Positions 1-64,000 of a stretch of DNA of 64,000 bases are shown in pieces. The position numbers were made by a program, and so were the translations under genes. Source of the DNA: Schizochytrium sp. TIO01 (Eukaryota > Sar > Bigyra > Thraustochytrida > Thraustochytriidae); assembly GCA_004764695.1 (NCBI GenBank), contig SMSO01000025.1, positions 3,307,102 through 3,371,101 of the forward strand. Direction: 5' to 3'. How positions within the stretch are numbered: the first letter of the stretch is position 1; every line of letters starts with the position of its first letter. Below the pieces are notes generated by a model. It made no database searches, was not told the origin of the DNA, and was given only the letters and a program-made list of their open reading frames with translations.

Positions 1-80
1 TTTATTTATCGTGTGTTTGTTATAATTAATTAAATAAATAAAGTATAGACCTGTTTTTCTCTCTGGAGAGCAATAAGTCT

Positions 81-116
<36 letters not shown>

Positions 117-921
117 GTCAGACAAACTCCAAATTGACGACGCTGGTCGCCAAAACCTTGAGCGAGAAAAGGTGTTGCCAGGTGACGCATACGTGAGAGC
201 CCAGGTGATAGCACTGCTGAGGCTTGGCTCCGTGTTTGCTTCCCTCGAATCTCGCGCAACTCGTTCTCCGCGTGCCCTGAGAACCGGGAGGGAAAAGGAG
301 GCAGGCGACTGATTGAGCGAGCGATTTTCTTCTTTTCTTCCCTCCGTGAAAAAAGAAAGAAACAAAAGAAAACAAAACCAAATAGAAGTGAAAACAAACA
401 AATATAAATAAATCCCTCGTGCTAAGCGTGCCCGTGAGGTCTGGCAAAACCCGAATTGCAGCACAGGCAGCGAGCGATTGAGCTAGCTGATAAAACAAGC
501 CACGACTATTGCTATTACAGTAGCAGGCCGACTCTCCTCATCATTGAAGCGTGTTTGCACAAGTAACTATACGGATTCATTAACCTCGCAACACGCTGCT
601 GCTGCTGTGCTCCCGGAAGCGCCGTAAAGCAAAATATACGCGCCCGCACGCACAAATTAAATATCAAGGCGCCGCTGCTGCATATTACCAGAGATACAGA
701 GCTTTGCGTCTTGGGGATCGGCAGTAATACTACTTGCTGCTCGTTGGGCTTTTCGCTGGAATTTGGCCGAGTTGGGTTCCCGACGTGCGCCTTATTGCTT
801 GGCTAGCGGACTACAACTGCTTCACGATTGCAAAGCTAGCTGCTTCGCTAGCTAGAGGGGAAAAGGTCAACATCATTTAGCGCAAACCGAACAGAGTTCC
901 TCCCGCCCCGTGGCGGTGGAG
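1..921. other. Intergenic / 5' flank of the SET-domain gene
   Basis: No gene is supported here. The open frames on the minus strand run through low-complexity pyrimidine tracts and a tetranucleotide repeat and resemble no family. The last few hundred bases are probably promoter and 5' UTR of the SET-domain gene that starts at 922. Confidence 0.5.
79..124. repeat. (GACA)n microsatellite
   Basis: About ten near-perfect copies of the tetranucleotide GACA, with one GTCA variant near the right end. Confidence 0.9.
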
Positions 922-2271
922 ATGATGATGATGAATAACGATGATGCACGCAGCTTTGCCAGCTCCTCGTATGACAGCTGGTCTAGCGAGAGGAGCATGA
1001 ACATGGCTCAGCCCCAGATCCCCGCTCAAATCTCCAGCGAAACTGAGATTGATACTGTACTTCAAGGTCAGGCTGGTATCGAGAACATGCGCAATGTGAA
1101 CAACAGAAACAACTCGTATGCAACAGGGAACAGCGGCCCCCATTGCCGGACCCACCGCCAGTCTTGCAATGATATCGGGAACCTCGCTCCCGAATCAAAT
1201 GTCGAGGTTATCACCTCAAGTCAAGTCCACGGATGCGGACTTCTTTGTAAATACCCACTCAAGCCCTATGAGGCTGTCTTTGTCGAAGCCCCGCTCCTTC
1301 AATTTATGCAAGGCGAAGATGTTGACTCTGTTGTTGAGGACTGCCTCACTTCCGAGCAGAAGGAAGCATTCTTCCAGCTTCAAGATACATGCAGCAGTTC
1401 AAATTTACTTGAACAATGCAGCGAAGGCTACGAGAGCGCTGATGAATCCGCTGTATCAAGGACTCGTACGTCCACCCGCTCGTCCTCAACGGTCTCAACA
1501 ATTCAACCCGTGTCTGTCTCAGCTGCGACACATACGTCGGAAAGCAGCTTTTCTGAAATTTCCTCAACATCTCCCAGGAGTGATAATAGTAGCATTCCCG
1601 AGACTGACTCAGCCGACCTTCCTGATGTAAAAACTCCCATGGGTGTTTGCCAAACAAATGCACTTCGCCTCGATGACAGGCTCTTCGCTGTGCTCAACTA
1701 TGCATCACGTATCAATCACTCCTGTAATCCTAACCTGAGCTACCGCTATGATGAGTCTCGTGGAACTGTCGAGTTTTATACTCTGCGTCATGTAAACGCT
1801 GGTGAAGAACTCTGTGTCTCGTATGTCGACCAGTCCCTTCCGAGAGATGCACGCCGTGCCATGCTTCACGAGAGATATGGCTTCACGTGTTCTTGTGAAG
1901 TATGTAGCCTCGAAGGGGAGGCACTTGCCGACTCTGAGCAGAGGCGCGAGCGCTTGGCGACTACTGATAGTGACATCTTCCAAGCTATCGAAAGACAGGA
2001 GCACGAGATGGCGCTTAACCTGATTGACGAGCGTCTGGCTCTGCTGCACCAGGAAACTGCTCTCTCTACGCCTCTCCTCCTTCTGCGCACTGAGTACGAT
2101 GCCCTTCGTGTCAATGAAGAGCTCGAATCGTTTGATGGCATGCGTAAGTGGATTGACCTAGTCATGCTTCACGCTGGGATTGCTCATGGTCTAACATCGC
2201 CAATTATGGCTCAACTCCAGAACAAACAAAATGAGATCAGATTGCAGGAAGAACTCTCCCTCTTTTGCTAA
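922..2271 (+). CDS. SET-domain (SET5/SMYD-like) protein
   Basis: A 449-residue protein read from the ATG at 922, the first of four consecutive ATGs; the in-frame GTG at 910 is not a credible eukaryotic start. It carries the halves of a split SET domain. An N-terminal part around residues 95-130 has the HGCGLLCKYPL motif. The C-terminal part has RINHSCNPN near residues 264-272, GEELCVSYVD, and a post-SET cysteine cluster, CSCEVC. These are the AdoMet- and zinc-binding signatures of SMYD/SET5 lysine methyltransferases. Between the halves lies a Ser/Thr-rich stretch (about residues 160-245), and I see no MYND zinc-finger cysteine pattern. The likely role is protein lysine methylation, on histone or other targets; the substrate cannot be read from sequence. 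The end of the protein is a helical tail. Confidence 0.85.
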   Translation: MMMMNNDDARSFASSSYDSWSSERSMNMAQPQIPAQISSETEIDTVLQGQAGIENMRNVNNRNNSYATGNSGPHCRTHRQSCNDIGNLAPESNVEVITSSQVHGCGLLCKYPLKPYEAVFVEAPLLQFMQGEDVDSVVEDCLTSEQKEAFFQLQDTCSSSNLLEQCSEGYESADESAVSRTRTSTRSSSTVSTIQPVSVSAATHTSESSFSEISSTSPRSDNSSIPETDSADLPDVKTPMGVCQTNALRLDDRLFAVLNYASRINHSCNPNLSYRYDESRGTVEFYTLRHVNAGEELCVSYVDQSLPRDARRAMLHERYGFTCSCEVCSLEGEALADSEQRRERLATTDSDIFQAIERQEHEMALNLIDERLALLHQETALSTPLLLLRTEYDALRVNEELESFDGMRKWIDLVMLHAGIAHGLTSPIMAQLQNKQNEIRLQEELSLFC

Positions 2272-4079
2272 ACATTGTCTCATCTCTCTAAGTTCTGATG
2301 GATGTCCGGAAAGCCGCTCTTCCTTCTATCTGCCTATCGCGATACACTCACATTTATACATATTTTCTTCACGGATGTGCCGCTATTACAAATTAAAATA
2401 CAACCAAACTAGGGACCCATCTGGAACACCTCGTTTCTATCAATGATCCCATCTTCAAACCCCATGTCTAATGATTCCTGTCCAACTTTCTGATCTATTC
2501 TATGTAAATGCTTTCGATTTTTTTTTTTTTTAAATATATGTATTGATGATTTCAATCCTGTCTGTAATAAAGAAGCTTTCACCACTCTATCGAGTTCGGG
2601 ATTACAATATTCAAGAAACAATAAGTTGCTCTTTCAAACTCATCCTTCTGTGTCTCTCCATCAGCGAAGTTAATTTTGCAGATAATCTTGGCTGAATCTG
2701 CATGTTAATATGCTAGCGTGCAAAGAATATTTTGAGAGACAATTTTGTAATGCACTAGCGTGTAAAAAAGCTCTGTCTGTCAGTTCGATACATCATCACC
2801 AATGATGAAATTCAGCCAAGATTTCATGCTGGGACTATCTAGTTAGCACTGATTTGTAACACCAGCATTATAGAAATGTAATTCGTATTAGAGACTTCCT
2901 CAATATGTAATAGTGTGTTATTGTCTATTTTACTTGAATGTAATGGCGTATTGGTCATGCTATACTAGAAGTGGAAGGCCGACAGGCTCCCTTTAAGAAA
3001 AGAATTACAATGTATCTACCATGGTGCACCTCAGTTCAACTCAACCCAAATTCTTATGGGTGATAAATCAACAAGAGTTCTAGAGTGACCGAATTTGGGA
3101 GTTTCTAACTGACCACATATACAACAGTAAAAGAGATTCTATTCAATCATATCTATAATGGCAAGGAATTTTGCTAGTTTGTATTTTGCTTCGTTATTGC
3201 TCGATGGTGAATTAAATTAGAAAGTAAAAAAAATCAACAGCTTTTGTCTTATGTGCTCGTTTTAACTTTTTTATTTGAATCTGGTTTGTGACGAAAAGGT
3301 TCTCCTCAGAAAACTTCAACAGACGTAAGAAGGCGTTTTTTTTTTACCAGTTTCTCATCGATAGACTCCTTACTTACGAGATACATTCTCGTTGATTGTC
3401 CATCTAATGGCCCTCCGAGTCCAAATTATTGTATGAACTGATGCACCACAGGGAAAGGGTGTGTTTGCATGCAGCCAATAACATCAATATACCAGAGAAA
3501 GTCCCTAGTTTCTTGTAACTCTCTAAATTTTTCCGCAAATTTTCGGTCAAGATATTTTCTGCACCGGGTATCTATCCATGTAGAATAAAAAAGAAAAAAG
3601 GAAAGGGGCGTATACCTTCAAGGCTAGATGCTCACTCTCAGCTTGACAATTTTCGCGTATTTACCCTGGCATCTGACCTGGCGTCTCTGCTATTTAAATC
3701 AACATTGCCAGGTCATACATTATATAAAATTTTCAGAATCAAAGAAACCAATACTCAAATACACTTTCAGATCTGTAGCACCAATGCCGCTGTTTCTTCT
3801 CTGCTCTGTGCATCTATTTTATCCAGCGTACGTAGTCTTCCTTTTTGTTTTTGTTCGTTTGTTTGCTTGTTTTTTCGGTGGAAGTAGGAGGTGTGCATGT
3901 TTGGATTGATGTTTTGTTCTGCTGATGCCATTTTGTATAGGTAACTATTCTCGATCTAGTGTAATACTACCTTGTATGAGAACTTGTTTCTATGTTGGAG
4001 CTTGTAAACCAAGATGCAATTTGATGATTTTGAGTGGGGAACGAAATTCTCCAGGGTTTTTGTGCTGAGGTAGACCTCT
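2272..4079. other. Intergenic region between convergent genes
   Basis: AT-rich DNA of 1.8 kb between the 3' ends of the SET-domain gene and the ataxin-2-like gene. I see no protein-like open frame. It contains T-runs near 2519-2532 and 3337-3346, and a 14-bp inverted repeat listed separately. Both genes' 3' UTRs must lie in here. Confidence 0.5.
2684..2823. repeat. 14-bp perfect inverted repeat, 112-bp spacing
   Basis: AATCTTGGCTGAAT at 2684-2697 is exactly complementary to ATTCAGCCAAGATT at 2810-2823. The arms could pair in a 3' UTR transcript or be the ends of a small relic element. No target-site duplication is obvious. Confidence 0.6.
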
Positions 4080-4530
4080 TCAATAATGTTGCTGCTGGCC
4101 ATCCTGCTGCTGTTGCGGCTGCTGGCCATCCTGCTGAGGGGGGGGCGGCATCATTCCTGGCATCTGCTGGCCGTTGCTATAATACCCCATGTGCATCTGG
4201 TTGTAAGGATTGTGAGTAAACATTCCAGGGGCACTGCCATGGTACATCACTTGAGGCTGATAGTATGCCGATATGTACCCTGGCGGCATGTATGGCTGAC
4301 CAGGAGGCATTGCATACCCCTGCATCATTTGTTGCTGGACCATGTGCGGCTGCGGCTGCATATGTTGTTGAGGTTGCGGCGGCTGCTGCTGTTGCTGGAA
4401 CGAGGCTGGCGTGAACTCCTTAGCATTCGCGTTCGGGCGCCACTCCTTAGCTTCCGAGTTCAAGGCTTTGGTTTTAGAAGCAGCCTCCTTGGCAGGCGCA
4501 GCAGACTCTCCCTTGAGATCCTGTTGTTGT

Positions 4531-4571
<41 letters not shown>

Positions 4572-5918
4572 AGACTTCTTCTTCTTGTCGCCACTAGCGG
4601 GGGGGGCCTTGTCCTGGGCCGCCTCAGACTTTTTGTTACTGAGCTTTTCCGAAAACTGTTTAAAACCATCAATATCACGCTGGCGGTCGCTGATGCGCTT
4701 CTCCTCCGCAGTCATGGACTTCTTACCTCCATTGTTCTTGGAGTTCGATTTCTCATTGTTTCTGCCCTTGGAGGAACCGGCGCCACGACCGCCCGAACCA
4801 GCACCGGTTTCGCCAGATGCTTCCTTGGAGGACCCAGCTCCAGCCTCGCCAGACTTACCCTTGGCATTGTCCTTACCCTCAGACTTCTTGTTAGCGGGGG
4901 CAGGAGCAGGTGCAGAAGGCGCGGGCTCATCAGACTTGGCTGGAGTCGCCGCATTTTCGGCAGCCTTTTTATCACCCTCAGCAGAATCAGCAGGAGTTGA
5001 AGAAGATCCACGCACGCGAGCAGCCCAACTCATACCAGGAGGTACACTCTTCGGCGCCGAGCCCTTGGCAGCATCCGAGTCAGAGGGTTTACCGCCAGCA
5101 GCGGCCTCTGCACCAGTAGTTGATGATGCCTTCGAGGAATTGTCGGGAGTATCACGACGGTGAGGAGGTTGATAGGCGCTCTCGTTTCGCGAGACAGACG
5201 CATAGCGAGATTCCTCGTCAAGCTCTTCGCCCTCTTGGGCCTTTTGGTTGCGTTCTTCGAGCACATGAAAATTGCTTGAGGTCTGAGACTCAATGGATCG
5301 AGCCAGGCGGTTGGCACGGCGGCGGTCAGACTCGGAGAACTTGCGCTTGTCAAGCGAGGTAGTGTAGAGGTTCTCGTCGTAAGTAGATTTGACACCAAAC
5401 CTCTCCTCATTCACCTTGAACTGGTCCCAGCTTCCGGCAGGTGCAGAGCCCTCGAGGGAGGCACCCTTTAGAGTCTCGCCTTTCTCACCAGCCACGGGAG
5501 GGCTAGCAAGCCAGGCCGCGGACTGCAATTTACGCTCAGCACCACCGGCACGAGCACCATTACTAATGTCAGTGTCCGTGCGGAAGCTACTAGGCATCTT
5601 GTCAGTGGAAACACCAAGTTTCTTGGCGGCATCTACCATACCACCGGCATCGGCAGCAAAGACACTAGCCACCTCACTCCATGTCAAATTCATGGGCGCG
5701 CCTTCCTTTGTCTCGCCTTTTACGTGAGCATACTTGAGGCTGAGACCCTGGAGTGTCGATCCTTTAGCCTGGGCATCAGTCTTGGCGCCAGTAAGAACAC
5801 CCGTTACCACGGTACCATTCGTCTTGGTCACCTCCACACGTTGGCCTGCGAGAAAAGCCAAAGCAAACGCCACGCGGTCCTTGGCCGACGAGTTTGACTT
5901 GCCACTGTTTCCAGACAT
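4080..5918 (-). CDS. Ataxin-2-like RNA-binding protein
   Basis: A 612-residue protein from the ATG at 5918; an in-frame TTG at 5978 was rejected as start. It shows the ataxin-2 order: an LSm/SM-ATX domain (about residues 14-95, with GQRVEV and TVVTGVLTGA), then an LsmAD segment (about 162-235, with ERFGVKSTYDENLYTT), then a long Ala/Lys/Ser-rich disordered region. A pure glutamine tract follows at about 449-465, then a PAM2-type motif (NANAKEFTP, near 495-503), and a Gln/Pro/Met/Tyr-rich prion-like tail. In this family PAM2 binds the MLLE domain of poly(A)-binding protein, and the protein promotes mRNA stability and stress-granule assembly in the cytoplasm. Those roles are inferred by homology. 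The glutamine tract lies in the C-terminal half rather than near the N-terminus as in human ataxin-2. Confidence 0.9.
4521..4571 (-). repeat. CAG/CAA repeat encoding polyglutamine
   Basis: Seventeen glutamine codons in a row on the minus strand, mostly CAG with a few CAA near the 3' end, inside the ataxin-2-like gene. A length-variable trinucleotide repeat is likely. Confidence 0.95.
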
Positions 5919-7479
5919 CTTCCTAACTAGAACCTCTTTATTTTCCTTTCGTGAAGAACGAGAAAGTTGTCTCAACAAAGCACAGCGTAGGACGAACTGT
6001 ACTTAAATCAAACCTAATGAAAGAATCCTGAAGAAACCCTTTAGCTTCTGTAAACTCAAACCGGAGCGAACCCTCGGGCTCACGCAAAGGATCAAAAGCG
6101 TAATTGAAAGTTAATAGGCAAAGCACAGCTCACAATCGAGACAATAAAGAGAATTGATCAAGATCGTGAAGAATCACCTCAATGAAAGTATCTTGGGAGA
6201 AAGGGTTTGCAGATATGCGACTTGAAGAAAGGACCTTCGTTCTCGTGGAGAAAGATTATCCAACAGAACAGTACGAATACTTTGGGTGGTTGGTTACTTC
6301 GTTATTTAAGAGGATCGAGAACGAATAATTTCGAAACCACACGCGAGAAGGGCAAGCAAGCAAGGATCCAAGCAAGCAAGCAAGCAAGCAAGCCAAGCGC
6401 TTGTTTTGCTTCTTTTACTTCTCCTTCTCCTTCTCCTTCTCCGCCGCAAGCCGATGGTGCGACGACCTCAGTACGAGAGATACGAGCTTGCCGCCGGGAA
6501 GAGGCAACCAGCAGAGGCGACCTGGCGCAGAGCAGGCAGCAGAGGCAGCGACAGGCGGCAAGCGAGCAAGCAACACGCAAGCAAGCCAGCTATCAAGCGA
6601 GACTGCCTGTCTCTGATGCTTCGTCCTCCTCTCTTTAGTGTAGTACCAGGCACGTATACTATGCAATAAATATTACATCATCTTTCACTATCATTATTCG
6701 CTATGTTCTATTAATCACTTATCAGATCAGATCAGATTAGATCATAATAGTAATCATATACATGTTTAGCCAGCTAACCACTTAGGTGCCTTAGTAGTTC
6801 GTGAGTTTTAGAGCGACGAACGAACCATAGAATGTTTGCATTTCTGAGTCTGTGATCAGCCTGCGGTTATCCACATATGTAGGCGAAGAGTGGAGAGGTT
6901 GGTCCTCCCTTATATAGAGTACTTGTCTCCATAGAGAGGTGTGTTTCTTGTCTCAGGTCTCTTCTGCTGCACAGCTTTGCATGGATTTCTTTTTTTATTC
7001 TTTATTCAAGTTTGCTTTTGTATAAATCAATTAAAAAACAAATAATAAAACAAAAAGGAACGAGCTAGTACTATTTTGTAGTTATGTATCTGCGTAGCAC
7101 TCCCTGTCTTGGTCATTGCATACACTCATTAATAAACAATGTCAGGAATTGATAGGGGCTCTTATATGTATGAAGGATAGACCAAGATCCAGACCGAGGA
7201 GTTGATGTGATGGATGTGCGGTTCTGGCGCTGATTAAGAACTGTGAAGTAAAGAATTCCGAGCGAGGAAGAGGTTAACGAAATGGTGTGCAAGGAATCGT
7301 GGAAGTTATGAAAATAGATCTGCCAGAAGTATTTATGATCAGTGGTGATTATATTATGTAGTTGAACTCTTATAATGTATTATACTTTGTGAAGAAAAGG
7401 GAAATTTGTAAAGATTTGTAGAAAGGCGAACAACAAAATTGTTCAACGTAACATCTGTTGTATAGAGCTGGCGAGTTTT
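5919..7479. other. Intergenic region upstream of the ataxin-2-like gene
   Basis: This lies between the ataxin-2-like start and the 3' end of the histidine phosphatase gene. It holds an AAGC-type repeat (about 6349-6395), a CTTCTC-type repeat (about 6416-6442) and GATCA-type repeats near 6718-6742. The open frames at 6200-6670 owe their length to these repeats and look non-coding. No RNA gene was recognised. Confidence 0.5.
6349..6442. repeat. (AAGC)n and (TTCTCC)n simple repeats
   Basis: An interrupted AAGC repeat is followed after a short spacer by four copies of a TTCTCC hexamer. Chance open frames across them encode only alternating residues. Confidence 0.8.
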
Positions 7480-8364
7480 TCATGTCTTAGGTACAAAAAG
7501 AGATCTATGTAGTTTCAGGGAACCGTTTGATTTTCGTAACTCGCACCAAATTGGCGTTCCGTTTGGAATTCTCCGCATGGTATTCAAGAGTTTCATCATC
7601 TGTAGTAAAGGTCAATTTCAAGCGTATGATTAGTATATATATTCGTCGTAAAAAAAATTCAACTTGACAACTACTTTGCTTCATGTCTACATCTAAACGT
7701 ACATTGATACAGTGACCCACGACACCAATCCGACTATCTGGAAGAGCGTAGATGATCTTCTTCAGACGTTCTATTTGGGCCTCTGACTTTGCCGGAAGAT
7801 AGCTGCAAATTCCACAAGTTAGATCGTCCAGGATTGGGCTACTGTTAGTTTCCTTGTTTGCAAATCAAACTTTCTAGGGTAGCGTGGTAGCGAAGCCCTT
7901 TATGTGATAACTTACCCACTCGACCACCAATCCGTGCCATAGTTTGCTTCGTATTCCTTGATCAGTGTGAAGTCAATATCATTGAACTTTGGCAATGATC
8001 GCAGGTTCTCATCATGGATCAGTTCTTCATATGATCTCCCAGTGTTTTCGTATCCGGCCATCCTTTTGGTTTTGGCAAACTCTGCGAGCTCTGGGATAAT
8101 AAGAATACGGCAGTCGATGTCGGCATACACATAGCATGCAGTCTCAATCGCCCTTGTCATGGGGGAGCATAATACAGTATCTATACTTTGAAATCGGGCA
8201 TCCTCCGCTGCGGACCTGCCCAGTTTAATCATCGCTTCCCTGCCCTCGTCAGAGAGTATAACATCTCGCATTAAGAGCGATGACCTTCGTACACTAGGTG
8301 TTGTCTGCTGCGCCAAGGACTTCGCATGGCGAATCAGCACCACCTGCTTGGTTTTTTGACCCAT
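7480..8364 (-). CDS. Histidine phosphatase (phosphoglycerate-mutase-like), three exons
   Basis: Reading on the minus strand, exon 1 is 8364-7916, exon 2 is 7802-7703 and exon 3 is 7599-7480. The introns are 113 and 103 nt. Both are GT-AG, with donors GTAAGT and GTACGT, and intron 2 has a TACTAATC branch-like motif. Spliced length is 669 nt, giving 222 residues. Exon 1 carries the catalytic LIRHAKS motif near the N-terminus and CSPMTRAIETA. The second catalytic histidine, in GVVGHC, falls in exon 2, and exon 3 supplies the usual IPNGTP-type end strand. Without splicing the protein would stop right after exon 1 and lack half of the active site. Family members are phosphomonoesterases using a phosphohistidine intermediate; the substrate is unknown here. 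Confidence 0.75.
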
Positions 8365-8744
8365 ATGATTTTGCTCCCGCCAGCCCTAGTCTTTTGCGCC
8401 CGAAGCTCGGCTTCTCTGTAACCCCAATTGTCGCGTGCAATTAAGACGATCCGTGTGAGTTGTTCAGAAATTGCATTTCCTCTCGTTACGACTCTGTAAC
8501 CTTGTTTGAAGTTTGAGCTTCTCAAATAGGAAGCATTGTTCCTTCAGCAATGAATGTTTAATCCTGGAATCCTGTGCTCAGCGTGGCTCCCAGTCCATTT
8601 GCAAGACCTCTCTCATGTTCAATTGATATCCATTTACATTTCAGGCCTCAATAGTAGCTTATTTCTTAATACTCAATGCTCCTCTAATCAACTATTCTTC
8701 CGCACGTGCTTTACTTGTACTCCGCGGTGGGTTATCTACCTTAA

Positions 8745-9014
8745 ACTCATTGCTCCCACCTCTCTCTACATCATCTCCATCTATACTACTTTAAGGTGTA
8801 CCATAGACTACAATTACTTCTATATAACCCCCCTGATGCGAGTTCCCAGACCTTGCAAGCTGCGGCTGCTTGCCTTTATGAGGGTATTGTACCCCTCTTT
8901 GCGCAAACGTTGGGTTGCGCACCCGTTGACTCAACGGGCGGCTTCGAGAAGGAAAACAAGGGAACACCGGGAACGAAAAAACCGCCTTTTTCAATGATCA
9001 TCTACGAGAACTAG
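8745..9014 (+). pseudogene. Orphan coding-like fragment, possibly dynein heavy chain N-terminus
   Basis: An open stretch of about 90 codons with no usable ATG near its start. Its last 65 codons have strongly protein-like composition, including LQAAAACLYEGIVPLF. It weakly resembles a short segment of cytoplasmic dynein heavy chain N-terminal regions; this is an impression from pattern, not a search. A pyrimidine-rich tract ending TTTAAG precedes it, so it could be an isolated exon. No continuation is visible downstream, where simple repeats begin. It may be a gene relic. Confidence 0.2.
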
Positions 9015-9300
9015 TACACGGGTTAGGAGGTCCTAGTGCCATCTAATGGTATCTTATTCCTCTCTCTCGTCACAAGTATCTTGCGTTCTCTTTTCTCCTT
9101 TCACGCGTTGCTTGGGCTTTTCGGGAGCCCTGAATTGGAATGGAGGTGCGATTCGTTCGATGGCTGGCTTCGATGCCGCGACGGAGGCGTCAGGGAGCAG
9201 CTGCAGCGGCCAGGACCGGCACGAAACGCCTCCCTCTGTTTGTCTGTCAGCCGCGGCGAAGTTCTCGCTCGCGATCCCTTTTATCCGACGGCGAGAAGAG

Positions 9301-9376
9301 TTTAGAATAGTGCATAGAGAGATAGATAGAGAGATATAGAGAGATAGAGAGATATAGAGAGATAGAGAGATAGATA
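9301..9376. repeat. (GATA/GAGA)n microsatellite
   Basis: Interspersed GATA and GAGA tetramers without interruption over about 75 bp. Confidence 0.85.
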
Positions 9377-9775
9377 GCGATAGGCGTGTAAGTAAGGAAG
9401 GGAGAGAGGGAAAAGAACGCTGCGCAGAAAGAGAACAGAAGAAAGAAAGAATTAGAATGGGGTTTATATGGGAGGAAAGCGACAGGTGGAAACAGGGAGA
9501 GAGAAACAACAGTCGTCGCTCACCGTCTACGACAAACAGCCGCCGCGACGGGTAGACAGGCGGGGATTTGGAGAGGCGGCGCAGAGGCAAATCATCGAGA
9601 GAGCATGCACGCATGCATGCATAGAGAGAGCTCAGCGTATCTGTCTCTCGTAATGTGGTTGTATGATGTTTAACTGTTTTCGTTTATCTGCTGGTTGATT
9701 ATATGGCGCTTTTGTCCTTTTGTCTGTGAAGTGTTCTCTTATTGAGTGCTTTTCTGCTGTTGATTGTATGGAAAG

Positions 9776-9855
9776 AGGATAAAGAGAATAGAAAGAATAG
9801 AAAGAATAGAAAGAATAGAAAGAATAGAAAGAAGAAGAAGAAGAAGAAGAAGAAC
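9776..9855. repeat. (AGAATAGAA)n then (GAA)n microsatellite
   Basis: Several copies of a roughly 10-bp AATAGAAAG unit run into a block of about eight GAA triplets. Confidence 0.85.
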
Positions 9856-10186
9856 AGAGACCCAACGAAGCAGAAGCAAGCTCGAACATCCTTCGCCAAA
9901 TCGGTGCGGGACGCGAGCGACATCAGTTTCGGAACGAAGCGACGACACCGTTGCTCTCTAGCGTCAAAGGTGCCTCGCGGAATACCCGCTGGCTACTGAA
10001 GAAGCGGTCTGGCGAGGCGGCAGATCGGCAACGGCGAGATCGGGCATCGGCAGTTTGAATACTGGCAACCTTCCCTTGTTTGTTTCAACACCGCTCGCAG
10101 TCGCAGCGGCACTGATTTCGTGAGAAGAACGAAATCCACGCAGAGAAAGCTTAGAGCTACAGTTCAGAGGTCCACATACAGTCAAG

Positions 10187-11806
10187 ATGAGCGTTGTCTT
10201 CGATGAGTACGGCAGGCCCTTTATTGTCATGCGCGAGCAGGAGCAGCGCCAGCGGCTCAAGGGTCTCGACGCCCAAAAGGCGAACATTCTCGCTGCCCGC
10301 ACGATTTCTGGTCTCTTGAGATCTTCCTTGGGCCCCAAGGGTATGGATAAGATGATGGTCTCTCCCGACGGAGATGTGACCATCACCAACGATGGAGCCA
10401 CCATCTTGAACAAGATGGAGGTCGAGCACCAGGTGGCTCGCCTCATGGTCGAGCTTTCCCAGTCTCAAGATAACGAAATCGGTGATGGTACCACAGGTGT
10501 TGTTGTGCTTGCTGGAGCTCTCCTTGAGCAGGCCAGCAAGCTCCTCGATGAGGGTATCCATGCCGTACGTATCGCAGAGGGCTTCGAGAAGGCATGTGAA
10601 GTGGCTGTCGCCAAGCTGGAGGAGATCAGCGACACCGTTGAGTTTAGCAAAGATAACATTGAGCCCCTGATTCGCACTGCGTCTACCACTCTCAGCTCCA
10701 AGATTGTTCACCGTTACAAGCAGAAGATGGCCAAGATTGCAGTCGACGCTGTTCTTTCCGTTGCAGACCTTGACCGTAAGGACGTTAACTTTGACCTCAT
10801 CAAGATGGAGGGCAAGGTCGGTGGCACCTTGGAAGACACTGAGCTTGTTGATGGTGTGATTCTGGATAAGGACTGGGCTCACCCCCAGATGCCCAAGGAG
10901 GTTGATGATGCCAAGATCCTTCTATTGACATGCCCGTTTGAGGCCCCCAAGCCCAAGACCAAGCACAAGCTCGACATTAAGTCTGCCGAGGCCTACCGCG
11001 CTCTCTATGAGCAGGAACAGAAATACTACAAGGACATGGTCAAAATGTGCAAGGACTCTGGTGCTAACGTTGTCTTCTGCCAATGGGGTATGGAGGATGA
11101 CAGTCTCGGTGTCCTCGTGCAGGAGAAGCTCCCTGCCGTGCGCTGGGTTGGTGGTGTGGAGATTGAGCTCCTTGCCATGGCTACTGGCGCCCGTATTGTC
11201 CCCCGCTTTGAGGAGATCACCCCGGACAAGCTTGGCTCGGCCGGTAAGGTGCGTGAGGTCCAGTTTGGTACCACCAAGGAGCGCATGATGTACATTGAGG
11301 ACTGCAAGAACTCAAAGACCGTGACTGTGTTTGTTCGCGGTGGTAACAAGATGGTCGTCGATGAGGGTAAACGTTCCCTGCACGATGCCATGTGTGTCAC
11401 ACGTAACCTCATCAAGGATAACCGCATCGTCTACGGTGGTGGCTCTGCCGAGGTTGCTTGCTCCCTTGCTATTTCAGAATACGCCGACACCATCACCGGT
11501 ATTGAGCAGTACGCTATCCGTGCCTTTGCTGATGCCCTTGATGATGTTCCTATGGCCCTCGCAGAGAACTCTGGTCTTCCCCCTATCACCTTGCTTTCTA
11601 ACATTAAGGCGCGCCAGGTCGGTGAGAAGAACCCCTACATTGGTATTGACGCCATGGGCAACCAGGAAGCCAACATGAAGAGTGCTCTTGTGTTTGAGAC
11701 TTTGGCTGGAAAGATCTCGCAGATTCAGATGGCGAACCAGCTCGCCAAGCTTATCCTCCGTGTTGATGATGTGCTGGCTAGCGCTGGCTCTGGCGGCGGC
11801 TACTAA
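10187..11806 (+). CDS. CCT5: T-complex chaperonin subunit epsilon (CCT5)
   Basis: A 539-residue protein of normal length for a CCT subunit, starting at the ATG at 10187. The N-terminus [11 protein letters not shown] is typical of the epsilon subunit. ATP-binding and hydrolysis motifs are present: [19 protein letters not shown], and [15 protein letters not shown] near residues 100-114. The later [11 protein letters not shown] and the C-terminal [16 protein letters not shown] complete the equatorial domain. CCT is a cytosolic hetero-oligomeric ring that folds actin, tubulin and WD-repeat proteins. Codons end mostly in C or G, in line with high expression. No intron is needed. A partial antisense frame of over 200 codons exists but is a by-product of the coding bias. 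Confidence 0.98.
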
Positions 11807-12570
11807 GCAATCACACACACATCCCCTTTTGATAGACAAACATACACTCTTTTAACCCCACACCTTTGATCTACAAACCGTTTTTCTGTTTTTGCATGTC
11901 TTTCTTTCTTTTTCTATTTATCCTCAGAGCTTGTTTTGTTTTATATCCTCCTCACGTCAAACTCTATTTAGACAAATTAGCTCAAAAGACTTGACTATGC
12001 TGTCTGTCACTGTTAAGCACAAGTGCACTTCAACTGAGCAATGCAGGCAGTGCTATACCCCCAAATAAATAGAAATATTCGCATCCCAGAGTCAATTTCT
12101 TAAAAAAATATATATAAAACAATCGAAATATCAAAAAGTTTCTCTTGTTCTATTTTCTAAATAGTCTGAAATTGTCATTCGAAAGCACACCATGGCACAT
12201 CAAGACGTTCCGAAAAAAAGGTATTCTATATTGAAAGGTTTGAAGTGTTTAAAAAAATGTGTTTCTTATTTTAGGATTTAGTTCGTGCTACGCTATGAGT
12301 ATGACGCAAACAAGCGGTCTCACGGCTCCTGGAGCTGTAAACCAATGATACAAACACTAGAATGCACGATTGTAAAAATAAACTTGTTAGCTCATTTTCT
12401 CTCTTGTGTTACAGTGCAGAGAAGAAAAGTTACTAGAAGGCGGATGCGCCCACAAATACGAGTCAAAGCTCTGAGAAATAAAGCGACGAATAGAGAGGGG
12501 GCAGAGTTTAACAAGGCGGACATTCTCAAAGATTACTAGGTCCGTGAGAATGCACGGGGCGCGTCGTATC
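11807..12570. other. Intergenic region between convergent genes
   Basis: The 3' regions of CCT5 and the epimerase gene share this AT-rich spacer. An AATAAA-type motif lies at 12064-12069 (CCAAATAAATAG). No gene is supported; the short plus-strand frame at 12285-12539 has no recognisable features. Confidence 0.5.
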
Positions 12571-13473
12571 CTACTCAACCGTTGAAAACTTAGCAATCTG
12601 AGTGACAAAGTAAGTCTCGTCAGGCTTACAAGTCTGCTTGCGAGAGACGCAGCCAGGCTCGAGGCAGACCATGTTGTGGTACTCTTCGGGACCAAAATCG
12701 CCAAGGCCCTTAGACTTCTCGATCCAAGGGTTCCACACAACTAGATCACACTCCATGTGGTCCTCCTTATCATCGCGCTTGCCAAAGCTGACATCAAGCT
12801 GAATACGACCATTTCCATCAGAAACTTCGATCGGGCCCTTTACACTCGTGTAGATACGGTCAGTCTCCTCGGTGAACTTGACAACCTCATTCTCCTCTGT
12901 AAATGTCTCGCCCTTCTTCAACTGATCAATGTACGAAACTCCCTCAAGACCCTTCACCTCCAGCTCAGAGATATCAGCCGCAAGCTTGTAGTAGGTGTGG
13001 AGCAAGCCCTGGAACTCAAAGTCCTCATCGCCAGTGTTCGTGATATGCAGGCTTGTCTGAAGCACCGCAGCGCCAAAGACAACATTGTGCACAAGCTTGT
13101 ATTTGTGTGGCCAGTCCTTCGAGAGCTCATTGTCGCGGGACACGAAAGCCACGGTCACGACTCCATCTTCTTCGGTGGGGGTGTCTTCAACAACCCACTC
13201 AGAAACGCGTGCAAACCCGTGCTTAACGAGTTCACCTTCGCCAAACTGAGGGAATACAAGAGGGATTCCGCCACGGATAGGTTTGCTGCGGTCAGTGTTC
13301 GTCTCTGCAGACGTAAAGATACGCTCCTCACCGTTGGCATCCTTATAAGAGTACAGGGTTCCTCCAAACTTGGCCACGCGAATCGAGGCGCCAGTGAGCT
13401 CACTCTCGAACTCCCAGGCCTCCAGAGAGCCGCCTTTGCTGCCTTGAAGCAGAATATCACGCTGGTGAACCAT
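12571..13473 (-). CDS. Glucose-6-phosphate 1-epimerase-like (aldose 1-epimerase family)
   Basis: A 300-residue protein from the ATG at 13473; the longer frame begins at a TTG and was rejected. The order of motifs fits the D-hexose-6-phosphate mutarotase branch: VAKFGGTLYSY, then RGGIPLVFPQFGEG, then LVKHGFARVSEW with the catalytic His, then FQGLLHTYYK, and VVWNPWIEKSKGLGDFG with the end-game VCLEPG containing the catalytic Glu. The enzyme interconverts alpha and beta anomers of hexose-6-phosphates in the cytosol. It has no signal peptide or membrane segment. Its length matches yeast and plant homologues. Confidence 0.92.
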   Translation of the reverse strand: MVHQRDILLQGSKGGSLEAWEFESELTGASIRVAKFGGTLYSYKDANGEERIFTSAETNTDRSKPIRGGIPLVFPQFGEGELVKHGFARVSEWVVEDTPTEEDGVVTVAFVSRDNELSKDWPHKYKLVHNVVFGAAVLQTSLHITNTGDEDFEFQGLLHTYYKLAADISELEVKGLEGVSYIDQLKKGETFTEENEVVKFTEETDRIYTSVKGPIEVSDGNGRIQLDVSFGKRDDKEDHMECDLVVWNPWIEKSKGLGDFGPEEYHNMVCLEPGCVSRKQTCKPDETYFVTQIAKFSTVE

Positions 13474-15583
13474 CTTGGGGTTTCTTTTCTCGACTCTAGT
13501 ACTTCCTGTTGAATTCGGGGTTTGCAACCACAATGACAATCTTTTCTAGCTTGTGAAGAATCTGGTTTGATGTTTGGATTTTAAGTTTGGTGGAGTTCGG
13601 GTTTTGCCGGGCACAATCCGCAAGTTGAGCGGAAGTATTGTACTCTGTGATGTATCTTCTTTTGATTACACTTAAAACGTAGGTAGCTATTATTTTAATT
13701 AACAATTAGATTCACTTACAGATAATGTTAAAAATAATCTTCTTTCTGGTAGTCGTGCTATGTTTCTATAGTTTTAGATAGTGTGGCCTTAGGTCTGCTG
13801 ATTTGCCCTGTCCATTTCAATGAGAAGTAAAAGTAATCATGATCATGATGAGGAACCAGAACGACTTGAAGAATGCAATTCGATGGAGAGCCTCGGCAGT
13901 CATCATTCGCGTGTTTTGTTGCCATCAACGACGGGGGATGTTGGTCGGCGACGTGAAAGATTGCAAAGGTTGCTCGCGCAGCAATGATGAGATTGCCAGG
14001 ATGGGCAGTGATGACTTGGTGTCTCCCAAGGCAGGACGAAGCTGACACGAACGCTTTGGACGCTCCCGACAGCTGCGCCTCTTGAGCTCAGTTTCTGAGC
14101 CTCAGAGACATCGTAGCAGTAGTCGAAAACCTTGTGCATCATGATGCACCTTCGATCTAGGTTTTACGCAGAAGAATTAAGATCCTGGTTCTGACGCGAG
14201 GAAAGCGAAACAGAAGGTGCTGTGGCAACGAGGTGATCGATAATCAACACAGCACGTCAAAACATAATGAGCAAACGAACGTCGAAGTAGAGCGTAGCAC
14301 CCAGAACTGGACCTTGTGATCAAAGTGCCGAGATTATGTCCAAGCTCAATGTAACGACAGCCTCCGTGAAGCATGAGAGAGTTCTTGGCCTTCTTTGCAT
14401 CTTCACATCAACGAAAGGATACGCACGACCATTTCTTTGTGGAGGGAAAAGCCCTCAGATGTTTTCTCAAGCTTGGTCAGAATTGCTACTGTTTTCCATT
14501 GGGTTGGAATGCTCCAGTCCGGTGCTTCTTCTTCTCCAGCGGGAATGCCATGGTCTTATTGCCGCTGCCGAATTTACTCTTAGGCCGAGCTTCAAAGTTC
14601 GAACGTTGTGCATTAGCGATTTGCGTTAGTGCAACCTAAACCATGCGATGAAACGAGAGCCCTCGTCTTCATCAGGTTCTTCCACGGAATTCCACAACTC
14701 GTTTTATGACCACCTTCGAAGAATGCTCACAAATCGCAATTTTGGAAATGGGTCTTTTTCGGAATCATTCCCTGCGTTCCCACTAACTTTCTCTCCACTA
14801 CATTCCCCGCATTCCCTTTTCGGCGGGTGAGAGTTCCCTGTGTTCCCAACTTACTTTAGAGATGGTACCACCTTAATATCCTCCACCATAGTTCCGCTAT
14901 TTCGCGGTCGCGAAGAGGGTGTACTACATACTATCTATGTGTGATTGCTGCACAGAAAGCACCTTAAAAAGGGAGGAGCGGAGGTGTCGCCGCTCGAACA
15001 GCCGCTGGAGAGACGGGACTAAGAACTATTTACAATAAAAGATAGGGATGGGATCAGAATGCTTTGGTTATGGGAAACTGTAGAAAGGCGGAAAGCAGAA
15101 GAATAAGGAAAAGTATAAGAATAGGGATAAGAAGTAGAAGAGAGAATTGACGAAGTCGAGATCAACAAACAGATTGCCAAGCCAAGACACGTCTTGCGAG
15201 CAGCGAGGAGGTTAAGCTGGGGCGTGCAAAGTCGCAAGGAGGGATCTGAGGGAGTGCTCGATAAAAGATTGTCGTAATATACGGCTTTAGTTGACGCTGT
15301 GAGTTGGGAGGTGACGGATTTCGAGAAGCATTCATCGACTGCAGTCTGGGCTACTACACTAAATAAAGAAAAGGTGGCTGGAGAGAAAGAAAAGAGCCTT
15401 GGCGCCATATTCACAGAAAATATCTCTAGTGAAGAGTCTTGCGCGAAAGTACAGAGACGCTGACGAGGAATTCCGTAGTGGTATCAGGCTGTGTATTTTA
15501 TATAACTATTAATCTCCGCTGGTATTAAGCTGTTGAGGTGGGAAGTTCACTGAACGGTCTTACGCAGATACACTCGCTTGCAA
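13474..15583. other. Intergenic region with interrupted coding-like stretches
   Basis: This spacer lies between the divergent epimerase and PP2C-CCCH genes. It contains the interrupted coding-like region at 13820-14830 listed separately. A minus-strand ATG frame at 15019-15406 (129 residues, Ser/Leu-rich, unknown) could be a gene divergent from PP2C-CCCH but has no family signature. I give it about 0.15. Confidence 0.4.
13820..14830 (+). pseudogene. Interrupted coding-like region, unidentified
   Basis: Several plus-strand segments in different frames have protein-like composition but are broken by stops. They are a 55-residue ATG frame at 13820-13987 rich in Glu, Arg and Ser; a frame near 14005-14043; a segment encoding LRDIVAVVENLVHHDAPSI near 14097-14157; one near 14240-14320; one of 88 codons at 14376-14639; and a 60-residue frame at 14648-14830. 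All on one strand in order, they look like a decayed gene. Alternatively it is a multi-exon gene whose splice sites I cannot place. I do not recognise the family. Confidence 0.25.
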
Positions 15584-18046
15584 ATGAAGGACACGAGCAA
15601 AACTGCCATCATCGATGACGTCATTATGAACGATGGCAAGGAAAACATGTGCTTGGGCAATGACCTCACACCAAGTTTGCAGTACTACAAACAAAAGAAG
15701 AAGATCAAAGGAGAGGATTTTGAGTGCCAGGAGTGTGGACTCCAGGCACTCGGCCGCGAATTTGACGTTTTTGGTGTCTTTGACGGACACGGAGGACCTG
15801 ATGCAGCGCAACTCGCCTCCCAAAAATTTTGCTTCACCCTCGTCGATATCCTGCAACGCACGGCTCAAGCGGAAGCTGATGCCGAGGATGGCACCGGTTG
15901 GGAACAGCGGGTCCTGCCTAACGCTTTAGTTAAGACCTTCGAGTCGCTCAATTCGATGTGCAACAAAGAGTTCGAGACTTCGGGAACTACAGCGACCATC
16001 ATGGTTGTCACCCGCATTCCAAGGATAAAAAGCGATGGATGGGCGCTCGTGACCGTCGCTAATGTGGGAGACTCACATGCTTATGCCGAGGTGTCCAACT
16101 CTGTCGTACGACTTTCGGCCGACCACCGTCTCGATAACAATGCAGAAGAATGCGAACGCGTTACCCAAGCTGGTGGAGAAGTTGCTCGATGCTCGGGTCG
16201 CGACGATAGCAAAGCTGACGACCCCTTGCGTCTCTGGCCTGGCGGGCTTATGATGTCTCGTACCATTGGTGACCCAGACGCAAAGCATTCTCTGGCTATC
16301 CCAGAAATCTCTAATATGCTGGTGCGCATGCTTGAGCCTGACGAAGAGACAAGCACGCCGATTCGTATTATTATTGCCTCTGATGGACTCTGGGACGCTG
16401 TCACGCCCAAGCAAACCTTCTCCATTGTGCGGCGTCGTATCCCTCAAGCTGCGTCGCAGACTCTTATACAGGCGGCTGTTCGCAATGCAGGAAAAGATCG
16501 CGACGACATCACTGTGATCTTGGTGGATATTGCCTCTGATGATGCTCACTTTATCCACCCGCAAGACAAATCTTTGAATAATCAGAGTAACCATACCAAT
16601 GGATCTCCGGCAGTGGCATTTTCTAACTCAATACAGCACTATTACACGTGGAATCCTTTAAGTGAGGAATCTGCTCGTGCAGACATTTCTGCTGCAGAGG
16701 CCAAGCTCTTCGAAGAACGCCAGGCTTTCGAAGCCGAGAAAAACGCGGCTATTGAAGAGCGTGAACGCCTTCAAGCCGCGCTGCAAGCAAGTATGGAGGA
16801 TGAGGAAGCGATGGCAGCAAGGCGGGCTGCAGAGGAAGCTGCCGAAGCCGCCGCTCTTGCAGAAGAAGAGGAGTGGGAGCCTGTAGTAAGAAATTCTCGC
16901 CGCAAGGACAGCAGATCGAGTTCGATTGCTGAGGAAGCCACCATGCAAAGTGAACAAGCTTCTGAAGAGGCTGATACAAATTCAGAAACACATGTAGATG
17001 GCCAAGAAAACTCAGCTGGTAATGAGCAAGGAAGACCCTCCTCAAAGAACCAGAAGAGTACAAAGAAACCTTCGCGCAAAGTTTGTTTTACATTCAAGGA
17101 ATCGGGAAGCTGCTCTCGTGGAGATCGATGCAAGTTCCTTCACAGCTCTCCTGGTGAGGATGTGGAATCAACCACGCCCAATGGAGATGGTTTGGTGATT
17201 GATGGAAGTGCAGCAGATGGCGGCCTGCGCCAACAAGCAACCAATCAACAAAAAGTCTGCTTCACATTTCAGCGCTCCGGGTCATGTTCGCGCGGAGATA
17301 GATGCAAGTTTCTTCACGCAGCTGCTGGAAGCGAGCCAACAATGACTACGAGCATTGCTGGCGGTGCTGGTACCCAGACCTCTAAATCGACGAAGACATG
17401 TCATTCATTTGAGCGTAGTGGATCATGTTCTCGGGGAGATCGTTGCAAATTCATGCACGTTGCTGGCGCTAACAACGAAACAGAGTCTTCTGACGAACCT
17501 TCCGAAGAAGAGCAGAAAGAGGGTGGCGTCCCTTCCTATGCTAGTGCCGCTGCCACGGTTCCAGTCGTCATCGGAGAAAGCGTGCCCGAGGAGGAATCTG
17601 TGGGTGATGAAAACATTGCTCTGGATGCATTGAACATGGTGTCTGCTCTCGCTGCAAGCGAAGCTAACAACAACGTAGACAGTAAGCCCTCAAACAATGA
17701 GCGCCAAAGAGACCCCACCAAAACTCGTAGCTCCAAAACTTGCTTTACATTCGAGCGTGACGGTACCTGCCGCTTCGGCGACAAATGTAAGTATACCCAT
17801 GGGTCCCCGGCAGGAGGACCTGGTGCCGATGTTGGTGCACAAAAGGTCGAGGATAAAAAACCTCGTCGTAATGCTAACAACCCGAACAAGTTCAAGCGTC
17901 AGCCTCCCAGCAAAGCTGTGGAGGCTAAAGATGCTCAAGAGGTTGAGCCCAAGCAGTTTGATGGACCGAAGAAGTGCTTTGCATTTCAACGTAAGGGCTC
18001 GTGTAAATTTGGCGAGACCTGCAAGTTCTCTCACGCTACAGCTTGA
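15584..18046 (+). CDS. PP2C phosphatase fused to five CCCH zinc fingers
   Basis: An 820-residue protein from the ATG at 15584. Residues about 35-330 form a PP2C-type Ser/Thr phosphatase. Metal-binding and catalytic motifs are intact: KGED (42-45), FDGHGG (66-71), VGDS, LSADHRL, GGLMMSRTIGD, ASDGLWD (Asp267) and DRDDIT (Asp305, 307, 308). The KGED form and the WPGG motif resemble a plant-type PP2C subfamily. An acidic, Glu/Ala-rich coiled coil follows (about 365-450). Five CCCH fingers of the form C-x8-C-x5-C-x3-H then start at Cys501, Cys559, Cys606, Cys720 and Cys798. Fingers 1-3 are nearly identical (SGSCSRGDRCKF), pointing to internal duplication. Likely role: an Mn/Mg-dependent phosphatase recruited to RNA; this is inference. 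The fusion is open end to end with no intron. Confidence 0.9.
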   Translation: MKDTSKTAIIDDVIMNDGKENMCLGNDLTPSLQYYKQKKKIKGEDFECQECGLQALGREFDVFGVFDGHGGPDAAQLASQKFCFTLVDILQRTAQAEADAEDGTGWEQRVLPNALVKTFESLNSMCNKEFETSGTTATIMVVTRIPRIKSDGWALVTVANVGDSHAYAEVSNSVVRLSADHRLDNNAEECERVTQAGGEVARCSGRDDSKADDPLRLWPGGLMMSRTIGDPDAKHSLAIPEISNMLVRMLEPDEETSTPIRIIIASDGLWDAVTPKQTFSIVRRRIPQAASQTLIQAAVRNAGKDRDDITVILVDIASDDAHFIHPQDKSLNNQSNHTNGSPAVAFSNSIQHYYTWNPLSEESARADISAAEAKLFEERQAFEAEKNAAIEERERLQAALQASMEDEEAMAARRAAEEAAEAAALAEEEEWEPVVRNSRRKDSRSSSIAEEATMQSEQASEEADTNSETHVDGQENSAGNEQGRPSSKNQKSTKKPSRKVCFTFKESGSCSRGDRCKFLHSSPGEDVESTTPNGDGLVIDGSAADGGLRQQATNQQKVCFTFQRSGSCSRGDRCKFLHAAAGSEPTMTTSIAGGAGTQTSKSTKTCHSFERSGSCSRGDRCKFMHVAGANNETESSDEPSEEEQKEGGVPSYASAAATVPVVIGESVPEEESVGDENIALDALNMVSALAASEANNNVDSKPSNNERQRDPTKTRSSKTCFTFERDGTCRFGDKCKYTHGSPAGGPGADVGAQKVEDKKPRRNANNPNKFKRQPPSKAVEAKDAQEVEPKQFDGPKKCFAFQRKGSCKFGETCKFSHATA

Positions 18047-18514
18047 GCTAAAGAATATTTTTTGGGCGAAGTGGACCTTTGCAAAAGGTAGATATAATAA
18101 CACCACAAAGATCACCTTATTCAATGGCTAGTTAGCCACCAAGTGTCACCCACCGCCAATACTCAAGAATTATCGCTTCGTTTTTATTTTATTTTTCTGT
18201 TTGTCCCTTCGCGCCACCAATAACCCCACGTAACCTTTTATTTTTTGCATGTGCATATGATGCACAATGTACAAAGTATTTCGGCTATATTGCGCATTCT
18301 GGATTAGAGAAGCAAAACAAAAATTTGCAGCAAAATTTAATGTCAACATTTTCGTTCTATTAATGATCTTTTATTATGTGGTAGCCCGAAATGACATGGT
18401 CTACCATAGGATGACACGTCAACAAGCATATGTGCAGGGGAGGGCACAGGATAATGGTGCTGTTGTGTTTGACGGCATAGTGGGATGGTGGTGTCTGACT
18501 GTGACCGTTTCTTT
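18047..18514. other. Intergenic region between convergent genes
   Basis: A short AT-rich spacer where the PP2C-CCCH and myosin genes converge. Nothing beyond probable 3' UTRs is seen. Confidence 0.5.
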
Positions 18515-21500
18515 CTATACAATATGCAGTACGTGTTGAAAAGGAGTTGTTGCCTTACGAAGTAGCGCAAGATCAGCCTTAAGCTCTTCGAGATCTGATC
18601 GCAGGCGCTCGTTCGCAGCCCTCAATTCCTGATTCTCCTTTTTTATTCCTTGCTGTGCAAGATCTACAAGCTCGAGGAAATCAGGATTAAGTGAGCCCCG
18701 AGGTGTTCGCAAAGCCCCAGAGAGGTTCCATCCACCTGAAATGCGTTTTGAGCTACGGTACCTCTGGCGTGTACTTGCATTCGAGTCGTCTGACGATTTT
18801 TGCAAGGGAGGCAATTGCGAAGATGAAGAAGTACTTGGATCGATGGCCAGGCCGGGTTTATTCTTCTCCAGCGTAGGCTTCCCTGGTGCCTTAGGGGGGG
18901 TGTGCTGCTGTCCTTGTTGATGTTGTTGCTGCCCAAACACAGATGCGGCGTCTTGACGTGAGGCAGTTCCTTGTTTGATTGCTTCCTTACGTTTTCGTTC
19001 TGCTTCGTCGCGCTGTTTCTGTTCAGCTTCTTCGCGAGCCTTTCTCTCAGCTGCCAATTTCGCCTCAATCCGCTTTTCAACGCGCTTGGCAATCTTACGA
19101 CGAAACAGAAAGGATCGCACTGAACGCTGTGCAATTCGTGCTGCATTACCGCGAGCACGAGAAGCTTTGAGCACTGCAACAAATTTGTTGCAAGCAATCA
19201 CCTTGGCCGCACAACGACGCCAACGCAAGCGAGCGTAGTACAGTTTGAACCGTCTACCCACTTCCAGCTTTTCTTCACTTTGTTTGCCTTCGTCCTGGGC
19301 CCAAGCAGCTGCTTCTTTCATGATACGATCAAGTAGATCAATCATACCGGAGGAGAAAAACACGCGTGAAAGACCAAGGCGATACGCTTCGTTTGGTACT
19401 TTAAAAGCCCAGAACAGGGCACAGACAAAAGTTCGACTATTCTGTTTGTTGCCATTATTGTTAGAGCGTTGCCAGACTTCAAGAGCATCAGGAGGCAGCG
19501 CAGATTGGTATGCAGAGACGATAGAATCGTATTCAATGCGTGTAGGAAAACCACTTTTGAGGACCGCAGCTGTCTGTGGAATGCTCAAGCACTTCAACTG
19601 TTCATTCACGTATTGGTTATTGAACCAGTTTGTTCCTGGGGCATATTTCATTTCAGGATTCGGTTTAACGCAACGAATGAAACTGCATTTCGTAGACTCA
19701 AGCGTGCCGACAAGTCCTCGAATTTGATGGCCAAAATTAGCCACCACAGTTTTCTTAGCCTTACTAGAGCCCTGGCTACCAGAGCACTTATCGAAGGCAA
19801 CTGAAGCGACAGAGTTGGACGCCGCACGCATTAGCGCATGCATTTTCTCAGGAACGCGATCATTGTTCTTCTCAACAAAGTCCCCAACTGTGTATTCTAC
19901 TACTCCAGCATAGTGAGAAATGAGAAATTTCGTATCAAGATCACGGGGGTGAGGTTTAGGAAATGCCTTTTCCTTTCCGAAGCACTGGTGCAAACGACGG
20001 TTCATCTTGTCATCAGTTGGCTTTGGGGCTCGGGACTCAGAATCAATTTCGACTAACAGTCCTGCCATGCCAGGCTTGCCTTCAAAAAGATCAAGACACG
20101 CACCGTCATCGTCTGGACAAGCGAATGGCTCACCTGCCAAAATTAAGCCCTCCTGTTTGTACAAGTCGGCTTCTGCAACAAAAACCTGGTAGTTGAAGGT
20201 AGATTGCAGGGACTCGTTGGTATAGTTGATCAAAAGCTGCTCAAACCCATTCTTAACAAAAGATTCAAAGCCAAAGATATCGAGAACTCCAATGAATGGG
20301 AGTTCAGCCAAAGGCGTGTCTGCTTTGTATGAACTCATGAGTACTGTGTTAACTTCATGAACGAGGTAGTCGAAAACAATTCCATAGGTCCACTTGGCAA
20401 GGGCATCGCGGGCATATTGTGCTTCTGTAACGTCGAGACACTTAGTAATGACCTCCAAACCAGCCTTAACCTCTTTCTCAAGCAAAAGACTCACTAAAGC
20501 AGCTTCATTGACACCTAAAAGTGTTGCAGCCTTATGCAAGGCAAGTCTTCCATCCTCGGACACCCGAGCAGCATCGTCGGAAGTGGCTTCATCATTCACA
20601 AATTGAATATTACCAATATGCAGAATGCCTGCCACCACAGCGAAAAGGTCCTCAATTTCTTGATCACTTTTCCCGATGTCACGAAGAGCACTTTGTAAAT
20701 ATCCAAAGTTTCTTTTATCCTTCTCTAGAATGTGAGGTTCAAGATAGCGCTCATTCGACACTGTCATTGTTTTCGTCATTCCTCCTTTCGCGGGAGCAGC
20801 AGCGGGTGGGGCACCTCCGCGACGCCGTGTTCGTCCACCTCCACGATCTGAGGCACCCCCAGCTGAGGACGCGCCCTCGTTGGAAACGCTTTGTGAAAGC
20901 ATTCCAGGGGTCATGTAACGGAACTTGCGAGCGTCTTGAATTTTGGCTGGAAGATCGAACTTCTTGCGCATGGCATCATCAGCTCCGTTGATGAGCTGGT
21001 AAAATACATGGAAGTTACGCTCTCCATTGCTGTGATTTACAACCCGTGACTTCTCAAGAAGGTAAGTCTCTACAGTGGCACCCACCAGCTCCCACGTCTT
21101 TCCACGCGAACGCTCTTGTGAGCTTTGCAGAAAGTGGAGTTTCGAAAATTTACCAAAACGAGATGAGTTGTGGTTGCAAACTGTGGAGGCATTACCAAAT
21201 CCTTCGAGAATAGGTCCCACGCCTGCAAGCTGGACATCAAGCTTGGATTCTGCGGATGATTGTGCAGTCCGTGAAACAAGATGGCTTAGAACACGTTTGC
21301 CTGCTTCAGTCTTGCCAGACCCACTTTCACCGCTAATCACGACTGACTGATTTACGACCAGTTCAATGGAATTCATGCTGCTTACATCCTGACCAGCACG
21401 TGACATTATGTCAATTTGTCGCGCAACTTGAACGCGACGCTCAAATGAAAAGGTCATATTTTTAAAGGCATTTTCTGCAATGGAGTAAGGATGCGGTACG

Positions 21501-21862
21501 TCAGCAGGCAGCGTTTTATTAGAACCAACAGCGGGATCGGGAATGTGATGCAGCGGATTTACGCTAACAAGAACGGATCCCATCATTGTGTATGGGAGCT
21601 CTTTCTCGCTCCGAATCTTTAGATTATGAAGAATCCCAGCATCGTTGATGTGGTAGAGGGAGGTCATGTCTGGAACAACGCGCGGGTTCGTCAACTGTAA
21701 ATCATTTATAGACAAGCGCACCTGGGGTCCTGACGAAGCTTTCACGAGGCAGTGTTTTTCATCATCATCCATGGACAAGACCTTTGCAAGTTCATACACC
21801 TCCCGCTCATTGCCCTTACAGGCTGGAATCCAAACATCGCTTTCCACACGAATCCTCAACAT
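18515..21862 (-). CDS. Unconventional myosin heavy chain
   Basis: A 1115-residue protein from the ATG at 21862; a GTG four codons upstream was rejected. A full motor head is present: P-loop GESGSGKTEAGKRVL (from residue 178), switch I NHNSSRFGKF (from 230), switch II LDIFGFESF (from 527), and the actin-binding and relay region with SFIRCVKPNPE. The head has a Gly/Arg/Ala-rich insert at about residues 320-368 near a surface loop. The neck has one or two degenerate IQ-like segments. These are followed by a charged single-helix or coiled region rich in Glu, Lys and Arg, a Gln/Pro/Ser-rich linker, and a short C-terminal coiled coil. No FYVE, FERM, MyTH4 or other cargo domain is visible. It is an actin-based motor; the class cannot be fixed without phylogeny. 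Confidence 0.95.
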   Translation of the reverse strand: MLRIRVESDVWIPACKGNEREVYELAKVLSMDDDEKHCLVKASSGPQVRLSINDLQLTNPRVVPDMTSLYHINDAGILHNLKIRSEKELPYTMMGSVLVSVNPLHHIPDPAVGSNKTLPADVPHPYSIAENAFKNMTFSFERRVQVARQIDIMSRAGQDVSSMNSIELVVNQSVVISGESGSGKTEAGKRVLSHLVSRTAQSSAESKLDVQLAGVGPILEGFGNASTVCNHNSSRFGKFSKLHFLQSSQERSRGKTWELVGATVETYLLEKSRVVNHSNGERNFHVFYQLINGADDAMRKKFDLPAKIQDARKFRYMTPGMLSQSVSNEGASSAGGASDRGGGRTRRRGGAPPAAAPAKGGMTKTMTVSNERYLEPHILEKDKRNFGYLQSALRDIGKSDQEIEDLFAVVAGILHIGNIQFVNDEATSDDAARVSEDGRLALHKAATLLGVNEAALVSLLLEKEVKAGLEVITKCLDVTEAQYARDALAKWTYGIVFDYLVHEVNTVLMSSYKADTPLAELPFIGVLDIFGFESFVKNGFEQLLINYTNESLQSTFNYQVFVAEADLYKQEGLILAGEPFACPDDDGACLDLFEGKPGMAGLLVEIDSESRAPKPTDDKMNRRLHQCFGKEKAFPKPHPRDLDTKFLISHYAGVVEYTVGDFVEKNNDRVPEKMHALMRAASNSVASVAFDKCSGSQGSSKAKKTVVANFGHQIRGLVGTLESTKCSFIRCVKPNPEMKYAPGTNWFNNQYVNEQLKCLSIPQTAAVLKSGFPTRIEYDSIVSAYQSALPPDALEVWQRSNNNGNKQNSRTFVCALFWAFKVPNEAYRLGLSRVFFSSGMIDLLDRIMKEAAAWAQDEGKQSEEKLEVGRRFKLYYARLRWRRCAAKVIACNKFVAVLKASRARGNAARIAQRSVRSFLFRRKIAKRVEKRIEAKLAAERKAREEAEQKQRDEAERKRKEAIKQGTASRQDAASVFGQQQHQQGQQHTPPKAPGKPTLEKNKPGLAIDPSTSSSSQLPPLQKSSDDSNASTRQRYRSSKRISGGWNLSGALRTPRGSLNPDFLELVDLAQQGIKKENQELRAANERLRSDLEELKADLALLRKATTPFQHVLHIV

Positions 21863-24142
21863 GGCTGCTGTCACGCAAGTAAAACTATAATGCCCAGCAC
21901 TGTCGGCACCAGTAACGGTGTTGGCAGCAGCCCGTCAGTGCTGCCTACCCCCGTATGCTTATATCCACGATCTGCCTCGGCTTGCAGAATGGGAACTGGA
22001 GCTCAATTCAAGTTGAGCGGACGACTAAGTTTTATGACCTCCTAGGTCGAAAAATGAAGAGCGTCTACGCAAAGGGAGCTTACAGATCTCAGAGGCAGGG
22101 GAGCCTAAAAAGTATAGTGAGCTTGCTAGCTAACCTTATGGAAGGTACTTTACTCTTAAGTTGGGGAGGTTCGGGACACACCCGCACGGTAATCGACCTA
22201 TGCCCGCTTTCTTAAAACATGAGCTTCCTCTCCAGGCTAATAGAAAGCAAGCTGCCTATAAGCCTGTTTCAATTAAAAGTTGTGATGCTCCCAAAGGGGG
22301 AATTCAGTATTTTATATCTGCCTCCAGGCAGTCTGGCAGGAGAAGGCGGCACCGTCTAGTAGTGTTGTATACCACTCGACGAAACATTATAATTCCACCC
22401 TCGAATGGACATAGAAGCCATTTGACTGAAACGATATTTTTATCTTGTTTAAATTTCAGTTCCGGGTCAGAACCAGTGTTGCAATTGAAAATGTGCAACG
22501 CTTTGTCAAAATTATCAAAGAAAAAGTAATGATGGCAAACTTCGCCTTCTTACTATCTCATATATTCACAATACGCGGTGACTTTGAGCTGTGTCATATT
22601 AACTTTATGACCAAGTGAAAACAAAAACTCATTACTAGATTAGATATAGGGGAGTAATCTCAGCACAAGGGAAAAGGCACTCACGCATATGTTTGACGAG
22701 CTTTGTGCTTGTAGCACCGAGTAAAATATCGACACTCTGACTTCCTTGTTATAATAAAACGAGCTATTTTAGTCTAGGACAAGTTTCGTAAATTTTGCTG
22801 ACACCCACTAACCGACTCGTGAAAAGCTAATAAACTTTTTAATTTCCTCTCTCTCTCTTTCTCTCAGATATATTCGGTTATTGATAATCTTTTCTATAAT
22901 TGAAAACTAGAACCAGCAGAGTTTGGAGGGTTGCCACATATCGCCAAATGCCAGCAAGAACTGGATCGCGTGTTGCTCAACCAAGTAGAGCAGTAGGTGG
23001 CGCCCTGTTTTATTATTTCCTTTCTTTATATAATAGAAAAAAGGTGCCCTTCTGTAAGATGTTGGCCCCAAACGTGAGACATTACGAATGATTTGTTGTA
23101 GTTCTTAATTAGTTCTAAATGTGAACGTCGTAATCATCAATCATGTCCCCTTTACAGCTCTTATCTTTGGCTCTGAACCGAGCATAGCTTTAGACAATGA
23201 TATTATTATGTTGAATTATGTAGCAGCACCCCACAGAAATTGACTACCCCAAGGTGGGCGGGCCAATTTATTTAAGTTTGCTTGCCTCATCGGGCCTAGA
23301 CAATTGAAATGGGAAAACGAAAGACAGCAACAAAAGCTTACATCTTCTTTCAAGTGCGGCCCGTTTGACCGCCTTGAGTTCGATGGTAATAAAGCTGATA
23401 GTCAAAAGCTCCCGTAAACTTTCTCGTTGCTGCCCAGCAACAAATGTGAAGAAGTTTCTGGAATGTTAAATAATCATAAAACTAGAAGGTTTTTCCTATT
23501 TAGCTCTGTTAGATTTTGAATATGGATATCTCTTGGCCAACTGAGATGGTTAAAGATGTGCTCCTAAAAAGTACGTTTGCTATCGTTGAAAAAACAGATG
23601 GAAAGGCGAATATGAGTCGCTTGTTCGCAAATTTTCAACTTTGACGGGAACCAGTGCACGAAATGAAGCTACGAACGTGCTGGCTTCTTTGTGATTAAAT
23701 TGAGCAAGAACTCAGAAGAAAATTGCAAAGTCTTCAAGCAAACCGTCTCAGCAGTAAGAGTATACAGTCGATTTTTATGTCATGTGAACACACACAAAAC
23801 AGCACAACTTAAATGCGCACTCATTTTCTTTTATTCGTGTCGATACTCTCGCAATCAAACACGCATCAAGAAGGAAGTATGACACTATCTATGTCTATAG
23901 CGAACCTCACTCTCGCCCAGACCCCGGCCCTGACCTAATCCACGTAACGGCCTTTCTTAACCCTATTCCTTATAAATATATATATTTTAAAATACCATGA
24001 CGCCTAACGACTATTATACGTATCCCTTAGTACGTGCTACTTAATAGACGTTTATGAGATGATCATCAAAACAAAATATCGCAAAATGAGTTCATTCATT
24101 CACTGAAGGAATTGCAGTTTGGGACTTCCGTTGTGTCCGCAG
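21863..24142. other. Intergenic region between divergent myosin and F-box genes
   Basis: A 2.3-kb AT-rich spacer that should hold both promoters. A plus-strand frame with an ATG at 22200 and a stop at 22529 (109 residues, basic, ending in lysines) is the only mildly protein-like stretch. It resembles no family and I give it about 0.15. A CT-rich tract lies at 22849-22866. No tRNA or snRNA was recognised. Confidence 0.45.
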
Positions 24143-25900
24143 ATGAAGACTGGCCACTCGCCAGAAGCCGGGAGCAGATCCGCCCAAAATGATAGAAGAA
24201 TAAATCATTCGCGTCGTTTGCGTCTTCAGGAGGCCATCGGAGTCCCTGGTAGTGAGGATGGAGCCCGCAGCACAGTAAGCAAGGCTCCAAGGAGGCCTTT
24301 GAGCGACCCTCGTGTAGAAACAAGCGACGTTAGAATCAAAGATGACCCTACAAATTCTCTTGATGGCCCTAGAAGGCGTGTTAGGCCAGGTCCTCGAAGA
24401 CCAAAATCGACGGTAGATATGGCACGAATTTCGAGACTAGCGCAGCCCAAATTTAAGCTCACGAAAAAGTCGCTCTTGCAGCTCCTGCCTGTGGCACATG
24501 TTGCGTACCATGTACTCTCATTTCTTGACACAGCATCTCTTGCACGAGCGAGTGGCACATGCCACGAAATGTATACGCTGGCCAATGCTGATATTTTATG
24601 GAGCGAACGTCTTGGTGATCGAGCACGACTATCTGATCTTTCGAGAACGGCGCCTTCATCAACAACAGCACTATCTACGGCAAGACCTGTGTCTTCGCGA
24701 ACGACACCGTCAATATCCTCGAAGAGAGGGCTTGTGATTCAAAAGAGTGCAAAACAGAGGTTTGTTGAAGAAGTGAGAGAGAGATCTGAGCGACGAGCAG
24801 CAAAGCTTAGAGAAACATTTCGGCATATTCAAGACCGAGCAGGCGTGGAAAACTGCCTGTCGCAAACTATCGAGCGTTTAGGCATAGCACTTTCAGTCAC
24901 TGTGAATGATGTACCTTGTGACCTGTTGGCCTTTCGTAAGCGATCACAACAAGGGCAGAAAGAGCAATTTCGCGTGCACAGTGCAGCACCGGCGCCCAAT
25001 CTTGCAACAGGTGCTCTTCGTTTCGAACAAGTGGCAGTGCTTAAGCTTGCAGCTCCAGCAGATCTGACTGAATCATCATTTTTCAGCCTGTGCGTCTCAT
25101 GTACGAGTAAAATAAAGTCAAAGGGTGAAGTTGAGGTGCTTCGATGGAGCAAAGCACATGAGCAATCGAAAGTCTCTCGTCTAGGCCAGTCTGGATTTTT
25201 GCAGATTAGCCTCGGAAGGAGCTCAATTTTATTTGGTTCTCTTGACAAGGGTGCGCAACGTGGTATTTCGTTGATCATTGTGAACCTTCATCACCTTGAT
25301 GTGCTTGCATCGCTTGGAATTGCAGGTTTCGAACACACACCAATCGTGGATGACCTTGACCGTAATTATGGTCTGCATGGATATACGTGCTCTATCACTT
25401 TACGTAGCTTAGGTCAAACTTGGTGGTCGGCCAACTTTCGAGACCTTTTGTCAAGGTCAGGTCGAAACAACAACACAGCTGCATTTACGATCCTAAACGC
25501 AGACGAATGCGAAGGCGATGTGACACGTCTAATTGAATTCAAAAGCCCTGGGGTACAAAGTGGGGATCTTGCTCCATCCTTGTATTTCAGGAGTGAAACC
25601 TTTTCTGGGCGACTGGACAATTACGTTGTTCTTGATGTCACAGTATGGGACGAGCACAGAGAGGCTATCTGGGCCTTTTCTCGTGTTATCCCAACTAGTT
25701 CTGTCTTGGCCAGCGATGCTGTGTCACTTACTTTTGGTGATGGTGATCATGGTCAGGGTTTTACACTAAGATACGAGGATCCAGATAAAGGTTGCATGAA
25801 AATATCTGTCGCTCACATGTACAATCGCGGAAATGTAATCAGAGACATACATCTTGGACTCAGTACTGAAGCTATTGCCCATTGGTTTGGAATAAGTTGA
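24143..25900 (+). CDS. F-box domain protein
   Basis: A 585-residue protein from the ATG at 24143; the longer frame begins at TTG. The first 90 residues are basic and disordered. An F-box-like segment follows at about residues 112-157, with VAYHVLSFLDTASLARAS and ILWSERL as its first and last helices. A Ser/Arg-rich linker with a helical stretch follows at about 165-240. The remaining 340 residues are predicted beta-rich and match no repeat I know (no WD40, LRR or Kelch signature). F-box proteins link substrates to SKP1-cullin ubiquitin ligases. The convergent neighbour is a CDC34-type E2, the class that works with those ligases, but proximity in a eukaryote is weak evidence of joint function. 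Confidence 0.7.
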   Translation: MKTGHSPEAGSRSAQNDRRINHSRRLRLQEAIGVPGSEDGARSTVSKAPRRPLSDPRVETSDVRIKDDPTNSLDGPRRRVRPGPRRPKSTVDMARISRLAQPKFKLTKKSLLQLLPVAHVAYHVLSFLDTASLARASGTCHEMYTLANADILWSERLGDRARLSDLSRTAPSSTTALSTARPVSSRTTPSISSKRGLVIQKSAKQRFVEEVRERSERRAAKLRETFRHIQDRAGVENCLSQTIERLGIALSVTVNDVPCDLLAFRKRSQQGQKEQFRVHSAAPAPNLATGALRFEQVAVLKLAAPADLTESSFFSLCVSCTSKIKSKGEVEVLRWSKAHEQSKVSRLGQSGFLQISLGRSSILFGSLDKGAQRGISLIIVNLHHLDVLASLGIAGFEHTPIVDDLDRNYGLHGYTCSITLRSLGQTWWSANFRDLLSRSGRNNNTAAFTILNADECEGDVTRLIEFKSPGVQSGDLAPSLYFRSETFSGRLDNYVVLDVTVWDEHREAIWAFSRVIPTSSVLASDAVSLTFGDGDHGQGFTLRYEDPDKGCMKISVAHMYNRGNVIRDIHLGLSTEAIAHWFGIS

Positions 25901-26029
25901 TTCTAACTTATATATAATTTCGTAGGTGGTTCTGAAGCATTACCTGTGTTCTTGCAAGCTTAAAGGATATTTAAAACAATGGTAGGAAAATGATTATATA
26001 TATAGATTTTGTGTGTAAAAAAAATTCTC

Positions 26030-27106
26030 TCATGCAGACTTGAGTCGCTTGTTGACATGATCAGTTTGTACAGCTGACTCAACAGGGGATGAGCTAATGT
26101 TATTCTCTGATGACGAACCGGGCTTATCCATCCCAATACAGGCGTCCACATGTTTTCGCTTCTTTAGTGAGTCTTCAGCCTGTGCGCATTCATTAGAACT
26201 GCTACTGCTTTTTCCAGACGCAGTGTTTGACATGGGTAAATCCTCGGATGTAGTGTTGGGAACAGTGGTTGCGTGTTCCAACGTTTGTGCGGCAGAGCCT
26301 GAGCAAGACATATCATCAAGATTACGAGGCTCGCCACCTCCATCTGTCTCATCATCATCACCCATGTTCCATGTCTCTCCGTCCTCCTCATCAGAGTATA
26401 CGTATTCAATCTCCTCTTCCTCCTCATCATTGTTTGCAACATAATTCTGAGCGCAATTATTTTCACTTGAAGCGTCACGTTGGGATGAAGACGTTGATGT
26501 CGCAGAATTTGAGTTCCCTAATTCTCCTCTCTTGGCTTTACTGTTCTCTTCTTCTGTTGGAGCTGAATATGAGGAAGCTACCACAGGAGCGATGAAGTCA
26601 TCAGGCACTGATCGCTTTGAGTCGGTCGCATTCCTGGCACACTTCTGATTAAAAGCTTCACGATTTCTTATCCACTCCTGAGCTGCATATTGGTTGGCGG
26701 GATCATTTACATTGGGGTCAGACAGGAGGGAAACCACAGAAAGAAGAGCCTGCTCAGCACCGAGTACAGGGCGCCAGTATTCGCTCGAATGTTCAGGAGG
26801 CGAGCCGCGAGGCGGGCACTGCAGGGTAGAGATGCAGACCTTCCCGTCACGATAAATATTTGGGTGATACATCTGACAAGTGAATTGAATTGAAGGTGGT
26901 TCCATCGGGTATGACTCAGGAAACCGCATCAGCGCGCGGTAGATTCCACCCTCAAAGGAGGTGCCAGGCGGACCAATGATGAACACCACCCAGTTTGAGA
27001 TATCATCGCCAACGCAGTCATGCACCTGAAAGTAGTTTGAACGAGGTTTGCGCCGCAGACTGGCGTATTCACGAGCTATCAAAGACACACCAGAACCTTT
27101 CGGCAT
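26030..27106 (-). CDS. Ubiquitin-conjugating enzyme E2, CDC34/UBE2R-like
   Basis: A 358-residue protein from the ATG at 27106. The UBC fold occupies about residues 6-160 with the HPN tripeptide (MYHPNIYRDGKVCIS) and catalytic Cys91. After the cysteine there is an extended loop (CPPRGSPPEHSSEYWRPV), the insertion seen in UBE2R and UBE2G enzymes. The C-terminal 190 residues are disordered and contain a strongly acidic block (EEEEEIEYVYSDEEDGE). Such a tail in CDC34 binds the basic canyon of cullin and helps build Lys48 chains. The acidic tail favours CDC34/UBE2R over UBE2G, though the UBC core is close to both. Expected location: cytosol and nucleus. Confidence 0.92.
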   Translation of the reverse strand: MPKGSGVSLIAREYASLRRKPRSNYFQVHDCVGDDISNWVVFIIGPPGTSFEGGIYRALMRFPESYPMEPPSIQFTCQMYHPNIYRDGKVCISTLQCPPRGSPPEHSSEYWRPVLGAEQALLSVVSLLSDPNVNDPANQYAAQEWIRNREAFNQKCARNATDSKRSVPDDFIAPVVASSYSAPTEEENSKAKRGELGNSNSATSTSSSQRDASSENNCAQNYVANNDEEEEEIEYVYSDEEDGETWNMGDDDETDGGGEPRNLDDMSCSGSAAQTLEHATTVPNTTSEDLPMSNTASGKSSSSSNECAQAEDSLKKRKHVDACIGMDKPGSSSENNISSSPVESAVQTDHVNKRLKSA

Positions 27107-28141
27107 TTTCCAATTATATCAAAACAGCAGTAACACAGACAACAACAACCAAGTGCACGAAACTCGCAATCTAAAACTCAGGACCGTATGCAGATGTTTC
27201 TTCAGAATCCACACAAGATTCTAACGAAGACAGAGCTAAACAAACTAAAACGATAATAAGGAAGTCAGCGGATTAATCGTGGTGCCAAATACGAAAATAA
27301 GCTTCGGAACGCTTTCAAGCTGAGTCAAGACTCAGCCTAGAACTAGTGCCTCACAACGCACGCCAGTAGAACAAGCGTCGCACGGGAATCAATACAATTC
27401 TCGAGCACGCAGAGGCTAAGCTAGAGCTCAACAGCTGCAGTAGCTGGCGTCAAAAGCGGGCGACAATCCCTTGATGAGGAGAACGAAACTGCGTTTTGAC
27501 AGCCTGCTCCTCCAAGGCAAACCAACAGGCGCAACGGGCGGTACGAAGGCGTACTGACCGGCTCGAGGAGGTCTTGTGATTTGTGATATTGGATGAGGTC
27601 CGCTGACCGGGCGACGTGATGCTCAAGCGGTGCGTGAGTCACGTCTGAGCAGCAGGCGGAAGAGGGACTGTGCTCTTTATTTCGGGCTTGGCTGGCGGAG
27701 TTCGAGAGGGGGGTTTAAGCTTCCACTTTCACTTCTTACCACTGCCCACTGCAGAGTTCCCGAGATGTTTCCCTCCGACTACACTGAAGTTCTTCGGAGG
27801 TAGTGTTGTTCGAGAACATCACCTTCTTAAGAGAAGAAGTTTTGTGACTGCTCCACTGAGATTCTATTGGGAGGGAAAAGGTTTTTTAAGTCTCAGTGGG
27901 TGAGAGGGTAGAAGTGTATTAGAAGGGCGCGCGCTCTTCTTCAGGAGTCTTGGTAGCTGGTTCTAGTACCTATGGTAGCGTCGAACGAGCTAGCACATTG
28001 ACGCAGTTTCGGAGAAGCTGTGATGTGAGATAGAGGAAAAGTATTTGCATGTTTCAGAAAGGTTTCACATAACCTGAGAATGGAACCCTGTGCTTGCCAG
28101 ATTCAAGTATTGTTGGTAAGGAATTATGACATATTATAGTG
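27107..28141. other. Intergenic region between E2 and an orphan gene
   Basis: The first part should be the E2 promoter and 5' UTR. The remainder shows no credible gene on either strand. A 9-bp stem (CCACTGAGA / TCTCAGTGG, 27853-27861 and 27891-27899) could form a hairpin with a 29-nt loop. Confidence 0.5.
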
Positions 28142-29125
28142 TTATTCTGTAATCTCCTTCTCCTTCTGCTCCTTTGATGAGATTTCAGAAGACTTTGATT
28201 CGTCATCTTCACCAATAGCTTGGTCCAAAAGAGAAGCAATATCTTCGGTGGTCTCATCTGATGGGGAATTTGTGCTGGGACCTGTTTTGCTAACAGAGTT
28301 CCTGGGACCTTGAGGATTTGAAGAATCTTCCGAAGCTGGGTTCACATGCCCCGCTTCAAGAGTATGACCACCATTGCGAACTTGACGCTTAGCGCTGATT
28401 TTTGCGATTACGCGGGCGTGGGCAGATTGTCGAAGAACAAAAGCAGAATTTGGTTGCAAAGATATAGAACCTGATGCGATTGAGCGTGATGCCAAAGATG
28501 ATTTAACTGAAGAAATAGAAGTCGTAGCGGATACTGCAATCGGTGGTGGTAGCGCTGGTCCTGGGCCGTAGCTGACTTGGGGTCCCGGAGACTTCCATGC
28601 GAGGGCATCGGGGAGAGGTTCTACTTTGAGATTTTCAAATCGAATTCGTGCTAGTTTCTCTTTGGCTCTTTGTTGAAATTGCTCTGTAGAAGGTAGTTTT
28701 GATTCTCGAATTCGTTTCTGCATAAGGGCCGCAGCGCTTTGTTTCTTATTTGCATCGGGTAATACCGACCCTTGGCTCGCACTTTTGGAGAGAACTGGGT
28801 CTAAAACATCCAAAAACTGTCCACATGCAGAGTAACTATAGCCCGACGGCCTGGCTAAAACTGACTTCGTTGCTTTAAGTTTAATCTTGCGCTGCTGCGA
28901 AGGAGATAATTGTTGAACATATCGCTCGTATCTGGCGCCTAACTCTTCTGGATTATCAAAGACCCACCAATTTGCTGGGTCATCTGCAGCTCCGAGAGGA
29001 TAATCTTCATCCTGATCCTCTGTAAAGTCGGCCTTGTAATTAATCTCTTTGAAGGTGGCTGCTTGCTGTTTTGACTCACCAGAGTCTTGCAGTTTACTTT
29101 CTGCAAAACGTGTTGCACGAGTCAT
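28142..29125 (-). CDS. Hypothetical protein, 327 residues
   Basis: A complete ATG-to-stop frame of 327 codons with ordinary codon use. I do not recognise the family. The N-terminal third is acidic and aromatic (DEDYPLGAADDPANWWVFDN), followed by a helical, basic segment of about 100 residues. Then comes a Pro/Ser-rich stretch and an acidic, Lys/Glu-rich C-terminus. No signal peptide or membrane segment is seen. It is divergent from the small gene at 29707, with 581 bp between the two ATGs. Composition suggests a largely disordered scaffold or regulator with one folded element near residues 30-80. Confidence 0.65.
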   Translation of the reverse strand: MTRATRFAESKLQDSGESKQQAATFKEINYKADFTEDQDEDYPLGAADDPANWWVFDNPEELGARYERYVQQLSPSQQRKIKLKATKSVLARPSGYSYSACGQFLDVLDPVLSKSASQGSVLPDANKKQSAAALMQKRIRESKLPSTEQFQQRAKEKLARIRFENLKVEPLPDALAWKSPGPQVSYGPGPALPPPIAVSATTSISSVKSSLASRSIASGSISLQPNSAFVLRQSAHARVIAKISAKRQVRNGGHTLEAGHVNPASEDSSNPQGPRNSVSKTGPSTNSPSDETTEDIASLLDQAIGEDDESKSSEISSKEQKEKEITE

Positions 29126-29706
29126 TGCCCGTAGAAACTAACTGCAACTACTTTTACGGCTCGCCGATACGTATTCACCTGAAGTTATCCTGCTTGATAG
29201 AACCCCATTTGATCTTGCTTTTACCAATACTTGCAATACAATATCGTGCATGATACAACTCAGAAATCGCTTTAAACGGACCTATCAATACAATTAGAGT
29301 CTTTCATGACCATAGTTAAATTAGTAGTAGACATGAAAGCGCTAATAGTTGTAATACAAGTAAACTATTTTTTTTTTTAATTAGTAATAACTGTATTTTC
29401 AAGGAACGTATAATTTTTAAAAAGGAGCCGAAGTTTCTTTTGAAGCGAGCTCGCCAAGTTAATTTTCTAGACATGGAGTATTAGCTATAGGGCATGGCCC
29501 TTTGGCATTTCAATAAATCTGTCTTCATGAATGGAAGGATATAAAAGGTAGGTAGGTACTGCCCATATCTGAGGAGGGAGGTAAGTAAGTACCTATTATA
29601 AGTTGATCTGTGTATATTGGGATCATATCTTGAACTGCCTCCTGAGTAGCAGCAATATTTTGGAGAAGGAAAGTGCCTGTGAAAGATTTCTGACAATGTG
29701 GAAACG
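29126..29706. other. Divergent promoter region between two orphan genes
   Basis: AT-rich spacer with a T-run at 29370-29379 and a GGTA/GTAGGTAC repeat at about 29547-29600. It presumably drives both the 28142-29125 gene and the 29707-30115 gene. No coding signal is seen. Confidence 0.45.
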
Positions 29707-30115
29707 ATGAGCAATAAGGCCCCAGCAGCACCACGTGGAGAGCAAGTCCTTTCAAGACAACATTCGATTCTTCCAGCCGGTGGTCGAGAGATCACTGCAC
29801 TTAAAATTGAGCATTTTGATGCCATGGAAGAGCCTGTCTATGGCGAGCTGACTATTCGAAATAAGAAAGTTAGACTCAACTTTGATGACGCTTCTTTTCT
29901 TTTTTTCTTTTTTTTCACAGGCCTTGGCTTTGTACTCACCGTTGAAGATTTGGGAGATTAAGAGGGACCTTGAATTTGCAGCCACAGTTGAGAGAATTGG
30001 TAAAATCAGCAATACTCGCATTCCAGACACGTTGAACGGCGAGGTGCCTATTCGGCATGATCGCCAACTTGCTCAGCTTAGTAAGCAAGTATGGAAGTTG
30101 ACACACGAAGAATGA
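29707..30115 (+). CDS. Small hypothetical protein, two exons
   Basis: Proposed exon 1 is 29707-29868 and exon 2 is 29921-30115, joined in phase 0 to give 118 residues. The 52-nt intron starts GTTAGA and ends in a long T-rich tract plus CACAG. A TGA lies in frame just upstream of the ATG, so the start is fixed. Without splicing the frame enters a phenylalanine run made by the pyrimidine tract and stops soon after, which is why I favour the intron. The donor is not the strong GTAAGT type, so the exact boundary is uncertain. The protein is mixed alpha/beta by composition, with a hydrophobic-basic centre (LYSPLKIWEIKRDLEF). I do not recognise it. Confidence 0.5.
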
Positions 30116-30255
30116 ATGAATTTCAAGGGTCACGAGAGCGACGAGATTTGAAGTATATACGACTCAAATTATTGTCCCGGCACATCAAGTTTGATTCATT
30201 GATTTAGCACCAAGTGACAAGGTAACATGCTCAAACTTTAACATCGTATTGTACA

Positions 30256-30926
30256 CTTCAAGAACTAGGAGAATTGCCACCAGACAGAGTTGCACTAGTG
30301 CACTCTGCGGCACGGGCTTCAATCCTTTGAAATTTGTCAGCGTTTCCGACGACAATTGATGGGGCAGGAACTCAAACGATTCATCAACTCAAAAAGTCAA
30401 TCTGCTTAACTATCATGATAGACCAATACAGTCGGCCTCAATCTAATAAGTGCAGCCCCATACAGGGTTTTACATCTCGCGGCGCATGCCCTTAGGACTG
30501 TAACCAGCCCTGCCAAAGTTAAAATTATATTGGACAGGTTTCCTTCACTTGACATTCAGCAAGTCATTGTGCAAGATTCCACAGCTACCGGACCCAAGCA
30601 GCAATTGAAAGCTGCTTTAAGCTTTTAAATTCGAGAGAGGACACGAACGGGTTTAACTTAAATATTTTACTTGAAGCAGTCTCATGAGTTCGCATTTCAA
30701 CCCTGCATTCGATGCGACCCACAGGCCGCTACGTGGTCTACAGAGCAGCCTCAATAGCACGCTGTCAAAGCGTGCTGATGTCTGAATGGTTTCGGCTGGC
30801 GTGGCAGTATTTGCTTGGGCCCAAAGCAGACTCCTTGAACTGATTTCTCTTAGCAAACATGCCAATGGGTTCGATCTTATCCATTGCCTTAACAATGCTA
30901 AAATGTTATTGACCCTGTTCGAGTAG
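30256..30926 (+). pseudogene. Ankyrin-repeat-like gene relic
   Basis: Plus-strand open segments in changing frames carry ankyrin-like fragments: RVALVHSAARASIL near 30280-30325, RVLHLAAHALRTV and AKVKIILDRFPSLDI at 30460-30560, NGFNLNILLEAVS near 30648-30687 and NGFDLIHCLNNAKMLLTLF near 30867-30923. Stops and frame changes separate them, and no single frame exceeds about 70 codons. This looks like a dead member of an ankyrin family. An intron-rich live gene is less likely, because stops fall inside repeat-like units. The rest of the spacer to 31233 shows nothing. Confidence 0.35.
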
Positions 30927-31233
30927 CTGAATAAGCTAGATCTCACCCCGCCACTACTTGGAAGAGAGTTCACAACCATCAACTAGATGAGGGTCTTCGT
31001 TACTTTCAGTGGATTCACGTCCTGAAAATTCGTACTAACCAATTAAAATGGTAAGTTAAATTCATTTCTTCCACCTTCATAATTTACTTGATCTCCAAAC
31101 GATCGATAAGCACAGAGTCGAGAAAAGGATTCAAAGAGGAAGCATTGGATACAATATAGTTCTATTGGTTTTGGGGGAAAAGCAAAATGACATTTACACC
31201 AATTTGGCAGGAAGGTATCAAAAGTAAGTAAAC

Positions 31234-32472
31234 CTAAGCAGAGAGGTCAACAAGAAGCTCCTGCTCATGTTTGAGGTTTTGCTTACTCTCCCGTCGCTCT
31301 TGCTTTGTTGCCCGGGTAATCCGGTAGCCACACTTCCAGCAATAGTTTGCTTCGACAGGGCCACGTGTTCGGCATGACGGGCATCGGGGTTTGGTGTCAC
31401 GAATACCCCATTTTGCTGAGGCTGTTGTGGCAATAGGCGAGGCCGCGCTGGAATCCGCATTTAATACGTGCCGCTTAATAGGTCTCCGAACAACTTTTGT
31501 TGGCTCAAAGACGATACGTACTGGACGACCTGCATCACGGACAATTGCTGCAATTTGTGCGAAATCTAGTTTTCGACAATCATGGACTCTCCATTTCTGT
31601 GACTTCGAAGCGCGAGCTTTCCTAGTATCGCTGCTAGCTTCGTCCTCTTCACTACTGTTGCTGCTATCACTATCACTATTATCGTCGTCATCGTCGTCAT
31701 CATCATCAATAAAACCGGTGTGGCCATGATAGCTCTGCCCTGGTTGTACAATTGACTTTACTTCGAGGAGACGGTCTCCAAGGGAGATCGGTTTTAAAGT
31801 CTCGGGATCGCCACCGTCCATGAATTGTGACACTACAACAATCCCGTGCACATTACCAACGTTGAGGCCAAGGAATTTCTCATGAAACTCAACCTCGTAC
31901 GGTTCGCCGCAAACCTCGAGCTCGCCATCTTCGCCAAGCTGTGAGAAGATGGTTTCACGGTCTCGCGACGGAAATTTTGGAATTATCAAAGGTTGGAAAT
32001 CCACAAACATAGGCCTTTCGGCTTCCGCAATAAGACGCAATAGTTCACGCATGGAAAGATTTAGGCAGCTGCGGCCTGCCACGGCCACAACCTGGTGACC
32101 TACTTCTATAACCCCACTTCGTTTGGCCTGGCCAGGTTCGCCGCTAGAGTTATTCTCTAAAGCTGTCACAAGCACACGAGGACCAACATCAGCGAGCTGC
32201 AGCCCTAGAGGGCCTTTTTGGAATTCAACACGAACGGTTTTGCCGCAAGCTTGCATGAGTGGTTCTCGTTTGATGAGCGAGGCTACTTGAATCTGGGTTT
32301 TCAAAGACATGTGCGTGAGCGGTTTGTTGATTACCTGGAAATCATCATCCTCGAATTCACCTTTAGGGCTCCCAAATTTTTCAGTTTCATGTTTAAGAGA
32401 GGCCGTGGATTTATCTTGGAGATCGCTGCTTGAGCTACGCGTGAGCCGCGTGGTCTCCAGGTCGTGGTCCAT
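31234..32472 (-). CDS. Double-PDZ protein with C-terminal zinc ribbon
   Basis: A 412-residue protein from the ATG at 32472; the longer frame begins with GTG. A PDZ-like domain at about residues 75-165 has the carboxylate-binding-type loop GPLGLQLADVG. A second at about 195-345 has FLGLNVGNVHG and IVVVSQF, but is interrupted by a long acidic Asp/Ser insert (about 258-290) encoded by GAT/GAC repeats. It closes with the helix LDFAQIAAIVRDAGRPVRIVF. The C-terminus carries a C-x2-C-x10-C-x2-C zinc-ribbon pattern (Cys364, 367, 378, 381) and ends in a basic then acidic helix. No membrane segment is seen. The likely role is scaffolding through PDZ interactions; partners are unknown. Confidence 0.75.
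   Translation of the reverse strand: MDHDLETTRLTRSSSSDLQDKSTASLKHETEKFGSPKGEFEDDDFQVINKPLTHMSLKTQIQVASLIKREPLMQACGKTVRVEFQKGPLGLQLADVGPRVLVTALENNSSGEPGQAKRSGVIEVGHQVVAVAGRSCLNLSMRELLRLIAEAERPMFVDFQPLIIPKFPSRDRETIFSQLGEDGELEVCGEPYEVEFHEKFLGLNVGNVHGIVVVSQFMDGGDPETLKPISLGDRLLEVKSIVQPGQSYHGHTGFIDDDDDDDDDNSDSDSSNSSEEDEASSDTRKARASKSQKWRVHDCRKLDFAQIAAIVRDAGRPVRIVFEPTKVVRRPIKRHVLNADSSAASPIATTASAKWGIRDTKPRCPSCRTRGPVEANYCWKCGYRITRATKQERRESKQNLKHEQELLVDLSA
31640..31712 (-). repeat. GAT/GAC-rich tract encoding an acidic loop
   Basis: Repeated Asp codons mixed with Ser codons within the PDZ gene, giving nine aspartates in a row followed by Asp/Ser alternation. Confidence 0.8.
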
Positions 32473-33192
32473 CGGCCCAGCCTCTGAAGTCACTCGCCGA
32501 TGAGCTGGTGGAAACAGTTGGAAATTGAACACAAAGAAAGGAAGGGGCCACGCCGAGAAGGCCTTGGGAGATCGAACAGTTGGCCGCGGGCGCCAGCAGA
32601 GCGCCCGGTATTCAGGCTTGTCACCAATCTATCAAGCCTAAACGTTTTAGCAATCTCGATCAATCGTTGTCTTTATTTTTTAAGTGATGATATTCTGCCT
32701 CACAAAGATAAGGTTAAATAGGACATATTATATGTTGGATTTGTAACATTATTAAGTTAGTACGGTAAACAGGTAGTGCTAACCTCCGTTATTTCGGTCG
32801 ATAGTTGGTAAGTAGCTTTTGAACAGAATTCTATGCTTCCAATGCGCAAGCAAAGCGCAAGCAGATTTGAGGCACCTTATTGTACATACCGTGTGCGACA
32901 GCTTATTTGGTATAAACGAAAACATGCACTTTAAAAAAAGAGGTAATAGTTCATATCTTCAGCTACATAACCAATGAGCATTTAAGTAAAGTTGGAGTGC
33001 AAAGTGTTACATATTCTGAAAACATGGGTCGCCATCTTCGCAAGCAAAACAGAACAAAATACTGAGGAAGATTATGGTCATATGAAGGGGTTGTAGCTCG
33101 CTGGAAGCTGGTAGGATTCAGGATAGAACTGCGATATACTTTTGTAGCCCGAAAGCAGGGGTTTCTGATGGTTAAATTTCAAGTGCATAAAG
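32473..33192. other. Intergenic region upstream of the PDZ gene
   Basis: Probable PDZ gene promoter and the 3' region of the downstream RND gene. No gene or RNA was recognised. Confidence 0.5.
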
Positions 33193-36063
33193 TTAGAGTT
33201 TATTCTCGAGAGAACTAGCCGAGATGGCACCATCCTCGGGTGAGGACTTTGAAGGAAGGATCTGGGGCCCAAAACATGCAAGTAATGCGGGCAAAAATGT
33301 GTTGCTCGTGGCCAATGAGAATAAAACCACCTCCAAGAGAAATTTACCGAAAAGTCCCAAATACTGAATTTCACATAATGTCAGAGCAGCCGCAGCAACT
33401 GCTGTTGTGATCGCCCCAGACAGGACACTGACACTAATACGTGTGTATGCAATGCGTGTACGCAACAACCTTGAAGCGATGACAGTACCATTCTCCAGCG
33501 TGATAAAATCGCCTTCCCTTGCGTTATCTGGAGATACTTCAGCTATAAGTTCTGCCTGCTCGGGCTCATACTCCATATAGGCAATCGCATAGTGTAAGGT
33601 GAAGTCAAAAGATAAACCCACCAAGGCAGTGATGCTTATTGCCTCCATGAAGCCGATTGATCCAATAGACAATTGCATCGTACCTAAGACGAGAGCCGCA
33701 ACAAGAAGAATATTGCATGTTGCTAGTAGGCTGATGAGGATGTTGCGAGTCATGACTAAGAGACATACGAAACCAAAACCAACTCCAGCAGCAAGACCTG
33801 TGATTGCCGTACGAACGAGGGTTTCTTGCATGGTCAGAACAACAAAGTCATCAGAAACTACGAGTGCAGTACCAATTGATTCTGGGCCATTCGAAAATCG
33901 AGATGTAAGGTCTGACGCCAGAGAGCGAAAGGCACTCAACTTTGTATCTAATGCTGCTGATGTCGGTGCTGAAAGAACTACATCGATCATCATAAATTTG
34001 ATTGGATTCGGCACCACCCCGCTTGAAGCAACGCCGTACATTGCACTTGAGTAATCAGATGCATCGTCATCTGTGTCATACCACTCTTCCAAAAAGTTTC
34101 GAGCGTCGGTGGAGTCGTTCACGGGAAAGGATTTATTTTGAGCTTCTAGCCAGGAATCAAAAGTCTGAATCCAGCATTCAACGCTCGCTTCTCCTGATGT
34201 AGATTCCCGAATAAAATCTGGTCGTGGTGTACTACTCAATCCACTGTATTCGTCACAAAGTGCCAGAAGTGCTTCCTGTGCGTTGGCTTCCAAAGGATCA
34301 AAACCTGTGCTATAGGAGAGTGTGCCATAGTCCAATGGGTCAAATGGTGAAGTTCCAGATCGATCGATTAGCTCAATTCCAAAAACAATCGGAGCAGTGT
34401 AGTATGCTCCGCTGGAGAAAATAAAGTCCTCTGATTTAAGATTGTTGACAATAGTCACTGGGTTGCTGTCATCAAATATGTCTTCAATTCGTTTCGTGCC
34501 CGGTGTGAATCGTGATGCACAGTAGGCAAATGACCCAGCAAGGGCAATTCCAATAGGTATAATAATCCAACGAATTCGAACAATTGTGGGAATGTAATAA
34601 TTTCGAAAGAAGCGTGAGACTCTTCCAAGCTTGGGAGCAGAAGAAGTTGCCACTGTAGCGCTATTGGTTTTATCTCTATCTGACACAGCAAATGGCCAGC
34701 ACCAGCATAGACAGAGACAGGGCTTGTAAGGCTTCACAAAACGATCATGTACAACAATGAGACATGGGAAAATAGAAACCACCATCAGAAAGTTGATAAA
34801 GATCAGCACACCAGCGAAGACACCGAAAACCCGAATATTGATAATTTGCGTTATTGCAGTAACCAAAAAGGCTACAAATGTTGTGAGGCTTGTTACCAGC
34901 ATAGCCCCAGCAGCTTTTTTAAAACTCCACACCATGCGATTGACCATTAGTTCCTTTTGTTCAGTCTCACTTAAGTCAGATGCTAAATTTTTTGCGAATA
35001 TTACTGCGCTTTGCTGGAAAGCATCCCAGAAAATAAAAATATCATCTGTGCCAATACCCAACACCAGAAAAATCGCCAACACTTGCAGTGTACCGAAGTG
35101 ATTAATTGTAAAAATAAAGCGATAAACGAAAAAGGAGGTTGGAAAGGAAAGCAGAATTTGAAGAAGGCCTGAAACACCCAGGAAGACAGATCGTGTGTGA
35201 AAACAAAGCATGACAACAACTACTGCAATAGCGGCACCTGCATAAGCACTGTCTGTAGCCAGCGTACGAAATGCAAAAAAGCTTGTAATATCAGTGAAGT
35301 CGAAATACATAGTTAAGTTGTTGTTGTTTTTTCGCTCTGGGAGAACTGTTTCGATCACAACATCTTCAATGGTGGAAGTAATTGTATCTTCTTGGTCACT
35401 CTCATGATCTTCAACACTTGAGTACCCAGCCAGCGGCAAGCCACAGCGCACCCGTGAGCGAAGCATTGGGAGAACTAAAGAGTCAGTCGAGTTTGCGTCA
35501 ATATCGAAATCTTTGCTAACGAAAAAACTTGCGGTGTCAACATGGTTAAGGAGTGCCTGTGCGAAGACATCTCGATCATAATCCTCGATGTTTTCAGGGA
35601 GATAAGTTGTAGCAGAGTATACTTCTTGACAGGAACCTGTTGTTGCATTCAAGAGGCAAATTTCCTGGATTTCTGAGAGTGCAAGAATGCTTTGTTCAAG
35701 GTCTCGAATGTAGTACAAATCTTGAGGGAAGTTTAAAAAGTCATACTCGGTGCGTTCTGACACCCAATACAAATCGAGTGACGAGTCTGCCTGAACAGTT
35801 CTTTCAGCAGCACCAGTGTTGTTTGTATTTGCTGCTTCAACTTCGGCGGCAGCTACTGTATAGGCATCGTATGCTCTGGCACTGTAGCTGTTGCGTACTG
35901 ACCAACCTGCAAGGTCGTTTAGCTCAAAGTCAGTCATGCCGACAGCGGAGAAAACAACGGGTACAGCCAGCGCGCAAACGAGGAGTGCGCGCGGATGCTC
36001 TACCACAGCCCCCATGATCCACCGCGTTGAGCATGTTCTTCTGCATGATGATAGTCGTCCCAT
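33193..36063 (-). CDS. Dispatched/Patched-like RND-family membrane protein, copy 1
   Basis: A 956-residue protein from the ATG at 36063; the longer frame starts at GTG. Topology fits the eukaryotic RND superfamily (Patched, Dispatched, NPC1): one TM near the N-terminus, a large luminal loop with many N-glycosylation sequons, a five-TM sterol-sensing-type block, a cytosolic Cys/Trp-rich linker (CLCLCWCWPF), a TM, a second luminal loop, and five more TMs. The TM4 relay motif GIGTDDIF has Asp340 and Asp341 intact. The TM10 counterpart is GLSFDFTLHYA. In this family these residues couple cation flux to lipid or hydrophobic-ligand movement. Substrate unknown. It has a 948-residue paralogue just upstream on the same strand. 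Confidence 0.9.
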   Translation of the reverse strand: MGRLSSCRRTCSTRWIMGAVVEHPRALLVCALAVPVVFSAVGMTDFELNDLAGWSVRNSYSARAYDAYTVAAAEVEAANTNNTGAAERTVQADSSLDLYWVSERTEYDFLNFPQDLYYIRDLEQSILALSEIQEICLLNATTGSCQEVYSATTYLPENIEDYDRDVFAQALLNHVDTASFFVSKDFDIDANSTDSLVLPMLRSRVRCGLPLAGYSSVEDHESDQEDTITSTIEDVVIETVLPERKNNNNLTMYFDFTDITSFFAFRTLATDSAYAGAAIAVVVVMLCFHTRSVFLGVSGLLQILLSFPTSFFVYRFIFTINHFGTLQVLAIFLVLGIGTDDIFIFWDAFQQSAVIFAKNLASDLSETEQKELMVNRMVWSFKKAAGAMLVTSLTTFVAFLVTAITQIINIRVFGVFAGVLIFINFLMVVSIFPCLIVVHDRFVKPYKPCLCLCWCWPFAVSDRDKTNSATVATSSAPKLGRVSRFFRNYYIPTIVRIRWIIIPIGIALAGSFAYCASRFTPGTKRIEDIFDDSNPVTIVNNLKSEDFIFSSGAYYTAPIVFGIELIDRSGTSPFDPLDYGTLSYSTGFDPLEANAQEALLALCDEYSGLSSTPRPDFIRESTSGEASVECWIQTFDSWLEAQNKSFPVNDSTDARNFLEEWYDTDDDASDYSSAMYGVASSGVVPNPIKFMMIDVVLSAPTSAALDTKLSAFRSLASDLTSRFSNGPESIGTALVVSDDFVVLTMQETLVRTAITGLAAGVGFGFVCLLVMTRNILISLLATCNILLVAALVLGTMQLSIGSIGFMEAISITALVGLSFDFTLHYAIAYMEYEPEQAELIAEVSPDNAREGDFITLENGTVIASRLLRTRIAYTRISVSVLSGAITTAVAAAALTLCEIQYLGLFGKFLLEVVLFSLATSNTFLPALLACFGPQILPSKSSPEDGAISASSLENKL

Positions 36064-36305
36064 TGACACGGGAGCACCAGAGACAAATGACCCACGCCTC
36101 GTGTGTTCAAGAACTGCCACTCTTTGGCTATTGCCTCTTCGCGCAAGGATGCAATAAGCTCACAATGATGTTATGATAAACTCATGGCACTACTTACACC
36201 TGGACTACCTGCGAAGATGTTCATTGAATTTAAAAGTAGGTACTAGTTCAAAATTTCTGCATCGAAGAAAATGTTTAACAACTTGATCATTTTAATTAGA
36301 GTTAA

Positions 36306-36577
36306 TTATAAGCTAGCTCCTAGCAGGCACGTGCAGTAAAGGTGTGCACGAACAAGTTGCGTGCTTAAAAGGTTTTCAGTGTGGAATATGGGCTTTAAGT
36401 AGTTATCATGATTCACGAAGGAAAATCTGCGAACTTGAATTATAAGAGTCTTGACTACGTACGTAGTACCTTTATACATCCCGAGTGCTCCAATACACCC
36501 AACCATATTGATGCCTCCAAGAAGTGACAGAGGTTGCAATCACGCTCATGGGTCAGAGGCTGGCTGGCCTTTGCCAT
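36306..36577 (-). pseudogene. DMAC1-like (DUF4536) small membrane protein, frameshifted
   Basis: From the ATG at 36577 one frame reads MAKASQPLTHERDCNLCHFL. The frame offset by one base then continues with GGINMVGCIGALGMYKG from about 36521. Together they match the DUF4536/DMAC1 pattern: C-x2-C followed by a Gly-rich membrane helix. In animals DMAC1 helps assemble the distal membrane arm of respiratory complex I. The break needs one missing base at about 36520-36526, so this is a pseudogene, a sequencing error, or an unusual frameshift. A GTACTACG at 36471-36464, after the helix, could be a splice donor, so the true C-terminus is unclear. It sits between the two RND genes on the same strand. 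Confidence 0.35.
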
Positions 36578-36754
36578 CCTTTCAAAACATTGGAATAAAT
36601 CAATATAAAACAAGCGTAGAGTTTTATTGACTACAAAAATCTTCCTCAACAAGATATCATTTGATAGCGAAACAGGTCAAACTAGGTTAGAAAGCAAAAC
36701 AAAAACAAAATTTTATGCTTTTAAACAAACGAGCACTAAACATGGAGACCAGTT

Positions 36755-39601
36755 TTAAGGGTTCAACACTACAATCTTGTTTTGACCATGATCCCGAGGA
36801 GGTCGCTGAGGTCCAAAACATGCGAGAAGTGCTGGGAAAAAGGTGTTAGATGTGGCCAAAGAGAACAAAACAACCTCGAGAAGGAATTTTCCAAATTCTG
36901 CTAGATACAAGATTTCGCATAGAGTTAATGCAATCGCAGCGACAGTCGTTGCAATTGCGCCGGATAGAACACTGACACTAATTCGAGTAAATGCAACACG
37001 AGTTCGAAGCCTGCGAGAAGCTACTGGGGTACCGTCCTCAAGCATGTAGAAATCTCCGGGCATGCAATTTTCGGGGGTAACCTCGGCGATAAGTTTTGCT
37101 TGCTCGGGCTTGTACTCTACATACGCAATCGCATAATGTAGAGTGAAATCAAATGCCAAACCCACAAGAGCAGTGATGCAAATAGCTTCCATGAAACCAA
37201 TTGAACCAATGGAGAGCTGCATAGTACCAAGCACCAAAGCACTGAGCAAGAGAATGTTGACTGTGGCGAGAACGCTTACAAGAATATTTCTTGTCATGAT
37301 CAACAGACATGCAAATCCGAATGCAACTCCGGAAGCAAGACCTATGATTGCTGTTTTCACCAAAGATCGCTGCATAACAAGACCGCTGTAGTCCGCTGAA
37401 ACAACAAGAGGGGTTCCAACTGACTCTGGGCCATTTGCAAATCTAGATGATAGATCACTTGCAAGATCCTCAAAGGCACCCAGCTTAGCATCTAGATTTG
37501 CAGTAGTAAGGACTGAGAGGGTCACCTCCATCACCATATACTTGATAGGATCTGGCACAATTGAAGAAGATGAGGTACCATAGAACTCCCCAATATAATC
37601 TTCAGCATTCGCATCATCAAGATACCACATGTTCAGCAGCTCGCGAGTGTATGAAGTGTTTGAAACTGGAAATAATTCCCCATTGTCATCAAGCCAGTTC
37701 TCAAAAGCTGAAACCCAGCATGTCACACTCGACTCAGTTGAAGAGGACTCTCGAACATAGCTCGGGCGCACCGAAGAATTGCTACTGCTGAACTCAGTAC
37801 ACATTTCATAAAGAGCTTCTTGAGCATCTGATTGTAAAGGAGCGAAACCGGCGTCATAGGTGATGGTTCCATAGTCTGAAGGATCAAATGCTGAGGTACC
37901 AGATCGGTCAATTAAACCGAATCCGAAAGTAACCATTGTGGTGTAGTATGCTGATGAAGAGAGAGTGAACTCTGAGTACATAAGGGATGTCACTATGGTC
38001 ACAGGGTGACTGCTATCGAAAATGTCGCCAATGCTTCTAGTGCCAGGCTTGAATCGAGAGCTCAAGCCAGCAAAAACACCCATGAGGACAAAGCCTAGAA
38101 CGATCAATACCCATCGAAGTTTCATTAGAGCTGGGATATATTTGTCACGGAAGAATCGTGAGACACGACCCAATTCACCAGGGCTCAGATCGTCCTTTGA
38201 TACCTTGTTTTGACAGCACGGAAACAAGCGCGATGCGCAGGTCAGGGGTTGAATATATTTGACATACAGAACCACGAGGGGGGGCAGTAGACAGATAACG
38301 AGGACAAAGTTCACAAGCATCAATAATGCTGCAAAAACGCCGAAACAACGAATGTTGATAATCTGCGTAACAGCCGTAATAAAAAATGCCATAAATGTAG
38401 TCAGACTCGTTACCAACATGGCACCGGCAGCGTTGTTGAAGCTCCATGTAAGGCGAATCTGGAGGATCTCGTTTTGACTATCAACATCAGGCTCGGCAGA
38501 GAGAATCTGATCAGCAAAAATCACCGCACTTTGCTGAAAAGCGTCCCAAAATATGAAAACATTATCTGCACCAATTCCAAACAGGACGAAGATGGCTAAA
38601 ACTTGCAAGGTTCCAAAGTGGTGGATCTGGAAAACATAATAGTAGATGAAATAAGCAGTCGGGAAAGCAAGAATGACTTGCAGCATGCTCGTAATTCCAA
38701 GAAACAGAGACCTTGTGTGTAGACAGAGCATTAATAACACAAATAAAATTGCCAACCCAGCAAATGCGGCATCAGTCATCAATGTCTGCTCTGCGAAGAA
38801 CTCTGTGATGTCTGCAAAGTAAACATAGAGCGTGATGTTCTTGTTTTCCTCACGAGTATCCATGATATCATCTACTACAACATCTTCCATGACACTCACA
38901 ATCTTATCGTTCTGCTCAGTGGTATCAGACTGTGCAGATGAATATCCCGCAAGTGGTAGGCCAAAGAATATTCTAGAACGAAGCATAGGAAGCTGAAGCC
39001 CCTCCGTGGAGTTTGCATCAATATCGAATTCTTTACTGATGAAAAAGCTAGACGTGTCAGGATTGTCTAAGAGTGCCTGAGCAAAGACATCCTTATCATA
39101 ATCATCAATACTCTCAGGTAGATAAGCTGTTGCAGAGTGCACAGGTTGACACTCTCCTGTAGTTGAGTTGAGCAAGCAGATGCTCTGCATTTTGGGTTTT
39201 GCAAGAATCGTATTTTCATAGTTGCGAATGTAATACAGATCCTCTGGATAGTCCAGCAGATTATACGCTTCACGTTGGGACACCCAATAGAAGTCGAGCG
39301 TTTGGTCAGATTCTACAGACCTTTCACTGGCCCCAGTTGTATTGGTGTTGGCTTCTTCAACATCCTCAGATGCTACCACATAAGCATCATATGCACGTGC
39401 GCTGTAACTATTGCGTACAGACCATCCATCGCTGTCTTGAAACTCAAGCTTAGTTATGCCAACACAAGTAAAAATGATTGGCACAACCAGCATTCCAAGC
39501 AGGACCAGACAGGGTCGCTTGATGATTGTCCCCATACAACTATTCGTGGAACATCCGGCGAGACATGATGGCTTCTTCAAAGCAGGCAAACTAATTGCCA
39601 T
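36755..39601 (-). CDS. Dispatched/Patched-like RND-family membrane protein, copy 2
   Basis: A 948-residue protein from the ATG at 39601, with the same architecture as copy 1 and colinear similarity throughout, for example SDGWSVRNSYSARAYDAY against AGWSVRNSYSARAYDAY. The two luminal loops are the most diverged parts. In TM4 the relay motif reads GIGADNVF: Asp346 is kept but the second aspartate is Asn347. TM10 keeps GLAFDFTLHYA. Loss of one relay aspartate could change or abolish cation coupling; that is inference. The frame is intact end to end. It is clearly a tandem duplicate with functional divergence rather than a dead copy. Confidence 0.9.
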   Translation of the reverse strand: MAISLPALKKPSCLAGCSTNSCMGTIIKRPCLVLLGMLVVPIIFTCVGITKLEFQDSDGWSVRNSYSARAYDAYVVASEDVEEANTNTTGASERSVESDQTLDFYWVSQREAYNLLDYPEDLYYIRNYENTILAKPKMQSICLLNSTTGECQPVHSATAYLPESIDDYDKDVFAQALLDNPDTSSFFISKEFDIDANSTEGLQLPMLRSRIFFGLPLAGYSSAQSDTTEQNDKIVSVMEDVVVDDIMDTREENKNITLYVYFADITEFFAEQTLMTDAAFAGLAILFVLLMLCLHTRSLFLGITSMLQVILAFPTAYFIYYYVFQIHHFGTLQVLAIFVLFGIGADNVFIFWDAFQQSAVIFADQILSAEPDVDSQNEILQIRLTWSFNNAAGAMLVTSLTTFMAFFITAVTQIINIRCFGVFAALLMLVNFVLVICLLPPLVVLYVKYIQPLTCASRLFPCCQNKVSKDDLSPGELGRVSRFFRDKYIPALMKLRWVLIVLGFVLMGVFAGLSSRFKPGTRSIGDIFDSSHPVTIVTSLMYSEFTLSSSAYYTTMVTFGFGLIDRSGTSAFDPSDYGTITYDAGFAPLQSDAQEALYEMCTEFSSSNSSVRPSYVRESSSTESSVTCWVSAFENWLDDNGELFPVSNTSYTRELLNMWYLDDANAEDYIGEFYGTSSSSIVPDPIKYMVMEVTLSVLTTANLDAKLGAFEDLASDLSSRFANGPESVGTPLVVSADYSGLVMQRSLVKTAIIGLASGVAFGFACLLIMTRNILVSVLATVNILLLSALVLGTMQLSIGSIGFMEAICITALVGLAFDFTLHYAIAYVEYKPEQAKLIAEVTPENCMPGDFYMLEDGTPVASRRLRTRVAFTRISVSVLSGAIATTVAAIALTLCEILYLAEFGKFLLEVVLFSLATSNTFFPALLACFGPQRPPRDHGQNKIVVLNP

Positions 39602-41814
39602 GGTGCTAAAGGAGGTGCACCCAAGTTTGGGTTTTGCTTTATTGTCTTGGTCAGTGAAAGGCTCTACACCTCAATAAAATGTGTTTATGTGTATTGCCGA
39701 TATAAAGTGATGATGGCTGATTCCCAAAATCATGTTCTGAAAGGAAAGTAAAACTTCTCAGAGCTGTTTAAATATATAGGCACTTCCACTGGCACTAACC
39801 CATTTTAAAATAAATGCTTAAAAAGGTAGATCAGATCTGGCAAAGATAAATAGAGGGGTTTGTGATATATTTCTTATTCATATGTTTGCGAGTTTATACT
39901 TGAGCAGCCAAATGTAGCATATTCATTGTCTTGTTATCTGTGTCGACTGAAAGAGGGATGATAGCAGCGTAAGCTGTAGCTTCAGTCTCGTCCATCAACA
40001 AGTTAGACCAAGGAAACTTGAATCCAACGCTTTGTAGTACCTCAGGTGGCTTCTACGTGCTTCTAAATTGAGAGAGATGTGTTTGCGTTGAAAGAAAAGA
40101 AAACAATTATAACAAATAAAAAGAGTGCTATTGTTATATCTTAGTCTACCAGGTATTTACAGTAATACGTAGTCTCTCTTAGAAAAAAAAAAAACTTTTA
40201 AAAAAACTTGAATATAAAGTGTTTCTTCCTAAATGCAAAATCTGAAGTGATCACATGTTGCAAACATCATATTACTTTAGGTGTTAAGATTGAAGTTGTC
40301 AGAATCTCAGCAGCAGCGGGAGTGTCAATGGTGCAATAGTATTTGAAACCTGTCTGTGTGTTACCGCTCGGACACGGACATGCACTCCAGTATAGGCCGC
40401 GATTTCAGTTTCAAAAGCACTCAGATTAAACGCGCTAATTTGCTATTAAACGCCGTTCATTCGAAATAGGCCTAGTATTGATGTCGAATTACCTACCCAA
40501 AACTTCATTTCTAAACTAGAAAAAAAAAAAACACATGCCTAAGTGAAACATATTGATAAGCGATCATGTTGCCACCCGACATAGATTGAGCAATTGTTAA
40601 AGCCCAGCGCACGCTGGATACTTGTAGGAAATTATAACAATTCTCAAATCGCCAGCACTTTGTTTTTTAATGTTAATCATTGCTGTTTCTTCAAGTTGTT
40701 CAACGCTCCCAACTTGCTGTTCCGCACACCACGTTGCCCAAGAATATACCTGTAACTGGATATCTACATATAAGTAACATATAATTTCATGCGGCACGTG
40801 CTGGCCGCTTAAGCATGTCTGAAAACTTCTACGCAACGTACAGGTGCAGGCTGATGTGTACTTTTACTCGCTAGTTTAAGATCTCTCTTGAGCCTTGGCT
40901 AATATCATGAAGATTTACAAGTTACTCTAGAGGTAGTAATATGCATCTACATTGCATTACCATGTGTGAGACATTGTTGTTCAAGGTGCTCGAGAAAATC
41001 GTTCAAATCGAATTAGAAGTTTGTCTATCTAAATCAGTAACGGTAGATAAATTTGAAGATGCACCTTTAAACCCTTGCCTACAACTAATGCTACGATCAG
41101 GCAAGCTCTACTATCACTTTGGCACACACCTACTTGAGTCAAAATTTCTCATGCTGCACCTCCTCAAAGTCCCCTAATTAGAGGATGAGTTAGAGTGTGA
41201 AGCATGACAAAATACTACCTGCAAGGCACGTCGGACAGAGAGATGCACTGGTGCTTACACCAAGTGCTACTCGTTTTTCTAATCTTCTTGGTGATGAGCC
41301 ATGCCTGGCTAATGTCTACTAATAAGGGTGGCAAAACTAGCATGGGTAACCGAGAAACAGTGAATGTGAGACATCAAGGAAGGAGGCAAGTAGGATCATT
41401 TATAGCAGCTCATCGTTCTCTTCTTTTCTTTTTTCGTTTCTTCAAGTTGGTACCTAGGAGTGTGCATAGGAAGCACATTAAAGTTGGGCCAAGATGCATG
41501 ACACAAACTCAGTATGTGCAAGGCTTGGTGCGTGGACTCCAGAACTTTAAAAAAAGAGTCTACTTCCTGAAACGGGCATTCAAGCCAGAGCCACTTTTAT
41601 TCTACGAGGTAGAAGCTGCACAAACAGCTTCTAGCAAGTATCCATAAAGTCAGACCAGTGGAAGCACTCAGTCTTAAGGATTTGGAGGTGAGAACGTGGC
41701 AAATGCGACGTGCTTTTCTATGGTAAGGGACCTCAAACTAGATACTGATCTAGGCATCGATGGACAGAAAATTGGGAAAGGGAAGATCAGTACTTTCTGC
41801 TGAGGTCTCTAATT

Positions 41815-42230
41815 AAAGAGACATCTGGACGAAATATTGTTAAAATTCTTTGTGTGCCAGTGTAAGTCCTAAAATAATTAGAATTCGCTACTAAACAATC
41901 AGATGTTTCGCTGTGACGTTAATGGCCCCAAGAGCCAAACCTATACATATACATTTAATAAAAGTAAGTATGGTGAAGTTCCAACTAATGACTGATGAGA
42001 CGTCTCAACCCAAACTCTTCAATTGTTCCCGATAAAGATCAATTCTATCTCAGTCTTCTAATTATAACACAAATCAGTCGACCTTCAATCTTAGCGATAG
42101 CAGTCGCTAACTTTATGAACTACTAAGCACTCTTCACGTCCTCTCTAGGCGTCTTGTCGTCATCTTCCTAGTCAATGTTTAGCTAACCGAATTCATCTTT
42201 CAGTAGTTGCTGTAGTAGATGTGAAGTGAA
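41815..42230 (+). repeat. Diverged duplicated block, copy A
   Basis: This block aligns with 42715-43130 at an offset of about 900 bp. Landmarks in both copies: a frame ending TSG-x2-I-x2-(V/I)-L-x-V-x2-stop, a GTATGGTG/GCATGGTG motif, AATTATAAC/AATTACTAC, CAG(T)TCGCTAAC, and a block ending ATC(T/A)(T/C)TTTCAG-like. By eye the copies are roughly two-thirds identical. Confidence 0.5.
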
Positions 42231-42714
42231 GTGGCAGTTTGCAAATACCTAAGGCATGCCAAATATGATAATTCTTAGCGTTCTATTCTATCATCATAAT
42301 AACATTATTCAGCATCACGAAGCGAGCCATGATTTAGATACATAAGAGCTGCGACAAGGGAGAACAATAATAATGACCATACTAAATATACAATATATCT
42401 CTAACGAAATAACTTTAATGGGGCATATGTACAAGAAACTTGAGCAAGACTAACCCTCCCTTGACATCATTATCCTTAAATTTTGGATTAAATTTGAGTC
42501 GTGCTCCGGGAATTTGCTTCCGTTTGGTTGTCCTTGAAATGATGCAACTTTCAGGCCAGATTTAGGGTTCCGTGACCTGTCTCGTTCGCAGTTATGACTC
42601 ACGCTTTTGCGACCGAGGCGTAGGACTTTGTAATCTTACACGCTCTTTATGCTTTGAAAATGTGAAGAATTACTTGGCTTACTTCCAGTCTAAGAATGGT
42701 GAGTTCTCCAATCG

Positions 42715-43130
42715 AAGGAACTAGTGGACAAGACATTGCTAGAGTTCTTAGTGTCCGTTTGTAAAACCTCAGTAGACATAGCGTTTACAAAAGAGCAAGA
42801 ATAGGCACCAAACTCGTGTGGCTGCCGGAGCAAAGAACTAGAAGTGTGAATACACATTACCTACATTCAAGCATGGTGTAGCTTGAATCGGTGGTTGGAG
42901 AAGTTGGATTAACCCCATCTATTATCTCTAGCAACTTTCAAGAATGTCTTAATCTCCCTAATTACTACATGAATCCATCTATCCTGAAATTTATTTTCCA
43001 GGACAGCAGTTCGCTAACTCGTAAACCAACCTCCTTAAAGCCTTCATCAAACCTCTTGCCTTCATCTTTACAGTCAACCTCAAGCTAATCAGAATCACCT
43101 TTCAGCAAAGAACATTGTTTCCAGGCTAAC
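42715..43130 (+). repeat. Diverged duplicated block, copy B
   Basis: Partner of 41815-42230. The frame here reads TSGQDIARVLSVRL before a stop, against TSGRNIVKILCVPV before a stop in copy A. Conservation of the amino-acid string and the stop position suggests both derive from a once-coding unit. Confidence 0.5.
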
Positions 43131-44453
43131 GTTTTAATCCTCGTTTGCTCCACAATACAAAATGTATTCACCCTCGTAATGCCCTAAGTCTGCTGCCAGA
43201 TTTAATAGAATTGTGCGATGTTGTAGGCTCTATTCGAAGATCACTGTAAGCATATTCCAAACTCTTGGCTGTTCAAAATTTTCTAGAAAGTGAGTTTTCC
43301 TTTTGCAATTTAAAAAAAAAGGGTATTTTACCAGGCTCTACTGGAATACTTATCTTATTAGCAATCGAAAATCGGTATTTTCAAGCCACATAGCTGTGCA
43401 TTTTTCCTGTTATTATTTGCCCAACTTCGTGATTCAATACATTGCATTTTGCATTTTCCCAAGCTGATTTGGAAAGATTTTCCATCTTTTTTGTATGCTG
43501 AGTAGTTCTCTTTTGCCTCGTAATTTGATTTCGTTTTTTAATTTGAAATTGACCGGTTTGGTGAAATGAACAAATTTTATCGTTGCTAAATCTTGAATAA
43601 ATCTGCATCATGCTCAACGACCCCATGAAATCACCCTGGCTAACATCATGCACATTTCAGGTCTGGCAACTCTCTTGGACTGAACATGGCAATGCACATA
43701 TCGTCCTTTATGTGGAGTTTTCTGCAGATGCACACACGTCCTTTGACAGGTGTTCTGACTCTATCATTTGAGGACATACAGCTCCGATCATCGGTGTCCG
43801 CGTTGTGGACATTAAAGGCGAGGTATTAGAGAATGTTTCAACAATTCTCATATGAAAAACATGAGGTCAGGGAGTCCACTCTCGATTCTATACCTCACAA
43901 GTTCGACAAAAGTTGAAAGATAGATGCAATACGTGATACTCTAATTTGTAGGCTTTGCATAAATTCAACCTTTCCAAGAGTGTCTTTAGCTTTAGCCTGT
44001 GCAGAAGATAGAGTATTGACCATAACTACAGAGACAACATGTTAGTCTCTGCTAATCTTAAAGCCCAAGGTATGAGTGAAGTTTGTTGACTTATTAAGTT
44101 TCTACCCAAATAAAAGGGTTGTTAAGAGTAGTCTCTACCTAGTGGGAGTGTCATGAGCCTTATAAAGGACGACCGCTGTAATTAAAGGGGTCTACTATGT
44201 TCCTTTGTGAGTCTTAGGCACTCTCACCAGAGCTATACATTTTTGTTTGCATATAGAAGCAATCGTGGATTTGATTCCCTTTTTGTTAAAGATCATATCT
44301 TGAGTTATTTAGAATAGGTCTATGTTAGTTCGCGATCTCAGCGTTTGGACCCGTTTGAGATAGCCATCTTACTGTTGAAAGGGTTGTGCCCGATTCTCCC
44401 ATTCTCTCCTAACCGAGGTTTTGCGCTGATCGCGTGAAATCCAGATCCGCTAG

Positions 44454-45483
44454 TTCCTTACCCAAAAGATTAACACAAGATTCTTCTTTCCAGACAATGA
44501 TTCGCCGCGCATCTCAGTTGGAAATCTGATCTACATAAGGCGTGATGTTTTCTCGGGGCTAGCCGCTTTTGCAGATTCTTGGTTGAATTCTAATCTGCCC
44601 TCAGTTACACCTTATGAAATGGGAGCGAAGTCGCTCATGACCGACTTTATCTGTCCAGGAGAACTCCTGAATAAACATCTCTTAGTACTTACAGTAAACT
44701 GATTCTTTGTCGTACAAAACTTGAACAGCGCAAGGTGTCCGCACACCTCCTTATATTTCCTTTTCTCAAGTTATGATGCAAACTGACCAGGACCATTGTT
44801 CACCTTTTGTCAGCAATTCGAAATACCGCCTTGGAGCTCACTCGTTGAAAGAGCATTTTGCGACAAGCTATGTCTCACAAGACAATACCGACGTCCAATT
44901 TTCAAAGTACAAATAAAAGACGATCCAGGCTCCCCGAGAACCAAGTGCATATAAGCTAGAACGCTCAGTATAGCATCACGCTCAAACGCAAGCCAAACGA
45001 TACGCTTTCTCAGAGGGATAGACATCTACAGCTTCAGCACTTTGACCAACCTCTGAGCGTTGCCAGACAAGGCATCGTTTTAGCTTGTAAGCAAGATTTT
45101 TCAGGGTCGATGAAAGAGGCCAGTGCGTTTTGGTCCCGCTATGTTCCAATAGAGAAATCCTCCCAAATGCTTTGAAAGATACCTCTCTCTCTAAACGTCA
45201 AGTCGCTTTCTCCCTTCAATTCTTGGCTCTTCACCAATATTGCGGGGACCCCAATTCTAGCAGGAGCAAGTTTCATGATCTTTCACAACGCAATGCTGAC
45301 GCTTAGAACTCCGTTGCTTTAGACTGATCTCTGGCGGACAAAGCTGTGACCGCCGATGCAAAAGCGGTCTCATTTCTTGCCGCATCCCGTCAAGAGCATG
45401 TTGAGACGTCAAGTACGCCCAAATCTTTGTTAATCCGCTCTTCTATATCCAATCTATTTACTAAACTTCAAGTGCTTACATGA
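44454..45483 (+). pseudogene. Interrupted coding remnant, unidentified
   Basis: Plus-strand open stretches follow one another with stops and frame changes between them. They are 44454-44700 (about 82 codons, containing ISVGNLIYIRRDVFSGLAAF), about 44970-45174 (containing EASAFWSRYVPIEKSSQML), 45175-45321 (LSLNVKSLSPFNSW onward), and 45330-45483 (ADKAVTADAKAVSFLAASR). Composition is protein-like throughout and very different from the surrounding DNA. It may be a dead gene or an old retroelement polyprotein, but I see no reverse-transcriptase, integrase or protease signature. Confidence 0.35.
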
Positions 45484-46184
45484 TCTTGAAGATTTCCAGC
45501 TTTCAAAACGAGAGAAAAATGAAAAGTGGGAACTGTTACTACTACTACTACTATCACTATGGAGGGAACTAGCCTATCCAAAGCTATAGCTGATATATAG
45601 TTAAGTGAAGTGAGGGAGGGACTCTTTGGACCTGGGATGAACAGGATCAGAATGAACCAAAGACCATAGAACGGTATCGTTCGCGGCCCATGCGGTCTTC
45701 GAGGCGGACTGCAAAAGGACCAGTCTGCGACTCTGGTTGGCGTGTATTGAACGCAAGCCTTTGATTGCACCGCCGATGGCAGGTAAGATAAAAGCAGCAG
45801 TATTCGCTCTTTTTCGCAAGCCCTGGGGCAGTTTTGTCAAACCTACCTGCTATGTATAACCAAAAGATCTACCTTGTGACGGTAGGTAGGCCAGCAATTG
45901 AGCTGTATAAGACACTGTAGAAATAGGTGATCCTCTCACGAACTATAGCGTATAATGATGTATTCCTTCCTAGGTACACAGTAACTTTTTACCAACTCGA
46001 GGCAGCAAAGCGGTGCAAAATATTGTATGCATTGGCTTACGAATGGTTAGAGGTACTTTCTATTTAGCCATCGTTGTTGCGATTAGTGCAAGCACAAGAT
46101 CTAACACGATCTAGGAATCGAGCCAGCCGGTTCTGGTAGTGAACCCGTGCGTCAGCATGATGGGTTTTGCTTTAGTAAATCTAC

Positions 46185-46367
46185 TTTAGCAAAGGCAAAC
46201 TTGAAGGTGATTCGCTTACTGCCACGAGCGAGAAGGTCGCAACAGCACTTGTCCTGTTTCATGCTAAAAGCGTTCAGGCCCGTGCCATTTTCAATCTATC
46301 GATTAAAAGTGTAAACCGATCAAGCTCCAAGTTGCTGGGAAACTTCTCAAAGACTCTGACCTATTAA
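46185..46367 (+). pseudogene. Second coding remnant resembling the end of the 44.5-45.5 kb remnant
   Basis: A 60-codon open stretch encoding SLTATSEKVATALVLFHAKS and later KSVNRSSSKLLGNFSKTL. It weakly parallels the last segment of the remnant ending at 45483, which has ADKAVTADAKAVSFLAAS and KSLLIRSSISNLFTKL. If genuine, this is a second decayed copy. Confidence 0.25.
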
Positions 46368-46866
46368 ATTCATGAATATCCATGTAGTAGCACTTTCCTC
46401 GTGACTGCAATAGAATCCGAGAAGATTGTGGATCTACTATCAATTGCATGGATCTCAAAAGATCGCACAAGACCGGAACTGCAAAGTTTCACATCGTTGC
46501 AGTCCAAATATGCACCGCTCGGTAAGACTTTTATGATGATTTTCTGATCGTTGCAATCTCTACATGATGTAAAGTACGGAATTTAATATCTTTGCTATAA
46601 GGAAGGTGAATCAAGAGTACAAAGTTTGATTTCCTCTTAGATACACAGATCAAAGGAAAGTTAAACGCCTTTGGCTACTTAGATGATACTACCTTTTAAA
46701 CTCAGATAGTATGCCAAAGTAGGTAGGTACCTACTCTTTCAAAAAGCAACTCAAGTTCAAGACAAAGCAAAGCAAACCTGAAATCCCAGACCTGAAATAG
46801 ATTCGGCAAAGGACGTGACATTACAAATAAATAAGATAAGTACGTGTCTTAAAGTTATAAGCCACC

Positions 46867-48525
46867 ATGGAGACTACACGAAAGCGCGTTGCTGTCATTG
46901 GTGCCGGAATGTGTGGTATGAAGGCACTGAAGGAAATGGTCGCTGCTGGCTTCGACACCACTTGCTTCGAGTTGAGTGAAGATATTGGTGGGATCTGGCG
47001 CTTCACCGAAGAGGAATCGCTCTCGTCCGTCTATCGTTCGACACGTATCAACACCCTTCGCGCAGGAAACTCGTTTGCCGACTTTCCGATTCCTGAAAGC
47101 TACCCCCTTGCCATGGACCACAATGATGTCATGCGCTATTTCCGAGCCTACGTGAATCAGTTTGACCTTCTGCAGTACATCAAGTTCAATACGAAGGTCT
47201 TGACAATCGAACCTTTCAAAGCTCGTCAAGGAAACAAGGACTGGTCGTGGCGAATTGTTACGGAGCCTACGGATGGCGAGGGTGAACCAACTGAGACTAT
47301 CTTTGATGGTGTGGTTGTTTGCTCTGGGCATCACTCCAAGCCGCACAAGTTCCCTTTCAAGGGTCTCGAGACATTCCCTGGTATCCAGATGCACTCCCAC
47401 TCTTACAAGGACAATTCGAAGTTTGTTGGTAAACGCTGTGTCGTTGTTGGCATTGGTAACTCTGGTTCTGATGTAGTGACTGAGATCGCCAAGGTTGCTT
47501 CTAGGACCGTCCTGGTTGCTCGACGTGGTTCATGGATCATCCCTAACCCCTTCATTGATCCCCAGTCTGATGTCGTATCGCGTTTTGACCAAAACATCCT
47601 CGGCCGTATTTCTCAACGTGCCCAGGCTCACCTTGTTGAATCGCAGCGTCAGGAAGCCTACAACAAGCTTAAGAAGGCAAACCTCAACCCAACTTATGGG
47701 TTTAATGAGGCGCACCCCACTCTAACGAATAATAGCCCGGATAACAACTTTTATGAGCAGCTTGATGCCGGACGAATTGAAGGACGTCGTGGCATCGATC
47801 GTTTTGAAGGCTCTAATGTTTACTTCACGGACGGTACGTCCATGGAAGCTGACGCTGTGGTATTCTGCACTGGCTACAAACTCACGTACCCATTTCTCAG
47901 TAGCCAGATTCTTGAGACCAACGATGCCAATGAAATTGAGCTCTACAAGTACATGTTCCCTGTTGGTGACAAACAGGTCGATAACATTGCCTTCATCGGT
48001 GTTGTGCAGCCTGTTGGCCCTATGGCTATGATTGCTGATGTGCAGACCCGTGTTGTCGCCCAATACCTCAAGGGTAAGGTTCCCCTTCCTAGCCGTGAAG
48101 TCATGAAAACAGACATCCGCCAAAAGCGCGAATTCAACTTGAACTGGTATTACCGTGCACCTCGTCACACCATTCAGGTGTCGATGCGTCCTTACCTCGA
48201 TGAAATTGGTGAGATGATTGGCTGCACCCCTACGTTTTTCCGTTTACTTTTTAAAGCCCCGTGGCTCTTGTATGCCGCATATCGCACGCCCACCATGGGT
48301 GCCCACTACCGTCTGGTAGGCTATGGTGCAAATCAAAATCTTGCGACTTATGATCTTGCGAAGGAGCGCCAGGCTTGCTTCAGCCACATGCGCAACCGTA
48401 AAACCTTGCTTGGCTTCATCCTGTACTACATCAAGCTTTATGGCATGATTTTCCCTATGGCTGTCTTTTACCAGCTCAAGTCCCTTCTTACTACTGGCAA
48501 AACCTTCTTCTTTCTCTGGGATTAA
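46867..48525 (+). CDS. Flavin-containing monooxygenase (FMO), copy 1
   Basis: A 552-residue protein. The ATG at 46867 sits in GCCACCATGG, a full Kozak consensus. The FAD-binding GAGMCG is at residues 12-17, followed by the FELSEDIGGIWRF strand and STRINTL. The FMO-identifying sequence FPGIQMHSHSYKD starts at residue 170, the NADPH-binding GIGNSGSD at 195, and the CTGY motif at 334. These are all the signatures of class B FMOs, which use NADPH and O2 to oxygenate soft nucleophiles (N or S). A hydrophobic C-terminal stretch (about residues 510-540) may anchor it to the ER. It has a tandem paralogue 823 bp downstream on the same strand. Confidence 0.95.
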   Translation: METTRKRVAVIGAGMCGMKALKEMVAAGFDTTCFELSEDIGGIWRFTEEESLSSVYRSTRINTLRAGNSFADFPIPESYPLAMDHNDVMRYFRAYVNQFDLLQYIKFNTKVLTIEPFKARQGNKDWSWRIVTEPTDGEGEPTETIFDGVVVCSGHHSKPHKFPFKGLETFPGIQMHSHSYKDNSKFVGKRCVVVGIGNSGSDVVTEIAKVASRTVLVARRGSWIIPNPFIDPQSDVVSRFDQNILGRISQRAQAHLVESQRQEAYNKLKKANLNPTYGFNEAHPTLTNNSPDNNFYEQLDAGRIEGRRGIDRFEGSNVYFTDGTSMEADAVVFCTGYKLTYPFLSSQILETNDANEIELYKYMFPVGDKQVDNIAFIGVVQPVGPMAMIADVQTRVVAQYLKGKVPLPSREVMKTDIRQKREFNLNWYYRAPRHTIQVSMRPYLDEIGEMIGCTPTFFRLLFKAPWLLYAAYRTPTMGAHYRLVGYGANQNLATYDLAKERQACFSHMRNRKTLLGFILYYIKLYGMIFPMAVFYQLKSLLTTGKTFFFLWD

Positions 48526-49348
48526 GCTTTGTGCGCCTACTTTTCGATATTTTCTTCACTATTTGAAGCGCTTCGATTACTTTCTATATATTTCAAGTCT
48601 ATCTTATTTTCCTCTTCTTACTGACAGCTCTCCTCAGCCCTCTTCATCATATCCTTATGACCTCTTCTCTGAATGTATCCCGTGCCATTTCTTCTTGTGA
48701 TTGAAGATTTTCACATATACATGTTACATCACTGCACCTTTTGATGTCTAAGTTGTGATTGGTTTCAATCCCAATAGTTCCCGAAAGGTCACTGATTACC
48801 CTATGTAAGAATATCTTAGCTGAATCTTTTTTGATTAAATATTTGAAAGAAAAAAATGCTGTGTTCCAGAAGTTCTTTGTCGTTATCCTCCGACAACGGT
48901 GTTGTCTTTTCAGGTCTTTACGGTTCAACTCGATCTCACAAACGGGCTTCGAGAAGTGCTGTGTTTGTGGTAGCTAGAGTTGGGTAGCTATAATGTTGCG
49001 ATCCTCCAAAGGTTGCGAACGATGAACAAGTACACGCAGACAGTAGTGATGGATTCCAAAGTTATAGCTCTTGGAACTTTCGGCTCGCTCAGTTTCGACG
49101 GGCGGGATTTTTCGACGTGCCGAGATGCCACCTTATGAACGCATCATCGAGCATGACTAGAACCCGCGTAGTGAATAACGTTAGACTCCTATGCTAGTTA
49201 ACGTGGTCGTCTTTATTGGTGCTTCGCAGGCGCCTAAGTCAATACGCAAATCCAAAGCCTTCCTTAGACGAGAGGCAAACAAGAAACACCAGTTTTGGAT
49301 TGATAATATATCAAGTTTAGACCCTCGTCCTAAGCCGTGGTGAAGAAA
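48526..49348. other. Spacer between the tandem FMO genes
   Basis: Contains the 3' UTR of the first FMO gene and the promoter of the second. No further gene is supported. Confidence 0.5.
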
Positions 49349-51052
49349 ATGCAACGCGCTACTCTAGACATGATTTCAAATGCGTCAAAGAAGAAACATG
49401 TTGCTGTACTAGGTGCAGGTATGTGCGGCTTGAAGACAATCAAAGAACTCCTCGATGCAAACATAGAGGTGACTGCATTTGAGCTCAGCGAAGACATAGG
49501 CGGCATATGGCGGTTCACGGAAAATGAGGATGAGTCCATTTCTTCAAGTGTGTACCGCTCCACCCGGATCAATACGCTTCGCATTGGCAACTCGTTTACA
49601 GACTTTCCCATCCCTGAAGGCGATTTTCCAGTTTCGATGACGCATTATGATATGATGCGTTACTTTCGAGCCTATGCAGAGGAGTTTGGCCTGTGCAAGC
49701 ACATCAAGTTTAATACCAAGGTGCTTCGTATTGAGCCCGGGAAGGCTCGCAACAAGAATGGATCCACATCTTCAGATTGGACCTGGAAGGTAGAAACTGA
49801 AAGCAAAGGAGGAGAGGTCACCGAATCAACGTTTGATGGAGTGGTGATTTGCTCTGGTCATCATTCGATTCCCCGAAAGGTCCAATTTGATGGCTTGGAT
49901 TCCTTTCCAGGGCTACTCATGCACTCTCACACCTACAAAGACAACTCTAAGTTTGTAGGCAAACGCTGCGTAGTTGTTGGTATCGGCAACAGTGGTTCTG
50001 ATATAGCTACCGAGATTAGCAAAGTTGCCAAAGAGACTATTCTTGTAGCCAGAAACGGTGTCTGGGTTGTGAAAAATCCTCTGTTTGATAAAGATGCCGA
50101 GGTTGTTACTCGACTTGATCAGAACATTTTAGGTCGCCTTCCTCAGGATGTTAGCGCCCGCATGGCCGAACATGACCATGCCGAGACTCGCGCATTGCTT
50201 GAAAAGGCTGGACTTGGCCCTACCTATGCTTTCAACCAAGGTCATCCAACACTGACAGGAAACTCCCCAGAGAACAACCTGTTGAAGCAAGTGGAGGAAG
50301 GAAAGATCCACGGTCGGCGAGGCATTGACCACTTTGAAGGGTCAACTGTGCATTTTACTGATGGCACGACTTTTGAAGCTGATGCTGTTATTCAGTGTAC
50401 GGGATACAAGCTTGCTTATCCTTATCTTGACCCTGAGGTCTTTCAAGTTCAAGGAGACAATGAGGTGGAGCTTTACAAGTACATGTTTCCACTTGGTCAC
50501 AAGAAGGTCGATAACATTGCCTTTGTGGGTGTAGTGCAACAGCTTGGTGCATTAGCTATGGTTGCGGACGTGCAGTCAAGAATTGTAGCCAAGTATATGG
50601 CCGGCGACTTGCAGCTTCCTAGCCGCCAACTTATGAAGGAAGATATTGTAGCCAAACGTAAATTCAATGCAGATTGGTATTACTCGGCACCGCGTCACAC
50701 AATCCAGGTCTCTCTGCGTCCTTACCTAGATGAGATTGGCGAAATGATTGATGCAACACCTACGTTAACGCGAATTCTATCCCAAAACCCAAGCTTGCTC
50801 TGGCTGGTATACTCCACACCAACATGCGGCAGCCACTACCGTTTGTTTGGATATGGCGCTAAGCCTGAGCTAGCAAAGTACAATATGAACAAGGAATACC
50901 AGCATTGCTTTTCGCATATGAAGAACCGTACTCTTCTTGGGGGGGTGAGATACTACGCTAACCTTTTTGGAGTTAAACTCCCGATGGCAGCTTACTACCA
51001 AGCCAAATCATTTTTAACGACTGGTAAGACGTTTTTCTTTTGTTGGGAGTAA
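49349..51052 (+). CDS. Flavin-containing monooxygenase (FMO), copy 2
   Basis: A 567-residue protein from the ATG at 49349; a second ATG at 49370 is an alternative start that aligns better with copy 1. All FMO signatures are present: GAGMCG, FELSEDIGGIWRF, the HSHTYKDNSKF part of the FMO sequence, GIGNSGSD, and CTGY. It is colinear with copy 1 along its whole length and ends with the same LTTGKTFFF motif. The frame is intact, so both copies are probably functional. They differ most around residues 225-290 and at the C-terminus, where substrate access could differ. Confidence 0.95.
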   Translation: MQRATLDMISNASKKKHVAVLGAGMCGLKTIKELLDANIEVTAFELSEDIGGIWRFTENEDESISSSVYRSTRINTLRIGNSFTDFPIPEGDFPVSMTHYDMMRYFRAYAEEFGLCKHIKFNTKVLRIEPGKARNKNGSTSSDWTWKVETESKGGEVTESTFDGVVICSGHHSIPRKVQFDGLDSFPGLLMHSHTYKDNSKFVGKRCVVVGIGNSGSDIATEISKVAKETILVARNGVWVVKNPLFDKDAEVVTRLDQNILGRLPQDVSARMAEHDHAETRALLEKAGLGPTYAFNQGHPTLTGNSPENNLLKQVEEGKIHGRRGIDHFEGSTVHFTDGTTFEADAVIQCTGYKLAYPYLDPEVFQVQGDNEVELYKYMFPLGHKKVDNIAFVGVVQQLGALAMVADVQSRIVAKYMAGDLQLPSRQLMKEDIVAKRKFNADWYYSAPRHTIQVSLRPYLDEIGEMIDATPTLTRILSQNPSLLWLVYSTPTCGSHYRLFGYGAKPELAKYNMNKEYQHCFSHMKNRTLLGGVRYYANLFGVKLPMAAYYQAKSFLTTGKTFFFCWE

Positions 51053-51641
51053 AATATATATTCAGAAAGATTATACTCCAGTAAATTTGAGAAGTTGAGC
51101 TTAAATAGCTGCTGTGTATTTTGTGAGCTGTTTGCAGTTTCCGAAAAACTGGAAAGTCACTCCGACTGATGAAAACCGAAATCTCACTAACACAAATCTA
51201 TATGTTCATACAACATAGGATCTAAGCAAGCATCAAGAGGGCAACTAGTCAGTAGACTCATTATAAGTTCAACGTGTCTTCTTCTTCTTGTGTTTTTTAT
51301 TTTTATTTTTTTGTACTTTCATAGTTAAAATAACTCCTTCCTTGTAGGTCTCCATCGCGGTGGTATACTGTCGAGATCGTGAGTGCGTATGTAAACCAAG
51401 AAGGTTGGGGTAGTGCAGGTGCTGTAATTGGTATCATTATTGAGACTGGAGCAGGAAGCAACGGGGCAGTCTCTCTAATTTATAAAAGAGAGTTACCCCG
51501 GATACAGAATTAGTACGTACAAATTCGATGGCCTGTCTCGCTTGTCGGTTTGAAGAGATCTCAGGAATTTGACCTATGTATCCATAGTAGACAGCCTTGA
51601 TCTTTTTGCTTGCTACTTACGTAGATGGGATTTATTCGAAA
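51053..51641. other. Intergenic region between convergent FMO and EB1
   Basis: AT-rich spacer carrying the two 3' ends, with a T-rich run at 51285-51316. Nothing else is seen. Confidence 0.5.
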
Positions 51642-52688
51642 TTAGTAATCCTCAGCGAACTGGGAGGACGAGGTGGAGTTTTCAGCCTCTACGGAGTCCT
51701 GCGAGGGCAAGTCATCACCCAGAACCTCCTTAGACTCGGCAGCATGTGTAACGTGCTGCTCTTCATCATCCTCTTCCTCGGTGGTGGCAAGCACAGATTC
51801 AGCAGCAGCTAGAGCTGCCTCTCCCTTGGGATCATCCTCGGTGGCGTAGAGAACCTTGAGCACATTGAGCACAATATCGCGGTCCGGGCCGCTGTAAGCC
51901 TGAAGCAAAAGCTCGACGTCGCGAAGTTTGCTAAAGTAAAACTGACTCTCCTTCTCGGCGCCCTCAAGGTTCAGCTTGAGATCAGCATTGGAGTTCTGAA
52001 GGTCCTTGACCTGTTGTTCGAGCTCTTCAATCTTCTCGGCACTCTTACTATCCGCGCGAGAGGAAGAGCTCGAAGTTGAGACCCTGTTGGTGCGAGATTG
52101 GTTCTCCTTCTCCTTAGTCACACGAGAAGGTGCAACACTCTTGGTGGCGGTCGTTGTTGGTGTAGTGGTGCTGGCACGCGGAGCGGCAGTAGTCGTGCGC
52201 GGCGCTGGCCGTGAAACGGGTTTGCGCGCTGCAGGCTTTACTGCTCCACCCTGGGCAGGCTTGTACAGGTTGACACCCTTGCCAAGGTTGCGACGGCCGA
52301 TAGCATCGTAATCTTCAGGAATGTTGCCTTCATGGTCCATGAAAACAGAGCGAACCCACTGCAGGTGCTCAAGGTTGTCCTGGTACTTGGCACGAATCAG
52401 GCGATCCACGGGAATGTGGCGAGTAATGCTAAGCTTGTCAAATACAGCTTGGAGGACTTTGTAGTTGGAGACAAACTCATGGTCGCTGCGAGCACCCCAG
52501 TTCACCTTCTTCATCGGTACGGTTCCAGGGAACAGAGCGTCCATAACTTGACAGACGACAGCTCCGTTCGCGGTCTCTTCGACCTTGCTGAGGTTCAATG
52601 AAAGCAGCTCGTTAAGCCAGTCAATGATCTCACGGCGACCTACAAAGTAGGCCTCGTTCATCATGCCGACAGCGCGATCAGTAGCCAT
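51642..52688 (-). CDS. EB1: EB1-type microtubule plus-end-binding protein
   Basis: A 348-residue protein from the ATG at 52688. The N-terminal calponin-homology domain (about 10-120) has REIIDWLNELLSLNL, QVMDALFPG and NWGARSDHEFVSNYKVLQ, all typical of EB1. A basic Pro/Ala/Thr-rich linker follows, then a coiled coil and the EB-homology domain with FYFSKLRDVELLLQ (about 248-261). The last residues are AEDY, an acidic-aromatic end comparable with the EEY/F tail that CAP-Gly proteins bind in animals. EB1 tracks growing microtubule plus ends and recruits partners through the EBH pocket. Its length is somewhat above that of animal EB1 because of the linker and an acidic C-terminal extension. Confidence 0.97.
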   Translation of the reverse strand: MATDRAVGMMNEAYFVGRREIIDWLNELLSLNLSKVEETANGAVVCQVMDALFPGTVPMKKVNWGARSDHEFVSNYKVLQAVFDKLSITRHIPVDRLIRAKYQDNLEHLQWVRSVFMDHEGNIPEDYDAIGRRNLGKGVNLYKPAQGGAVKPAARKPVSRPAPRTTTAAPRASTTTPTTTATKSVAPSRVTKEKENQSRTNRVSTSSSSSRADSKSAEKIEELEQQVKDLQNSNADLKLNLEGAEKESQFYFSKLRDVELLLQAYSGPDRDIVLNVLKVLYATEDDPKGEAALAAAESVLATTEEEDDEEQHVTHAAESKEVLGDDLPSQDSVEAENSTSSSQFAEDY

Positions 52689-54348
52689 TTTGAAGAATGA
52701 ATTGATAAATGGACGCCTTGGACTATATGAAGTCTACAAGATGAAACGAGATCTCAAAGGGTATTCAGAATTGAAAAGCCGCTGGTGAGAAGAAACCAAA
52801 GGCCTGACTAAAACAAGAGCTTAATGAATGAGTGTATCCCTTGCAAATGGTTCGCAATAGGACCTTGCAAGTTTGGGGGTTTTGGGATAGCGTTTGGTGC
52901 AGAAGATTAAACGAGAACGCTTCGTGATTCTCAAAGTCGTTAGCGTTTCAAGTCTACGCCGTCGAGGGAACTCAAGAAGAACGATACAGTGATCCTGGTC
53001 GATGGCGCCCACGTTCTGTGAATGCGCCGTCCGGTAGCAACCGAGAAAGAGAAAGGGTTTGTTTGCTTGTTTAATGCTTAAAAGGTCGGTTTCTGTTTCT
53101 TTTGGTTGGGCTGTCTTTTATTAAAAACCCCAACCGTTGCATCCTCAGTATGTTAACATTAGTGTTGCCAATGTGTGGGAATGATCGGAGGTCGATCAGA
53201 TTCGGCTGTGACTTGAGAAGGATAAACGGTGGCCAGGTAAGCAGACCTTGCTCTGACATTTGTGGCATGAGGCTCGTCGAGTGGACAGCGCTAGTGAACT
53301 CTTTGCTGAGCATACTCTCAATTGATGATTGCAATAAGTATGCTTCAATACATTATTGGTTGATGAAAGCGAAAGTATAGTAGGAGCTAGGTAGTTAGTT
53401 CATATCTATCCTATGCTGTTAAATAAGGGGTGCTTTCGTTTCTGACATTACTGGGTCTGGGTATGTCTCAGCAGACTATCTTGTCCTGGATAACTTACAC
53501 GGCTTCAGGTATTTAGTCTTGTGAGTGTCTTCCGGAAGTTGCAGAGTAGTAGATCGAGTAATAATACGCTTGATTTCATGCTGCTTAGATGTTTTTTTAT
53601 TCTCAATTCTTTCTGTCTTTTCCGTCTTGAGAGTTTGGTCTAGTTAAACTCTGGGAATGTTCGGGCTTACTAATCTGTCTTTCTGGTTGATTTTGGTGCG
53701 TGTTATTCATTGCAGGCAAGATGGTGCAATGGTATATTTATTTATCAACAACAAGTTCGTCCATTCAGAAGCATTAAGGTACCCAGCCTATACTCCTAAT
53801 ATCAAGTATATGTTGGTATCACCCCTGATAAAGAGCATGGTTTCAAGCTGTAATTAGTTGTAATGTTTGCATTCAAATTTTAGGGTTACTTGCAGGGAAG
53901 TACGCATATATCATGCCGAAGATCGCCAAAGGAATGTGCAACAACTTTTCTGCTTTCAGGGTACACCAATGGCCAAATGATGCTCGATTCATAATAGGTA
54001 TTGCTTCATCACAGGCAGTCCAAAACCTGGAAGCTCATGGCAGTTCTCAGCCTGTAATTTTCACGGTTTTCCAAACTGATGTCCTCCACAGTACTATATG
54101 GCGCATCTTTGCAACTCCAAGACCTCCTGGTGTCGTATTCGAGTGATTTTTTGGATAGTAATAGAAGCGGGCTATAGGTCTCATCAGATTGCTATGCTGT
54201 ATACTTTCGCTAATGATGATGATGGTTTTTCATAAAGAAGAAATGAATTATATTTTAGAGTTGATATTCGTTCTTTCTGTCTCCAACCCACATCTGAGTT
54301 GATAATTTTCTCAATCAGCAAATAGATTAAGGTCTTCAAAATTTTGAC
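52689..54348. other. Intergenic region upstream of EB1
   Basis: EB1 5' flank, then AT-rich DNA. A plus-strand ATG frame at 53913-54146 (77 codons, with IFTVFQTDVLHSTIWRIF) is mildly protein-like but unknown; I give it about 0.15. No other coding signal was found. Confidence 0.45.
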
Positions 54349-54840
54349 TCATTCCGTTTTGCGAGTGGCCAAGCCAAAGTCGATGATTACAGGGCATCGA
54401 ATTTCCTTATTGTAAAGAATATCGCGTTTTGGCAGATTTCTATGCAACACACCATGGGAGTGAATACCATCTAGGGCAACCACTGCCTTCTCCAGGAAGT
54501 CATCAGTAATTATTTGAGGGGGGCATGCTTCACCAGAATACTCTTCAAGTTGTCGTTAAAGATGATACCAGGTCCATCTCTAGAGAGGTGGCGCAAGGTC
54601 TTCGGCGTATTCCATTGTGACTGCAAGGTTTCTCCCCGCCTCTATTTTTTGCACTCGCATCCTCAATATTGTCTGAACGATCTCGTTTAAGTGCCTCTCG
54701 GTCATTTTGTGCTATCTGTGCCTCTTTGCTTTGTAGGAGAGGTCTAAACTTGGTTGCACGGTTCTCGGCAACCCTCTTGTTCTCAGCTCCGATGAAGGAT
54801 CGACATGCCAGGATATTTAAGCAGTGATGCGTGTAAAACT
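54349..54840 (-). pseudogene. Protein-kinase domain relic
   Basis: The minus strand near 54349-54490 reads ALDGIHSHGVLHRNLPKRDI followed by VIIDFGLATR and a stop. This is the catalytic loop and DFG motif of a protein kinase. The loop Asp is replaced by Asn (HRN for HRD), the Asn that should bind metal is Asp, and the frame stops right after DFG, so the C-lobe is missing. Upstream, another frame gives NLAVTMEYAEDL, a hinge-like segment, and a third gives a charged helix. At least two frame changes separate them. This is a truncated, dead kinase gene. Confidence 0.5.
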
Positions 54841-56093
54841 CATCGCAACAACATAATATGACTTGTCATGAGGAATCTGTAGAGTTCCTGTCATCTGAGA
54901 GATTTGGACGCATGTGACTGGTGATTTTATGTTGGTTCGAGTCAATTTTTATTGATCCAGTGGTTCACGAAATCCTCCATCTTCCTTGACTGATTTCTAT
55001 AGTTCTTGCGTGCATTTTGATAAGGATAATACAAGTTGCAGTGTAAATTGCAATTGCATGGACTCCGTTTGGCTTTCCAGACTCTTGGGTCCTATCTTTC
55101 GTAGTGAATGATAGCCTTTGCAAGATCTGCGGCAATATCACTATGTTGGTAGTTCTAGTCATAGAGCTGAGAATGACATCGATGAAAGATAGCGCATAGG
55201 TCCGCTTTTTTAACTGATGTGTAACCTCTCTACATCCCCGGCTGTTCCCAGGAGTTCGTCAACCTCACATTATATTTTGGCTCCAGAGGGGTGGCAGAGC
55301 TGAATGCATGCGTGCATGATTGAATGTTCGAAGGAATGCATGAACTGCTCCCGTACTCGGAGACTGACTAACTTCGAGTTGAGCCCCTGGCAACTTCAAC
55401 TTCAACTTCAAAGAGCGGTTTGCGGGCAGGAAGTTTGTCCCCATTAATTGGGGTGTGCACCTCCAAGCAAGGAGGGGACAGTTTCTCGAGGCCAATTGAA
55501 CGGCCTCTTTCTTCTTCTTCTCCTACAAAACGCAGTAGGTAAGTAGGTAAGTAGGTACCTATCATTTTTGATTTTCTCAAACAATTACAAAACTTTATAG
55601 AGCATCCGTCAGTCATTCAGCTATGTACCTGAGTCAACAGATCAATAAATAGGCATCGTTATTCATAAAACTACAGCTTCTCCTTTTGCGTCTTCAACTA
55701 CAAAACAGCGCCACGGGTGTGCTGTAGTGCCGAACCTCAAGTTACAGACGGTTTCTGCCGCTCAGTGAACGTCGCTCCAATCGATATTCCTCCCAAGTTG
55801 TTGTCCCAACTGGTCGCGATCGAACGACGGAAGACACGATAGCCGCCACAATCATTCCCATCCTAACCGACTGACTGACTGACTGATCGACTGACTATGC
55901 CTAACTTTGGCCCTAATTAGAACCTATCGATCGATTGAGACCGGACTCACCCTCTTACGCCTTTCTTATGCGCTTCAGTTAGAGTAGGCTCTCTTTAATT
56001 GTGTCCCCTCTTGACTGCCCTGCTCTTCTGAAGTCCTTCATCTTTAAAGCTTTGTTTCCCTCTGTTTTTCTGTTTACTTTTTAATGACTATAA

Positions 56094-56175
56094 AAAGGAA
56101 AACGAAGAAAAAGAAAAAGAAAAAGAAAAAGAAAAGGAAAGAAAGAGAGGAGTAGGTAGGTAGGTAGGTAGGCTC
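56094..56175. repeat. (GAAAAA)n and (GTAG)n microsatellites
   Basis: Five or more AAAAAG-type units are followed by a run of TAGG/GTAG tetramers. Confidence 0.8.
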
Positions 56176-57093
56176 TTACCTCCTCTAGCTAGAGGTACAG
56201 AAGAGAAGAAGTTTCATCTTGGGGGGTTCTTAGAAGGTTGCATTCTTAGAAGGTTACATTGCAAATCAAGCTTGGCTCGAGGGTCTGGGAAAAGGGGAAC
56301 TCAGAGCCCCCCACGTTGGAGAAGCGCGTACTAGCTTCGCCAAGACTGCACTGCAGCAGGCGCGCAGGTGCTCAGGTGGGTGCTGAGCGATCGTCGTTTG
56401 TTTATTTGCTCATTGGATGCAGCGCGGAAGTTTGCTGTTTCACGATAGGCACCGAAATCTGAAAGCAGCTGATGCTTGCTTCTCAATGATTGATTGCAAG
56501 ATTCGGAGGAGGATGTGGCACAGGAACCTGAGCTCTGGACCTGATAAATAAGCTAGCTAGCTCTCTTAGGATCTGAGGTTTGGTTTTCGATGGACACAGA
56601 AAACCAATGCACAGCATGTGATACTTGGAGCAGCTTGTATTGGTCTGAGAAGGACGTAGGTCTAATGAATTTCATGTGAGCAGACACGGTTGGTCTCAAG
56701 TTGCCACAAAACTAACTTGAAATGGCAGACCTAAGCAGTCTCTCTTCTTTAGCTTAGCTTTACAAGGTGGGTGGGTGCCTTGAAACGCCCTTCTGCAATC
56801 AATCGATCTTATGCAGACGGACTCGAGTGCAGTATTATGTCCACCGGTATCGATCAGCCATTCTGCTCTTTTGCATGGCAATCTCAGGTCCTCCATCTCC
56901 ACACAATATGTATGCTCTTCGATGCATTGCTTCATTGATTCATTGATTCATTGCTCCATCTCTTCTCATGGTGTCAGAACTAATTAAAACTGCTCCTTTC
57001 GCTCTGCTTTTGAGATGGCCTATTTTATTACCATTGTTTTTAGAATTTCTTTTATTTATTTATTTAACTTTTAAAATGAGCCTGAGTTTCAAT

Positions 57094-57122
57094 TATTCTA
57101 TTTTATTTTATTTTATTTTATT
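57094..57122. repeat. (TTTTA)n microsatellite
   Basis: Five near-perfect TTTTA pentamers. Confidence 0.8.
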
Positions 57123-58318
57123 CCGTGAGATAGGCATGATTTTATGAACATGTTGCTTAGTTCTATGCAATAAAAACACACCTCTTTCAGGTACCTCTTC
57201 AGAAAGTTTTATCAGATCGAGAGAAAGAGGCCAGCTCCTCGCAGTTTCTCAAGTCCTAGCCTTTGCCCTAATTGCGGTTACTGACGCGTGTCTTGTTCCA
57301 TGTTCTGTTTGGTAGTATTTCATCGCTTTTCTTTTCTCGTCTCGCTCTCTCTTCCTTCCCGCTGTTTACCTTTCATGCCAAAGGGGCTGTTTCGACCTGC
57401 TCGACCAACGTCTGTTCACTACTTCTGAGAGACGTGTAAAATACGACACCGAGTTCAATCGTGCGACGTATTATGTTACCAAGGTACGTAGTATTAGAGC
57501 TTTTATTCTGGCAACGCCTCCCTTTTCTTTCTCTAATTAGTAGTAGAAATCATTACTAAAATAATCATTCTAAACAGGCAAACAATAAACTCCTGCCTCT
57601 TACTGAAGGCCATATGACTGCTACCCCAAATTGTTTTAATTTACTGTTTTATTTATTTTGTAAATAATTTAAAAGAACTAAAGAGCCTTTCGGGAGGAAG
57701 GAAGTTGAAACCTTCGAAAGTTCGACTTGCTGTGCATTTCTTTCTTTCCTTTTTTTAATTTACTGTGTATCAAATTGGGTGCACACGCGGCTCGCTCACT
57801 CTACACCAGCACAGACGGCCACTTGCGCTCATAGCCACCAGCAAAGTCCAAACTCTCTTAGACACGGCTTGGTCTAACCTTGTTACGTTGCTAGCAGTGC
57901 CAGGGGTGCTTCTGTCGCGGAGTTGTTGGACAAGAGGAGGAGGGCGGCAGGTGCCGAGAGGCGTTGATTGAACCGTCTACGTTGGCGAGGCGAAAGAACC
58001 TCGAGCTGGTCTCCCTTGAGCAAAAATAAAAAGCAAACCAAAAGGGGCAAAAGCTTGCGAGTAGACTCTCAAGCTTGAACCTCGCTAGTAGAACGCTAAA
58101 TCTTGGATTTCCTGTCAGAATACTTTCTCACTGGAGCTGACGTTGATTGCTGGCTTGAGGATTGCGCTAAGGAAGAAAAGGAATAATTAGCTAGGATCTT
58201 AGAGTCCGTCTTCGTATTGAGCAACATCGACTGATACTGGATATCGTAGAGCGCAGCTCTTAGTAGTCACAATAATAGCATCGAGGCAGAATAAAACCCT
58301 TGGATAGAAGGTCACAAG

Positions 58319-59113
58319 ATGGCTCTAAATGGAACTCAATTTCTTGACGGAAGTGCAGATTTCTTAGGTATCGCTGCACGCTCAGAGCATGTGCAAAGCG
58401 TTTTTGGCAGCCTTGCGCTGTTCTTCGGCATGCAGGCAGCAGGAAAACAAATCCTCCCCGCCGTTGTACCTGCGGAGCGATGGTCCAAGCTCACTGACCT
58501 AGAAAAGACTAAGGTGTCGGGCTGGTGCGTTAGCATTTTTCATGCGCTAACAGCAGCCTTCGCAGCGATTTACATTCTTGGAACTGGGGAAGGTACAGTA
58601 TTGACGGATCGCATGAATGGAGTCTCGCCCCATGCATGTTATCTATTCTGTTACACGATTGCATATTTTATGTGGGATCTCGTCATGGTGTTTCGTGCCC
58701 CCTCCGTCGATTTTGGTTTCCTTGCTCATCACCTTGTCGGGATTTCTACTCTGGTCATCATGCTGCACCCGTTCGTGCAATTTTATGGTCTCTGCTGCAC
58801 TTTGTTTGAACTCTCAACGCCGTTTCTGAGTTTTCGTTCGATCATGCTTGCACTTGGTTACAAGGGAACAACTGCTGTGAAGCGCGCCGAGCTCCTGTTT
58901 GGCGTTTTCTTCTTGCTAAGCCGGATTATCTTTGGTGTACCGATGGCACTCACCGGCATTTACGAAGGAACTATGGCGATGCAGGCTGGTCGCATTGCCC
59001 ACTTTAGTCAATTTGTATTTGTCTTTTCCACAAACATCATTATGGTACTTCTCAATGTGTACTGGTTCAAGAAGATCCTGAGTATGCGCAACCCCAAGCC
59101 CAAGGAAGCATAA
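58319..59113 (+). CDS. TLC-domain (TRAM-LAG1-CLN8) membrane protein
   Basis: A 264-residue protein from the ATG at 58319 with about six hydrophobic segments: residues about 27-48, 66-88, 103-128, 136-160, 190-216 and 232-256. Segments 3 to 4 contain AYFMWDLVMVFR and FLAHHLVGI, the WD and HH positions typical of TLC domains. No LAG1 motif or homeobox is present, so it is closer to TLCD/TMEM56-type proteins than to ceramide synthases. The basic C-terminus (KPKEA) follows a KKIL stretch. These proteins act in the ER or plasma membrane in lipid handling; the substrate is not known. Confidence 0.8.
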   Translation: MALNGTQFLDGSADFLGIAARSEHVQSVFGSLALFFGMQAAGKQILPAVVPAERWSKLTDLEKTKVSGWCVSIFHALTAAFAAIYILGTGEGTVLTDRMNGVSPHACYLFCYTIAYFMWDLVMVFRAPSVDFGFLAHHLVGISTLVIMLHPFVQFYGLCCTLFELSTPFLSFRSIMLALGYKGTTAVKRAELLFGVFFLLSRIIFGVPMALTGIYEGTMAMQAGRIAHFSQFVFVFSTNIIMVLLNVYWFKKILSMRNPKPKEA

Positions 59114-60002
59114 ACTCTCTTAACTTTTGTCTCCACACTTTGATGTAACCAATGTATGTTTATTGTTTTCTATTTATCTTATAAATTAGCGGGCCTCCAT
59201 GTTATATAGCGAGAGCTGTATAATTGACACGATCGGTCGGAATCTTGCGGAGGTTCTCCTTAAATTTAAAAATAGATTTCCCTGTCACTTCCATCTTCTT
59301 CTACTCCCTCTTCTATTTCTTCGTCAACTAAGACGTGAATATGTATGCATTAAATTAGATAGCGCGACGATAACAAGACATTTCTTATATTTTGAAAAAG
59401 AAAGAAGCTCTGGCCAAACATGTATTTAGAAAAAGTATGAGTTAGTGTTTTCTGAGCAGAATAACAGAATCAGGAAACATTTATTTTATTCTTCATCGAA
59501 CAAACCAACAAAGCATATCTACGAATTTGAAATATATAGGGTTTGAAAACATCAGGAACGTGGCATAGACTCTCCGTCAATCGTATTGGTGGATAGTATG
59601 CTAGGAAGAAAACCTTTACAAAGTAAGATTCATGAAAAATACAATGTTTGTGACTTTTTACGGAATGTGCTTAGGCTTAGCCTTCGTAAGCAAGAAGATA
59701 AGAGCTTAACTAGAACCATCAAAAGACTTGATTGAGCTTCTGTACATGTGTTACGAAAATAGAGCACGTCTGTGACTCGTTAAAAGACAAAATTATGCCT
59801 TCTTTCTTTTTTTTGGGGGGGGGGGGGAGGAGGAGAGCAGGCAGGTTTACAAGGAAGAACATACATATAACAAAGATCAAAAGCAATCTGTTTGATTGTG
59901 GATGGCTATCATAAAACGCAGATGAGAGACATTGAAGGCAAATCACAGAAAAGAGGGTGTTGGGGAATTAGGAGGTTACGTATGTAAAAGGCAAGTGCTC
60001 GC
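59114..60002. other. Intergenic region between convergent genes
   Basis: Shared 3' space of the TLC gene and S-adenosylmethionine synthetase. It includes a T-run followed directly by a run of about 14 G at 59815-59828. No gene is seen. Confidence 0.5.
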
Positions 60003-61812
60003 TTAGAGCTTGAGCTCCTTGGGCTGCTCCCAGCTGAAGTCAGCGTCGGGGCGGCCGAAGTGACCGTAGCAGGTGGTCTTAGAGTAGATGGGGCGCTTGA
60101 GCTTGAGGTCGCGGATGAGGCAGCCGGGGCGGAGGTCGAAGTTGTTCTCAACGATCTTCTTGAGCTCAGCCTCGGTCATGCCCTCCTTGACGGTGCCGTA
60201 GGTCTCAATGTGGAGGGAGATGGGCTCCGCAACACCGATACCGTAGGAAAGCTGGACGAGGCAGCGACGGCAGAGGCCGGCAGCGACGAGGGACTTGGCA
60301 ACCCAGCGGGCAGCGTAGGCAGCAGAGCGGTCGACCTTGGTGGGGTCCTTACCGGAGAAGGCGCCACCACCGTGGGCACCCCAGCCACCGTAGGTGTCGA
60401 CGATGATCTTGCGGCCAGTGAGGCCGGCATCACCGTGGGGGCCACCAATAACGAAGCGGCCAGACGGGTTGAGGACGTACTTGGTCTCAGGGGTGAGGTA
60501 CTTCTCGGGGATGATCTTGGCGATCACCTCGCGCTTGAGGTCCTCAGCGATCTGCTCCTGGGTCACACCCTCGTTGTGCTGGGTGGAGATGAGGACAGTG
60601 TGGACGTACTGGGGCTCAGTGACACCGTTGGTCTCCTTGTAGGCGACGGTGACCTGGACCTTGCCGTCAGGGCGAACCCAGTCGAGGGTGCCGTCCTTGC
60701 GGACATCTGTCAAGCGCTTGCCAATCTTGGTGGCCCAGAGGTGGCTGGCGGGCATGAGCTCCTCGGTCTCGTCACAAGCGTAACCGAACATGATACCCTG
60801 GTCACCGGCACCAATGTCCTCCTCGGCCTTGCCAAGGTGGACACCCTGGGCGATATCGGGGGACTGCTCCTCGAGGCCAACGACGACGTTCATGGAGTCG
60901 TAGCCAATGCCGATGTCAGCGGAGTCGTAGCCAATGCCCTTGACGGCATCGCGGACGACCTGCTCGTAGTTGACGGTGGCCTTGGTGGTGATCTCACCGA
61001 AAACCATCACGAGGTTGGTCTTGGTGGCGGTCTCACAGGCGACCTTGGAGTCGGGGTCCTGGGCGAGGCAGGCATCGAGGACGGCATCACTGTTTATAAA
61101 TTAATTGAGTGTGCATCCATCATTTGCAATTTTCTACATGTTAGTCATCACTGTTTATGTTTTTCTTTAATGCCCTTTTTAAATACCAGGGCATAGACAA
61201 TACACTATAGACTGTTACTAGTGTTTACCACAATGAAGTAGTAGATTCAATCTATGAATGCATGAAGCAGTTTCTTCTTCCTGTCTATGCGTCACCCTGC
61301 ATCTAGACCTGTTCCATCCTTAGCTGCTGCCCCTGTTATCAGTGCTATCCTTCGTGGACAAAGAAGCACATCGCGATCTCAATTGATCTCAATGCACCTC
61401 AACCACTCATATTAATACAATAATAATAATGAGTGAATCGATCCATCTAGACCCAACCTAATCAATGAATCTATCGTTCACTCGATCGATCCATCAATCA
61501 TCCGTGTTGTTGCTAGTATCTATCGCGAAGAAGCGTGTGACGAAGAGAAGCAAGAGGGGGAAGCCACGTTGAGGGAGCTGCACAAAGAGAAGAGAAGCTA
61601 GTAGGTACCTGGCTAGCTAAGCAACTAGCCAAGCTAAGGTGGGTGGTGCTCGTGACGCCATCATCGCTGATGGCGCCATGCTGCGCCTGTGATCTATCTT
61701 GCGGATGCCGAGCGGTGCGGTGTGGTCCTACTTACCTGACGACGTCAGCGAGCTTGTCCGGGTGGCCCTCGTTGACCGACTCGGACGTGAAGAGGTACTC
61801 GCGGGTGGCCAT
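60003..61812 (-). CDS. MAT: S-adenosylmethionine synthetase, two exons
   Basis: Exon 1 is 61812-61736 (77 nt) and exon 2 is 61089-60003 (1087 nt), separated by a 646-nt intron. The donor is AG|GTAAGT and the acceptor AAACAG. The joined frame is 387 residues, the usual length. Exon 1 encodes [13 protein letters not shown], the ATP/methionine-binding start of the family. The split codon makes the Ser of VVSDAVLDA. Exon 2 has GAGDQG (119-124) and the Gly-rich GGGAFSGKD (266-274). The enzyme makes AdoMet from methionine and ATP in the cytosol. Third codon positions are almost all C or G, which also explains the long antisense open frame. Without the intron the protein would lack the GHPDK region and be inactive. 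Confidence 0.97.
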
Positions 61813-62130
61813 CTTGCTGGTTGGGTGTGCTTGCGTAGAAAGTACGAAAGGGGTTTGCTGATGGTTGGCGCCTGATTCTGATGTGCAGCAGCGTCGTCAA
61901 GCCGTGCTCTCTAGTGCCACATACGGGACTCCTACGGCCCAAGCATTCCCGCTAACTACCCACCTCTCTTTAAAACTTCTTTCTTCTCCTTTTCACTCTT
62001 ATCAAAGGACTCGAATTAGTAAACCGTAGCAAGAAGAAGAAGGCTTCGGAGAAAGAACAACTGAATAGAGTGAGTGACGAGGAAGATAGAGAAGTGGAAT
62101 GAATTGGTTGATGTGTACGTACTATGTAAA

Positions 62131-62226
62131 CTATAAATAAACAAGTAAATAAACAAGTAAATAAACAAATAAATAAATAAACAAATAAATAAACAAATAA
62201 ATAAACTACAAATAATCAAATAAATG
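62131..62226. repeat. (AAATAAAC)n microsatellite
   Basis: Degenerate AAATAAAC/AAGTAAAT octamers for nearly 100 bp. Confidence 0.85.
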
Positions 62227-62810
62227 CCCAGGGAGCGAGAGGGAGAGAGGGCTGAGCCAGAGGAAGAGGGGGAAGGAAGGGAAGGAGGAAGAAGGCTGGA
62301 TGAGAGGAAAGCATCGGGAAACAAAACAGGCCAAAGACTAAAGAACAATAAATGGCAGGAGTAGTACTTTTCCTCCATGGGTTGATGGAAACATGAGAAA
62401 GAAATAAACGGAGCAATAAAATAGTAGTATTCTTAGATCATAAAATAAAATTATGTAAATAGTTAAATTGAAAAATAAATAAATAAAAAAGGATTTGGGT
62501 CATCATCAATCAGATTAGCCGTCGGTGGAAGGTGACTGATGATAGGTTCGACGAACGAGAGCAAAAGCATTCGTTCTTTCACTCACTCATTCTCTGTGGC
62601 ATCAACTGAGAAACCGGAGCTGAAGCCAAAAGCACTCCACTTCTGCCGCTCAGCGAGGAGAATCCATGTGATCGATCGGCACATCGACGCGTGAATTACA
62701 AATGTACAAATCAACGGAGACCATGCAAAGCTCATGCGATTCTCTAAAACTAAATTAGGCATACCACTGCATGAAGAAAATTGATCTATTCATTCGTTCA
62801 TCCATTGTGC

Positions 62811-63031
62811 GATTCAATGCGATTCAATTCAATTCAATTCAATTCAATGCGATGCGATGCGATGCGATGCAATAATACAATGCAATACAATGCAATGCAA
62901 TGCAATGCAATGCAATGCAATGCAATGCAATGCAAATGCAATGCAAATGCAATACAATGCAATGCAATGCGATTCAATGCAAATGCAATACAATGCAATA
63001 CAATGATGCAATACAGCGCAATGTAATGCAA
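62811..63031. repeat. Pentanucleotide satellite tract
   Basis: About 40 tandem pentamers, mainly CAATG (GCAAT), with blocks of CAATT and CGATG variants and occasional six-base units. Variants occur in blocks, suggesting spread by slippage or gene conversion after point mutation. Confidence 0.95.
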
Positions 63032-63813
63032 GGCTCGAATGCTGGCCTTTGATTTCTAACAAGTTTGTGTCGAGGCCGAGGGAGCGAGCAATAGGAGGTC
63101 CAGGAGGGCCTGGGCTATGCTCTCCCTCGGCTTGCGCGTCGAGGTAGTTTGTTTGGCTTCGCAAAGCGAGACCAAGAGCGGCCAAGAAGAAGAAGAACGA
63201 GCAAGCTCGGCGCAGGAAAGAAATCGAAAAGAACCGAGCAAGGGGAATGAATGAGTGCGTCTTACCCGGTCCCTAAGGACCCTTAGAGGCAACTGGGTTT
63301 CCGGTTGCCCCTGCTAAAGCTCGTATCTGCCTTGGCGGAACTGAAGAGCAGCTTCGCCGGGAGCTCCACATCATGAATACAGTACCCAGGCACTAGGAAC
63401 TCAGTAGGAAGGTATGTCCAGGTCGAGTGATGCAGTCAGAACCTGAAGCTGCAGGACTCGCATCAAGGTCGCCGAAGAAAGGGAGCGGGTGGGTCGGCAG
63501 GGCCTCAAGCTGCCTGGGGGGTCCCGGCGAGACGCCAAGCGGCCTGGAGAGCGGGCTGAGCTGAGAGCTTCGAAGATTGCGCCAGACCGAAAGAAATGTG
63601 CGCGACAGAAGTAAGAAGAAAGCAGCACGTAGGGGCCACCTAGCCACCCTTAGCTAGCGCCGGCACAAGCTGCGGTGGAGAAGGGAATACAAATTTGGGC
63701 AGTGTTCCAACACAGGCTGGCAGCACGTAAAGAAAGAACGCCGTCATTCTTCATGTGTGGTCAGCCAAATCCCATGTGCTGCTCTTCTTCAGAGCTGAGA
63801 AAGCCTTGAAGCA

Positions 63814-63846
63814 AGCAGGCAGGCAGGCAGGCAGGCAGACAGGCAG
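63814..63846. repeat. (GGCA)n microsatellite
   Basis: Seven or eight GGCA tetramers with one GACA variant. Confidence 0.9.
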
Positions 63847-64000
63847 CAGAGCAGCAGCCAGAGCGAAGGAATGCGCGTTGAAGCGCAGACGCAGAGGCCG
63901 AAGCGGTATTTTGGGGCACAGGTTTCCAGAACATCGTCAACAACATCCTCGCGCTCGCCAGCTGTTCAACTTTCTTCTTCAAGAACATTACCTTTTTTTT

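Follow-up and report, generated by a model that had tools for sequence, protein, structure and literature searches.

Does a single gene of Schizochytrium sp. TIO01 encode both a PP2C phosphatase and an array of CCCH zinc fingers, and if so, where might the fingers take the enzyme? Members of the PP2C family are generally portrayed as single-chain enzymes, and therefore the domains fused to them are a natural place to seek how they find their substrates. The locus lies in a window of 64,000 nucleotides, the whole stretch of DNA that was analyzed. The original prediction read it as one intact frame joining a complete metal-dependent phosphatase domain to a coiled coil and five CCCH fingers, and proposed targeting to RNA or RNA-protein complexes. 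Indeed, positions 15584 to 18046 of the plus strand translate into 820 codons with no internal stops, and along the 820-aa chain a PP2C/PPM domain is followed by an Ala/Glu-rich helix, a linker and five CCCH fingers. Pfam matched PP2C (PF00481) to residues 56 to 305 (E 1.9e-25) and zf-CCCH (PF00642) to five stretches of the same chain (E 8.4e-31; 105.7 bits versus a curated cut-off of 20.5). Both matches are far beyond chance.

The fusion would be artificial if the two halves belonged to two genes, or if alternative transcript processing kept PP2C and fingers from forming one cellular protein. Codon preference was scored in 60-codon blocks using 20 other long ORFs of the same genome as the training set. 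The in-frame score was above zero in all blocks from 15704 to 18043, the linker between PP2C and fingers included, and was below zero before the ORF start and immediately past the stop. One donor-like GTAAGA is present in the linker, at 16886, which would suit a processed transcript; however, no pyrimidine-rich acceptor was found downstream of it within the linker, and neither the open frame nor the coding preference is interrupted there. We regard separate genes or processing as very improbable, and the PP2C domain and fingers are likely encoded on a single transcript, in line with the intact frame first predicted.

The 64-Mb assembly has one copy of the gene, which was its sole full-length match. 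A second genomic copy of the fusion was considered and rejected, as the next-best matches were to the PP2C domain alone or to the fingers alone, and among the matches listed there was no other genomic site combining PP2C with CCCH. A search of viral contigs for relatives of the whole protein revealed none.

The catalytic domain, delimited by the PF00481 match, a structural model and a fold match to ABI1, covers residues 24 to 320 approximately (15653 to 16543, plus strand). The published PP2C family pattern is ED - DGH[AG] - GD - GD - DG - DN (PMC2175518), and the protein follows it with E44-D45, D67-G-H-G, G162-D163, G229-D230, D267-G268 and D307-D308, the last of these (16502 to 16507, the final metal motif) having DD for DN. 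The Pfam alignment begins only at profile position 30, which raised the suspicion that a first exon carrying motif 1 was missing. This was excluded: motif 1 lies beyond the Pfam match at E44-D45 (15713 to 15718), where G43-E44-D45 aligns opposite the MED or NQD of 16 same-genome paralogues (MED/QED is also found in prokaryotic and viral PP2Cs), its distance of 22 residues to D67 is that of PPM1A-like proteins, and the structural model aligns with PP2Cs from residue 24 onward. In an alignment of 38 prokaryotic and viral PP2Cs, the bacterial and viral sequences being used for structure alignment only, E44 and D45 are nearly invariant and D67, G68, G162, D163, D267, G268 and D271 are invariant. 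The two metal-site motifs D67-G-H-G-G71 (15782 to 15796; invariant or nearly so) and D267-G-L-W-D271 (16382 to 16396) were likewise placed by alignment.

An AlphaFold2 model of residues 1 to 325, built from a 39-sequence alignment, had a pLDDT of 82.1 and a pTM of 0.84. Foldseek and VIA-align matched this model to PP2Cs with Z scores of about 30 to 32, specifically to ABI1 (3jrq_A; Z 32.4, rmsd 2.0 over 254 residues, model range 24 to 317), human PPM1K (Z about 31) and PPM1A (Z 30.4). The plant clade A PP2Cs ABI1, ABI2 and HAB1 were the best matches to the domain in both sequence and fold (27 to 29% identity, Z about 31 to 32); this likeness is one of shared fold and does not imply abscisic acid (ABA) signaling. 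These three plant proteins are not known to carry CCCH fingers. The motif alignments and the fold show that the PP2C domain is complete and that its Asp ligands are kept, as had been proposed.

Such a domain would be expected to have Mn/Mg-dependent Ser/Thr phosphatase activity. Alternatively, it could be inactive or altered in specificity and serve as a phospho-binding scaffold on RNA. Several substitutions fit that view: in the paralogue alignment the Arg that contacts phosphate and precedes motif 1 (R33 of PPM1A) is Lys40, GDSH stands in place of the usual GDSR, and DD replaces DN; in addition, the branch leading to the domain in the tree is very long. However, E44, D45, D67, G68, D163, D230, D267, D271 and D307 are all retained, and the DD ending is shared with two paralogues, L015 and L021. 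The Arg, moreover, is the least conserved core residue of the Phytophthora sojae PPMs, and because just 14 of 29 have it (PMC10925823), it is not a strict criterion of the PP2C/PPM family. Loss or change of activity is thus, in our estimation, quite unlikely. The same tree grouped the domain weakly (80/82) with L011, L015 and L021 on long branches, a grouping that was rejected as a clade placement because it is not reliable.

Past the catalytic domain, a full-length single-sequence fold was poor (pLDDT 38.7) except for the Ala/Glu-rich helix in the linker (residues 361 to 428; 16664 to 16867, plus strand; pLDDT up to about 91). Here, residues 361 to 404 and 407 to 428 were predicted as helical with fair confidence in the absence of an alignment, and the low-confidence linker beyond them is probably disordered. 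The original prediction called this segment a coiled coil. A helix is indeed predicted, but even in the best registers large hydrophobic residues occupy only 25 to 30% of the a and d positions, and with so poor a heptad pattern a coiled coil is not supported; the segment is better described as an Ala/Glu-rich helix. Inside it, the stretch LQAALQASMED (residues 396 to 406; 16769 to 16801, plus strand) agrees with the core pattern of a ubiquitin-interacting motif (UIM), which might favor ubiquitin binding by the helix. The loose form of the pattern, however, also occurred in 5 to 9% of shuffles, the strict form was written after the sequence had been seen, and Pfam reported no UIM in the linker at E values up to 10, a search in which HMMER filters can drop weak short matches. 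Given the shuffles and the Pfam result, we treat the UIM-like stretch as a lead only.

The fingers, five in number as predicted, all have the exact spacing C-x8-C-x5-C-x3-H. They occupy residues 501 to 520 (17084 to 17143), 559 to 578 (17258 to 17317), 606 to 625 (17399 to 17458), 720 to 739 (17741 to 17800) and 798 to 817 (17975 to 18034) on the plus strand, with intervening gaps of 38, 27, 94 and 58 residues. The first three had been thought near-identical and the array a product of recent duplication. Neither description survived comparison of the underlying DNA: fingers 1 to 3 have 16 to 20 of 25 residues in common but just 44 to 52 of 75 bases, and at 8 to 12 of the 16 to 20 shared residues they use different codons, versus 9.9 to 12.7 expected at synonymous saturation. 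Because their synonymous sites are about saturated, recent duplication was excluded; judged by their codons, these fingers are old copies whose similarity has been maintained by selection.

CCCH zinc fingers usually bind RNA. In the tandem zinc finger of tristetraprolin (TTP)/TIS11, two fingers lie 18 residues apart and carry YKTEL-type lead-ins, and two aromatic positions of the TTP family stack on bases. The fingers studied here have the same C-x8-C-x5-C-x3-H spacing and find their best PDB matches in that family, but they number five, are widely and unevenly spaced and are preceded by PSRKV, NQQKV, KSTKT, RSSKT and DGPKK (fingers 1 to 5). Because its spacing and lead-ins are unlike those of the TTP tandem pair, the array is best classed as CCCH and not as TTP/TIS11; the genome has a TTP-like tandem pair of its own at C34:4162592. 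In fingers 4 and 5, both stacking positions are aromatic: a Phe lies two residues past the second Cys, and a further aromatic side chain follows the third. Fingers 1 to 3 have Arg at the first of the two positions.

The Arg in fingers 1 to 3 would be consistent with an array that binds protein or DNA, or is purely structural, in which case an active PP2C would be targeted by means other than RNA and the helix may bind ubiquitin. Set against this, the most similar fingers in the rest of the genome belong to an RRM+2xCCCH protein (L024, G000:C36:3845631-3845876, minus strand), with finger 5 being 67% identical over 30 residues to one of them, and the best PDB matches to the fingers are RNA-binding CCCH proteins, namely the TTP family, CPSF30, the U2AF small subunit and muscleblind. 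RNA targeting is argued mainly from these two observations, and we consider a non-RNA array unlikely. Thus, the family to which the fingers belong and their RRM-linked relative suggest that they bind RNA, and targeting to RNA or RNA-protein particles, as originally proposed, is still the likeliest reading. The RRM+2xCCCH protein carries an RRM rather than a phosphatase domain; it also has an acidic/basic tail.

There is precedent for PP2Cs in RNA biology. PPM1G (PP2C-gamma) contains an acidic insert and is not known to carry zinc fingers. This PP2C acts on RNA-protein complexes, and its knockdown leaves SMN and Gemin3 of the SMN complex hyperphosphorylated (PMC9981653); the parallel drawn here is functional and not a claim of orthology. 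A second functional parallel comes from Plasmodium, whose PP2C UIS2 removes phosphate from eIF2alpha and uses a noncatalytic N-terminal region to bind this substrate (PMC4712141). Among stramenopiles, the 29 PPMs catalogued in P. sojae include proteins such as PPM1 in which PP2C shares its chain with a distinct targeting module, and the PH domain of PPM1 is dispensable for activity (PMC10925823). The accessories named in that catalogue are kinase, CAP, PH, CBS and FHA domains, and its text makes no mention of CCCH or zinc fingers (PMC10925823). In the open-access literature that we searched, we found no description of a PP2C-CCCH fusion and nothing on thraustochytrid CCCH proteins.

Fusion of PP2C to other modules recurs in this genome, in which 5 of 10 other long PP2C frames have extra domains. 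These accessories are a kinase (L023:1480-3531, minus strand), two cNMP-binding domains plus a protein kinase in one chain with PP2C (L111:2032-5316, plus strand), a PH domain (L114:178-2853, plus strand), ankyrin (L018:1435-3345, minus strand) and CAP-Gly plus a RanBP1-like domain (L015:1453-3276, minus strand; G000:C13:2482482-2483204). The proteins encoded at L111 and L023 thus hold opposing enzyme activities, kinase and phosphatase, in one chain. The CAP-Gly/RanBP1-like/PP2C protein is an unusual single frame of 608 aa, and its domains suggest a microtubule-targeted phosphatase. Because the genome fuses PP2C to several other domains, the PP2C-CCCH protein belongs to a general habit of attaching address labels; it would be one more "PP2C plus address" protein, with a label that apparently directs it to RNA. 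The combination of PP2C and CCCH therefore looks unusual, yet follows a common pattern.

Other features of the window and genome were recorded as separate observations. An Ataxin-2-like protein, of an RNA-granule family, is encoded at 4080 to 5918 on the minus strand, with an LsmAD match and an SM-ATX match, the latter slightly below its cut-off; its gene and the PP2C-CCCH gene are about 10 kb apart, a proximity that may mean nothing. Two adjoining minus-strand frames of about 950 aa each (33193 to 36063 and 36755 to 39601) both contain a sterol-sensing/Patched domain and are probably a tandem duplication, and two adjoining genes on the plus strand (46867 to 48525 and 49349 to 51052) resemble flavin-binding monooxygenases. 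Elsewhere, a single 2172-aa frame (G000:C4:611495-614707, plus strand) contains ten tandem acyl-carrier domains and resembles a polyunsaturated fatty acid synthase of the thraustochytrid type; this frame points to a thraustochytrid as the probable source of the DNA, in agreement with the stramenopiles named in the original prediction.

Several lines of evidence count toward an RNA-targeted phosphatase: the open frame with its continuous coding signal, the Pfam domains, the complete motifs and fold, the RRM-linked fingers and RNA-binding PDB matches, the other targeted PP2Cs of the genome, and the examples of PPM1G and UIS2. Lys40 counts against an active enzyme of this kind, and the missing stacking aromatic of fingers 1 to 3, together with the absence of the TTP lead-in from every finger, counts against RNA targeting. 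On balance, we think it probable that the product of the gene is an active PP2C whose destination is RNA or RNA-protein particles, its activity, RNA binding and substrates being inferred. In the mechanism that we propose, an Mn/Mg-dependent Ser/Thr phosphatase would be carried to RNA or RNPs by a flexible C-terminal array, whose five fingers, spaced 27 to 94 residues apart, could bind single-stranded RNA several at once, and the helix and linker would give the catalytic domain the reach to dephosphorylate sites on proteins associated with that RNA. A bolder proposal, which we consider doubtful, is that the protein represents an undescribed class of RNA-guided phosphatases conserved in thraustochytrids or the wider stramenopiles, with the CCCH array reading specific mRNAs, the PP2C domain resetting the phosphorylation of bound proteins and the helix possibly sensing ubiquitin. 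If a phosphatase does have a built-in RNA-binding array, dephosphorylation, which is otherwise usually tied to particular RNAs or RNPs through partner proteins, would be tied to particular transcripts or RNPs in cis.
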